A stretch of 36,647 bases of DNA from positions 1 to 36,647 of the forward strand of contig JBCBZW010000044.1 in NCBI GenBank assembly GCA_039815145.1, in the 5' to 3' direction. The DNA comes from Pseudomonadota bacterium (GTDB lineage Bacteria > Pseudomonadota > Gammaproteobacteria > Steroidobacterales > JBCBZW01). A program made the position numbers and the translations under genes. Positions 1-36,647 of this stretch are shown piece by piece (the first letter of the stretch is position 1; each line of letters begins with the position of its first letter). A model generated the notes under the pieces. That model searched no databases and had not been told where the DNA came from. It was given only the letters and a program-made list of their open reading frames with translations.

Positions 1-1
1 C

Positions 2-3000
2 GCCGAAGCGCAGGCGATCGGCTGGCCCGTGATGCTCAAGAGCAGCGCCGGCGGTGGCGGCATCGGCATGCGCCCCTGCCAGGACGAGGCAGCCCTGCGC
101 GCCAACTACGACATCGTCCGCGGCCAGGCGGCTAACAGTTTCGGTGATGCGCGGGTGTTCCTGGACCGCCAGGTCACGGCGGCCCGCCACGTGGAAGTGC
201 AGGTGTTCGGCGACGGGGCCGGCGAGGTCGTCGTGCTCGGCGACCGCGACTGCTCCCTCCAGCGGCGCAATCAAAAGGTGATCGAAGAGGCGCCAGCCCC
301 CAACTTGCCAGAGGCCCTGCGCCAGGCGATGCACGATGCCGCACGACGGTTGATGGAGGCCGTGTCCTATCGCTCGGCGGGCACCGTGGAGTTCCTCTAC
401 GACCGCGACCGTGAGGCCTTCTACTTCCTCGAGGTCAACGCGCGCCTGCAGGTGGAACACGGCGTGACGGAGATGATCACCGGCGTGGATCTCGTCGAGT
501 GGATGGTGCGCCTCGGCCGCGGCGAGAACGAATTCCTGGCCGCGCCCGAGAGGCATGGCGCCGCCATACAAGCGCGCGTCTACGCGGAAGACCCCGCGCG
601 CGGCTTCCGTCCGGCGCCCGGGCTGATCACCGCCCTGACCCTACCGCCACCGCAGACGGACGTGCGCGTGGACAGATGGGTGCAGGCAGGCGTCTCCGTG
701 CCGGCGGAGTTCGATCCCATGCTGGTCAAGGTGCTGGCCCACGGTAAGGATCGCGACGCGGCCCTGCGTCAGCTGCAGGAGAGCCTGCAGGCCATGCGCA
801 TCGACGGTATCCAGAGCAACCTCGCGTACCTGCAGGCAGCGTTGGATCTCGGTGAGTTCGTCGCCGCTAGCCACACGACCGCCAGCGCGACGGCGATCAC
901 CGCCGCCAACCGCACGGTCGAGGTGCTGTCGCCTGGCACCTCGAGCAGCGTGCAGGACGTGGAAGGCCGACTCGGCTACTGGCACGTGGGTGTGCCACCT
1001 TCAGGGGCCTTCGACGGTCGCTCCCTGGCGCGCGCCAACGCGCTGGCCGGCAACGACACCAATGCACCCGGTATCGAGTGCCTTAGCGACGGTCCGAGCC
1101 TTCGCTTCGCCTGCGACGGGCGCATCGCCCTGTGCGGCGCCCGCACGGAGGCGACCCTCGACGGCGCGCCCATCGCGCACGACACCACCGTCGCGGTCGC
1201 GGCCGGTCAGCAACTGCGCGTCGGCCCGATCGCCCCCGACGGTGAGGGCCTGCGCGCCTACCTCGCCATCTCGGGTGGCCTCGACGTGCCGGTGACCCTC
1301 GGCAGCACGGCCACCTTCGACCTCGGCGCCTTCGGTGGCCACGCAGGTCGCCAGCTGCGCACGGGCGACATCCTGCCCCTGCCCCCGGCGCCGTCAACCG
1401 CCCCGCAAACCGTGCCACCACCGGCCGCCGACCTGGCCGAGCGCACCACCCTGCGCGTGGTGCAAGGGCCGCTCCTCGCCCCCGACTACCTGACGCCGGC
1501 CTACCTCGACACCTTCTACGCCATCGAGTGGACGGTGCACTACAACTCGTCCCGCACAGGGATCCGCCTCCAGGGCCCCACGCCGGAGTGGTCTCGCGCG
1601 GACGGTGGCGAGGCTGGTCTGCACCCCTCGAACGTGCACGACAACGCCTACGCCTTCGGCGCCATCGACTTCACCGGCGATATGCCCATCGTGCTCGGCC
1701 CCGACGGCCCGAGCCTCGGCGGCTTCGTGAGCCCCGCGGCCATCGCCGCCGCTGACCGCTGGAAGCTGGGCCAACTGCGCCCTGGCGACCGCGTACGCTT
1801 CGCGCCGATCGCCCTGGACGAGGCCCGTGCAGCACTCACATCGCCTAAGGAGATCGATAGCACTAAGGCGTGCAACTGGCGCGACAGCGCCGACGAGGTG
1901 ATCCTCGCCCGCGACACGGCGCGCGACATCGTCCTGCGCGCCGCCGGGGACAGCTTTCTGCTGCTCGAATTCGGCGCCACCGAACTCGATCTCGCCGAGC
2001 GCGTGCGCGTGGAAGCCCTGAGCCGGTGGTTGGCCCGACAGGCCGACCCGCACGTGCTCGAAGTGACCCCAGGCGTACGCTCCCTGCAACTGCGGGTCGA
2101 TCCGGCCGCCTCCCGCGACCACCTCCTGCACCTGCTCCAAGACGGCCTCGACGCGCAGGGCGATGCACACTCGCTGGAGGTGGCGAGCCGCATCGTCCAT
2201 CTGCCGCTGGCCTGGGACGACCCTGACACGCAGGAGGCGACCCAGCGCTACATGCGCACGGTGCGCGCCGACGCACCCTGGTGTCCGCGGAACATCGAGT
2301 TCATCCGTCGCATCAACGGCCTCGAGGATGAGGCCGAGGTGAAGCGCATCGTCTACGACGCCAGCTACCTGGTGCTAGGCTTAGGTGACGTCTACCTCGG
2401 CGCCCCGGTCGCCACGCCCGTCGACCCGCGCCATCGCCTGGTGACCACCAAGTACAACCCCGCGCGCACTTGGACGCCGGAGAATGCCGTCGGCATCGGC
2501 GGCGCCTACCTGTGCATCTACGGCATGGAAGGCCCCGGCGGCTACCAGTTCGTCGGCCGCACCTTGCAGGTGTGGAACCACTACCGCTCGACGCCGCCCT
2601 TCGAGCGACCCTGGCTCCTGCGCACCTTCGACCAGCTGCGCTTCTACGAGGTGGCGCATGAGGAGTTGATGGAGATGCGCCGCGACTTCCCCCTCGGGCG
2701 CCTGACCCTGGAGATCGAGGACACGGCCTTCCGCCTGGGCGAGTACGAGGCCTTCGTCGCGGCCAACGCCGACAGCATCGACGCCTTCCGCCAGCGCCAG
2801 CGCGCCGCCTTCGACGCCGAACGTGCCCGTTGGGTCGCCCAGGGCTACGACCCGACGGAGAGCGCCCCGCCGCCAGCCGCCGCCACCTTGGACGAGGAAG
2901 ATGTTGGTGGCACGGCGATCCAGTCGCCGGTCATGGGCGCGGTCTGGAAGGTCCTGAAGGCGCCAGGGGAGGCGGTCGCCGCTGACGAGGTGGTGATGAT

Positions 3001-3130
3001 CGTCGAGTCCATGAAGACGGAGATCACCGTGTCCTCGCCGGTGGCCGGGGTGGTCGCCAAGGTCCTTGCGCCCGAGGGCACGCAGGTGGAAGCGGGTCAG
3101 CCCGTCGCCGTGGTCGACGCACACGGCTGA
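2..3130 (+). CDS. uca: Urea carboxylase, 5'-truncated by the window edge
   Basis: The frame is open from base 2, so the start lies outside the window; about 1043 residues are visible of a family usually near 1200. Domains in order: the biotin carboxylase ATP-grasp part (glycine loop SSAGGGGIGM, then EVNARLQVEHGVTE) and its C-terminal domain to about nt 880; a KipA/AHS2 domain from about nt 920 (GTSSSVQDVEGR, PPSGAFD); a KipI/AHS1 domain from about nt 1880; and a biotinyl domain whose MIVESMKTE motif places the biotinylated lysine at nt 3014-3016. The enzyme carboxylates urea to allophanate using ATP and bicarbonate in the cytoplasm. The AHS domains separate it from acetyl- or propionyl-CoA carboxylase subunits. 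Its usual partner, allophanate hydrolase, does not follow; it may lie upstream. A related KipI/KipA-biotin carboxylase fusion with another substrate is a minor alternative. Confidence 0.9.
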   Translation, partial: AEAQAIGWPVMLKSSAGGGGIGMRPCQDEAALRANYDIVRGQAANSFGDARVFLDRQVTAARHVEVQVFGDGAGEVVVLGDRDCSLQRRNQKVIEEAPAPNLPEALRQAMHDAARRLMEAVSYRSAGTVEFLYDRDREAFYFLEVNARLQVEHGVTEMITGVDLVEWMVRLGRGENEFLAAPERHGAAIQARVYAEDPARGFRPAPGLITALTLPPPQTDVRVDRWVQAGVSVPAEFDPMLVKVLAHGKDRDAALRQLQESLQAMRIDGIQSNLAYLQAALDLGEFVAASHTTASATAITAANRTVEVLSPGTSSSVQDVEGRLGYWHVGVPPSGAFDGRSLARANALAGNDTNAPGIECLSDGPSLRFACDGRIALCGARTEATLDGAPIAHDTTVAVAAGQQLRVGPIAPDGEGLRAYLAISGGLDVPVTLGSTATFDLGAFGGHAGRQLRTGDILPLPPAPSTAPQTVPPPAADLAERTTLRVVQGPLLAPDYLTPAYLDTFYAIEWTVHYNSSRTGIRLQGPTPEWSRADGGEAGLHPSNVHDNAYAFGAIDFTGDMPIVLGPDGPSLGGFVSPAAIAAADRWKLGQLRPGDRVRFAPIALDEARAALTSPKEIDSTKACNWRDSADEVILARDTARDIVLRAAGDSFLLLEFGATELDLAERVRVEALSRWLARQADPHVLEVTPGVRSLQLRVDPAASRDHLLHLLQDGLDAQGDAHSLEVASRIVHLPLAWDDPDTQEATQRYMRTVRADAPWCPRNIEFIRRINGLEDEAEVKRIVYDASYLVLGLGDVYLGAPVATPVDPRHRLVTTKYNPARTWTPENAVGIGGAYLCIYGMEGPGGYQFVGRTLQVWNHYRSTPPFERPWLLRTFDQLRFYEVAHEELMEMRRDFPLGRLTLEIEDTAFRLGEYEAFVAANADSIDAFRQRQRAAFDAERARWVAQGYDPTESAPPPAAATLDEEDVGGTAIQSPVMGAVWKVLKAPGEAVAADEVVMIVESMKTEITVSSPVAGVVAKVLAPEGTQVEAGQPVAVVDAHG

Positions 3131-3139
3131 GCCCCACGC

Positions 3140-4273
3140 ATGACGGCGAGGATCCGCGCCTTCGCCCTGCTCGCGCTCTGGTTGACGGGGGCGAGCGCGG
3201 CTGAGGCCCACCTGCTCAACATGACCCGCGTGAGCATCTCCCACGAGGGGGACCAGGCCGGCGAGCTGCAGGTGGAGATCGACCTCGGGCAGTCCTTGCT
3301 GAGTCCGAAGGCGTACTGGGCCCTCGCTATCGCACCCGACGGTCAACGCGCGGCGGCGCTCGCCCCAATAGTGGACGAGCTGGCGCAGGGCATCGTCTTG
3401 TCGATCGACGGCAGCGACGTACCGAAACGCTTCGTCGACGCGGACCTCCAGGCCGATTCTCTGAGCGCCATCCGCAATCCTCTGACCCCGCAGATGGCGA
3501 CCCTACGCTGGACCTTGCCCGCCACGGCGGGCCAAGCGCTGGAGGTGTCCCTGCGCCCTGATTTGGACGTACCGTGGCCCTGCTTGGTGCGCAGCGACAG
3601 CGATCGCCGGGCGCTCCCGTCCTCAGATCTGCTCACCGCCGACCGTCGCACCACCGCCCCTTTGGGGCTGACGGAGGCCGCCACGCAGGGGTCGGGGGCA
3701 AGCCCCCTAACCGCGCTCATCGCCGTGTACACGGCGTTCGGCTTCGAGCACATCCTGCCGCTGGGCCTGGACCATCTGCTGTTCGTGATCGGCCTCGTAC
3801 TGGTGGGCGGCAGCGCACGCCAGCTCGCCTTGCTCCTTTCCTGCTTCACGGTCGCCCACTCGTTGACCCTGGCATCGGCCACCTTGGGCGTCTTTCGCCT
3901 GCCTCCAGCGATCGTAGAGCCCCTCATCGCCGCCAGCATCGTCTACGTGGGCCTCGAGCGCTTGCTAGGCCGGTCGCGCCGAGCCCACGGCGGCCTGTGG
4001 CGCTACGCCGTGGTCTTCGCCTTCGGCCTGCTCCACGGCCTCGGCTTCGCCCAGGTACTGTCGGAGATCGGCTTGCCGACGGGGCGCTACCTAGCGGCGT
4101 TGCTGTCCTTCAACGTGGGCGTCGAGCTCGGCCAGCTCACCGTGCTCGCCATCACCTTGGCGCTGCTCGCGCGCTGGCAACGACGCCCTTGGTACGAAGC
4201 CTGCATAGCCACCCCTGGTGCAACGGTCGTTGCAGGCACGGGCCTCTACTGGCTGGTGCAACGTTTGGTTTGA
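3140..4273 (+). CDS. HupE/UreJ-type membrane protein with periplasmic N-terminal domain
   Basis: This 377-aa protein starts at the ATG 9 bp after the urea carboxylase stop, with no clear ribosome binding site, so it is probably read in the same transcript. Residues 1-23 form a Sec signal ending near SAAEA. Residues 24-185 are a soluble beta-rich region of unknown role. The C-terminal half has five or six membrane segments beginning at the family signature GFEHILPLGLDHLLF, with further histidines in FTVAHS and LLHGLGF. This layout fits the long HupE/UreJ_2 family. Members are often assumed to move nickel or another small solute, mainly by analogy with short HupE/UreJ proteins. Its position after urea carboxylase could suggest urea or amide uptake, but urea carboxylase needs no nickel. 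The membrane topology is solid; the substrate is unknown. Confidence 0.75.
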   Translation: MTARIRAFALLALWLTGASAAEAHLLNMTRVSISHEGDQAGELQVEIDLGQSLLSPKAYWALAIAPDGQRAAALAPIVDELAQGIVLSIDGSDVPKRFVDADLQADSLSAIRNPLTPQMATLRWTLPATAGQALEVSLRPDLDVPWPCLVRSDSDRRALPSSDLLTADRRTTAPLGLTEAATQGSGASPLTALIAVYTAFGFEHILPLGLDHLLFVIGLVLVGGSARQLALLLSCFTVAHSLTLASATLGVFRLPPAIVEPLIAASIVYVGLERLLGRSRRAHGGLWRYAVVFAFGLLHGLGFAQVLSEIGLPTGRYLAALLSFNVGVELGQLTVLAITLALLARWQRRPWYEACIATPGATVVAGTGLYWLVQRLV

Positions 4274-4289
4274 CGCGAAGGACGCGCGA

Positions 4290-5279
4290 ATGAGCGACAT
4301 CACGAGGCGCGCGCAGGTGGGTTGGCGCCTGGCAGGGGTGGTGGCCGTGGCGGCGGCGCTGACGGCGATGGATCACGTGGTGGCCCGCGGCGTATCGCGC
4401 TTGTCCTTCGATATGGACACACGCGCCGAGGGGACCTTTCCCGATACGTGGATCCACGGCTCGAAGTCGGCCATGGACAACGACGATCCTCCCGTGCAGG
4501 TGCACGCCTACAACGCGCACACCTTCATCCTGCGCGAGAACAAGGCGATCAACTACGAGGGCGCCTTCATGTACCTGTTCTTCGGCAACGGCCAGGCCAT
4601 GCTGATCGACCAGGGCTCCACCTCCTCCCCCGCGCTCTTCCCCCTACGCGAGGTGGTGGACGGCATCGTGACCGAGTGGGCGCAGACCCATGGCGTATCA
4701 GAACCCCAGCTGATCGTCGCCAACAGCCACCTGCACGGCGACCACTACGCGGCGTGGAATCAGTTCGTCGACCGTCCGAACACGGTCATGGTGGGCCTCA
4801 CCCACGAGGAGATGATGGCCTTCTGGGGCTTTACGGATTTCCCCACCGAACGCCTCACCTTCGACCTCGGCGGACGCACCTTCCTCGTCACCGGCTCGCC
4901 CGGCCACCAGGGCTCGGAGCTCTCCCTCTACGACACCTGGACGGACCTCCTCTACACCGGCGACATGTTCTACCGCGGCCGCCTCTACCTCGACGACTGG
5001 GACGCCTGGGCCGCGAGCATCCAGCGCCTGGGCAACATCGCGGACGAGTATCCCGTGGCCCATCTAGTGAACAACCACATCGAGATGACCACCACGCCGG
5101 GCGTGGACTACCCCATCGGCAGCACCTGGCAGCCGAACGAACCGCCCATGCAAATGACCCGCGCCATGCTGGACGTGGCCATCGACGCCGCGCAGACGAT
5201 CGAGCGCCCCGGCATCTACGTCTTCGATGACTTCCTCATCTACAACGAGATCCCCTGGGCCACCACCACCGACCCGTGA
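4290..5279 (+). CDS. Exported MBL-fold metallo-hydrolase
   Basis: The protein has 329 residues, starting at ATG 4290 behind GAAGGA; an upstream in-frame ATG at 4218 lies inside the previous gene and is rejected. An N-terminal hydrophobic stretch (about residues 13-27) is a signal peptide or anchor. The metal site is complete for the metallo-beta-lactamase fold: HLHGDH at 147-152, GSPGHQG with H206, TGD with D225, and NNH with H263. It is therefore a probable binuclear zinc hydrolase acting in the periplasm. Substrate candidates in this superfamily include lactones, beta-lactams, thioesters and phosphoesters, and nothing here decides among them. The next gene is a diverged copy of it with the metal site erased. 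The two share the MYL, PGVDY and PNE segments and total length. Confidence 0.85.
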   Translation: MSDITRRAQVGWRLAGVVAVAAALTAMDHVVARGVSRLSFDMDTRAEGTFPDTWIHGSKSAMDNDDPPVQVHAYNAHTFILRENKAINYEGAFMYLFFGNGQAMLIDQGSTSSPALFPLREVVDGIVTEWAQTHGVSEPQLIVANSHLHGDHYAAWNQFVDRPNTVMVGLTHEEMMAFWGFTDFPTERLTFDLGGRTFLVTGSPGHQGSELSLYDTWTDLLYTGDMFYRGRLYLDDWDAWAASIQRLGNIADEYPVAHLVNNHIEMTTTPGVDYPIGSTWQPNEPPMQMTRAMLDVAIDAAQTIERPGIYVFDDFLIYNEIPWATTTDP

Positions 5280-5296
5280 GCGAGCAGGAGAGCGCC

Positions 5297-6313
5297 ATGC
5301 ACCGCACGACTCGAACCCCCCTCGCCCTCCTGGGCGTCGCGCTGGCGATCATGGCCCTGGGCGGCACGGCGCACGGCGCCGCCGCGCCGGTCGACTTCGA
5401 CCCGCCACAGGCCGCGCCCGGCAACATGCGCTTCGCCTGGATCCACGGCAGCATCAGCGCCAAACACAATGCGGACGTGCGCGTGCAGGTGCATCGCTAC
5501 AACGAACACACCTACATCCTGCGCCAGAACCCGGCGGTGCACTGGGAAGCGCCGTTCATGTACCTGTTGATCGGGGAAGGTCGCGCCGTGCTCATCGACA
5601 CGGGGGCGACGGAGGAGACGGAGTACTTTCCCCTGCGCCCGACCGTGGAACGCGTGCTCGCCCGCTGGGCCGACGCGCGCGGCGTGAGGGTTCCTCACCT
5701 ATCGATCGTGCTCACGGGCGACGCCCCCGCGCAGACCGCGGGCCTTGGACAGTTCGAGGGCCGCCCCGAGACAACCATCATCGAGACCGGCGATTGGACG
5801 CAGACCCAGCACCTCACCCCTGGTGAGAACGGCGTCGCGACACTATCCCTCGGCGGCGATCGCCAACTGACGCTACTGCCGACGCCAGGCGTAAGCGCCC
5901 AAGGGTTGAGCGTCTACGATCCCTACACGGACTTTCTCTTCACCGGCACGAGCGTGCTGCCCGGGCGCATCGTGGTCCGCGACTACGACGCCTACGCTAA
6001 GAGCATCGAGCACCTGGCCGCCTTCGCGGGCGAACATCCCGTGAAGTGGCTGATGGGCGCGCAGATCGACATGAGCGCGGAGCCGGGTGTCGACTACCGA
6101 CTACGCAGCAACTACCGCCCGAATGAGCATGCGCTGGAACTGTCGCCCGCGGCCCTCGCCGACTGCCAGGCGGTGGTGACGCTGATCAACGGGCGGGAGT
6201 GGGTGGAGGTGCTGCCCGACTTCATCGTGATGCACGGCGTGGGGCGCGGCGAGCGCCCCTACGGCTACCCGGTCTACACGCCGCAGTTCCTGCAGCGACG
6301 CTGGTTGCGCTAG
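5297..6313 (+). CDS. MBL-fold paralogue without metal ligands (predicted pseudoenzyme)
   Basis: This 338-aa protein starts at ATG 5297, which follows CAGGAGAG; a GTG at 5276 overlapping the previous stop has no such site. Residues 1-29 are a signal peptide. It aligns along its whole length with the preceding MBL protein: RFAWIHGS/DTWIHGSK, EAPFMYLLIGEGRAVLID/EGAFMYLFFGNGQAMLID and PGVDYRLRSNYRPNE/PGVDYPIGSTWQPNE. Every metal position is changed. HLHGDH becomes a GDAPAQ stretch (about 141-146), H206 becomes V199, D225 becomes T218 and H263 becomes Q256. The frame is intact and codon use matches its neighbours, so it looks like a conserved non-catalytic relative and not a decaying gene. It could bind the substrate or product of its neighbour, or form a heterodimer with it (inference). 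Its stop overlaps the stop of the convergent hydroxylase gene within a single CTAG. Confidence 0.8.
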   Translation: MHRTTRTPLALLGVALAIMALGGTAHGAAAPVDFDPPQAAPGNMRFAWIHGSISAKHNADVRVQVHRYNEHTYILRQNPAVHWEAPFMYLLIGEGRAVLIDTGATEETEYFPLRPTVERVLARWADARGVRVPHLSIVLTGDAPAQTAGLGQFEGRPETTIIETGDWTQTQHLTPGENGVATLSLGGDRQLTLLPTPGVSAQGLSVYDPYTDFLFTGTSVLPGRIVVRDYDAYAKSIEHLAAFAGEHPVKWLMGAQIDMSAEPGVDYRLRSNYRPNEHALELSPAALADCQAVVTLINGREWVEVLPDFIVMHGVGRGERPYGYPVYTPQFLQRRWLR

Positions 6314-7266
6314 AGGTCGTCGAGCTTCTCTTTCGGATAGAACGCGAGGAGCAGCTGCTCCTTGATCGACAGCGGCTCGGCCTTGCCCGCGCCGATCTGC
6401 CCCACCTCCGTATCGCCGCAGTAGGTGCCGAAGAGCCGGTCCCACAAGATGATGTTGCAGCCGTAGTTGGTGTTGCTCTGCTCCAGAGCCAGCGCGTGGT
6501 GCACGTGGTGCTGTTGGGCCGTGGCGAAGAACCAGTTGTAGCCCGGCATGGACTTGAGCGGCAGGTTGGAGTGGTTCAGGGTGCCGTTCCACATGCCGAA
6601 GGCGCCGGCCACGGCCATCACGTAGTCGCTCGCGCCGAGCAATGCCAGGGCGACTGGCGTGCCTAAGGCGAGCGCCAGGTATTCCAGCGGATGGGTGCGG
6701 TCCCCGCGCATGCAGCCCATCTTGGTGATGTGATGGTGGGTGGCGTGGATGCGCCACCAGAACGCGTGCTCGTGCTGCCAGCGGTGGAGCCAGTAGTAGA
6801 CGAAGCTGGAGACGCTCATCACGAGGATGGCGGCGCCGACAAGGCCGAGCACGGAGTCCGGCTGCAGGGTGATCTGCAGGGGCGCCATGTCGCGCAGGGC
6901 CTTGAAAGCATCCGAGATGGGGGTGCGGTAGTAGTCGCTGTAGAGCGGCACCCAGAGGAGACCTGCGAAGGCCAGCCAGAACGCGTCCTCGGCCATCTCC
7001 TTGGGTTCGAGCAACCAGTCCTTGCGCTTGGTCCAGATGCGCTCGGCGACGATCAGCAGGGGGATCGGCAGCACGATCATGATGGCGGCGAAGAGCTTGT
7101 GGTCCCACCATTCGCCGATGATCATGGTGGCTACGAGCAGCATGGAGCCGAGCACCAGCGTCGGTTGTACCGCCGCCCACAAGAAATCCTTGGCGGTCCG
7201 CCGTTCGGTCTCGGACGCGGGAGTCTGCTCCGCGTCGATCGCCTGCTCCATCACCCCTTCGCTCAT
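6310..7266 (-). CDS. Fatty acid hydroxylase / sterol desaturase family membrane protein
   Basis: The protein has 318 residues from ATG 7266. A longer frame to 7590 exists, but its extra 108 residues are arginine-rich, low-complexity and unlike the family. Residues 1-30 are hydrophilic. Several membrane segments follow, with the di-iron histidine clusters HRWQHEH, HATHHH and QQHHVHH, the signature of the family that hydroxylates or desaturates lipids, sterols and carotenoids at a membrane-bound di-iron centre using O2. The lipid substrate cannot be read from sequence. The C-terminus (YPKEKLDDL) is typical of bacterial members. The gene is convergent with the MBL pair and stands alone; its 5' side faces a 400-bp gap shared with the lipoprotein gene. 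Confidence 0.88.
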   Translation of the reverse strand: MSEGVMEQAIDAEQTPASETERRTAKDFLWAAVQPTLVLGSMLLVATMIIGEWWDHKLFAAIMIVLPIPLLIVAERIWTKRKDWLLEPKEMAEDAFWLAFAGLLWVPLYSDYYRTPISDAFKALRDMAPLQITLQPDSVLGLVGAAILVMSVSSFVYYWLHRWQHEHAFWWRIHATHHHITKMGCMRGDRTHPLEYLALALGTPVALALLGASDYVMAVAGAFGMWNGTLNHSNLPLKSMPGYNWFFATAQQHHVHHALALEQSNTNYGCNIILWDRLFGTYCGDTEVGQIGAGKAEPLSIKEQLLLAFYPKEKLDDL

Positions 7267-7667
7267 CTGAATCGTCCCCGTCCTGCTGGTGTTCGGTGGG
7301 TCGCCGGTGGCGGCGTACTCCTGTTTTCCCAGCAAGTTCCAGGCCATCGAACGGCGGGGCTTGCACCGCATTGGTGAAGCAGGTAGCAACGGCGCGTTGA
7401 AATCGAATGCTTGCGGCTGTTTCTGGCAGAACGTGCCGTCTTGTGCGTTCGCGACCTTACGCTGAAGGCGACGAGCAAAGCGTGGTACGCGCGACGTCGT
7501 GCCCCGTCTTGGCCCAAGATCGGCCCCAACATCGCGCACGGCGCACCTCCGCGCGGTCGTGGCAATGGCAACTATCTGCGACGCCCGCAAACCTACGTGC
7601 TTATCAACTCCCTAGGTGCGTAGACTCCCCTAGGATGCCCCGACACTCGACACCAGGGAGAGATGCC
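7267..7667. other. Intergenic region between hydroxylase and lipoprotein genes
   Basis: This 401-bp gap separates two divergent genes. Short reading frames cross it on both strands, but none shows family motifs, a ribosome binding site or a sensible composition. It should hold promoters for both genes. The one clear structure is the pair of CCCTAGG sequences near its right end. I see no RNA gene or terminator. Confidence 0.5.
7610..7634. repeat. Two direct copies of CCCTAGG
   Basis: CCCTAGG occurs at 7610-7616 and 7628-7634, 18 bp apart start to start, just upstream of the lipoprotein gene. Each copy contains the palindrome CCTAGG. CTAG-containing words are generally under-represented in enteric and related bacteria, so two phased copies beside a start region could be a regulator site. 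With only two short copies, chance is possible. Confidence 0.35.
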
Positions 7668-8270
7668 ATGTCACCGAATACGCTGCGCCAGTCGCCCGGA
7701 TGGATCGCGGCAATCGCCGCCCTCGCCGTGCTCGGCGCCTGCGGTAGCTCCCCGAGCGAGCCGCCAGACGCCGCCTCCACGGCGGGTTTCATTGCCACAG
7801 ACTTCGAGCCGCCCACCGCGGTGGTCGGGCCCGGCTTTGAGTTGCGCCCCCTCGGCCCCGCCCTCGTGCAGGTGGACTTCGACGCCTACATGTCCTCCAT
7901 CGAACATCTGCAGACCACCTTCACCCGCAGCACCGCCTGGCCCCACGAGGGCATCACGGACGCCGATGCGATGCTCGACATGGAAACGGAGCAGGGTCGC
8001 TTCGAGCGCCGCGAGTCCTTCGCCTACGCGGTGCTCACGCCGGACGGCACACGCGAGCGTGGCTGCGTCTACGTCTACCCCTCAGACAAGGCCGGCTACG
8101 ACGCCAAGGTGCGCCTGTGGACGACCAAGGCCGAGTACGACGCCGGCTTCGATGGTGAGTTGTACGCCTGGGTGACCGATTGGGTGGCCGAGGAATGGCC
8201 CTTCGAGACGGTGGCGTACCCCGGGCGCAGCGTACCCTGGGATGAGTGGGACAGTCTGCCCGAGCAGTAG
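7668..8270 (+). CDS. Predicted lipoprotein of unknown function
   Basis: This 200-aa protein starts at ATG 7668 behind a strong AGGGAGAG. The signal peptide ends in a lipobox LGAC with the lipidated cysteine near residue 25, followed by a serine/proline-rich linker. The mature part is acidic and aromatic-rich (for example VDFDAYMSSIEHL, GCVYVYPSDKAGYDAKVRLW, WVTDWVAEEWPF) and looks like one small alpha/beta domain. I do not recognise a characterised family. It is probably anchored to the outer membrane facing the periplasm, since residue +2 is glycine and not aspartate. It stands alone and ends at a strong hairpin. Confidence 0.75.
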   Translation: MSPNTLRQSPGWIAAIAALAVLGACGSSPSEPPDAASTAGFIATDFEPPTAVVGPGFELRPLGPALVQVDFDAYMSSIEHLQTTFTRSTAWPHEGITDADAMLDMETEQGRFERRESFAYAVLTPDGTRERGCVYVYPSDKAGYDAKVRLWTTKAEYDAGFDGELYAWVTDWVAEEWPFETVAYPGRSVPWDEWDSLPEQ

Positions 8271-8278
8271 GGTCAAAC

Positions 8279-8305
8279 GGGGGCCGCACGGTACGCGCGG
8301 CCCCC
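8279..8305. terminator. Bidirectional hairpin between convergent genes
   Basis: GGGGGCCGC (8279-8287) pairs perfectly with GCGGCCCCC (8297-8305) around a 9-nt loop. It lies in the 50-bp gap between the lipoprotein stop and the stop of the convergent TonB receptor gene. There is no long T-run on either side. The placement still makes transcription termination from both directions the likely role. Confidence 0.65.
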
Positions 8306-8320
8306 CAATCGGTATCGTCG

Positions 8321-11300
8321 TTAGTTGGTACGCACGGTCACGCCAGCGAACATGAAGCGCCCACGAGGCCCGGCCGGCCGCGCCAGGGAGCCCAGGTACG
8401 GATCCTCGTCGAAGGCGTTGTTGATGCCGCCGTACACGTTGATCTTGTCGGTCGCCGCGTAGGCGAGGTTGAAGTCGTGGACCATGCCGTTGCCCGTGCG
8501 CAGGGGATCGACGAACAGCGGATCCGCGTCCACCTGGGCGTTCTGAATGGTCGGCAACAGCTGGCTCGTCTCCAGGCGCGCCGCCCACCCCAGGGAGAAC
8601 TTATCCATGCGCCAGTTGGCGGAGAAGTTCATGATCCAGTCCGGGAAGCCGAACTCCTCCACGCGATCCTCGAACACGGTCTGATCGATCGGGTCCTGGA
8701 ACTCGCGGAAGTCGAGCAGATGCGTGCCCGTAACGCCCACGAACAGGTCACCGTAGCGACCTAAGGAGAACGTGTAGTCGAGGCCGAAGTCGATGCCGCT
8801 GGTCTCGAGGGCACCGAGGTTCACCTGACCGGCCTGGTGGAAGGTGATGAAGCCCTCCGGCGCGCGCTGGATCAAGGGGCAGAACTGGTTGTCGGTGGAC
8901 GACAGATCCACACACGCCTGGGAGATACGCAGGGCTGAGAGGGCACCGATGGCGCTCTCGATCTCGATGTCGTAGTAGTCGACGATCATGCGCAGGCCCG
9001 GCAATAGGTCAGGCTGCCACACGAGGCCCACCGTGAAGGTGGTGGCCTCCTCCTGGCTCAGATCCGGGTTACCGCCGGTCACGCCGGGAATACCCGCCGT
9101 GATGAAGTTGGTGACGTCGTAGCCGTCCGGCACCAGTTGAGCGCAGTTGTCGGCGCGGAACTGGGTGCCCGAGTCGATGTTCTGCACCGAGCAGGGATCA
9201 TCGAGAAAGGGGTAGAAGGCCGGCTGCTGCGGCGAGAACAGCTCCGCGATGTTCGGCGCACGCACCGCTTCGGAGTAGGTGCTGCGGAAGGTGAGGCCGC
9301 CGACGGGCGACCAACGACCGCCCACGGACCAGGCCGTGTTGGTGCCGATGGTGCTGTAGTCGGCGAAGCGAGCCGCGCCGGTGAGCTCCAGGTACTGAAT
9401 ACCGGGGAGGTCTTCGAGGAGCGGCGCCTGCAATTCCACGAAGTACTCGAAGACGTCGAAGTCGCCCGCCAGTGGCAGGCGCGCGTTGCCGTTCGAGCCG
9501 TTCCACGTGTTGAGCGAGAGTTCCTCGTCGGACACGATGAACTCGCTCTGCTCCTCGCGGTACTCGAGACCCACGACCCAGCCCACGGGGCCGGCCGGCA
9601 GCTCGAACAGGCTGGTCGAGGTGCCCGCGAGTGAGGCGAACACCACGTTCTGTTGCAACTCCGAGGTGTCGACGGCGTTCACGTAGACGAAGTCCGCGTA
9701 CTCCTCCGTGGCCGCGTTACGGCCGAAGGGATTGAAGGGTACGCAGGAACCGTCGCCCGGCTGGAAGCTGACGAACTGGGTGAACTGGCCCGCGTTCGAG
9801 AAGTTGTTGGTGGAGAACTCCGGCGTGGGGAAGGTGGCCCCCACCCAGGGTAGGGCCGTCGGATCCAGATCCGAGCGGCAGACGATCTCGCCCGTGGCTG
9901 GATCCACCACCGTGTCGAGGGCGGCGTAGAAGCGATCCTCCAGACGGGTGCCTTCGTTGTTCACCTCAACGTCCGTCTTGCCGTAGTTGTAGGACACCTC
10001 GTAGTTCATGCCGCCGAAGAGCTCGAGGTCACCGTCGATCCCCACCACTACTCGCACCGTGTCGCGCTCTACCGTGGTGCGGGGGAGCACCGCGAGGTCC
10101 GAGGTGTCGCGGGAGGAGCCGAAGCCGTAGAAGGTGCCGTCGTTCGGGTTGGGGCCGATGATGCCGAGCCCCTGCAGCTCCTCGATCTGCGCGGCGAGAG
10201 CCGCTGGGATGAAGGGGTTGTCGTAAGCGATGGGGATGGCGTCGTTGAAGTCCGCCACGCCCTGGCGCTCGGAGTTCTTCGAGTACGCGTACTTGCTCTC
10301 GACGAAGAAGCGCAGGGCCTCGTTGACCTCGAAGCTAGCGTTCAAGTTCGCCACTACGCGATCCTGCTGCGGCAGCAAGGTGCCGAGGTCCGTGCCCAGG
10401 CCATCGCCCACCAGGAAGCTCTGGGAAGTGTTGGAGAACAGGCCCGGATCGTAGGCACGCGGCACGCCGTTGGTGGGCGAGTCGATCACCTGCAGGATGG
10501 GGATGTTGGTGCCCGGGAAGAAGGGCACCGGCGTGCCGCTGGGGTTGCCGGAGATGAAGCTGTCGATCGCGCCGAAGGAGTCGATGGTCGACAGATCAAA
10601 CACCCCGAGGGGGCTCGAGATCGGGTTGCCCGCCGGGCGCACGAACACCCGCGCCGCGTCGGGATTCAGTCCTGTAGCGGCGGCGATCTCCGGCGTGTTG
10701 TTGATGTCGTTGCCGATGTTGGGGCCGGTGAAGTCGCGGTCGAAGTCGAACACCTCGTTGTTGCGCAGGTACTCGATGCCGAAGACCACGTCGCCGCGGC
10801 TGTCGGCGAACTCGAAGCCGCCCGCGGCGCTCAGCAGGTACTCCTCCGCGTCGCTACGCCCGGACACGCCGCTGCGCGCGCTGAACTCGATGCCGTCGAA
10901 GTCACTGCCATCGCGCAGGATGAAGTTCACCACGCCGGTGACGGCGTCGGCGCCGTAGACCGAGGATGCGCCGCCCGTGAGCGTCTCCACCTGCTTCACC
11001 ATCGTGTTGGGGATGGTGTTGATGTCCACGGCGGCGGCACCCTGGGCGCCGGCCACGTGGCGCCGTCCGTTCACCAGCACGAGCGTGCGCACGGTCCCGA
11101 GGCCTCGCAAGTTGAGGAAGCCGATACCGAGGTCACTGTCGGTCGAGCCCGGTTGGCCAGCGGCCGGGTCTTGCAGGGCGGAGAAGTTGGCGGGCAGTGA
11201 CTGATTGAGCGCGGGTGTTTCGCGCAGCAACTCGCCCATGTCCACCTGGCCGCCGGTGCGGATCTGCTCGCCGCCCAGCACCTGCACGGGACTTGCCGAG

Positions 11301-11455
11301 GAGATCGCACTGTCCGTCGCGATGCGTGAGCCCGTCACGACCACCTCTTCGACGGACTCGCCTTCCTGCGCCCACGCGGCGCTCGATGCGATCGTGCACG
11401 CGATCGCCCCCATGCTGATGGTGCGGGCGATGCTCCCGCGACGTAGCCGATTCAT
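8321..11455 (-). CDS. TonB-dependent outer-membrane receptor
   Basis: The protein has 1044 residues, starting at ATG 11455 behind AGGGGAGA; an upstream in-frame start at 11521 has no such site. Residues 1-29 are a signal peptide (ending AWAQ). A TonB-box-like VEEVVVTGSRI follows, then the plug domain with LVNGRRHV and GASSVYGADAVTGVVNFILR, then a large beta-barrel rich in aromatic and aspartate/asparagine residues. The length and plug signature match the oligomer-uptake receptors common in environmental Gammaproteobacteria and Caulobacter relatives. The C-terminus is VRTN, without the usual final phenylalanine. The ligand is unknown; carbohydrate or peptide oligomers are reasonable given the nearby GH3 enzyme and peptidase, but neither is in an operon with it. 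The gene is preceded by a sigma-54-type promoter. Confidence 0.93.
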   Translation of the reverse strand: MNRLRRGSIARTISMGAIACTIASSAAWAQEGESVEEVVVTGSRIATDSAISSASPVQVLGGEQIRTGGQVDMGELLRETPALNQSLPANFSALQDPAAGQPGSTDSDLGIGFLNLRGLGTVRTLVLVNGRRHVAGAQGAAAVDINTIPNTMVKQVETLTGGASSVYGADAVTGVVNFILRDGSDFDGIEFSARSGVSGRSDAEEYLLSAAGGFEFADSRGDVVFGIEYLRNNEVFDFDRDFTGPNIGNDINNTPEIAAATGLNPDAARVFVRPAGNPISSPLGVFDLSTIDSFGAIDSFISGNPSGTPVPFFPGTNIPILQVIDSPTNGVPRAYDPGLFSNTSQSFLVGDGLGTDLGTLLPQQDRVVANLNASFEVNEALRFFVESKYAYSKNSERQGVADFNDAIPIAYDNPFIPAALAAQIEELQGLGIIGPNPNDGTFYGFGSSRDTSDLAVLPRTTVERDTVRVVVGIDGDLELFGGMNYEVSYNYGKTDVEVNNEGTRLEDRFYAALDTVVDPATGEIVCRSDLDPTALPWVGATFPTPEFSTNNFSNAGQFTQFVSFQPGDGSCVPFNPFGRNAATEEYADFVYVNAVDTSELQQNVVFASLAGTSTSLFELPAGPVGWVVGLEYREEQSEFIVSDEELSLNTWNGSNGNARLPLAGDFDVFEYFVELQAPLLEDLPGIQYLELTGAARFADYSTIGTNTAWSVGGRWSPVGGLTFRSTYSEAVRAPNIAELFSPQQPAFYPFLDDPCSVQNIDSGTQFRADNCAQLVPDGYDVTNFITAGIPGVTGGNPDLSQEEATTFTVGLVWQPDLLPGLRMIVDYYDIEIESAIGALSALRISQACVDLSSTDNQFCPLIQRAPEGFITFHQAGQVNLGALETSGIDFGLDYTFSLGRYGDLFVGVTGTHLLDFREFQDPIDQTVFEDRVEEFGFPDWIMNFSANWRMDKFSLGWAARLETSQLLPTIQNAQVDADPLFVDPLRTGNGMVHDFNLAYAATDKINVYGGINNAFDEDPYLGSLARPAGPRGRFMFAGVTVRTN

Positions 11456-11594
11456 CGGACTCTCCCCTGTCGTATGCAGGGCGCCAAGTCCTAGGTTCCG
11501 CCACGTTCGTGGTGGTCTCATCCTTGGTCACTACCCGCGCGCTGGCCAATGACGGACGCCTTCCGGGCGGCCGCCATCTCTCAGGAGCTTCAGG

Positions 11595-11610
11595 AGCAAA
11601 TTAGGTGCCA
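11595..11610 (-). promoter_or_regulatory. Sigma-54 (-24/-12) promoter for the TonB receptor gene
   Basis: On the minus strand the sequence is TGGCACCTAATTTGCT. It has the invariant GG and GC 10 bp apart and matches the consensus TGGCAC-N5-TTGCW at every fixed position. It predicts a start site near 11584 and a leader of about 130 nt before the ATG at 11455. Transcription would need RpoN and an AAA+ activator bound upstream. Confidence 0.75.
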
Positions 11611-11690
11611 AGTTTGCTGATCAACCGGGCCGGTGGACGGAATCATCATTGACAACGATGGCAATATGCGCGCGAGAACGCCTGGCAGGC

Positions 11691-11710
11691 CCTTGCAACC
11701 GACTGCAAGG
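11691..11710. promoter_or_regulatory. Dyad upstream of the sigma-54 promoter
   Basis: CCTTGCA (11691-11697) and TGCAAGG (11704-11710) form a perfect inverted repeat with a 6-bp centre. It lies about 81 bp upstream of the -24 box of the TonB receptor promoter, in the distance range of enhancers bound by sigma-54 activators. The protein that binds it is unknown, and no activator gene is adjacent. Confidence 0.45.
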
Positions 11711-11826
11711 CCCCCGGGTGGGCGAAGCCATCAAGTTGCACTATCAAGCATTCGCGGCGATCGAGCCTGCGTGGGGCGTGCGTCCGTCTAGCTCGCCGTG
11801 CCCTGGGTCACAAGAACGCGCAGTGT

Positions 11827-11846
11827 GCACTGCAAAAGTGCAGTGC
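11827..11846. repeat. Perfect inverted repeat GCACTGCA / TGCAGTGC
   Basis: An 8-bp perfect stem with the 4-nt loop AAAG lies in the gap between the TonB receptor and the NTF2-like gene. It could be a regulator site or a small RNA hairpin. It is not followed by a T-run, so it is a poor terminator candidate. Confidence 0.45.
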
Positions 11847-11880
11847 GAAGCACGCGAGCCGGGGGCAGGCATCGTGCACG

Positions 11881-11908
11881 CGGCGCCTTGGTATCGTTAC
11901 CAACGCCG
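11881..11908. promoter_or_regulatory. LacI-type operator candidate
   Basis: TTGGTATCGTTACCAA at 11888-11903 is a near-perfect 16-bp palindrome with a central CG, the form favoured by LacI-family repressors. It is flanked by CGGCG and CGCCG, which extend the symmetry with a 2-bp insertion. It lies about 170 bp upstream of the NTF2-like gene and 278 bp upstream of the TonB receptor's -24 box. No LacI gene is in the window. Confidence 0.45.
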
Positions 11909-12071
11909 AACCGAAGCGATGTGCTAGGTCATGCCCCATTCGGTATGTTGGCCGCGAACGGAAGGGGCGGCAATTCTTCGGGACCCGATTGCGCCGCGCA
12001 TCCTGGTGAGATCGCTGCGCGTCGCAGGCACAATCGGCAACGCCCATCTCGGCTTTATAAGGAGTCCGCGC

Positions 12072-12602
12072 ATGCGCACGCCGTTTCGATCCTGCCTCTT
12101 GAGCTGCCTCGCGCTCCTCGCCACCGACGTCACGCTCGCAGAGGGTGCGCCGGAGCAAGACGCGATACTCGACGTGATCGACGAGTTCTTCCTCGCCCTG
12201 CAGGCGGGCGACGCAGACACTATGGACGCGCTGTTCCAACCCCACACCCGCACCGTGCTGGTCCTCCCCGACGAGGACGACGGCACCGCATCGATACGGG
12301 TGCGCGAGGCAGAAGAGACGGTCGAGCGTATGCGTTCGCCGCAGTGGGCCCCGTTCCGTGAGTCCTACTGGTCACCCACCGTGCTCCAGCGGGGGCGCCT
12401 GGCCACCGTGTGGATCCCCTACGTGCTGATCCGCGAAGAAGGCGGCTTCTCCCACTGCGGCATCGATCAGTTCACCCTGACCAAGGCGGACCGCTGGCGC
12501 ATCGATTTCGTGGCCTTCACGATCGAGCCGTCGCGCGGGGCCTGCGCCGAGCTGGGCCAGCCGGACGACGATGCTGCCCGACGCCCGACATTCCCGGAAT
12601 AG
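12072..12602 (+). CDS. Exported SnoaL/NTF2-like protein
   Basis: The 176-aa protein starts at ATG 12072 behind ATAAGGAG; an in-frame GTG or ATG further upstream would break the signal peptide. Residues 1-25 are a signal peptide. The rest has the NTF2-like cone-fold pattern: an N-terminal helix (AILDVIDEFFLALQAGDADTM), a central region, and paired C-terminal strands ending DQFTLTKADRWRIDFVAFTIE. The fold serves as an isomerase, a dehydratase or a plain ligand-binding pocket, and the exact role cannot be read here. It is convergent with the Rap1a-like gene, only 7 bp apart. Confidence 0.75.
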   Translation: MRTPFRSCLLSCLALLATDVTLAEGAPEQDAILDVIDEFFLALQAGDADTMDALFQPHTRTVLVLPDEDDGTASIRVREAEETVERMRSPQWAPFRESYWSPTVLQRGRLATVWIPYVLIREEGGFSHCGIDQFTLTKADRWRIDFVAFTIEPSRGACAELGQPDDDAARRPTFPE

Positions 12603-12609
12603 CACCGCG

Positions 12610-12972
12610 TCAGCAGCCGCCCTCCTCCACCAGGTAGGCCACCACGAGGGTCATCGCATTGGCCTTCGGCTCCGCGGCCCGGGCCGCTCGCTGGGCGTAG
12701 CGGATGATGGCCGCGACGTCGAAGAGCTCCTTTGTCGGCCGGCAGTACACCTCGCCCAGAAAGTCCGTGCGCTCATCGAGCGTGGCGATCATGTCGAGGG
12801 AGCCGCCGATGTAGGCGTTGAGCAGGGGACTGTTTTCGCAGGATCCTTCCACCCGCTCGCAGATGCCTTGGAAGTCCGCGACAGTCATCGCCCCACTCGT
12901 GGTCGGCAGCGCGAGCGCCAGTGCGATTACCAGCACGACGCCTCGAGCCGCCGCTATCAGTGAATATCTCAT
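12610..12972 (-). CDS. Rap1a/Tai-like small secreted protein
   Basis: The 120-aa protein starts at ATG 12972 behind AAGGGG. Residues 1-28 are a signal peptide. The mature part shows the Rap1a/Tai pattern: an early cysteine pair (GICERVEGSC), a YIGGSLDMI helix, YCRP, a helical stretch, and a C-terminal LVEEGGC. Rap1a/Tai proteins include immunity proteins against type VI amidase effectors, but many relatives have no known partner. No effector gene is adjacent, so an immunity role is unproven. Its promoter region is shared with the DUF2975-XRE-GH3 operon through a symmetric element. Confidence 0.65.
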   Translation of the reverse strand: MRYSLIAAARGVVLVIALALALPTTSGAMTVADFQGICERVEGSCENSPLLNAYIGGSLDMIATLDERTDFLGEVYCRPTKELFDVAAIIRYAQRAARAAEPKANAMTLVVAYLVEEGGC

Positions 12973-12980
12973 GCTGTATG

Positions 12981-13041
12981 CCCCTTGCGATGATTAAAAT
13001 AAAACAATAATCTATTGTTGTTTTAGTTGAATCGCAAGGGG
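12981..13041. promoter_or_regulatory. Two-fold symmetric divergent control element
   Basis: CCCCTTGCGAT (12981-12991) is a perfect inverted match to ATCGCAAGGGG (13031-13041). Inside it, AACAATA (13003-13009) pairs with TATTGTT (13013-13019). Both dyads centre on base 13011, and the divergent start codons at 12972 and 13049 are equidistant from that centre to within half a base. The outer arms supply the AAGGGG ribosome binding site for both genes. The middle is very AT-rich in a GC-rich genome and probably holds both promoters. The XRE regulator at 13572 is the obvious candidate binder (inference). Confidence 0.7.
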
Positions 13042-13048
13042 TGCGCAG

Positions 13049-13570
13049 ATGACCCGACAGTTCTCACAGCTGGTAGCCTGGACGTGCGCTGGCCTGATCC
13101 TCCTGCAAGTGTTGCTGGCGGTGTACGCCTGCATCGACATCGGCGCCTTCGCCCGCCTCAGCCAGCGCACCCTGGCCTTGCCGATCCAGTGGATAAGCGT
13201 GCAAACGGTCCAGTGGTACGCGCTGCTCGCCATCACCATCGCCCTCGCGCTGCCGGGCGTGGCCGCGCTCTACTTCCTGCGCCGCCCCTTCACCAAGTTC
13301 GCCCAGGGCGAGTTCTTCAACGACGCCAACAGCCGCGACCTGCGGCGCTTCGCCGTGTTGTTGCTGGTGCAGGCACTCCTGCGACCGCTGCACCTGGCCC
13401 TCGCCAGCGTCGTGCTGTCCCTCAACCACCCGCCCGGCCAGAAGCTCCTGAGCCTCACGGTGGGCAGCCACGAGCTGCAGGCGATCGGCCTCGCGCTGGT
13501 GTTCTGGGTGCTGGCCAGCCTGCTCCTCGAAGGCGCTCGCCTGCAGAGCGAAAACCGGCAGTTCGTCTGA
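13049..13570 (+). CDS. DUF2975 family membrane protein
   Basis: The 173-aa protein has four hydrophobic segments (about residues 10-30, 52-76, 105-128 and 145-162). Its family features include FLRRPFTKFAQGEFFNDANSRDLRRF between segments 2 and 3, and the C-terminal LLLEGARLQSENRQFV. DUF2975 proteins of this type are usually encoded directly before a short XRE regulator, as here, and are thought to act with it as a membrane-linked sensor pair. Their signal is unknown. The AAGGGG ribosome site is part of the symmetric element. The next gene starts 1 bp after its stop. Confidence 0.8.
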   Translation: MTRQFSQLVAWTCAGLILLQVLLAVYACIDIGAFARLSQRTLALPIQWISVQTVQWYALLAITIALALPGVAALYFLRRPFTKFAQGEFFNDANSRDLRRFAVLLLVQALLRPLHLALASVVLSLNHPPGQKLLSLTVGSHELQAIGLALVFWVLASLLLEGARLQSENRQFV

Positions 13571-13571
13571 C

Positions 13572-13790
13572 ATGCCCATTCGCACCACCCTGGACGTCGT
13601 GATGTCCCAGCGGCGCATCACCGGTAAGGAGCTCGCCACCATCGTCGGCATCACCGAACAAAACCTTTCGCTACTGCGAACGGGCAAGGTAAAGGGCGTG
13701 CGCTTCTCCACCCTCGAGAAGCTGTGCGAGGCCCTCGCCTGCCAACCGGGAGATCTGATGGTGTTCGAACCATCAGCCGAGGAGGAATGA
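13572..13790 (+). CDS. XRE-family (Cro/CI type) transcriptional regulator
   Basis: This 72-aa protein is almost entirely one helix-turn-helix domain: KELATIVGITEQNLSLLRTG, then FSTLEKLCEALACQPGDLMVF, typical of the HTH_26/YozG class paired with DUF2975. It probably binds the symmetric element at 12981-13041 and controls its own operon and the divergent Rap1a-like gene (inference). Its stop overlaps the start of the GH3 gene as ATGA, so translation is coupled. Confidence 0.85.
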   Translation: MPIRTTLDVVMSQRRITGKELATIVGITEQNLSLLRTGKVKGVRFSTLEKLCEALACQPGDLMVFEPSAEEE

Positions 13791-15535
13791 GCGAACGGCA
13801 GATGCGAGCGCACGCCCCGGCCACGGAGGCCGACCTCGACGCGGCCGTGGCGGCGCTCACCTTGCCGGAGAAGATCGGTCAGCTGGTGCAGACCGACGTG
13901 GCCCACGCGAGCCCCGCTGAGGTTCGCGAGCATGCCCTGGGGTCACTGATCAGCACCATTCCCGATGGCTCCCTCGGCACGGGTGCGGCCTGGCGCGAGA
14001 TGTTCGATGGCTTCCAACGCGAAGCCCTGCGCACCCGAACGGGCATACCGCTGGTGTTCGGCATCGACGCCGTGCACGGTCACGCCTACTTCGACGGTCC
14101 GGCCGTGATCCTGCCCCACAACATCGGCATCGGCGCCACGCGCAACCCCGCCCTCGCCGAGCAGCTCGCCCAGGTGACCGCCCGGGAGCTCTCCGCCACG
14201 GGCATCCGCTGGACCTTTGCGCCCACGATCGCCGTGGCGCGCAACATCCGCTGGGGCCGCACTTACGAGTCCTACGGGGAAGATGTCTCCCTGCAGCGGC
14301 TGTTCGCCGGCCCGATGGTGAGGGGCCTGCAGGGCGAGGACCTGCGCGCGCCGCATACGGTGGGTGCCACCGCCAAGCACTTCATCGCCGATGGCGCGAC
14401 CACGAACGGCGTCGACCGCGGCAACGCCGAACTGAGTGATCAAAAGCTGCGCGCAATGCACCTGCCCGGGTTCGTCGACGCGATCGATGCTGGCGTGGTC
14501 TCCATCATGGCCTCCTTCAGCTCGCTGAACGGGGAGATGATCCACGCCTCCAAGGCGCTACTCACCGATCTCCTGAAGCACGAGTTGGGCTTCGATGGCG
14601 TCGTGGTGACCGACTGGGAGGGCGTGCGCATGGGCGAGCTCACGCTCAAGCAAGCGCTGCTGGCCGGCGTCGACATGTTCATGCTGGTGCAGTCCTGGCG
14701 CGAGGGCCTGCCGGAGATGATTCAGCTCGTCGAGGACGGCGAGGTGCCCGTGTCCCGCATCGACGATGCCGTGCGCCGAGTGTTGCGCATGAAGCTGCGC
14801 CTGGGCCTCTTCGACGCCCCCCTCAGCAGCACCGTCTGCGCCGACGCGATCGGCTCGCCGGCGCACCGCGCCGTGGCACGCCAAGCCGTGCGCGAGTCGT
14901 TGGTGCTGCTCAAGAACGCCGATGGCACGCTGCCCTTGGCGAAGACGTGCAAGGTGATCGTGGTGGGCCCTCACGCGGATAACGTCGCCTACCAGTGCGG
15001 CGGGTGGACCAAGAAGTGGCAGGGCGCTCACGACGACCTCTACGGCCACCCCGCCCGGCCCGTGCAAGGGGCGACCAGCATTCTGGAAGGCATTCGGGGC
15101 TTGATAGGCGACGCGCAGGTGCTCGACGGCGGCGTGGACGGCCAGCGCGACGACGCCGACGTGGTCATCGTCGTGATCGGCGAGACGCCCTACGCCGAGG
15201 GCGAGGGCGACCGCGCCGCCGAGGCGCTGGTGCTGGAGGATGCGCAGCGCGATCTCATCCGCTGGTACCACGACGCTGGCAAGACGGTGATCACCGTGCT
15301 CATCACGGGTCGGCCGCTGCTGGTGCACGAGGAGATCGAGCGCTCCGATGCCTTCGTCGTCGCCTGGCTACCGGGTTCGGAGGGCGCGGGCCTCGCCGAC
15401 GTCCTCTTCGGCGACCACCCGTTCCGCGGCAAGCTCGGCTTCTCGTGGCCCCGCGAGGCGAACCAGATTCCCTTGCACGTGGGCGATGAACCCTACTCCC
15501 CCCTCTTCGAGCTCGGTTTCGGCCTCACCTACTAA
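13787..15535 (+). CDS. Glycoside hydrolase family 3 beta-glucosidase / exo-beta-glucanase
   Basis: The 582-aa protein starts at ATG 13787, overlapping the XRE stop and placed behind GAGGAGGA; an earlier in-frame start at 13724 lies within the regulator gene. The N-terminal TIM barrel carries GIDAVHGH, GRTYESYGEDVSL, the KHF substrate motif and the nucleophile in VVVTDWEG (D276). The C-terminal alpha/beta sandwich begins near residue 360, with the acid/base region near GETPYAEGEGDR. It closely resembles ExoI-type exo-1,3/1,4-beta-glucanases. Unlike most of these it has no signal peptide, so it should act in the cytoplasm on imported glucosides or oligosaccharides. Co-translation with a DUF2975-XRE pair is unusual and suggests control by that pair. 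Confidence 0.92.
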   Translation: MSERQMRAHAPATEADLDAAVAALTLPEKIGQLVQTDVAHASPAEVREHALGSLISTIPDGSLGTGAAWREMFDGFQREALRTRTGIPLVFGIDAVHGHAYFDGPAVILPHNIGIGATRNPALAEQLAQVTARELSATGIRWTFAPTIAVARNIRWGRTYESYGEDVSLQRLFAGPMVRGLQGEDLRAPHTVGATAKHFIADGATTNGVDRGNAELSDQKLRAMHLPGFVDAIDAGVVSIMASFSSLNGEMIHASKALLTDLLKHELGFDGVVVTDWEGVRMGELTLKQALLAGVDMFMLVQSWREGLPEMIQLVEDGEVPVSRIDDAVRRVLRMKLRLGLFDAPLSSTVCADAIGSPAHRAVARQAVRESLVLLKNADGTLPLAKTCKVIVVGPHADNVAYQCGGWTKKWQGAHDDLYGHPARPVQGATSILEGIRGLIGDAQVLDGGVDGQRDDADVVIVVIGETPYAEGEGDRAAEALVLEDAQRDLIRWYHDAGKTVITVLITGRPLLVHEEIERSDAFVVAWLPGSEGAGLADVLFGDHPFRGKLGFSWPREANQIPLHVGDEPYSPLFELGFGLTY

Positions 15536-15546
15536 TTGCCTTCGCT

Positions 15547-17448
15547 TCAGAACACCCCCGGCGTGCAGCCCACGAGATCGAGGTTCTCGGCGATCCCCCC
15601 GTAGGGCTCAGGCGCCTGGGTGAAGAAGGGCGCACTGGTCTCGAAGGGCGCCCCGTAGCCCTCGGCGGAGAGGCCCTCGATGTCGAAGGTGTCCGGCGCA
15701 TCCCAGTCCGTACACCAGACGCCGCTGGCGCGGCTCAGGGAGTCGGAGAAGCTGCTGGTGGGGTCGGCCAGGTCGTAGAGCGCATCCAGCTCCGCCTCGC
15801 CCGCCCCCAGCAGCTCGGCGACACCGGTGGTAAAGGCACCGATGCCGTCGCGACGGTTGACCAACACCACCTCCTCGCAGCCGAGCGCCTGCAACACCTG
15901 CGTCGGCACCGGATCGGTCCAACCGCCGGCAGACACGCGACCGTCCGGTAACTCCAAGGCTCGCGCGAGGCCCGGCTCGGCTGGCGACAGGGTGAGGATC
16001 TCGCGCCAGGGCGCTTCGCCCAGGCTGGTGAAGCGCTGGCTCTTGAAGTCGGGGAAGTCGCTCGCGAGGCGCGCCTCGGCGCGGGCGATGTCCGAGCTGC
16101 GTCCCCAGTAGCCAAAGCGAATGTCGTCGAAGCTCACGTCCCAGCTGATCGCCTGGGCGGCCAGGTAGTCCGCGCGCGCTTGCACGTAGATATCCACGGC
16201 GTCGTCCTGGAGCACGGCGGTGGTCACGGCCATCTGCACGTAGCGGCCGATCGGATCGTCCAGGCGCGAAGGCGTGTTCTCGTCGAGGGTGGCGAGGTAG
16301 TCGTCGAACAGCGTCGAGAAGGCCTCGCCGCAAGTGCTATCACCCGCCGGGAGGGTGGCGACCGTGGGCCAGTCCATGAAGCGACCGGGCACGGCGCACG
16401 CATCGACCAGGGTGCGTGCGGCGTCGACGTCGTACTCGCCGTAGGCGGCTAGGAAATTCCCTAGGCGGCCGACGATCTCCGCGAACGCGTCGAAGTTGAT
16501 CACGCCCGGACGCACGAACACAGTGGGATCGTCGACGGTGAAGGTGGCAGCGTTGGCCAGGCTGTCGATCAGATCGAGCGCGTGGAAGACGGGGTCCGGT
16601 GAGGTGAGCAGCAGATCGATGACTTCGGGGTTGATCAGGCTCTGCACGGCCGGGTCGCTCAAGATGTCGAGCAAGGCCTCGACGCCCGCCAAGGGGTCAT
16701 CGCCCTCAAGCAGGGCGAGGATGCCCGCCTCCTCGATCAAGGCGATGAGATCGATGATGAGCACGATGTCGCCGATGAGGCCGGCTTCCGTCAGGCCCTG
16801 GATGGCCTTCATCCAGAAGGCCTCGCGCGCGCCCGCCTCTACCCGCGTGCACGGGCGGTCGCCACAGTCGGTGACGAGCGGGTTGGCCTGGGCGCTCTCG
16901 GTCAGGAACAAGGTGATGCTGCCGGAGCTGCCACCGGCCAGGCCGCCGAGGGGCCCGTAGTGCTCGATCAGGCGGGCGATGGAGGTGAAGTGCGCCCAGA
17001 GGCGGGGGCCGTTGCCGCGAACGCCTGCGCACATGGGGGCGTCGTAGCCCCAGGCACGGACGGCGCGGGCGCCGCCCTCGGGGCGAAAGTCGGCGGTGTC
17101 GAAGCGGTTGTCCGCGTTGCTGTCCCAACCGTAGAGGCCCGTGCGCGCACCGGACGCCACCGTGTAGTAGAGCGGCAAGCCGCGGTTGAAGCGCACGGTG
17201 CCGTCGGTGGCGCCGATGGGATTGCCGCCCGGGAAGTCGAAGCCCGCACTGCGGCGAAGACCGCTTGCCACGCCGAGCAGACTCACCTCGCTGCTGTCCT
17301 CGATGGTCTCGTAGCGCTCGAGTTGGGCGGGCACGACGACCGGTCCGATCACATCGCCTTCGAAGTCGCCCGCTAGGGCGGTGCCGAGCAGACAGGTGGC
17401 TGAGCATGCGAGCAGGGTTGCTGCGCGTCTTGGGTGCGGTCGGTGCAT
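15547..17448 (-). CDS. Exported patatin-like hydrolase, atypical
   Basis: The 633-aa protein starts at ATG 17448 behind GAGGAC. Residues 1-27 are a signal peptide. GGLAGGSSGS near residue 168 fits the patatin nucleophile elbow G-x-S-x-G (S174), and SAGGWTDPVPTQVLQALG from residue 506 aligns with the usual DGG-x-x-x-x-PV-x-x-L segment. The catalytic aspartate of the Ser/Asp dyad would be A507 in that alignment, though D512 five residues on might serve. Long acidic helical insertions (about 225-330) and several cysteines suit an extracytoplasmic protein. The family includes phospholipases and acyl hydrolases. Activity is uncertain because of the dyad change. It is convergent with GH3, 11 bp apart. 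Confidence 0.6.
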   Translation of the reverse strand: MHRPHPRRAATLLACSATCLLGTALAGDFEGDVIGPVVVPAQLERYETIEDSSEVSLLGVASGLRRSAGFDFPGGNPIGATDGTVRFNRGLPLYYTVASGARTGLYGWDSNADNRFDTADFRPEGGARAVRAWGYDAPMCAGVRGNGPRLWAHFTSIARLIEHYGPLGGLAGGSSGSITLFLTESAQANPLVTDCGDRPCTRVEAGAREAFWMKAIQGLTEAGLIGDIVLIIDLIALIEEAGILALLEGDDPLAGVEALLDILSDPAVQSLINPEVIDLLLTSPDPVFHALDLIDSLANAATFTVDDPTVFVRPGVINFDAFAEIVGRLGNFLAAYGEYDVDAARTLVDACAVPGRFMDWPTVATLPAGDSTCGEAFSTLFDDYLATLDENTPSRLDDPIGRYVQMAVTTAVLQDDAVDIYVQARADYLAAQAISWDVSFDDIRFGYWGRSSDIARAEARLASDFPDFKSQRFTSLGEAPWREILTLSPAEPGLARALELPDGRVSAGGWTDPVPTQVLQALGCEEVVLVNRRDGIGAFTTGVAELLGAGEAELDALYDLADPTSSFSDSLSRASGVWCTDWDAPDTFDIEGLSAEGYGAPFETSAPFFTQAPEPYGGIAENLDLVGCTPGVF

Positions 17449-17578
17449 CGATTCGTCCTCTGAGTCGTCCTGGCGGCGTTCATCCGTAACCCGGATGATG
17501 AGTATACCGACGTCAAGGACTGAGAACTGCCGTTGAAACTCGCAGATCGTTGCGGCGTCAATGGCAACGGACTTAAGG

Positions 17579-18484
17579 TTAGCTCCCCTCGAAGGCGTCC
17601 GTCACCGCTGCCAGCATCCAACGCATACGCGGATCCGCCGTGAACCTCGGATGCCACAGGGCGTAGTAATCCGTCACCGGAAGTTGCAACGGCACCTGCT
17701 TCACCACGAAGGGCCCGTGCTGCGCCAACGTGCGAGCCACCCGCGAGGGCACCGTGGTGATGCGGCTATCGCCCAGGAGCTGCGCATCGAGCATGTTGAA
17801 GGCGGGCACCGACGCGCACACGTGTCGCTCCATCCCCAATCGCTCCAGTTCGATGTCCACCACGCCCTTGCGATGACCCAGCGGCGCCACCAACACGTGG
17901 GTGGCCTTAGCGTAGCGGCGCAGGGTGAGATTGCCGGCGGCGAGGGGATTGTCCTCGTGCATCACGCAAACGAAGGGATCGCTCGCGAGCTTGCGCAGCA
18001 TCAGGTTGTCGGGCGCGTGCCAGTTCACCGCCACCAACAGGTTGATCTGACCTGCCTCGAGTTCACGCGCCGAGTAGTCGCGCGCCAGGGGCAGTGTGAT
18101 CAAACGCAGACGCGGCGCCTCCTCCGCGAGGCGACTGACCAGGGGCGACACGAGCCGCGCGAGCACCTCGTCCGTCGCGCTGATCACGAACTGCCCGGTG
18201 AAATCGGCGGGCGAGATCGGGGCCCGCGCCACTAACTCGGCGGCTTGCCCCAGCAGGGCCTCCACCTGCTCGCGCAAGGCCAGGGCACGCGGCGTGGGTT
18301 GCATGCCATCGCTGGTCCGCACGAAGAGCTCATCGTCGAACCACTCGCGCAACTGCGCGAGTTGCTTGCTCACGGCGGACTGGGTGACCTGCATGGCGTC
18401 CGCCGCCGCGACGAGGCTGCCGCGGGTCATGATGGCGTCGAAGGCCTCGAGCAATGGCAAACGCTTCAAATTCCTGATGCTCAT
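17579..18484 (-). CDS. LysR-family transcriptional regulator
   Basis: The protein has 301 residues from ATG 18484, which has AGGAAAG in front; an ATG six codons upstream (18502) has none. The N-terminal winged HTH reads LEAFDAIMTRGSLVAAADAMQVTQSAVSKQLAQL, of the usual LysR form, followed by FDDELFVRTSDGMQPT. The C-terminal effector domain starts near residue 90 (FVISATDEVLARLVSPLVSRL). It is divergent from the GST operon across 90 bp that contain a LysR-type T-N11-A dyad, so it probably controls that operon and itself. The inducer is unknown; an electrophile or aromatic compound would fit the target genes (inference). Confidence 0.92.
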   Translation of the reverse strand: MSIRNLKRLPLLEAFDAIMTRGSLVAAADAMQVTQSAVSKQLAQLREWFDDELFVRTSDGMQPTPRALALREQVEALLGQAAELVARAPISPADFTGQFVISATDEVLARLVSPLVSRLAEEAPRLRLITLPLARDYSARELEAGQINLLVAVNWHAPDNLMLRKLASDPFVCVMHEDNPLAAGNLTLRRYAKATHVLVAPLGHRKGVVDIELERLGMERHVCASVPAFNMLDAQLLGDSRITTVPSRVARTLAQHGPFVVKQVPLQLPVTDYYALWHPRFTADPRMRWMLAAVTDAFEGS

Positions 18485-18500
18485 ACTAGTCTTTCCTATC

Positions 18501-18515
18501 ATTCCATTTCGGAAT
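18501..18515. promoter_or_regulatory. LysR-type operator (T-N11-A)
   Basis: ATTCC-ATTTC-GGAAT is a perfect 5-bp inverted repeat with a 5-bp spacer and contains the T-N11-A core of LysR boxes. It sits in the 90-bp gap between the divergent LysR and GST genes, 17 bp from the LysR start and 60 bp from the GST start. This is the standard arrangement for autoregulation plus activation of the divergent operon. Confidence 0.65.
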
Positions 18516-18574
18516 ATTCAAGGCTGCCCTATCGTGCACCCCACGAACCCACAACACCCCCTTGGAGATCTCCG

Positions 18575-19204
18575 ATGAAACTCTTCTACAAGCCCGGCGC
18601 CTGCTCCCTGGCCTCCCACATCGTGCTCAACGAGCTGGACTACACCTTCAGCCTGGAAAAGACGGATACAGCGAAGGCCCTCACGGCCTCCGGCATCGAC
18701 TACCGCACCATCAACCCCAACGGCTACGTGCCCGCGCTGCAGACCGACGACGGCGACGTGATCACGGAGAACACGGCCATCCTGCAGTACCTCGCCGACA
18801 GCGCCCCCACCGCCGGCCTGGCCCCCACGCCCGGCACCCTGGCGCGTACGCGTCTGCACGAGATGCTCAGCTTCCTATCCACCGAACTGCACAAGGCCTA
18901 CGGCCCCTACTTCTCGGGGGAGACCTTGGAGGGCGAACGCAAGCGCGCCGTCGAGCGCAAGCTGAACGCACGCCTCGACATCCTAAGCGATCAATTAGGC
19001 GATGGCCGTGCCTACCTGCTCGGCGAGCACTACAGCGTGGCCGACGCCTACGCCTTCGTGCTGCTCAGCTGGTCCTTCGTCATCCAGCATGACCTCGCCC
19101 GCTGGCCTGCCCTGGTCGCCTACTTCCAGCGCATCCGCTCCCGCCCAGCGGTGATTGAAGCGATGGTCGCCGAGGGACTGCTGGCGGCGGAGAAGGCATC
19201 ATGA
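18575..19204 (+). CDS. Glutathione S-transferase
   Basis: The 209-aa protein starts at ATG 18575 behind TTGGAG. The N-terminal thioredoxin-like domain begins MKLFYKPGACSLASHIVLNE, the form of beta-class bacterial GSTs with the catalytic cysteine at residue 10. The glutathione-contact motif NPNGYVPAL and the ENTAILQYLAD helix follow. The all-helical C-terminal domain contains LGEHYSVADAYAFVLL. It conjugates glutathione to electrophiles or isomerises substrates in the cytoplasm. Its last codon overlaps the next start as ATGA. The operon with an NTF2-like protein, a tautomerase and a transporter suggests a small detoxification or catabolic unit under the divergent LysR. Confidence 0.93.
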   Translation: MKLFYKPGACSLASHIVLNELDYTFSLEKTDTAKALTASGIDYRTINPNGYVPALQTDDGDVITENTAILQYLADSAPTAGLAPTPGTLARTRLHEMLSFLSTELHKAYGPYFSGETLEGERKRAVERKLNARLDILSDQLGDGRAYLLGEHYSVADAYAFVLLSWSFVIQHDLARWPALVAYFQRIRSRPAVIEAMVAEGLLAAEKAS

Positions 19205-19605
19205 ATCCCTTCGAGGCCATCGAAGACGTGCTGGTCACCTACTTCGAGGGGCTGCACTACAGCGACACGGAGCGCCTGGCGGCGGTCTTCCACCCGCGGG
19301 CCATCTACGCCACCGCCGATGAGCACCCCACGCTGGTGCGGGACATGGACGACTACCTCTCGGTGGTGGCCACCCGGGAGTCCCCCGCCGCTCGCGGCGA
19401 GGCACGCCACGACGCCATCGATGCGATCGAGTTGGCCGGTCCCAACACGGCCCTGGCGCGCGTGCGATGCGCCATCGGGTCTCGGCGCTTCGTCGACTTC
19501 CTGACTCTGGTGCGCGAGCACGGCCGATGGCGGATCATGGCCAAGGTGTTTCAGATCATCGAAGACGACGGCAAGCAACAGGAGACCTCGCCATGCCCTA
19601 CGTGA
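19201..19605 (+). CDS. NTF2-like (lumazine-binding-like) protein
   Basis: The 134-aa cytoplasmic protein shows an NTF2-like pattern: EAIEDVLVTYFEGLHYSDTERLAAVFHPRAIYAT, then ARVRCAIGSRRFVDFLTLVREHGRWRIMAKVFQII. This matches the putative lumazine-binding subgroup, whose members are mostly small-molecule binders or isomerases of unknown substrate. It starts within the GST stop (ATGA) and ends 13 bp inside the tautomerase gene, so all three are co-translated. A role beside GST and the tautomerase in handling one compound is likely but inferred. Confidence 0.82.
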   Translation: MNPFEAIEDVLVTYFEGLHYSDTERLAAVFHPRAIYATADEHPTLVRDMDDYLSVVATRESPAARGEARHDAIDAIELAGPNTALARVRCAIGSRRFVDFLTLVREHGRWRIMAKVFQIIEDDGKQQETSPCPT

Positions 19606-19796
19606 ACATCAAGGTGACCCGTGAAGGGGTGTCAGCGGCGCAAAAGGCCGAACTGATCAGCGGCGTGACCGAGCTGCTGCAGACGGTGCTGAACAAGAAC
19701 CCCGCCACCACGGTGGTGGTCATCGACGAAGTCGACATGGAGAACTGGGGCATCGCGGGACTGCCCGTGACCGAGTACCGCGAGCGCCACTCGTGA
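19593..19796 (+). CDS. 4-oxalocrotonate tautomerase family protein
   Basis: The 67-aa protein starts at ATG 19593 behind AGGAGA, inside the end of the NTF2-like gene; longer in-frame starts would bury the catalytic proline. After methionine removal Pro-1 (PYVNIKV) becomes the catalytic base. TREGVSAAQKAELISGVTELL is the family helix, and VVVIDEVDMENWGIAG carries the second conserved segment. Enzymes of this type catalyse keto-enol or dehalogenating reactions. The size equals the usual subunit of the hexamer. Its stop overlaps the next GTG start as GTGA. Confidence 0.9.
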   Translation: MPYVNIKVTREGVSAAQKAELISGVTELLQTVLNKNPATTVVVIDEVDMENWGIAGLPVTEYRERHS

Positions 19797-20248
19797 CCGG
19801 GTCGATCGGCGCCGGCGCGGCGAGTGTGATCATGCTGCTCGCCGGTGTCGGCATCCCGGTGATGGCAGCGCTCAACGGCCGCCTGGGCACGCATCTGGGC
19901 AACCCGACCCTGGCCGCCGCGATCCTCTTCGCGGTGGCCTTGGTCACGGCGCTCGTGCTCATGGCCTTGCAAGGCAGGCAGGTCGCGCTATCGGGCCTCG
20001 GCACAGCCAGCGCCCCGTTGTACCTCGGCGGCCTCCTGGTCGCCGCCTACGTCGTGTCGATCACCACACTCGGCCCGCGGATCGGCCTCGGCAATGCCAT
20101 CTTCCTGGTGTTGCTCGGGCAACTGCTGGCGTCGGCGTTCATCGATCACTTCGGTCTGTTCGGCGTACAGCAGGCTGCGCTGACGCCGTCACGCTTACTC
20201 GGGCTCGGCTTGATCGCCACCGGCGTCGCCCTCGCGCGCAACGCCTGA
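19793..20248 (+). CDS. DMT-superfamily membrane protein, YdcZ (DUF606) type
   Basis: The 151-aa protein has five hydrophobic segments and the family motifs GVGIPVMAALNGRLG at the N-terminus and GLGNAIFLVLLGQLLASAFIDHFG in the fourth segment. It starts at the GTG that overlaps the tautomerase stop. YdcZ-type proteins are half-size members of the drug/metabolite transporter superfamily and presumably act as dimers in the inner membrane. As the last gene of the LysR-linked operon it probably exports or imports the compound handled by the GST, NTF2 and tautomerase proteins (inference). Confidence 0.88.
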   Translation: MTGSIGAGAASVIMLLAGVGIPVMAALNGRLGTHLGNPTLAAAILFAVALVTALVLMALQGRQVALSGLGTASAPLYLGGLLVAAYVVSITTLGPRIGLGNAIFLVLLGQLLASAFIDHFGLFGVQQAALTPSRLLGLGLIATGVALARNA

Positions 20249-20280
20249 AGCCCCGCTCCCGCAATCCCGTCGGGCGGGCT
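20249..20280 (+). terminator. Possible terminator after the GST operon
   Basis: AGCCC (20249-20253) pairs with GGGCT (20276-20280), with a further inner CCCG/CGGG pairing and small bulges. There is no T-run. Position just after the operon's last stop supports termination; the fold is imperfect. Confidence 0.35.
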
Positions 20281-20350
20281 CAGCGGTGCGTGGCGGAGCC
20301 CCCCGCCTCGCCTACAATGGGGCATCGGCTCCCATCCCAAGGAAGAGACA

Positions 20351-21499
20351 ATGATCCGTATTCGGCCCACCCTCGCCGCGCTCGCCAGCCTGCTGCTGAT
20401 CGCCGGCGCCGCCCACGCTCAGCTGCCCTTCGACGTCGAGCCGATCACCGCCTTCGACGAGCCGTGGGCCCTGCACTTCCTGCCCGACGGCCGCCTGCTC
20501 GTGACCGAGAAGAAGGGCAACCTGCGCATCGTCATCCAGGACGGCGAGTCCTCCCGACCCGTAGGCGGCATGCCAGATGTGGACTACGGCGGCCAGGGTG
20601 GCCTCGGCGATGTGATCGCCCACCCCGAGTTCGAGAGCAACCGCCTCATCTACCTGAGCTACGCGGAACGCGGCACGGGGGGCACGCGCGGCGCTGCCGT
20701 GGCCCGCGCGGTGCTCGACGATAGCGGCCGCCGCGCCGTGCTCAAGGACCTCGAGGTGATCTGGCGCCAGTACCCGAAGGTGGTCGGCCGCGGCCACTAC
20801 GGCCATCGCATGCTGTTCGATGACGATGGCTACCTATGGATCTCCTCAGGTGAACGCCAGAAATTCACCCCCGCCCAGGACATGCAGGCGAACCTCGGCA
20901 AGGTGCTTCGCCTGCGCGACGACGGCTCCATCCCCGAGGACAACCCCTTCGTCGGGCTCATCGAGCGCAACCCCGCCGTCGACGACATCGGCGTCTACGG
21001 CCAGGTCTGGTCCTTAGGCCACCGCAACCCCCTCGGCATCGCCTTCGATCTGCAGGGCCGCCTGTGGAACGTCGAGATGGGCCCTGGTGGCGGCGATGAA
21101 CTCAACCTCGTCGTCCGCGGCGCCAACTACGGCTACCCGGAGGTCTCCAACGGCAACCACTACAACGGTCGCCCGATTCCCGATCACGACACGCGCCCCG
21201 AGTTCAACGCGCCCGCCGCCTGGTGGTCGCCGGTGATCTCCCCGGGCCACCTGATGGTGTACGGCGGCGACGTCTTCGCCGACTGGAAGGGGGACGCCTT
21301 GATCGCGGGCCTCTCCTCACGCGCCATCATCCGCGTGGCGTTGGGCGATGACGGCACCGCGCGCGAGGTGGAGCGCTTCCCCATGGGCGCCCGCATCCGC
21401 GGCCTGGCGGAGGGACCTGACGGCAATCTATGGGTCCTCGAGGACGAACGTGGTCGCAGCCAGGGCCGCCTCCTGAAGCTCACCCCGAAAAGTCAGTAG
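20351..21499 (+). CDS. PQQ-dependent sugar dehydrogenase (soluble aldose dehydrogenase type)
   Basis: The 382-aa protein starts at ATG 20351 behind AAGGAAGAG. Residues 1-23 are a signal peptide (AAHAQ). The mature part is a six-bladed beta-propeller with the expected motifs: LEPWALHFLP-like FDEPWALHFLPDGRLLVTEK, GGQGGLGDV, GHYGHRMLFDDDGYLWISSGER, GQVWSLGHRNPLGIAFD and WNVEMGPGGGDELN. This family (YliI/Asd) oxidises aldoses in the periplasm with PQQ and passes electrons to a quinone or cytochrome. No pqq synthesis genes are in the window, so the cofactor must come from elsewhere in the genome or the environment. Confidence 0.9.
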   Translation: MIRIRPTLAALASLLLIAGAAHAQLPFDVEPITAFDEPWALHFLPDGRLLVTEKKGNLRIVIQDGESSRPVGGMPDVDYGGQGGLGDVIAHPEFESNRLIYLSYAERGTGGTRGAAVARAVLDDSGRRAVLKDLEVIWRQYPKVVGRGHYGHRMLFDDDGYLWISSGERQKFTPAQDMQANLGKVLRLRDDGSIPEDNPFVGLIERNPAVDDIGVYGQVWSLGHRNPLGIAFDLQGRLWNVEMGPGGGDELNLVVRGANYGYPEVSNGNHYNGRPIPDHDTRPEFNAPAAWWSPVISPGHLMVYGGDVFADWKGDALIAGLSSRAIIRVALGDDGTAREVERFPMGARIRGLAEGPDGNLWVLEDERGRSQGRLLKLTPKSQ

Positions 21500-21507
21500 C
21501 GCCTGCG

Positions 21508-22041
21508 ATGACCATTGCGGAACTCGGCGCCCTCGGCGAGCTATTGGGGGCGATCGGTGTGATCGCCTCCTTGATCTACCTGGCGATCCAGGTGCGCCAG
21601 AACACGCGCGCCATGGAGGAGAGCCGACGCCTGGCCCTGGCCCAGACCTATCAGATGCGCGCCGATGCGCTGCAGGAGATGCTCGTGAATGCGGCCCAGA
21701 GCGAGATCGGCGCCATCATCTGCAAGCTCACCCAGGCCGGCTACCCGCGCGACATCGATGCCCTAGACCAGCTCACGGACGAGGAACGCGGCCGCTTTCG
21801 CCAGTGGCAGATCGCCCAACAAACCCATTGGGACAACATGCACTTCCAGTACCAGCAGGGGTTTCTGGACCCGGAGTACTACGAGTGCGAGTTCCGCCAA
21901 CGGGTCGTGCGCCTCGCGCCCACCTGGCGCGCCCTCGGACTCACGGGCGGGCGCCGCAGCTTCTTCGAGGCGGTCCGGGAACTCGAGGTGGAGGCGGAGC
22001 AGGCAGCGACGCCCACGCCCGCGCCGCCGCCGGAGGAGTAG
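21508..22041 (+). CDS. Small membrane-anchored protein of unknown function
   Basis: The 177-aa protein from ATG 21508 has one N-terminal membrane helix (about residues 8-28, LGALGELLGAIGVIASLIYLAIQ), followed by VRQNTRAMEESRR and a long helical cytoplasmic part ending in a proline-rich tail. This shape, one helix followed by a QVRQNT-like basic stretch, is recurrent in hypothetical proteins of marine and soil Gammaproteobacteria. I know no function for it. There is no clear ribosome binding site. The start is 8 bp after the sugar dehydrogenase stop, which suggests co-transcription. Confidence 0.7.
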   Translation: MTIAELGALGELLGAIGVIASLIYLAIQVRQNTRAMEESRRLALAQTYQMRADALQEMLVNAAQSEIGAIICKLTQAGYPRDIDALDQLTDEERGRFRQWQIAQQTHWDNMHFQYQQGFLDPEYYECEFRQRVVRLAPTWRALGLTGGRRSFFEAVRELEVEAEQAATPTPAPPPEE

Positions 22042-22053
22042 CCTCCTGCTGCG

Positions 22054-22662
22054 CTATCGCAAGTCGCGGGCACCGCGCGTCGGTATCCAACGCGACCCCT
22101 CGATCACGAGCAGGGCGACCAACCAACCGTAGGCCGCACCCGGATCGAAGGCCGTGAGTATCCAGTGCGCGAAGGCGAGTGCCGCCGCCACGTAGACGCT
22201 GCGATGAAGCCGCTTCCAACGCGGCCCGAGGCGACGCACGCTGGCGTTGTTACTGGTGGCGGCGAGCAACGCCATGATCAGGAGGCCCACCCAAGCGGTG
22301 AGATAGGCTGGCGTCAGCCCCTCGGCCAGCACCCGCGACCACGGCTGGCGCCACAGATAGGCCACGGCGTGCAACGTGAGGTAGGCGAAGCTGGCAACCC
22401 CGACCGCCCGGCGATGGCGCAATAGCCCCGATCGAAGACGTCCGCTGGGCAACCAGCGACACACGGGGGTGATGGCGAGCGCCACGATGACGAGCTGAAG
22501 CGCCAGCAAGCCCGTGTGGTGAATGTACTCGCCGTAGACGTGGCGGCCGGTGAGGTACTGGCCGGTCCACCACAGGGCAGGCAGGCTCAAGGCGACCCAG
22601 AGGATCGCCTTGGTCAGCGCGAACGAATACGCTGCGGCGCCTTCAGGCCCTCGCCCGCTCAA
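22054..22662 (-). CDS. msrQ: MsrQ-like haem-binding membrane protein
   Basis: The 202-aa protein begins at TTG 22662 behind AGGAG. It has about six membrane helices of the ferric reductase-like (YedZ/MsrQ) domain, with candidate haem histidines in YIHHTGLLALQL, TLHAVAYL, RLHRSVY and FAHW. MsrQ passes electrons from quinols or flavin to the periplasmic methionine sulfoxide reductase MsrP. No msrP gene is adjacent, whereas the two are usually paired. The partner may lie elsewhere, or this copy may serve another acceptor. It follows the helix-hairpin-helix gene by 8 bp and may share its transcript. Confidence 0.8.
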   Translation of the reverse strand: MSGRGPEGAAAYSFALTKAILWVALSLPALWWTGQYLTGRHVYGEYIHHTGLLALQLVIVALAITPVCRWLPSGRLRSGLLRHRRAVGVASFAYLTLHAVAYLWRQPWSRVLAEGLTPAYLTAWVGLLIMALLAATSNNASVRRLGPRWKRLHRSVYVAAALAFAHWILTAFDPGAAYGWLVALLVIEGSRWIPTRGARDLR

Positions 22663-22670
22663 GGCACCGC

Positions 22671-23333
22671 CTACTCCTGGACGGGATCGAGGACGACGTA
22701 GCTCTCCAGGCGCGCAAGCTCCTGCTCGTCCACGTACTTACCGATCTCCTTGCGGAACTGCTCGATGGACGCGTAGGGGCGGTACTCCTCGACCTCGTGC
22801 ACCATGCGCTCGCTCATCCCGGGGACGCGCAGCAGCTGGGCCTTGGTGCCCGCGTTCAGGGGCACGGGGATGTGCACGTACTGGGCGAGGCGAGCCACCT
22901 CCGTGGTATCGACATACTTGCCGATCTCGCGCCGGAACTGCTCCATGCTCGTGTACGGGCGGTATTCCTCGAACTCGTGGGCCATGCGCTCGCTCATGCC
23001 GGGAATGAGCATGATCTCCTCGCGGCTGGCGCTGTTGAGGTCGATCGCCCGGAAGGCGCGCGCGTAGAGCTCCGTGCGTTGCTCCTCGCTCAGCATGGGC
23101 GCGAGGACAGCGTCGAAGGCGCCGGCGGAGAGCACCGGTCGGGCCGCGACGATCGCCTGCGCCACCGCCTCGTCCACGTTCGGCAGCTGCTGAAGCTCAC
23201 CGGCGTCGATGAGATTGGGGTCGAGCACGCCACCGTCCGCGACGTGTTGCACCGGTGCCGGCGGGGTGCACGCGGTGAGGCCGACGGTCATGAGGGCGCA
23301 AAGGATGGCGACAACGGAGGGTCGAGTTCGCAA
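22671..23333 (-). CDS. Helix-hairpin-helix lipoprotein with internal repeats (ComEA-like)
   Basis: I place the start at TTG 23333, which has GGAG 8 nt upstream and puts a compact signal peptide before the lipobox LTAC (Cys22). A more distant TTG at 23378 has no such site. The 220-aa product has two almost identical repeats of 60-aa period (about residues 98-153 and 158-213). Each contains a helix-hairpin-helix (IPGMSERM / VPGMSERM) and a shared tail EEYRPY-x-S/I-x-EQFR-x-EIGKYVD. A more worn third copy precedes them. ComEA-type HhH domains bind double-stranded DNA without sequence preference in the periplasm. A DNA-uptake or envelope DNA-binding role is possible; these repeats can also mediate protein contacts. 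Confidence 0.7.
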   Translation of the reverse strand: MRTRPSVVAILCALMTVGLTACTPPAPVQHVADGGVLDPNLIDAGELQQLPNVDEAVAQAIVAARPVLSAGAFDAVLAPMLSEEQRTELYARAFRAIDLNSASREEIMLIPGMSERMAHEFEEYRPYTSMEQFRREIGKYVDTTEVARLAQYVHIPVPLNAGTKAQLLRVPGMSERMVHEVEEYRPYASIEQFRKEIGKYVDEQELARLESYVVLDPVQE

Positions 23334-23391
23334 GGCGGCAGCTCCACAGATCAATGAGGGCCACAACGCTACCCGCAAATGCGATTGATTT

Positions 23392-25353
23392 TCAACTAGA
23401 GCTGCGTACTGCCACCGTCAGCAAGCGTCGCCGACCGGTCAGCAAACACAGGGCCAAGCCGAGGAGCGCCACACCGCCGAGCGCACCGCCACCCCCGCTA
23501 CTCGGCGCCGGCGAAGGCTCGGTCGCCGTCCCCACCACCTTGAAGCTCAAGGTCTCGTCCTCACCGCCTGCATCCCCCTCGAAGCCCCCGGTGCGCTCGT
23601 AGCCCACCCAGACGCCGTCGGCGAAGTCGGCGATAGTCGACGGATCGGCGTCCAGCAACTGTTCCGCGAAGTCACGTACGTTCAGCACCAGCGTCACATC
23701 CGTTTCCTCGGTACTGATCTGAAGGCTCGACGGCAAGGTGAAGCTGGCCGCGATCGCATCGTCCCGATAGCGCGTGTAGCCGCTCGGCGCATCGCCCGGT
23801 GTGTCCAACCAATCATCCAGAGTGAAGGGCACGTCGAAATTGAAGGCAGCGCCGTCGATGTTCACCCCGCGCAGGGTGGCGATGGGCTCGGCACCGGCCG
23901 CGGCTTGGCCGGGGTAGTCGACGACGGCACCGCCCTCGTCGCGGTAACGCATGGGTTTGTCGAAACCGATCCAGAGGCGGTACGCCGTGCCCTCGCTGAG
24001 CGTGAGCTCGCTGTTCGCGCCGTTCAGGGTGCGGGTCGCGCCGTCACCGGTGGGTGCCCAAGCGGCGTCGAGCAGGGTGTTCCCCGACGCCTCTTCCTGC
24101 AGCACCACGCGTCGCACGGTCGGCGGGCCCGCCTGGTGGTAGAGGCCGAGGATGTGCGCCAGGGTGTTCTCCTCGCGCGCCCGCGCCACCTCCGTGTTGG
24201 GCAGGATGAAGCCGTCACCGTTGACGCCGATTCCACCCGCGTAGTTAGCACCGCCGCAAGGTAGGCCCGGGAAACCACAGGGTGGTTCGATCTCCAGCGT
24301 CCAGGCGGGCACTTCGTACTCGAAGGCGAAGAAGGTGGCGGTGGTGCTGATGTCCTGCCCTGGCGTACCCACCACCGGCTCGTAGCGCGGCTGGCCGAAG
24401 GTGGTCGTCGCCTCGCCCATGCGCACGGCCAACGCAGTGGTTAGGTTGTTGCGTCGGTTGTTGTTGGTGGCCGGCACGAAGTAGACGCGGCTGAAGCTGT
24501 GCGCATCGATGTAGAGGCGCAGGCGATCGACGGGGGCCAGATCCGCCGCGGCGAGAAGCGCTTGGATCTCCGGTTCCGATGCGGCGAACTCACCGCGGAA
24601 CACCAAACTGGTGGGGTCCGTGGAGTTGCCGCCGAAGGGCGCGGTGAAGAAGGCGTCGTTGTTGCGGTTGAGGTCGATGCCGAGGAGTCGATCGTCGTCG
24701 GTGTCGAGGGACTCGTCCACCTCGCGCATGTTCTTGCGCCGCATGCGCCCGTCGCGCGGCTGACTGAACTGGTTGCTGGCACCGGTCTGCTCGTCGTCCG
24801 GCGTGGGCGTGAACTGGGTGGGGAAGCGCTGGGTTTGCAGGTAGCCGTCGATGTTCAGCATCGGCAGCAGCACGAAGTTCACGTTCTCGAGGATGTACTG
24901 GACGATGGCGCCATCGTCCTCCTGGGCCACCAAGGCCTCGAACAGAGCGGTGACCACCTCGGGGCTGGCCCACTCGCGGGCGTGGATCGTGCCGTTCATG
25001 AGCACGGCGGGTTCGGTGAGATCGCTGAAGGCCATCGTCGTGTCGTCGTCGCCGATGACGTAAGCGGTGATGTCGCGACCGTTGAAGGTCTGCCCCACAA
25101 TTACCGAACGGACGTGGGCGCTCGAGAGGGCCAGGTCCTGGTGGCGGGCGAAGAGGCTCGCGAAGGAGCGGAAACCATCCACCGGCAGCTGAGACTCCAC
25201 CGGGATGGGGATCGGGTAGCCGACCGCGATCTGCGTGTCGGAATTGGTCGACTCGGTGAACTCGAGGATCTGCGCGGAGGCACTGCCCATGGCCAGGGCA
25301 CCGAGGATCGCCGCGGACGCGATGTGCGCCGTTCTACTCATTCGCCCAGCCAT
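23392..25353 (-). CDS. Zinc carboxypeptidase, M14 family, with GlyGly-CTERM sorting tail
   Basis: The 653-aa protein starts at ATG 25353 behind GAGGAGG; a second ATG four codons later overlaps the upstream stop. Residues 1-28 are a signal peptide. Zinc ligands are H124 and E127 in NGTIHAREW and the histidine of YIDAHSFSRVYF. The DLNRNND substrate motif and the catalytic glutamate in TLEIEPP are present, so the enzyme should be active. After a beta-rich region, the C-terminus from residue 619 reads SGGGGALGG, a hydrophobic helix, then GRRR. This is the tripartite GlyGly-CTERM signal that rhombosortase processes for type II secreted, surface-held proteins. Ten further residues follow the arginines, which is longer than usual. 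It overlaps the HEAT-like gene by 16 bp. Confidence 0.9.
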   Translation of the reverse strand: MAGRMSRTAHIASAAILGALAMGSASAQILEFTESTNSDTQIAVGYPIPIPVESQLPVDGFRSFASLFARHQDLALSSAHVRSVIVGQTFNGRDITAYVIGDDDTTMAFSDLTEPAVLMNGTIHAREWASPEVVTALFEALVAQEDDGAIVQYILENVNFVLLPMLNIDGYLQTQRFPTQFTPTPDDEQTGASNQFSQPRDGRMRRKNMREVDESLDTDDDRLLGIDLNRNNDAFFTAPFGGNSTDPTSLVFRGEFAASEPEIQALLAAADLAPVDRLRLYIDAHSFSRVYFVPATNNNRRNNLTTALAVRMGEATTTFGQPRYEPVVGTPGQDISTTATFFAFEYEVPAWTLEIEPPCGFPGLPCGGANYAGGIGVNGDGFILPNTEVARAREENTLAHILGLYHQAGPPTVRRVVLQEEASGNTLLDAAWAPTGDGATRTLNGANSELTLSEGTAYRLWIGFDKPMRYRDEGGAVVDYPGQAAAGAEPIATLRGVNIDGAAFNFDVPFTLDDWLDTPGDAPSGYTRYRDDAIAASFTLPSSLQISTEETDVTLVLNVRDFAEQLLDADPSTIADFADGVWVGYERTGGFEGDAGGEDETLSFKVVGTATEPSPAPSSGGGGALGGVALLGLALCLLTGRRRLLTVAVRSSS

Positions 25354-26507
25354 GCGCGCACCTCCTCGGCCAGGTGGGGCGGTGTGATCACCCCCTGCGC
25401 CAATGCGGCGCGCAGCTGCTGCCGCGCGGCGGTGGTACCGGCTAAGCGTAGTGTTAGGGCCAGGCGGGCGCGATGGCGATCGTCCTGCGCCTCGTCCTGG
25501 GCCAGGCGCGCTGCCACCTGGTCCAACAGCAAGCGATCACCGCTGGCAGCGATGACCGCGGCGGCACTGCCCCCGCTCGTGGGATCCGCCAGGGCCTGCA
25601 GCAGGTAGTCGCGTACGCCGGGCGTGCGATCCACCAGATCGCCCAAAGCGTAGAGGGCGGCCGAGGAGAAGCGAGGGTTACCGTGGGCATCGGCGAGGGC
25701 GGTGAAGGCGTCTTCGGGCGAGAGCGTCGTGCTCACGGCGCCGACCAAGGCCAGGGTCTCGTGGGTGCGCCCGACGGACAACAGTTCTCGGAACAGGCTG
25801 ACGTCCGCCGTCTTACGGGCGATGAGCGCGAGGGGCGCCTCGCTTGCCGTCGACCTATCTGCACGCTTAAGCCACGAGGCACCCACCGCCCTCAACTGGG
25901 CCGACGGCATCGCGGCCAGGGCGTCCATCGCGCCCAGGCGCTGGGCCGTGGCGCTTCGATCTTCGGCACCCTCGCCGAAGTAGGCCTGGAAGTTCGGTAT
26001 CTCGCCCTGGGCGAAGGTACCCGCCAGCGCCTTCGCGGTGCGACGACGCTCCCACAGGGAGAGGGTGCCCTCGGCCGCGTTGGCAATGGCGAAGTAGGGA
26101 ATCGCGAGGGGCCCCTCCTGGTGCACGGTGAGCACCTCGTCTTCGTGCGCCTGCAGCTTGGCGACGTAGGCTTCCAAGGCCGAGGGCGGCGTCTGCAGCT
26201 TGCGTGCGGCGCGAACCAGTGCCAGGCGCAAGTGGTCGCGCCCAACGCCATCGAACTGCGGGTCCGACAGCAGAGCTTCCATCTGGGCAGGGTCGAAGGC
26301 CTCGTCGATGGCGAGCGATTCCGCGCGCTCACGCGCGGCGCGCAGAGCCGGGGCCTGCAGCTTGGCGACCAGCGCTGGCATCTCCAGGGCGAGGGCTTGC
26401 CCCTTGGCGTCCCCCTGCGCAGGAGCCGGCCCCGCGGCGACAGCGATGAGTGCGGCGGCGCACCAGACGGATCGTCCGAATACTCGCCCGTGGGTTGCTA
26501 GCGGCAT
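25338..26507 (-). CDS. Exported HEAT-like helical repeat protein, unknown role
   Basis: The 389-aa protein starts at ATG 26507 behind GGGGGAAC. Residues 1-31 are a signal peptide (PAPAQ). The rest is almost all helix, rich in alanine and leucine, with repeating helix pairs such as DRTPGVRDYLLQALADPTSG and SSAALYALGDLVD that resemble HEAT-type repeats. Such proteins are protein-binding scaffolds. It is encoded directly upstream of the M14 carboxypeptidase with a 16-bp overlap. A periplasmic partner or chaperone role for that enzyme during secretion is therefore reasonable, but this is inference. Confidence 0.68.
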   Translation of the reverse strand: MPLATHGRVFGRSVWCAAALIAVAAGPAPAQGDAKGQALALEMPALVAKLQAPALRAARERAESLAIDEAFDPAQMEALLSDPQFDGVGRDHLRLALVRAARKLQTPPSALEAYVAKLQAHEDEVLTVHQEGPLAIPYFAIANAAEGTLSLWERRRTAKALAGTFAQGEIPNFQAYFGEGAEDRSATAQRLGAMDALAAMPSAQLRAVGASWLKRADRSTASEAPLALIARKTADVSLFRELLSVGRTHETLALVGAVSTTLSPEDAFTALADAHGNPRFSSAALYALGDLVDRTPGVRDYLLQALADPTSGGSAAAVIAASGDRLLLDQVAARLAQDEAQDDRHRARLALTLRLAGTTAARQQLRAALAQGVITPPHLAEEVRAWLGE

Positions 26508-26671
26508 CTTGTTCCCCCGGTTGCTTTCACCCTGGATGTCTAGGACAACGACGCGTTCGCCCGGTTCCGATGAGGGCGACAGCTGCCCCGATCGTAGGGG
26601 TATCCACGATCTTGTCGCACGGCGCCCGCACGGGCATGCTCAGGCGCCGCCAAACCGCAGCAGGATAGCCC

Positions 26672-27340
26672 GTGATCGACCGCAGATTTACCCAGGCAAT
26701 CGAGGCGCCCGACGCCAGGACACCATCACTGCATGCCGTCGGTGCTGTCATCGCCAGCTTGCTCATCCTGGCTGGCGCCACAGCAGGCAACGCTGAGACG
26801 CCCCCACCTGTCGATGCGACGGCGCCCTACCTCGAGGAAGCGCGACGGCTGGCGAAGAGCTTCTCCAGTCGCCTGCAGGGCGAGTTGCAAGCCGCCCTCT
26901 CCGCGAGCGAGCCGCAGAACGCCGTGGCCAACTGCCGCCTCGTCGCCCCCGCCAAGGCCAACGAGCTGACGGAACAGCACGGGTGGTCCGTGGCGCGCAC
27001 GGCCCTGCGCGTGCGCAACCCGCGCAACGCACCGACCCTGCGCGAGCGCGCCGTGTTGCTCGACTTTCAACGCCGAGCGGCGGCGGGGGAGCATCTTTCG
27101 GCGATGGAGCACATCGCCATCGTGGAGGACGGCGGCTTGCCCTACGTGCACTACATGCGCGCCATCACCACCGGCGGCGTGTGCCTGACCTGCCATGGGG
27201 AGAGCATCGATGATCCGGTGCGTGAGGCGATCGCAGCGCTTTACCCGGCCGATGCGGCGACCGGCTTTACGCCGGGGTCGTTGCGCGGCGCCTTTACCTT
27301 CGTACGGCCGCTGGCGCCCGCGGAGGAGCATTCGCCCTAG
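26672..27340 (+). CDS. DUF3365/Tll0287-like c-type haem protein
   Basis: The 222-aa protein starts at GTG 26672 with AGGA upstream. A signal peptide or anchor covers about residues 20-42. The body matches the Tll0287-like (DUF3365) domain: LAKSFSSRLQGELQAALS, NAVANCRLVAPAKANEL and RVRNPRNAPTLRERAVL. A single haem-attachment site CLTCHG lies near residue 170. Family members are periplasmic haem or redox sensors, and the domain also occurs as the input of signalling proteins. Here it stands alone without an output domain. It lies beside, but not in, the hydrogenase operon, which runs the other way. Confidence 0.82.
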   Translation: MIDRRFTQAIEAPDARTPSLHAVGAVIASLLILAGATAGNAETPPPVDATAPYLEEARRLAKSFSSRLQGELQAALSASEPQNAVANCRLVAPAKANELTEQHGWSVARTALRVRNPRNAPTLRERAVLLDFQRRAAAGEHLSAMEHIAIVEDGGLPYVHYMRAITTGGVCLTCHGESIDDPVREAIAALYPADAATGFTPGSLRGAFTFVRPLAPAEEHSP

Positions 27341-27360
27341 CAGCCACGTGCCAGGCGGGC

Positions 27361-27684
27361 TTAGGCGGGCGCCTGCCTCGCTTCTAGGAGTCGCAGGGCG
27401 GCGAGCTCGTCGTCCCATCGACAACGCTTGAGCACGCGCGCGTCCTCAGGAATCCCGCAGCTGGCCAGGTACTCGCGCGCGGGAATCACGCGATCTCCGC
27501 GCTTGTTGACCACCTTGATCATCGAACCCCCGGCGCCCTCCTGGCGCACTGGCAGGAGCACGAGCTCACCGTCGCGCTCCAGCAGAGCAACAGCTGATAG
27601 CCCCGCTAGGTAACGCGAGTAGACCTCGGCACTGAGGTAGATGTTACCGCCCTGCAGATAAGCTTCCCCTTGGGCCTCAGGCAT
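27361..27684 (-). CDS. Hydrogenase-operon protein of unknown function
   Basis: The 107-aa protein begins at ATG 27684, overlapping the end of the protease gene by 8 bp, and is the last gene of the leftward hydrogenase operon. It has no signal or membrane segment. Readable features are an N-terminal beta-rich part (GGNIYLSAEVYSRYLAG, VALLERDGELVLLPVR), the basic MIKVVNKRGDRVIPAREYL, and a helical C-terminus with two cysteines (SCGIP, KRCRW). I do not recognise a family. Its tight coupling to the maturation protease suggests a role in assembly or regulation of the hydrogenase. Confidence 0.72.
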   Translation of the reverse strand: MPEAQGEAYLQGGNIYLSAEVYSRYLAGLSAVALLERDGELVLLPVRQEGAGGSMIKVVNKRGDRVIPAREYLASCGIPEDARVLKRCRWDDELAALRLLEARQAPA

Positions 27685-28168
27685 CGGCCGCCACCGTTGC
27701 GTGCTCGGTCGACGCCAGGCGTTGCCAGATCAGCTCGACCACCTTCTCGATGGCCGTGGCGACGGGCTCGGAAACGTCGAGGCCAAGATCTACGCACTGC
27801 GCTTCGATGAGAAACACGCTCACGTCGTCGGGAAAGTCCTCGCGAAAGATCTTGCGCCCCGCGTACAAGGCATGGTCCCAGCGAAAATCGTGCAAGCTGA
27901 AGCTGCCCTGGTGCACGTTCTCGAGCTCTTCCCCGGGCACTTCGAAGACGGTGCCCGGCGGCGACTCACTGAGGTTGGCGTCGACGATGATCAACGCCGT
28001 GCTGCCGCGGGCTTGGAACATCGTGTCGATGCCGGAGGTCCCGGCGTCAAACACGCGCACGCCGGCCACGGGGTTCGCGTCGAGCCGCTCCCGGAGACGT
28101 TGGGCCACCAACACACCTGCCGCATCGTCGCAACGGTTGGTGTTGCCGCATCCGATGATCGTCAGCAT
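27677..28168 (-). CDS. hupD: [NiFe]-hydrogenase maturation endopeptidase
   Basis: The 163-aa protein starts at ATG 28168 behind AGGAGG. It opens with MLTIIGCGNTNRCDDAAGV, the G-x-GN-x-x-x-x-DD signature of HupD/HyaD/HybD proteases. Further metal-contact candidates are the aspartate in IIVDANLSE and the histidine in FSLHDFRWDHAL. After nickel insertion this protease removes the short C-terminal peptide of the large subunit, in the cytoplasm. Its expected substrate, a large subunit with a 16-residue extension after the last histidine ligand, is encoded in the same operon. Confidence 0.92.
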   Translation of the reverse strand: MLTIIGCGNTNRCDDAAGVLVAQRLRERLDANPVAGVRVFDAGTSGIDTMFQARGSTALIIVDANLSESPPGTVFEVPGEELENVHQGSFSLHDFRWDHALYAGRKIFREDFPDDVSVFLIEAQCVDLGLDVSEPVATAIEKVVELIWQRLASTEHATVAADA

Positions 28169-28189
28169 CCCTGCCCTCCTCCTGCCCCG

Positions 28190-28522
28190 TCAGATGCGCC
28201 AGAGGCGACAGGACCACTTAGGCCCCACCGGCAGCATCAGCTCCGGGAGCTCACAAAACCCACGATGCACCTGATAGTACATGCAGGTATCGCAGGCCTG
28301 CTCATCTTCGCCCTCCCCGTACGGCACCGACGTGAAGCCACCCACCACCAGCTTGGCAACGTGATCTTCGGTCGGGACGTGGGCCAGGCGGGCCACCACC
28401 TCCATCACCTGCTCGTGGGTGTAGGCGCGCGGCTCGATCTCGGTGATGAGCCCACCCTCGAGCAGGCGCTTGAGCACCAAGCGAAGGCGTGCATCCTGCT
28501 GTGCGGATGGTTCGCCGCTCAT
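28190..28522 (-). CDS. Small four-cysteine protein A (HiPIP-like motif), hydrogenase operon
   Basis: The 110-aa protein from ATG 28522 has no signal peptide. The N-terminal half is helical (RLRLVLKRLLEGGL, YTHEQVMEVVARL). The C-terminal third holds four cysteines spaced C-x2-C-x9-C-x14-C, in CDTCMYYQVHRGFCELPEL and then KWSCRLWRI. The next gene upstream encodes a paralogue with identical spacing and the same final CRLWRI. The C-x2-C pair, aromatic residues and the W-x-C-x-x-W ending resemble high-potential iron-sulfur proteins. An electron carrier binding one [4Fe-4S] cluster is thus a fair guess; a structural zinc site is the alternative. Confidence 0.7.
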   Translation of the reverse strand: MSGEPSAQQDARLRLVLKRLLEGGLITEIEPRAYTHEQVMEVVARLAHVPTEDHVAKLVVGGFTSVPYGEGEDEQACDTCMYYQVHRGFCELPELMLPVGPKWSCRLWRI

Positions 28523-28529
28523 CGGGCGC

Positions 28530-28844
28530 TCAAATCCGCCAGAGTCGACACCACCACTCGGGCTCCACGGGCACGGCCAGCTCGGGCAGGTCGCACCACT
28601 TGCGGTGGACGAGGTAATACATGCACTCGAGGCAGCGTTGATCGTCCTCTCCGTAGGGATGATCCACGAAGCCCGACACCACGAGCTTGCCCTCCAGATC
28701 GTCTTCGGGAAGCTCTCGCAGCTCCTTGAGCACGGCCTCGAACTGCACGTGATCTTCTGGAAAGGGTTCGGTCTGCGTCTTCAGACCGTCCTCCATCATC
28801 TTCCCGATCTGCTCGCGCAGCGCGTCATCGTCTTCCTTGCTCAA
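28530..28844 (-). CDS. Small four-cysteine protein B (HiPIP-like motif), hydrogenase operon
   Basis: I place the start at TTG 28844, with GGAG 7 nt upstream, giving 104 residues beginning MSKEDDDALREQIG. This aligns with the start of its paralogue, whereas a farther TTG at 28886 lacks a ribosome site. It shares C-x2-C-x9-C-x14-C (CLECMYYLVHRKWCDLPEL, then WWCRLWRI) and the GGF/SGF-x-x-x-PYGE segment with the next gene. The two together look like an old duplication kept side by side. They lie between the large-subunit and protease genes, where electron-transfer or assembly partners are expected. A strong hairpin separates this gene from hupL. Confidence 0.68.
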   Translation of the reverse strand: MSKEDDDALREQIGKMMEDGLKTQTEPFPEDHVQFEAVLKELRELPEDDLEGKLVVSGFVDHPYGEDDQRCLECMYYLVHRKWCDLPELAVPVEPEWWCRLWRI

Positions 28845-28889
28845 AACCCCGCTCCCCAGCGCGTCGGTTGGTCTGTACGACCGCAAACG

Positions 28890-28920
28890 AAGGGGGTAGC
28901 GCTGGGCGCGCTACCCCCTT
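28890..28920 (-). terminator. Strong intra-operon hairpin after hupL (attenuator or RNA-processing site)
   Basis: AAGGGGGTAGCGC (28890-28902) pairs perfectly with GCGCTACCCCCTT (28908-28920) around a 5-nt loop. It begins 15 bp past the hupL stop. No T-run follows on the minus strand. It probably causes partial termination or protects the upstream mRNA, keeping the two structural subunits above the accessory genes. Confidence 0.65.
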
Positions 28921-28934
28921 CCCGGCGGTACTCA

Positions 28935-30536
28935 TCAAGCGGTCTTGAAGCGAGCCAGTTCTTTGCCCGTCTTGGCGTCGTGCGCGTGCACGGTGCAGAC
29001 CAGACAGGAGTCGTAGGAACGTGCCACGTGACCCACCTCGACGGGATCCGCGGGATCCGCGATGGGCGTGCCGACGAGGGCCTCCTCGATGGGTCCTCGC
29101 TCCTGCTCGTCCGAGCGCGGACCGACGTTCCAGGTAGTTGGCGAGATGATCTGGTAGTTCTGGATCTTGCCGTCCTTGACGTCGATCCAATGACACAAGG
29201 CACCTCGAATCGCCTCCGTCGCGCCCCAACCGCGCCCGTCTTGTTCCTTCGGCTTCACGTAGAAGGGCTCGTCCAGGCGGAAGTTGCGAAGGCAGCGCTC
29301 GATGTGACGGTAGATGTACTTGAACTCGTGCATGCGTGCAAAGTGACGCAGCAGCACGTTCGAGCCGCCCATCTTGCGATGCATGTCGAGCACCAGGCCG
29401 TCGCGGTGCTGCCAACCCTCCATGTGGCTGCCGCCGTAGACCATCTCACGGGCCAAGGGCCCTGCCTCCAAGTGCCCGTTGTCGGCGTGCAGCACAGCCG
29501 TGGACCAGGAGTACTTGCCGTCGAAGTCACCGTCGTTCTTGGCTACCGGCTGCGTGGTGCGATCGTACGGATGCACGGGGCCGCCCGGCTCGTCATACCA
29601 AGCGTGGCTCGTGTCCTCTCGGGCAAAGCCCTGCTCCATGAGTTTGTGCGTACCCGTGCTCGCGTCGTACACACCGCTCGGCATCATCATCGCACCATTG
29701 CGGCTGTCGATCGTCGGGCGTTGGTAGCGATCCTCATCCGGCAGGTAGCCCCAAGAGACGAACTTCTCGAGGCCCGCGCCGTACTTGTCGAGGCCGACGT
29801 CCATGCCCATGCGCCACATCAGGCCGAGGTCGGAGTTGGCGTGCTCCGGCTTCTCGTTGAGCCAGGCCATGAAGTCGTCGTAGGTCTCGATCTCCTCGTA
29901 GCGCTCCATGGAGCAGCCGAGCCACATGGGCTCGATCCAGTTGGTGCGGAAGTGCTCGAGGATGGACCAGGAGCGGGTGATGTCCGACAGGGTCGGCGAG
30001 CACATCACGCCACCGGGCACCATGTAGCTCGAATGGGGCCATTGGCCGCCGAACAGGGCGTAGATTTCCACCGGACGGCCGGAGATGGTGACCCCGTGCT
30101 CGTAGTGCGTGCCCGTGAACGGTGCCCAGCGTTTCACCGCCTCCTCGTAGAACGGGGAGTTGCGGTAGTTCTTGTTGCACATGTCGATCATGAACAACCC
30201 GTAGTGGTGGCGTGGCAAGCTTTGCAGGCTCTCTGCCAACTGCCCCAGGTTGCGGGCGATGATCGCGTTGCGCGGCACCTCCGTTTGCCACGCCGTGTCT
30301 AGCGCCCAGGCGGCGCAGGTGAGATGCGACGCGCCGCAGATGCCACAGGCGCGCGGCGTCACCACCAGGCCCGCCTGCGGATCCTTATCGCGCAGAATGA
30401 TCTCGAAACCGCGGAACAACTCCGCCGAGGTCCAGGCGTTGGTCACGACACCGTCTTGAATGTCGACGCGAACGTCCAGATCCCCTTCGACGCGGCCTAC
30501 CGGCGAGATATCCAGTGTTTGTACAGCACCAGTCAT
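28935..30536 (-). CDS. hupL: [NiFe]-hydrogenase large subunit, group 2a type
   Basis: The 533-aa protein starts at ATG 30536 behind GAGAGGGA; a longer frame to 30611 enters hupS. The N-terminal L1 motif is RACGICGASH (C64, C67). The C-terminal L2 motif is DSCLVCTVH (C511, C514, H517), with serine where most hydrogenases have proline. Those four cysteines bind the Ni-Fe centre. Sixteen residues after H517 form the peptide removed by the maturation protease. The subunit splits H2 in the cytoplasm and passes electrons to the small subunit encoded 19 bp upstream. Its overall look matches group 2a enzymes such as mycobacterial Huc, which can oxidise H2 at trace levels. Confidence 0.95.
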   Translation of the reverse strand: MTGAVQTLDISPVGRVEGDLDVRVDIQDGVVTNAWTSAELFRGFEIILRDKDPQAGLVVTPRACGICGASHLTCAAWALDTAWQTEVPRNAIIARNLGQLAESLQSLPRHHYGLFMIDMCNKNYRNSPFYEEAVKRWAPFTGTHYEHGVTISGRPVEIYALFGGQWPHSSYMVPGGVMCSPTLSDITRSWSILEHFRTNWIEPMWLGCSMERYEEIETYDDFMAWLNEKPEHANSDLGLMWRMGMDVGLDKYGAGLEKFVSWGYLPDEDRYQRPTIDSRNGAMMMPSGVYDASTGTHKLMEQGFAREDTSHAWYDEPGGPVHPYDRTTQPVAKNDGDFDGKYSWSTAVLHADNGHLEAGPLAREMVYGGSHMEGWQHRDGLVLDMHRKMGGSNVLLRHFARMHEFKYIYRHIERCLRNFRLDEPFYVKPKEQDGRGWGATEAIRGALCHWIDVKDGKIQNYQIISPTTWNVGPRSDEQERGPIEEALVGTPIADPADPVEVGHVARSYDSCLVCTVHAHDAKTGKELARFKTA

Positions 30537-30555
30537 AGTGAATTCCCTCTCGTCC

Positions 30556-31518
30556 TTAGACCACGAACATGTCTTCTTCTGCCCACTGCGGGGCCGCGGT
30601 TTTCGCCGCACCCGTGAGCTTGATATAGCCCTTCTTGTCGACGCCCTCGGGAAGATCCTTGGGCACGCCCATCACCGTTTGCGTCTTGAACACGGTGCCT
30701 GGCGCCAGGTCGAAGAACGGGAACTCCGGCTCCGTACAGCCCATGCAAGGCATCCCCGCTCGGGTCTTGGAGGACTGGCGGTTCCAGAGGATGCGGTTGC
30801 AAGGTGAGTGGGTCATCGGCCCGCGACAGCCAAGGTCGTAGAACAAGCAACCTTTTCGTTGACCGAACTCGGTGGCCGAGACCTTGTAAGCGAAGTGCAT
30901 GTTTCGCGTACAGCCGGTCTGGGTGAAGCTCTGGAAGAACGTCTTCGGTCGCTGAAACTCATCCAGCGCGACATCGCCCGCATGGCCCGTGGCCACGCCG
31001 ACCAGGATCTGCGTGACCCAATCCGGGTGGGCCGGGCAGCCTGGGATATTGATCACCGGCAAGCCCGCCTTGCTCTTGAAGCCCTTGCCGAGGAATCCCC
31101 CGTGATCCCGCTTCAAGAACTGCAACCCCACTGACTCGGAGGGGTTGGGGGCCGTCGCCGGAATGCCGCCCCAGGTGGCGCAATCGCCGAGGGCAACGAC
31201 GAAGTCCGACACGTCGGAGAGCTCCTGCACCCAGTCCTTCATCGCTCGCCCCGCAAAGCGGTTCCACTCACCGGTACCGTCCGGCGCCTGCACCACCGAG
31301 CCCTCGAACACGAAGATGTCCAGCTTGATCTTGCCGGAGATGCAGTCGCGCAGCATTTGCTGCAGGTTGTCGCCCAGTTCCATCCCCAGGGACGGGTGCC
31401 AGAGCACGTTGATACCGAAGTCCGTTACCAAGTCGCAGGCGCTTGGTTCCTCGGCGTTGAGGAAGGACATCGTGTTGCCGGAACACGCCCCGCCTTGTAG
31501 CCACAGCAGGTTTGCCAT
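30556..31518 (-). CDS. hupS: [NiFe]-hydrogenase small subunit, group 2a (Huc-like)
   Basis: The 320-aa protein starts at ATG 31518 behind CGGGGGA. It has no twin-arginine signal, so the enzyme stays inside the cell. The opening LLWLQGGACSGNTMSFLN is characteristic of group 2a. Cluster ligands I can place: proximal C12, C113 (LGDCATWGG) and C161 (IPGCPAHPDW), with asparagine at 15 where a fourth cysteine is usual; distal C203, C224 and C231, with glutamine at 200 where a histidine is usual; medial C240, C258 and C261. Each cluster therefore has only three cysteines, which suits three [3Fe-4S] clusters as reported for Huc. It would carry electrons from the Ni-Fe site to a quinone or partner protein. 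Confidence 0.93.
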   Translation of the reverse strand: MANLLWLQGGACSGNTMSFLNAEEPSACDLVTDFGINVLWHPSLGMELGDNLQQMLRDCISGKIKLDIFVFEGSVVQAPDGTGEWNRFAGRAMKDWVQELSDVSDFVVALGDCATWGGIPATAPNPSESVGLQFLKRDHGGFLGKGFKSKAGLPVINIPGCPAHPDWVTQILVGVATGHAGDVALDEFQRPKTFFQSFTQTGCTRNMHFAYKVSATEFGQRKGCLFYDLGCRGPMTHSPCNRILWNRQSSKTRAGMPCMGCTEPEFPFFDLAPGTVFKTQTVMGVPKDLPEGVDKKGYIKLTGAAKTAAPQWAEEDMFVV

Positions 31519-31597
31519 GTAAGGTCCCCCGAAAGAGTCAGCTCGTTATCGATCGCACCCGCATGGGCTGGCCCATGAGGCGTCTGGACTTGGTAAA

Positions 31598-31613
31598 AGC
31601 AAACCCTGTGCCA
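31598..31613 (-). promoter_or_regulatory. Sigma-54 (-24/-12) promoter of the hydrogenase operon
   Basis: On the minus strand this reads TGGCACAGGGTTTGCT, with GG and GC exactly 10 bp apart and all fixed consensus bases present. It predicts transcription from near 31587, giving a leader of about 70 nt before hupS. The activator gene lies just upstream, as is usual for HoxA/HupR-controlled hydrogenases. Confidence 0.82.
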
Positions 31614-31642
31614 GTTTCACGAATCGGTTTAAATCCGATACT

Positions 31643-31655
31643 GATCAATGCGTTA
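31643..31655. promoter_or_regulatory. IHF-like site
   Basis: GATCAATGCGTTA matches the IHF consensus WATCAANNNNTTR at all but the first position. It lies between the -24 box and the enhancer candidate, where DNA bending is needed. An AT-rich stretch (GGTTTAAATCC) adjoins it. The match is short, so confidence is moderate. Confidence 0.5.
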
Positions 31656-31696
31656 GGCGAGGAATGAGTTGGCGCGACGCAGCATATGGGCAACGA

Positions 31697-31707
31697 TTGC
31701 AAAGCAA
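31697..31707. promoter_or_regulatory. HupR/HoxA-type enhancer (TTG-N5-CAA)
   Basis: TTGCAAAGCAA fits TTG-N5-CAA, the half-symmetric site reported for HupR of Rhodobacter capsulatus. It is 84 bp upstream of the -24 box, a normal enhancer distance. One copy of a six-base pattern can occur by chance; its order with the IHF-like site and the promoter makes it credible. Confidence 0.5.
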
Positions 31708-31764
31708 GTTTACGCCGCGTGTGCAAAGGAGCTTGGCAGTCCCGCCGCGAAGGCCCAAAACCAC

Positions 31765-32003
31765 CTAACCGTTTCGATTGCCACAGGCCGGGCACTCGCA
31801 CTCGCCGACGTAGCCCCACCAGATGCCTTTGCAGCGACTGCACCAATGACCTTTGAGATTGGGTTGCACCTTGCCCGTGGCTTGGGCGGCTTTGGAGACG
31901 CCGAGATCTTTGAAGGTGCCGGTGGATCCTGGCGGGCGACTGCGACTGTGGGGAAAGGCCAGCACATCCTCGTCTTTCGGCAGCTTATCGTCCTTGCCGT
32001 CGC

Positions 32004-32007
<4 letters not shown>
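31765..32007 (-). CDS. Rubredoxin-like / zinc-ribbon protein linked to the hydrogenase
   Basis: The 80-aa protein begins at TTG 32007, overlapping the activator's stop, with a good AGGGAG 7 nt upstream. The first 50 residues are polar and probably disordered. The last 30 contain two C-x2-C knuckles, WCSRCKGIWWGYVG and ECPACGN, with the aromatic core of a zinc ribbon or rubredoxin. Rubredoxin-like HupI/HoxR proteins protect or assist hydrogenases in air; a plain zinc ribbon is equally possible. Co-translation with the activator and its place just before the hupS promoter tie it to this system. Confidence 0.72.
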
Positions 32008-33455
<1,448 letters not shown>

Positions 33456-33570
33456 AGCAACCACTCTAGCTGCAAAGTTCCCTTACATCAAAGAAAGCTC
33501 TACTGCACTGAATCAATCATAGATGCATACTAAGTTATCATATTGCAATTCAGTTTAGCCGGCGATAATT

Positions 33571-33597
33571 TCGCTTCATCCGATTTCCATGAAGCGA
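33571..33597. promoter_or_regulatory. Inverted repeat in the leader of the TPR gene
   Basis: TCGCTTCAT (33571-33579) pairs perfectly with ATGAAGCGA (33589-33597) around 9 nt, ending 11 bp before the TTG I take as the TPR start. The surrounding 130 bp are AT-rich against a GC-rich background. It may be an operator or a leader hairpin for the rightward accessory operon. Confidence 0.5.
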
Positions 33598-33608
33598 GTG
33601 ACACGACC

Positions 33609-34631
33609 TTGGCTACCCCCGAATCCATCGCCGATATCGAATATCGCCAGGCCCTGGCCGCCGTCGAGGCGCCCGACCTCCCACTGCCCGATCAGATCGA
33701 CATGCTGATCGAGATCGCGATGGGCCTGCAGCAGCGGCCGAAGACGCCGAAGCAGCTGCACGATGCGGTGTCCCTCTACGACCGGGCGCTGGAGAAGTGC
33801 CCCGAGGGCGAGCCCCTCCTGGCCGCGCGTATCCAGGCCCGCCGCGCCACCGCGCGCCAGGCGATCCCCCACGACGGCCCGCAATACCTGGAGGCAGCAC
33901 AGGACGATCTGCAGGCCGCGCTCATGACCTTCAGCGAGATCGGCCTCCCGGAGGAGACCGCGGAAGCCCAGATGAACCTGGGGCTCGTGTTGCAGTCCCT
34001 GGCTGCCGTGGGACGGGCCAAGATCACCGACGCCATCGCCGCCTACCAGCGCGCGGCCCGCTTCTTCCGCGGCGAGGCCTACGCCACGGAGTACGCGATC
34101 CTCCACAACAACCTCGCCACCGCCTACCTATCGATCCCGATGACCGATGAGAAATCGCGCATGCGCGAAGCGCTGGCGGTGCAGTGCTTCGAAGACGCCC
34201 TGCAGGTGGTCACCCTGATCGACAATCCGACCGAATACGCGATGCTGCAGAACAACCTGGGCAACGCCCTGCAGTACGTGACCAGCAGCCACGCGGTGGA
34301 GAACAACCTCCGCGCCCTCGAGGCCTACGACGAGGCCCTGAAGGTGCGCACGCCGCGCGAGACGCCGGTCGAATACGCCAACACGATCGCCAACAAGGCC
34401 AACTGCCTGGCCAACCTGCCCGACGACCCCGAGCACCCTGAGGGCGGCAACGCCCAACGCCTGCACGAGGCGCGATCGCTGCTCCTGGAAGCACGCAGCT
34501 TGTTCCAGGCGAACGGCGAAGGCGCACGCGCGGCGATGCTCGATGAGGCGCTCAGCGAACTCTTCGGCGACGACGCCGACCCATCCGCGCCCCCTGCCGA
34601 TGCTGAGAGCTTCGGCAAGGCCCGAATCTGA
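33609..34631 (+). CDS. TPR-repeat protein, hydrogenase accessory
   Basis: The start is uncertain. I use TTG 33609 because the stretch before it is AT-rich and contains an inverted repeat; the frame is open back to a TTG at 33543, and neither start has a good ribosome site. The roughly 340-aa product lacks a signal peptide and is made of tetratricopeptide-like helix pairs, for example EYAILHNNLATAYLSI, EYAMLQNNLGNALQYV and EYANTIANKANCLANL, which recur about every 50-60 residues. TPR proteins are assembly scaffolds. It opens the rightward operon with two tiny membrane proteins, a NifU/Rieske fusion and an NHL protein, a set known from group 2a hydrogenase clusters. Confidence 0.82.
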   Translation: MATPESIADIEYRQALAAVEAPDLPLPDQIDMLIEIAMGLQQRPKTPKQLHDAVSLYDRALEKCPEGEPLLAARIQARRATARQAIPHDGPQYLEAAQDDLQAALMTFSEIGLPEETAEAQMNLGLVLQSLAAVGRAKITDAIAAYQRAARFFRGEAYATEYAILHNNLATAYLSIPMTDEKSRMREALAVQCFEDALQVVTLIDNPTEYAMLQNNLGNALQYVTSSHAVENNLRALEAYDEALKVRTPRETPVEYANTIANKANCLANLPDDPEHPEGGNAQRLHEARSLLLEARSLFQANGEGARAAMLDEALSELFGDDADPSAPPADAESFGKARI

Positions 34632-34653
34632 CTGTTGTTTGGAGAGTAGATAG

Positions 34654-34848
34654 ATGGAAGTAGCAACGTTATTGCTCGCAATCCTCCTCGCCTTCGTCGC
34701 CGGTGTCGCGGGCGGCGTGGTGGGCGGCGTCGCCGTCGGTGGCAAGCACATCGGCAATGACCTCGCCGCCATGATGGGCGCCTTCTACGGCCCCCTGGCC
34801 GCCCTGCCCGGCATCGCCGTGGCGCTCATCGTGTTGACCTTCCTGTAG
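34654..34848 (+). CDS. Tiny two-helix membrane protein
   Basis: The 64-aa protein starts at ATG 34654 behind GGAGAG. It has two hydrophobic helices (about 4-28 and 42-63), with a glycine-rich first helix (VAGVAGGVVGGVAVGG) and a short polar link (KHIGNDLAAMMG). Glycine zippers of this kind pack helices together or form oligomers. I know no family. With the next gene it could form a membrane anchor or quinone-contact site for the otherwise soluble hydrogenase (inference). Confidence 0.72.
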   Translation: MEVATLLLAILLAFVAGVAGGVVGGVAVGGKHIGNDLAAMMGAFYGPLAALPGIAVALIVLTFL

Positions 34849-34860
34849 GAGCGCCTCGCC

Positions 34861-35085
34861 ATGTTCGACATGTTTTTGAACTCCGTCACCCTCTTCCTGC
34901 GCGGGAAGCTGTTCAAGGATCTGGACAAGGTCATCCGCCAGGTGGTGATCGGTGCCTTGGTGGTCGCAGCGCTGTGCGTGGCGCTGAAGCTCGCCGGCCT
35001 ATCGCTTCCCATCGCTGCGGCGGCGAGCGGCTTCACCGGCGGTCTGCTGCAGCCGTGGCTGTTCCGTAACCTCAAGTACGCGTGA
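34861..35085 (+). CDS. Small membrane protein with amphipathic start
   Basis: The 74-aa protein starts at ATG 34861 behind TAGGAG. An amphipathic N-terminal stretch (FDMFLNSVTLFLRGKLFKDLDKVIRQ) precedes one or two membrane helices (about 27-60). It ends WLFRNLKYA. It has no recognised family. Its stop overlaps the GTG start of the NifU/Rieske gene (GTGA). Placement suggests a membrane partner of the hydrogenase electron chain. Confidence 0.72.
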   Translation: MFDMFLNSVTLFLRGKLFKDLDKVIRQVVIGALVVAALCVALKLAGLSLPIAAAASGFTGGLLQPWLFRNLKYA

Positions 35086-35975
35086 GTGCTGTGAGCGCAT
35101 CTCCAGAGCAACTGAGCCCCCCGGCGAACGACCTCGATTCGCTGCTGCACGAAATCGACGCACTCGAGGGGCTGGTCGCGGGCTGGGATGAGCAGCAACG
35201 CATGACCGTGGGCGCCCTGCGCACGGCGATCGACGCCCTCAACCGGGAGGCGTTCCGGCGCCTGATCCAGCAGGTGAAGCAGGAGCCTGCTGCCCTAGGT
35301 GCGCTCAAGGGCTCGCTCAGCGATGACGTGGTGTACACCGTCCTGCGCCACCATGGACTGGTCAAAGCCTCCCTGGAGGAGCGCATCGAAGCGGCCTTGG
35401 AAACGGTGAGACCGCAGCTGGCGACCCACGGCGGGGACGTGGAACTGGTGGCGATCGAGCCACCGAATGCCGTGACCGTACGCCTGGTCGGCGCCTGCGA
35501 TGGCTGTCCGGCAGCCGGGCTCACCCTGAGTGAAGGCGTCGAGAAGGCGATTCGCGAACACTGCCCCGAGATCACCGAGGTACGCAAAGCCAAGGGCGGA
35601 ACGAGCGCCAGCAGCAGTGGCGGTGAGCACGTAGTCAGCTTCGTCAGCCCCTTCGCGCGCGCCAGCGACGCCGGGTGGACCGATGCCGCCAAGGCCGATG
35701 AGCTGCGCGAGGGCGAGATCCTGATCAAGGAGCGCGAAGGCCACTCGCTCATCCTCAGCCGCTTCGGCAGCCGCGTTGTCTGCTACGAGAACGCGTGCGC
35801 CCACTTAGGCATGCCGATGGACATGGGTGAGGTGCGCAACGGCGTACTCGTCTGCCCCCACCACGCCTTCGAGTACTCCCTGGAGAGCGGTGAATGCCTC
35901 ACCGCGAAGGAAGTGCAATTGCAAACCCACGCCGTGCGCGTGCTCGGCGACCGCGTGCAGGTGAAGTTCTCATGA
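35082..35975 (+). CDS. NifU-like / Rieske fusion iron-sulfur protein (HucE-like)
   Basis: The 297-aa protein starts at GTG 35082 (a second GTG at 35091 is possible). Residues 1-100 are helical. A NifU C-terminal domain follows (about 105-170, ATHGGDVELV, CDGCPAAG with the C-x2-C cluster site). After a serine/glycine linker comes a Rieske domain (about 185-297) with CAHLG and CPHHAFEY, giving the two cysteines and two histidines of a [2Fe-2S] centre. Such NifU-Rieske proteins accompany group 2a and 1h hydrogenases and are thought to carry electrons onward or help cluster assembly. It overlaps both neighbours by 4 bp. Confidence 0.9.
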   Translation: MSAVSASPEQLSPPANDLDSLLHEIDALEGLVAGWDEQQRMTVGALRTAIDALNREAFRRLIQQVKQEPAALGALKGSLSDDVVYTVLRHHGLVKASLEERIEAALETVRPQLATHGGDVELVAIEPPNAVTVRLVGACDGCPAAGLTLSEGVEKAIREHCPEITEVRKAKGGTSASSSGGEHVVSFVSPFARASDAGWTDAAKADELREGEILIKEREGHSLILSRFGSRVVCYENACAHLGMPMDMGEVRNGVLVCPHHAFEYSLESGECLTAKEVQLQTHAVRVLGDRVQVKFS

Positions 35976-36647
35976 GCGCCCGACAAGTGCATATGCGGGT
36001 GGCCCCCGATCCCACGCTGCGCGTGGACGCGGCCCGCCAGGTCCCGCACCAGGCCCTGTTCACGCCGACGCCGATCGCCATCGTGGGCGGCGCGGCGGAG
36101 CCCGGCATTGTGACCAGCGGCGTTAGCCCCGATCGTGCGACCTGCTTCGGTCCGCGCGGCGCCGCCCTGCTCGGCGCCGACGGGCCCCTGTGGGTGTCGG
36201 ACACCGGTCACCATCGCTTGCTCGGGTGGCGCCAGATCCCCGCGGATGAAGGCGCGCCGGCCGACTGGGTGATCGGCCAGCCGGACTTCTCTCGCGAAGG
36301 CCGCAACGCCAAGGGCCCCTGCGGCCCGACCACCTTGAACGTCCCCACCGGGGTGTGCCGCTTTGGCGAGCACGGCATGGCGGTGGCGGACGCCTGGAAC
36401 CACCGCGTGCTGCTCTGGCATCGCGCGCCCACCGACTCGCACGTGGCACCGGACGTGGTGCTCGGCCAGGCGAACTTCGACGAAGACCTACCTAACCGCG
36501 GTGCGGACGCGCCGAGCGCGGATACGCTCTACTGGCCGTACGGCGTGAGCGCCGCCGACGGCAAACTCTTCGTCGCCGACGCCGAGAACCGTCGTGTGTT
36601 GATCTGGGACGACATCCCGACGAAGAACGGCCAGCCAGCGGATCGCG
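35972..36647 (+). CDS. NHL-repeat protein, 3'-truncated by the window edge
   Basis: The frame opens at ATG 35972, overlapping the NifU/Rieske stop as ATGA, and stays open to the window end (225 residues visible). There is no signal peptide. Three NHL-type beta-propeller blades can be seen: LWVSDTGHHRLLGWR, MAVADAWNHRVLLWH and LFVADAENRRVLIWD, with PTGV or WPYGV turns between them. NHL propellers bind proteins or ligands. NHL genes are regular members of group 2a hydrogenase clusters, but their role there is not known to me. The gene confirms that the accessory operon continues past the window. Confidence 0.85.
   Translation, partial: MSARQVHMRVAPDPTLRVDAARQVPHQALFTPTPIAIVGGAAEPGIVTSGVSPDRATCFGPRGAALLGADGPLWVSDTGHHRLLGWRQIPADEGAPADWVIGQPDFSREGRNAKGPCGPTTLNVPTGVCRFGEHGMAVADAWNHRVLLWHRAPTDSHVAPDVVLGQANFDEDLPNRGADAPSADTLYWPYGVSAADGKLFVADAENRRVLIWDDIPTKNGQPADR

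Follow-up and report, generated by a model that had tools for sequence, protein, structure and literature searches.

Group 2a [NiFe]-hydrogenases are described as oxidising atmospheric H2 in many bacteria (available portions of PMC7784904 and PMC9381531), and the sole mechanism found in our literature search for coupling them to the membrane is that of mycobacterial Huc, which operates via HucM. In Mycobacterium smegmatis Huc, according to the available text of Grinter et al. 2023 (PMC10017518), menaquinone is brought to the small subunit HucS by the HucM stalk; the reported menaquinone contacts in HucS are two Tyr side chains and Lys212, the latter through its backbone. The NifU-Rieske protein HucE is given as essential for H2 oxidation in the same organism (PMC6883350, in part), and the accessible part of Islam et al. 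2020 (PMC7784904) mentions HucE and maturation factors as well as hypothetical proteins, NHL proteins among them. A table of the Parageobacillus thermoglucosidasius huc operon, in the excerpt available (PMC12976888), places the protease beside the large subunit and includes a DUF1641 protein. For Acidithiobacillus ferrooxidans, the accessible text of Kucera et al. 2020 (PMC7735108) describes a gene near hupLS, DN052_04130, as encoding a putative high-potential iron-sulfur protein (HiPIP), reports induction of DN052_04125-04130 during anaerobic growth on H2, and regards DN052_04130 and/or the NifU-Rieske protein as the likely missing link to ubiquinone.

The stretch of DNA analysed here (hereafter the window; 36,647 nucleotides) contains a hydrogenase operon on its minus strand, comprising the small subunit gene hupS/hucS (30556..31518), the group 2a large subunit gene hupL/hucL (28935..30536, start inferred) and a hydrogenase maturation protease (27677..28168). 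Placed between hupL and the protease, on the same strand, are two genes for four-Cys proteins: P2, an A-type protein of 104 amino acids (CLECMYYLVHRKWC...WWCRLWRI; 28530..28844, TTG start), and P1, a B-type protein of 110 amino acids (CDTCMYYQVHRGFC...WSCRLWRI; 28190..28522, ATG start). The spacing is tight, 7 nt from the end of P2 to P1 and 21 nt from the end of P1 to the protease. The TTG start of P2 follows GGGGAGCGGGG, and a longer P2 frame is possible from a TTG at 28886. Both open reading frames of the tandem pair reported in the preliminary description are observed directly, each with the pattern C-x2-C-x9-C-x14-C and each terminating in W-x-C-R-L-W-R-I. Across the six frames of the window this four-Cys pattern is seen two times, compared to a mean of 0.08 and a maximum of 1 in 60 windows shuffled by 2-mers.

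Several features place the enzyme in group 2a: M. smegmatis Huc (7uur, E 2.2e-158) comes first among PDB matches of the small subunit, both subunits are Huc-type, and HucE-type and NHL genes are close by. The remainder of the minus-strand cluster consists of a gene for a small operon protein of unknown function (107 amino acids; 27361..27684), a counterpart of which is present in loci without the pair too (L144 and L172), and a sigma-54-dependent regulator (32004..33464) scoring under the cut-offs of named subfamilies. On the plus strand follow a TPR-like protein of the huc locus (33543..34631), a 64-residue peptide with two hydrophobic segments (34654..34848), a 74-residue peptide with one long hydrophobic segment (34861..35085), the HucE-type protein with NifU-like and Rieske domains (35082..35975) and an NHL-repeat protein (35972..36646, start inferred) that continues past the end of the window.

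A perfect 14-bp inverted repeat, without a T run, occupies positions 28889-28921, in the gap that separates the hupL stop from the P2 start, and is possibly an mRNA hairpin; 46 of 79 gaps between hupL and the A gene, that of the window included, fold at z below -2 relative to approximate dinucleotide shuffles. Adjoining the hydrogenase operon on the plus strand (26672-27340) is a protein that looks exported and has a single CxxCH haem motif. Further away, on the minus strand, a putative lipoprotein (22671-23378) contains repeated 'IPGMSERM...EEYRPY' units, which we take to be helix-hairpin-helix-like, and is adjoined by a hydrophobic protein (22054-22662, also minus strand).

Relatives of the pair were collected from genomes, the best 80 of 171, i.e. 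the most similar ones, being kept. A and B are both present in all 80 loci, in the order A-type gene then B-type, with the usual signatures CxECMYY...WWCRLW and CxTCMYY...WSCRLW, respectively. Some of these loci are near-copies of one another (L016, L017 and L020; likewise L044-L047), and one locus from the class genomes considered below (G062) is apparently the same record as L019. The spacing of 9 and 14 residues between the later Cys residues is exact in 80 of the 81 A-type and 79 of the 80 B-type genes in the kept loci, the exceptions being the A gene of the decayed locus L034, which is frameshifted, and a B gene in L021, where the third Cys codon contains an N. Identity between A and B of the same locus has a median of 46% (63 loci). 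In a 45-protein tree covering 21 loci besides the window, A and B fall on opposite sides of one branch with support of 100/99, the tree program giving a long-branch warning for L038_B, L012_A2 and L082_B. P1 and P2 are thus paralogues from a true, old duplication, as the preliminary description had supposed, and the well-supported split indicates that this duplication predates the spread of the pair over Pseudomonadota, Nitrospirota and Acidobacteriota. Two loci depart from the usual arrangement. A Kangiella MAG (L012:9281-10318) has A-A-B with the second A divergent, while L034:1445-2166 is a decayed pair locus in which a hupL remnant, a frameshifted A and an intact B are seen, with no protease match in the flank.

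Scans of P1, P2 and all members of the A and B alignments against Pfam and NCBIfam gave no match over a cut-off, so that the profile search advocated in the preliminary description returned no HiPIP assignment from Pfam; for the B members this refers to the matches listed, 25 of 29 Pfam families. In searches of PDB sequences, neither P1 nor the A profile gave a match. The B profile gave eight (best E 0.0012), designed helical repeats being among the chains matched, and these were judged to be chance. The same judgement was made of low-scoring family matches that include, among the 67 B members, DUF2284, 'predicted metal-binding protein' (four members, best E 4.2e-4), and VenA (one, E 0.0031) and, among the 65 A members, an insect TPR model (seven, best E 0.026) and DsdC (one, E 0.0022). 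None of 37 pattern matches in viral contigs is a relative.

Structures were modelled with AlphaFold2, template-free, from alignments of 65 A or 67 B proteins, yielding pLDDT values of 86.6 for P2 (102 residues, from 28838 on) and 93.0 for P1. When the P1 model was compared with 350,542 PDB chains using Foldseek, the top of three matches was the HiPIP of R. marinus (3h31; E 0.29, prob 0.63), the remaining two being unrelated with E of 8-9; neither model matched anything at E <= 0.001. Alignment of the P1 model with the top 22 chains by VIA-align gave Z of at least 2 in 12, and all ten PDB entries listed are HiPIPs, with moderate Z of 4.1-5.1. The small HiPIP 1isu aligns with residues 52-110 of the P1 model (54 of 62 aligned, rmsd 2.5), indicating that the C-terminal half alone corresponds to the HiPIP domain, to which the N-terminal helices are added. 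For the P2 model, the single match with Z of at least 2 among eight chains is again 3h31, and is weak (Z 2.6), while Foldseek found an unrelated ribosomal chain as its sole match and no HiPIP at E <= 10. On these models P1 is predicted to have the HiPIP fold, with moderate scores, and the predicted resemblance is moderate for B and weak for A.

Sequence comparison with HiPIPs gives a similar picture of distant likeness. Median scores of A and B against the HiPIP profile are 5.1 and 5.2 bits, versus -1.8 and -0.9 for Cys-preserving shuffles, all far under the Pfam cut-off of 22 bits in the case of the real proteins. Profile-profile comparison gives poor HiPIP probabilities of 8.8% and 11.4%, too weak to be relied on alone. 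Of the 65 A members, 12 give weak matches to PF01355 at E <= 1, the lowest E being 0.039, and the A-type proteins of L038 and L039 score 11.8 and 12.7 bits; PF01355 is not matched by P1 or P2 and, for the 67 B members, does not appear among the matches listed. In the 14 of 23 HiPIP loci that were parsed (the other nine were left out, being on the wrong strand), the second and third Cys residues are separated by 11-14 residues, as against 9 in A and B, a value outside that of known members. The separation of 14 residues between the third and fourth lies within the HiPIP range, set by 12-13 in the 14 HiPIPs and 16 in 8z82.

Known HiPIPs have RR within the first 35 residues in 13 of 14 cases and a hydrophobic segment in 9 of 14 (assessed over a slightly shorter window). 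In none of the 65 A and 67 B proteins is there an N-terminal hydrophobic export segment, RR by itself being found near the N-terminus of three A and nine B proteins, and the pair therefore lacks the Tat-type export signature of HiPIPs, in agreement with the preliminary description. The host genome has two HiPIPs elsewhere, one of which (L002) has an RR-bearing N-terminus. Since the profile cut-off, the spacing between the second and third Cys and the export signal all separate them from that family, P1 and P2 are HiPIP-fold relatives and not HiPIPs proper: the likeness proposed at the outset stands as regards the structure comparison of P1 and the profile scores above shuffled sequences, but not as strict membership.

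A hupL match accompanies 79 of the 80 kept loci, the exception (L065) beginning at a contig end and the hupL of L034 being a remnant; a protease follows the pair in 79 of 80, L034 being the exception. Among 72,556 plasmid records the family occurs in 12, at two places in each and, by coordinates, no more than 1 kb from hupL (four of the 12 were inspected in full). Exactly these 12 records have a plasmid hupL at 74-77% identity, and the family is in none of the next five, at 53-55%, which belong to Thermus, Mycobacterium intracellulare, Sulfobacillus, Runella and Hymenobacter. Among 398 genomes of the phylum, a hupL match of at least 75% was found in four, and exactly these four have A/B matches at E < 1e-30; in the other 26 phylum genomes with hydrogenases (<= 42%) there was no such motif within flanks of 1.5 kb. 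Matches to P1 in 274 genomes of the class were confined to three, namely the own genome, G062 (where it lies beside hupL and a protease) and G185. This last appeared at first sight to be a family member away from any hydrogenase and is in reality a decayed locus with an 89-residue hupL fragment at 90% identity. Homologues common outside hydrogenase loci, named in the preliminary description as a finding that would refute its reading, were seen nowhere in the 80 genome loci, 12 plasmids and 398 phylum genomes, and the one remote-looking match in the class genomes is this decayed locus. There (L173, G185:C1:1064000-1078000, at about 5490-6070), a C-terminal fragment of the group 2a hupL is followed by an A gene cut just past its first Cys, with a transposase-like frame close by as judged by eye. 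Another candidate family member, in G444, overlaps a 666-codon frame and was judged to be chance.

The pair is not, however, a general accompaniment of hupSL, a point on which the preliminary description had proposed a survey. In all six other group 2a loci hupL is directly followed by the protease, with no pair. A corresponding hupL was found in two of 198 Nitrospirota genomes, both with the pair, and a group 2a hupL in two of 297 Acidobacteriota genomes, one at 72% with the pair and one at 52% without. In a HupL tree of 29 rows, for which the outgroup drew a long-branch warning, the 19 pair-bearing rows form one clade (100/100), so that the trait is explained by one change, while the pairless rows do not form one clade. 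On this tree the pair is restricted to a single clade of group 2a hydrogenases, which takes in Nitrospira moscoviensis, Acidithiobacillus, rhizobia and methanotrophs; cyanobacterial group 2a loci lie outside the sample. The association with group 2a hupSL is hence upheld for one clade.

The same clade differs from other group 2a enzymes in a further respect. A member of DUF1641, the family to which the HucM membrane stalk belongs, is encoded at the hydrogenase locus in none of 41 pair-bearing genomes or records (for plasmid records the search covered the plasmid alone) compared to four of the six pairless group 2a loci, six being the whole comparison sample. The four are Thermus, M. intracellulare, Sulfobacillus and the Acidobacteriota genome G946, the last with a weak match (25.5 bits) at 3.7 kb from hupS. 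The M. intracellulare protein, beside hucS, is HucM as judged by its sequence match to 7uus_Q (E 2.9e-34), the only one of the four for which that identity was established. The host genome has no DUF1641, setting its enzyme apart from Huc with HucM, and pair-bearing A. ferrianus (G671) has one on another contig. The contrast recurs within Acidobacteriota, where the pair occurs without DUF1641 in G884 and G885, and DUF1641 without the pair in G946. Pair and DUF1641/HucM anticorrelate in the sample; two Bacteroidota plasmids have neither, so that their exclusion is not a strict swap. The idea of a division by quinone, the pair belonging to organisms with ubiquinone and HucM to those with menaquinone, was dropped, given the quinone types of Nitrospirota and Acidobacteriota, both of which carry the pair.

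A further feature of pair-bearing loci is the presence, between the genes for the TPR protein and HucE, of coding sequences for two small hydrophobic peptides. In the 70 pair-bearing loci with matches to both these neighbours, the 74-residue peptide is present in all 70 (70 at E <= 0.01) and the 64-residue peptide in 64 (54 at E <= 0.01); at equal thresholds neither was found in the four pairless loci having both neighbours.

With a confidence that is evenly divided, we read P1 and P2 as HiPIP-like cytoplasmic [4Fe-4S] relays belonging to an alternative membrane-coupling module of one group 2a clade. The location beside the maturation protease is also compatible with a role in assembly. The pair sits between hupL and the protease in 78 of 80 loci (exceptions L065 and L034) and is tied to the hydrogenase, as might be expected of hydrogenase-specific maturation factors that carry or protect a cluster during assembly of HupS and HupL in air and transfer no electrons during turnover. 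Such roles have a precedent in the accessible text of Islam et al. 2019 (PMC6883350), which raises assembly functions for HucE/HhyE and cites a rubredoxin-related maturation protein of R. eutropha. We nevertheless consider this alternative unlikely, since other group 2a enzymes with the same small-subunit Cys columns manage without the pair, and the missing DUF1641 and the membrane peptides of the same clade point to coupling.

The quinone site of the enzyme bears on a second alternative. The counterparts of M. smegmatis HucS Tyr229, Tyr301 and Lys212 in the window's HupS are Tyr227, Tyr298 and Lys212, and the quinone-contact residues, as given in the portion of the Huc report available, are unchanged in 77 of 77 pair-bearing small subunits. 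The idea that the quinone site was lost in HupS is rejected on this ground; HupS may still reduce quinone itself, and a carrier is perhaps unneeded. A and B could then be structural subunits of HupSL that replace HucM as a scaffold or quinone gate, their metal only holding the fold, an arrangement that would also suit loci without DUF1641 and with two membrane peptides encoded close by. We regard it as quite improbable, for a fold otherwise known from redox proteins would make an unusual scaffold, and the Cys spacing is fixed in both paralogues over three phyla.

Zinc proteins commonly have four-Cys sites, but that the four Cys bind zinc in a regulating or stabilising pair, the HiPIP likeness being a modelling accident, is very improbable despite the weak sequence evidence for HiPIP and the weak DUF2284 matches of a few B members, because all ten PDB entries listed for P1 are HiPIPs and the Cys residues are flanked by aromatics (CMYY, WWCRLW) in a manner that is HiPIP-like by sequence comparison.

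Returning to the relay reading, from sequence and models we infer a redox role for A and B as follows. The C-terminal ~58 residues of each would adopt a HiPIP-like fold in which the four conserved Cys hold one cubane [4Fe-4S] cluster per protein. Together with the two small membrane peptides, A and B would form the unit that couples HupSL to the membrane where the locus lacks HucM. Electrons from H2 would leave the distal cluster of HupS for A and/or B, presumably docked on HupSL and acting as partners, and would pass from there to the quinone pool or to the Rieske centre of HucE. The structure scores, moderate with Z of about 5 or less, speak against this, and instead of relaying electrons the pair may dock, gate or help assemble the enzyme. 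That the HucM-free clade as a whole (Pseudomonadota, Nitrospirota and some Acidobacteriota) couples via a HiPIP-fold [4Fe-4S] pair and two membrane peptides is a tentative proposal, to which we give slightly less than even credence. The pair is at any rate a small, testable candidate for the membrane coupling of this hydrogenase clade. If the proposal is true, it would constitute a second way in which a soluble hydrogenase that scavenges H2 is linked to the respiratory chain, and would place a HiPIP-fold carrier on the cytoplasmic side.

Comparison with described systems shows that the pair is not wholly new, since a putative HiPIP as electron link was already proposed in the available text of Kucera et al. 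2020 (PMC7735108). DN052_04130 of the A. ferrooxidans hup operon is like the present genes in its apparent place beside hupL and in its proposed role as a link to ubiquinone; judged by gene order, it would be the A gene and DN052_04125 the B gene. The accessible text of that paper differs in naming one gene as HiPIP, without calling its neighbour a paralogue, and in containing nothing on fold, distribution or the missing HucM. The novelty originally claimed for a duplicated carrier is to that extent reduced, and survives in the duplication, of which no account was found: our literature search, which extended neither to the majority of subscription papers nor to Koch et al. 2014 on the Nitrospira hydrogenase, found duplication, fold, clade restriction and HucM exclusion unreported. 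HucE resembles A and B as an iron-sulfur protein from the same locus, but occurs both with and without the pair and so does not explain it. HucM of M. smegmatis Huc shares the proposed job, giving a group 2a hydrogenase of the cytoplasm its connection with quinone in the membrane, but is of another sequence family and is described in the available text as a menaquinone-delivering stalk, with no metal site mentioned there (PMC10017518). Finally, A and B resemble the HiPIP family (PF01355; 3h31, 1isu, 1hip) in the predicted C-terminal fold (of P1), in a C-x2-C followed by aromatics and in a fourth Cys beside or near Trp, then x-x-W. They are unlike it in having an N-terminal helical extension, a separation of 9 residues between the second and third Cys, no export signal and scores under the Pfam cut-off, and in being tandem paralogues linked to a hydrogenase.
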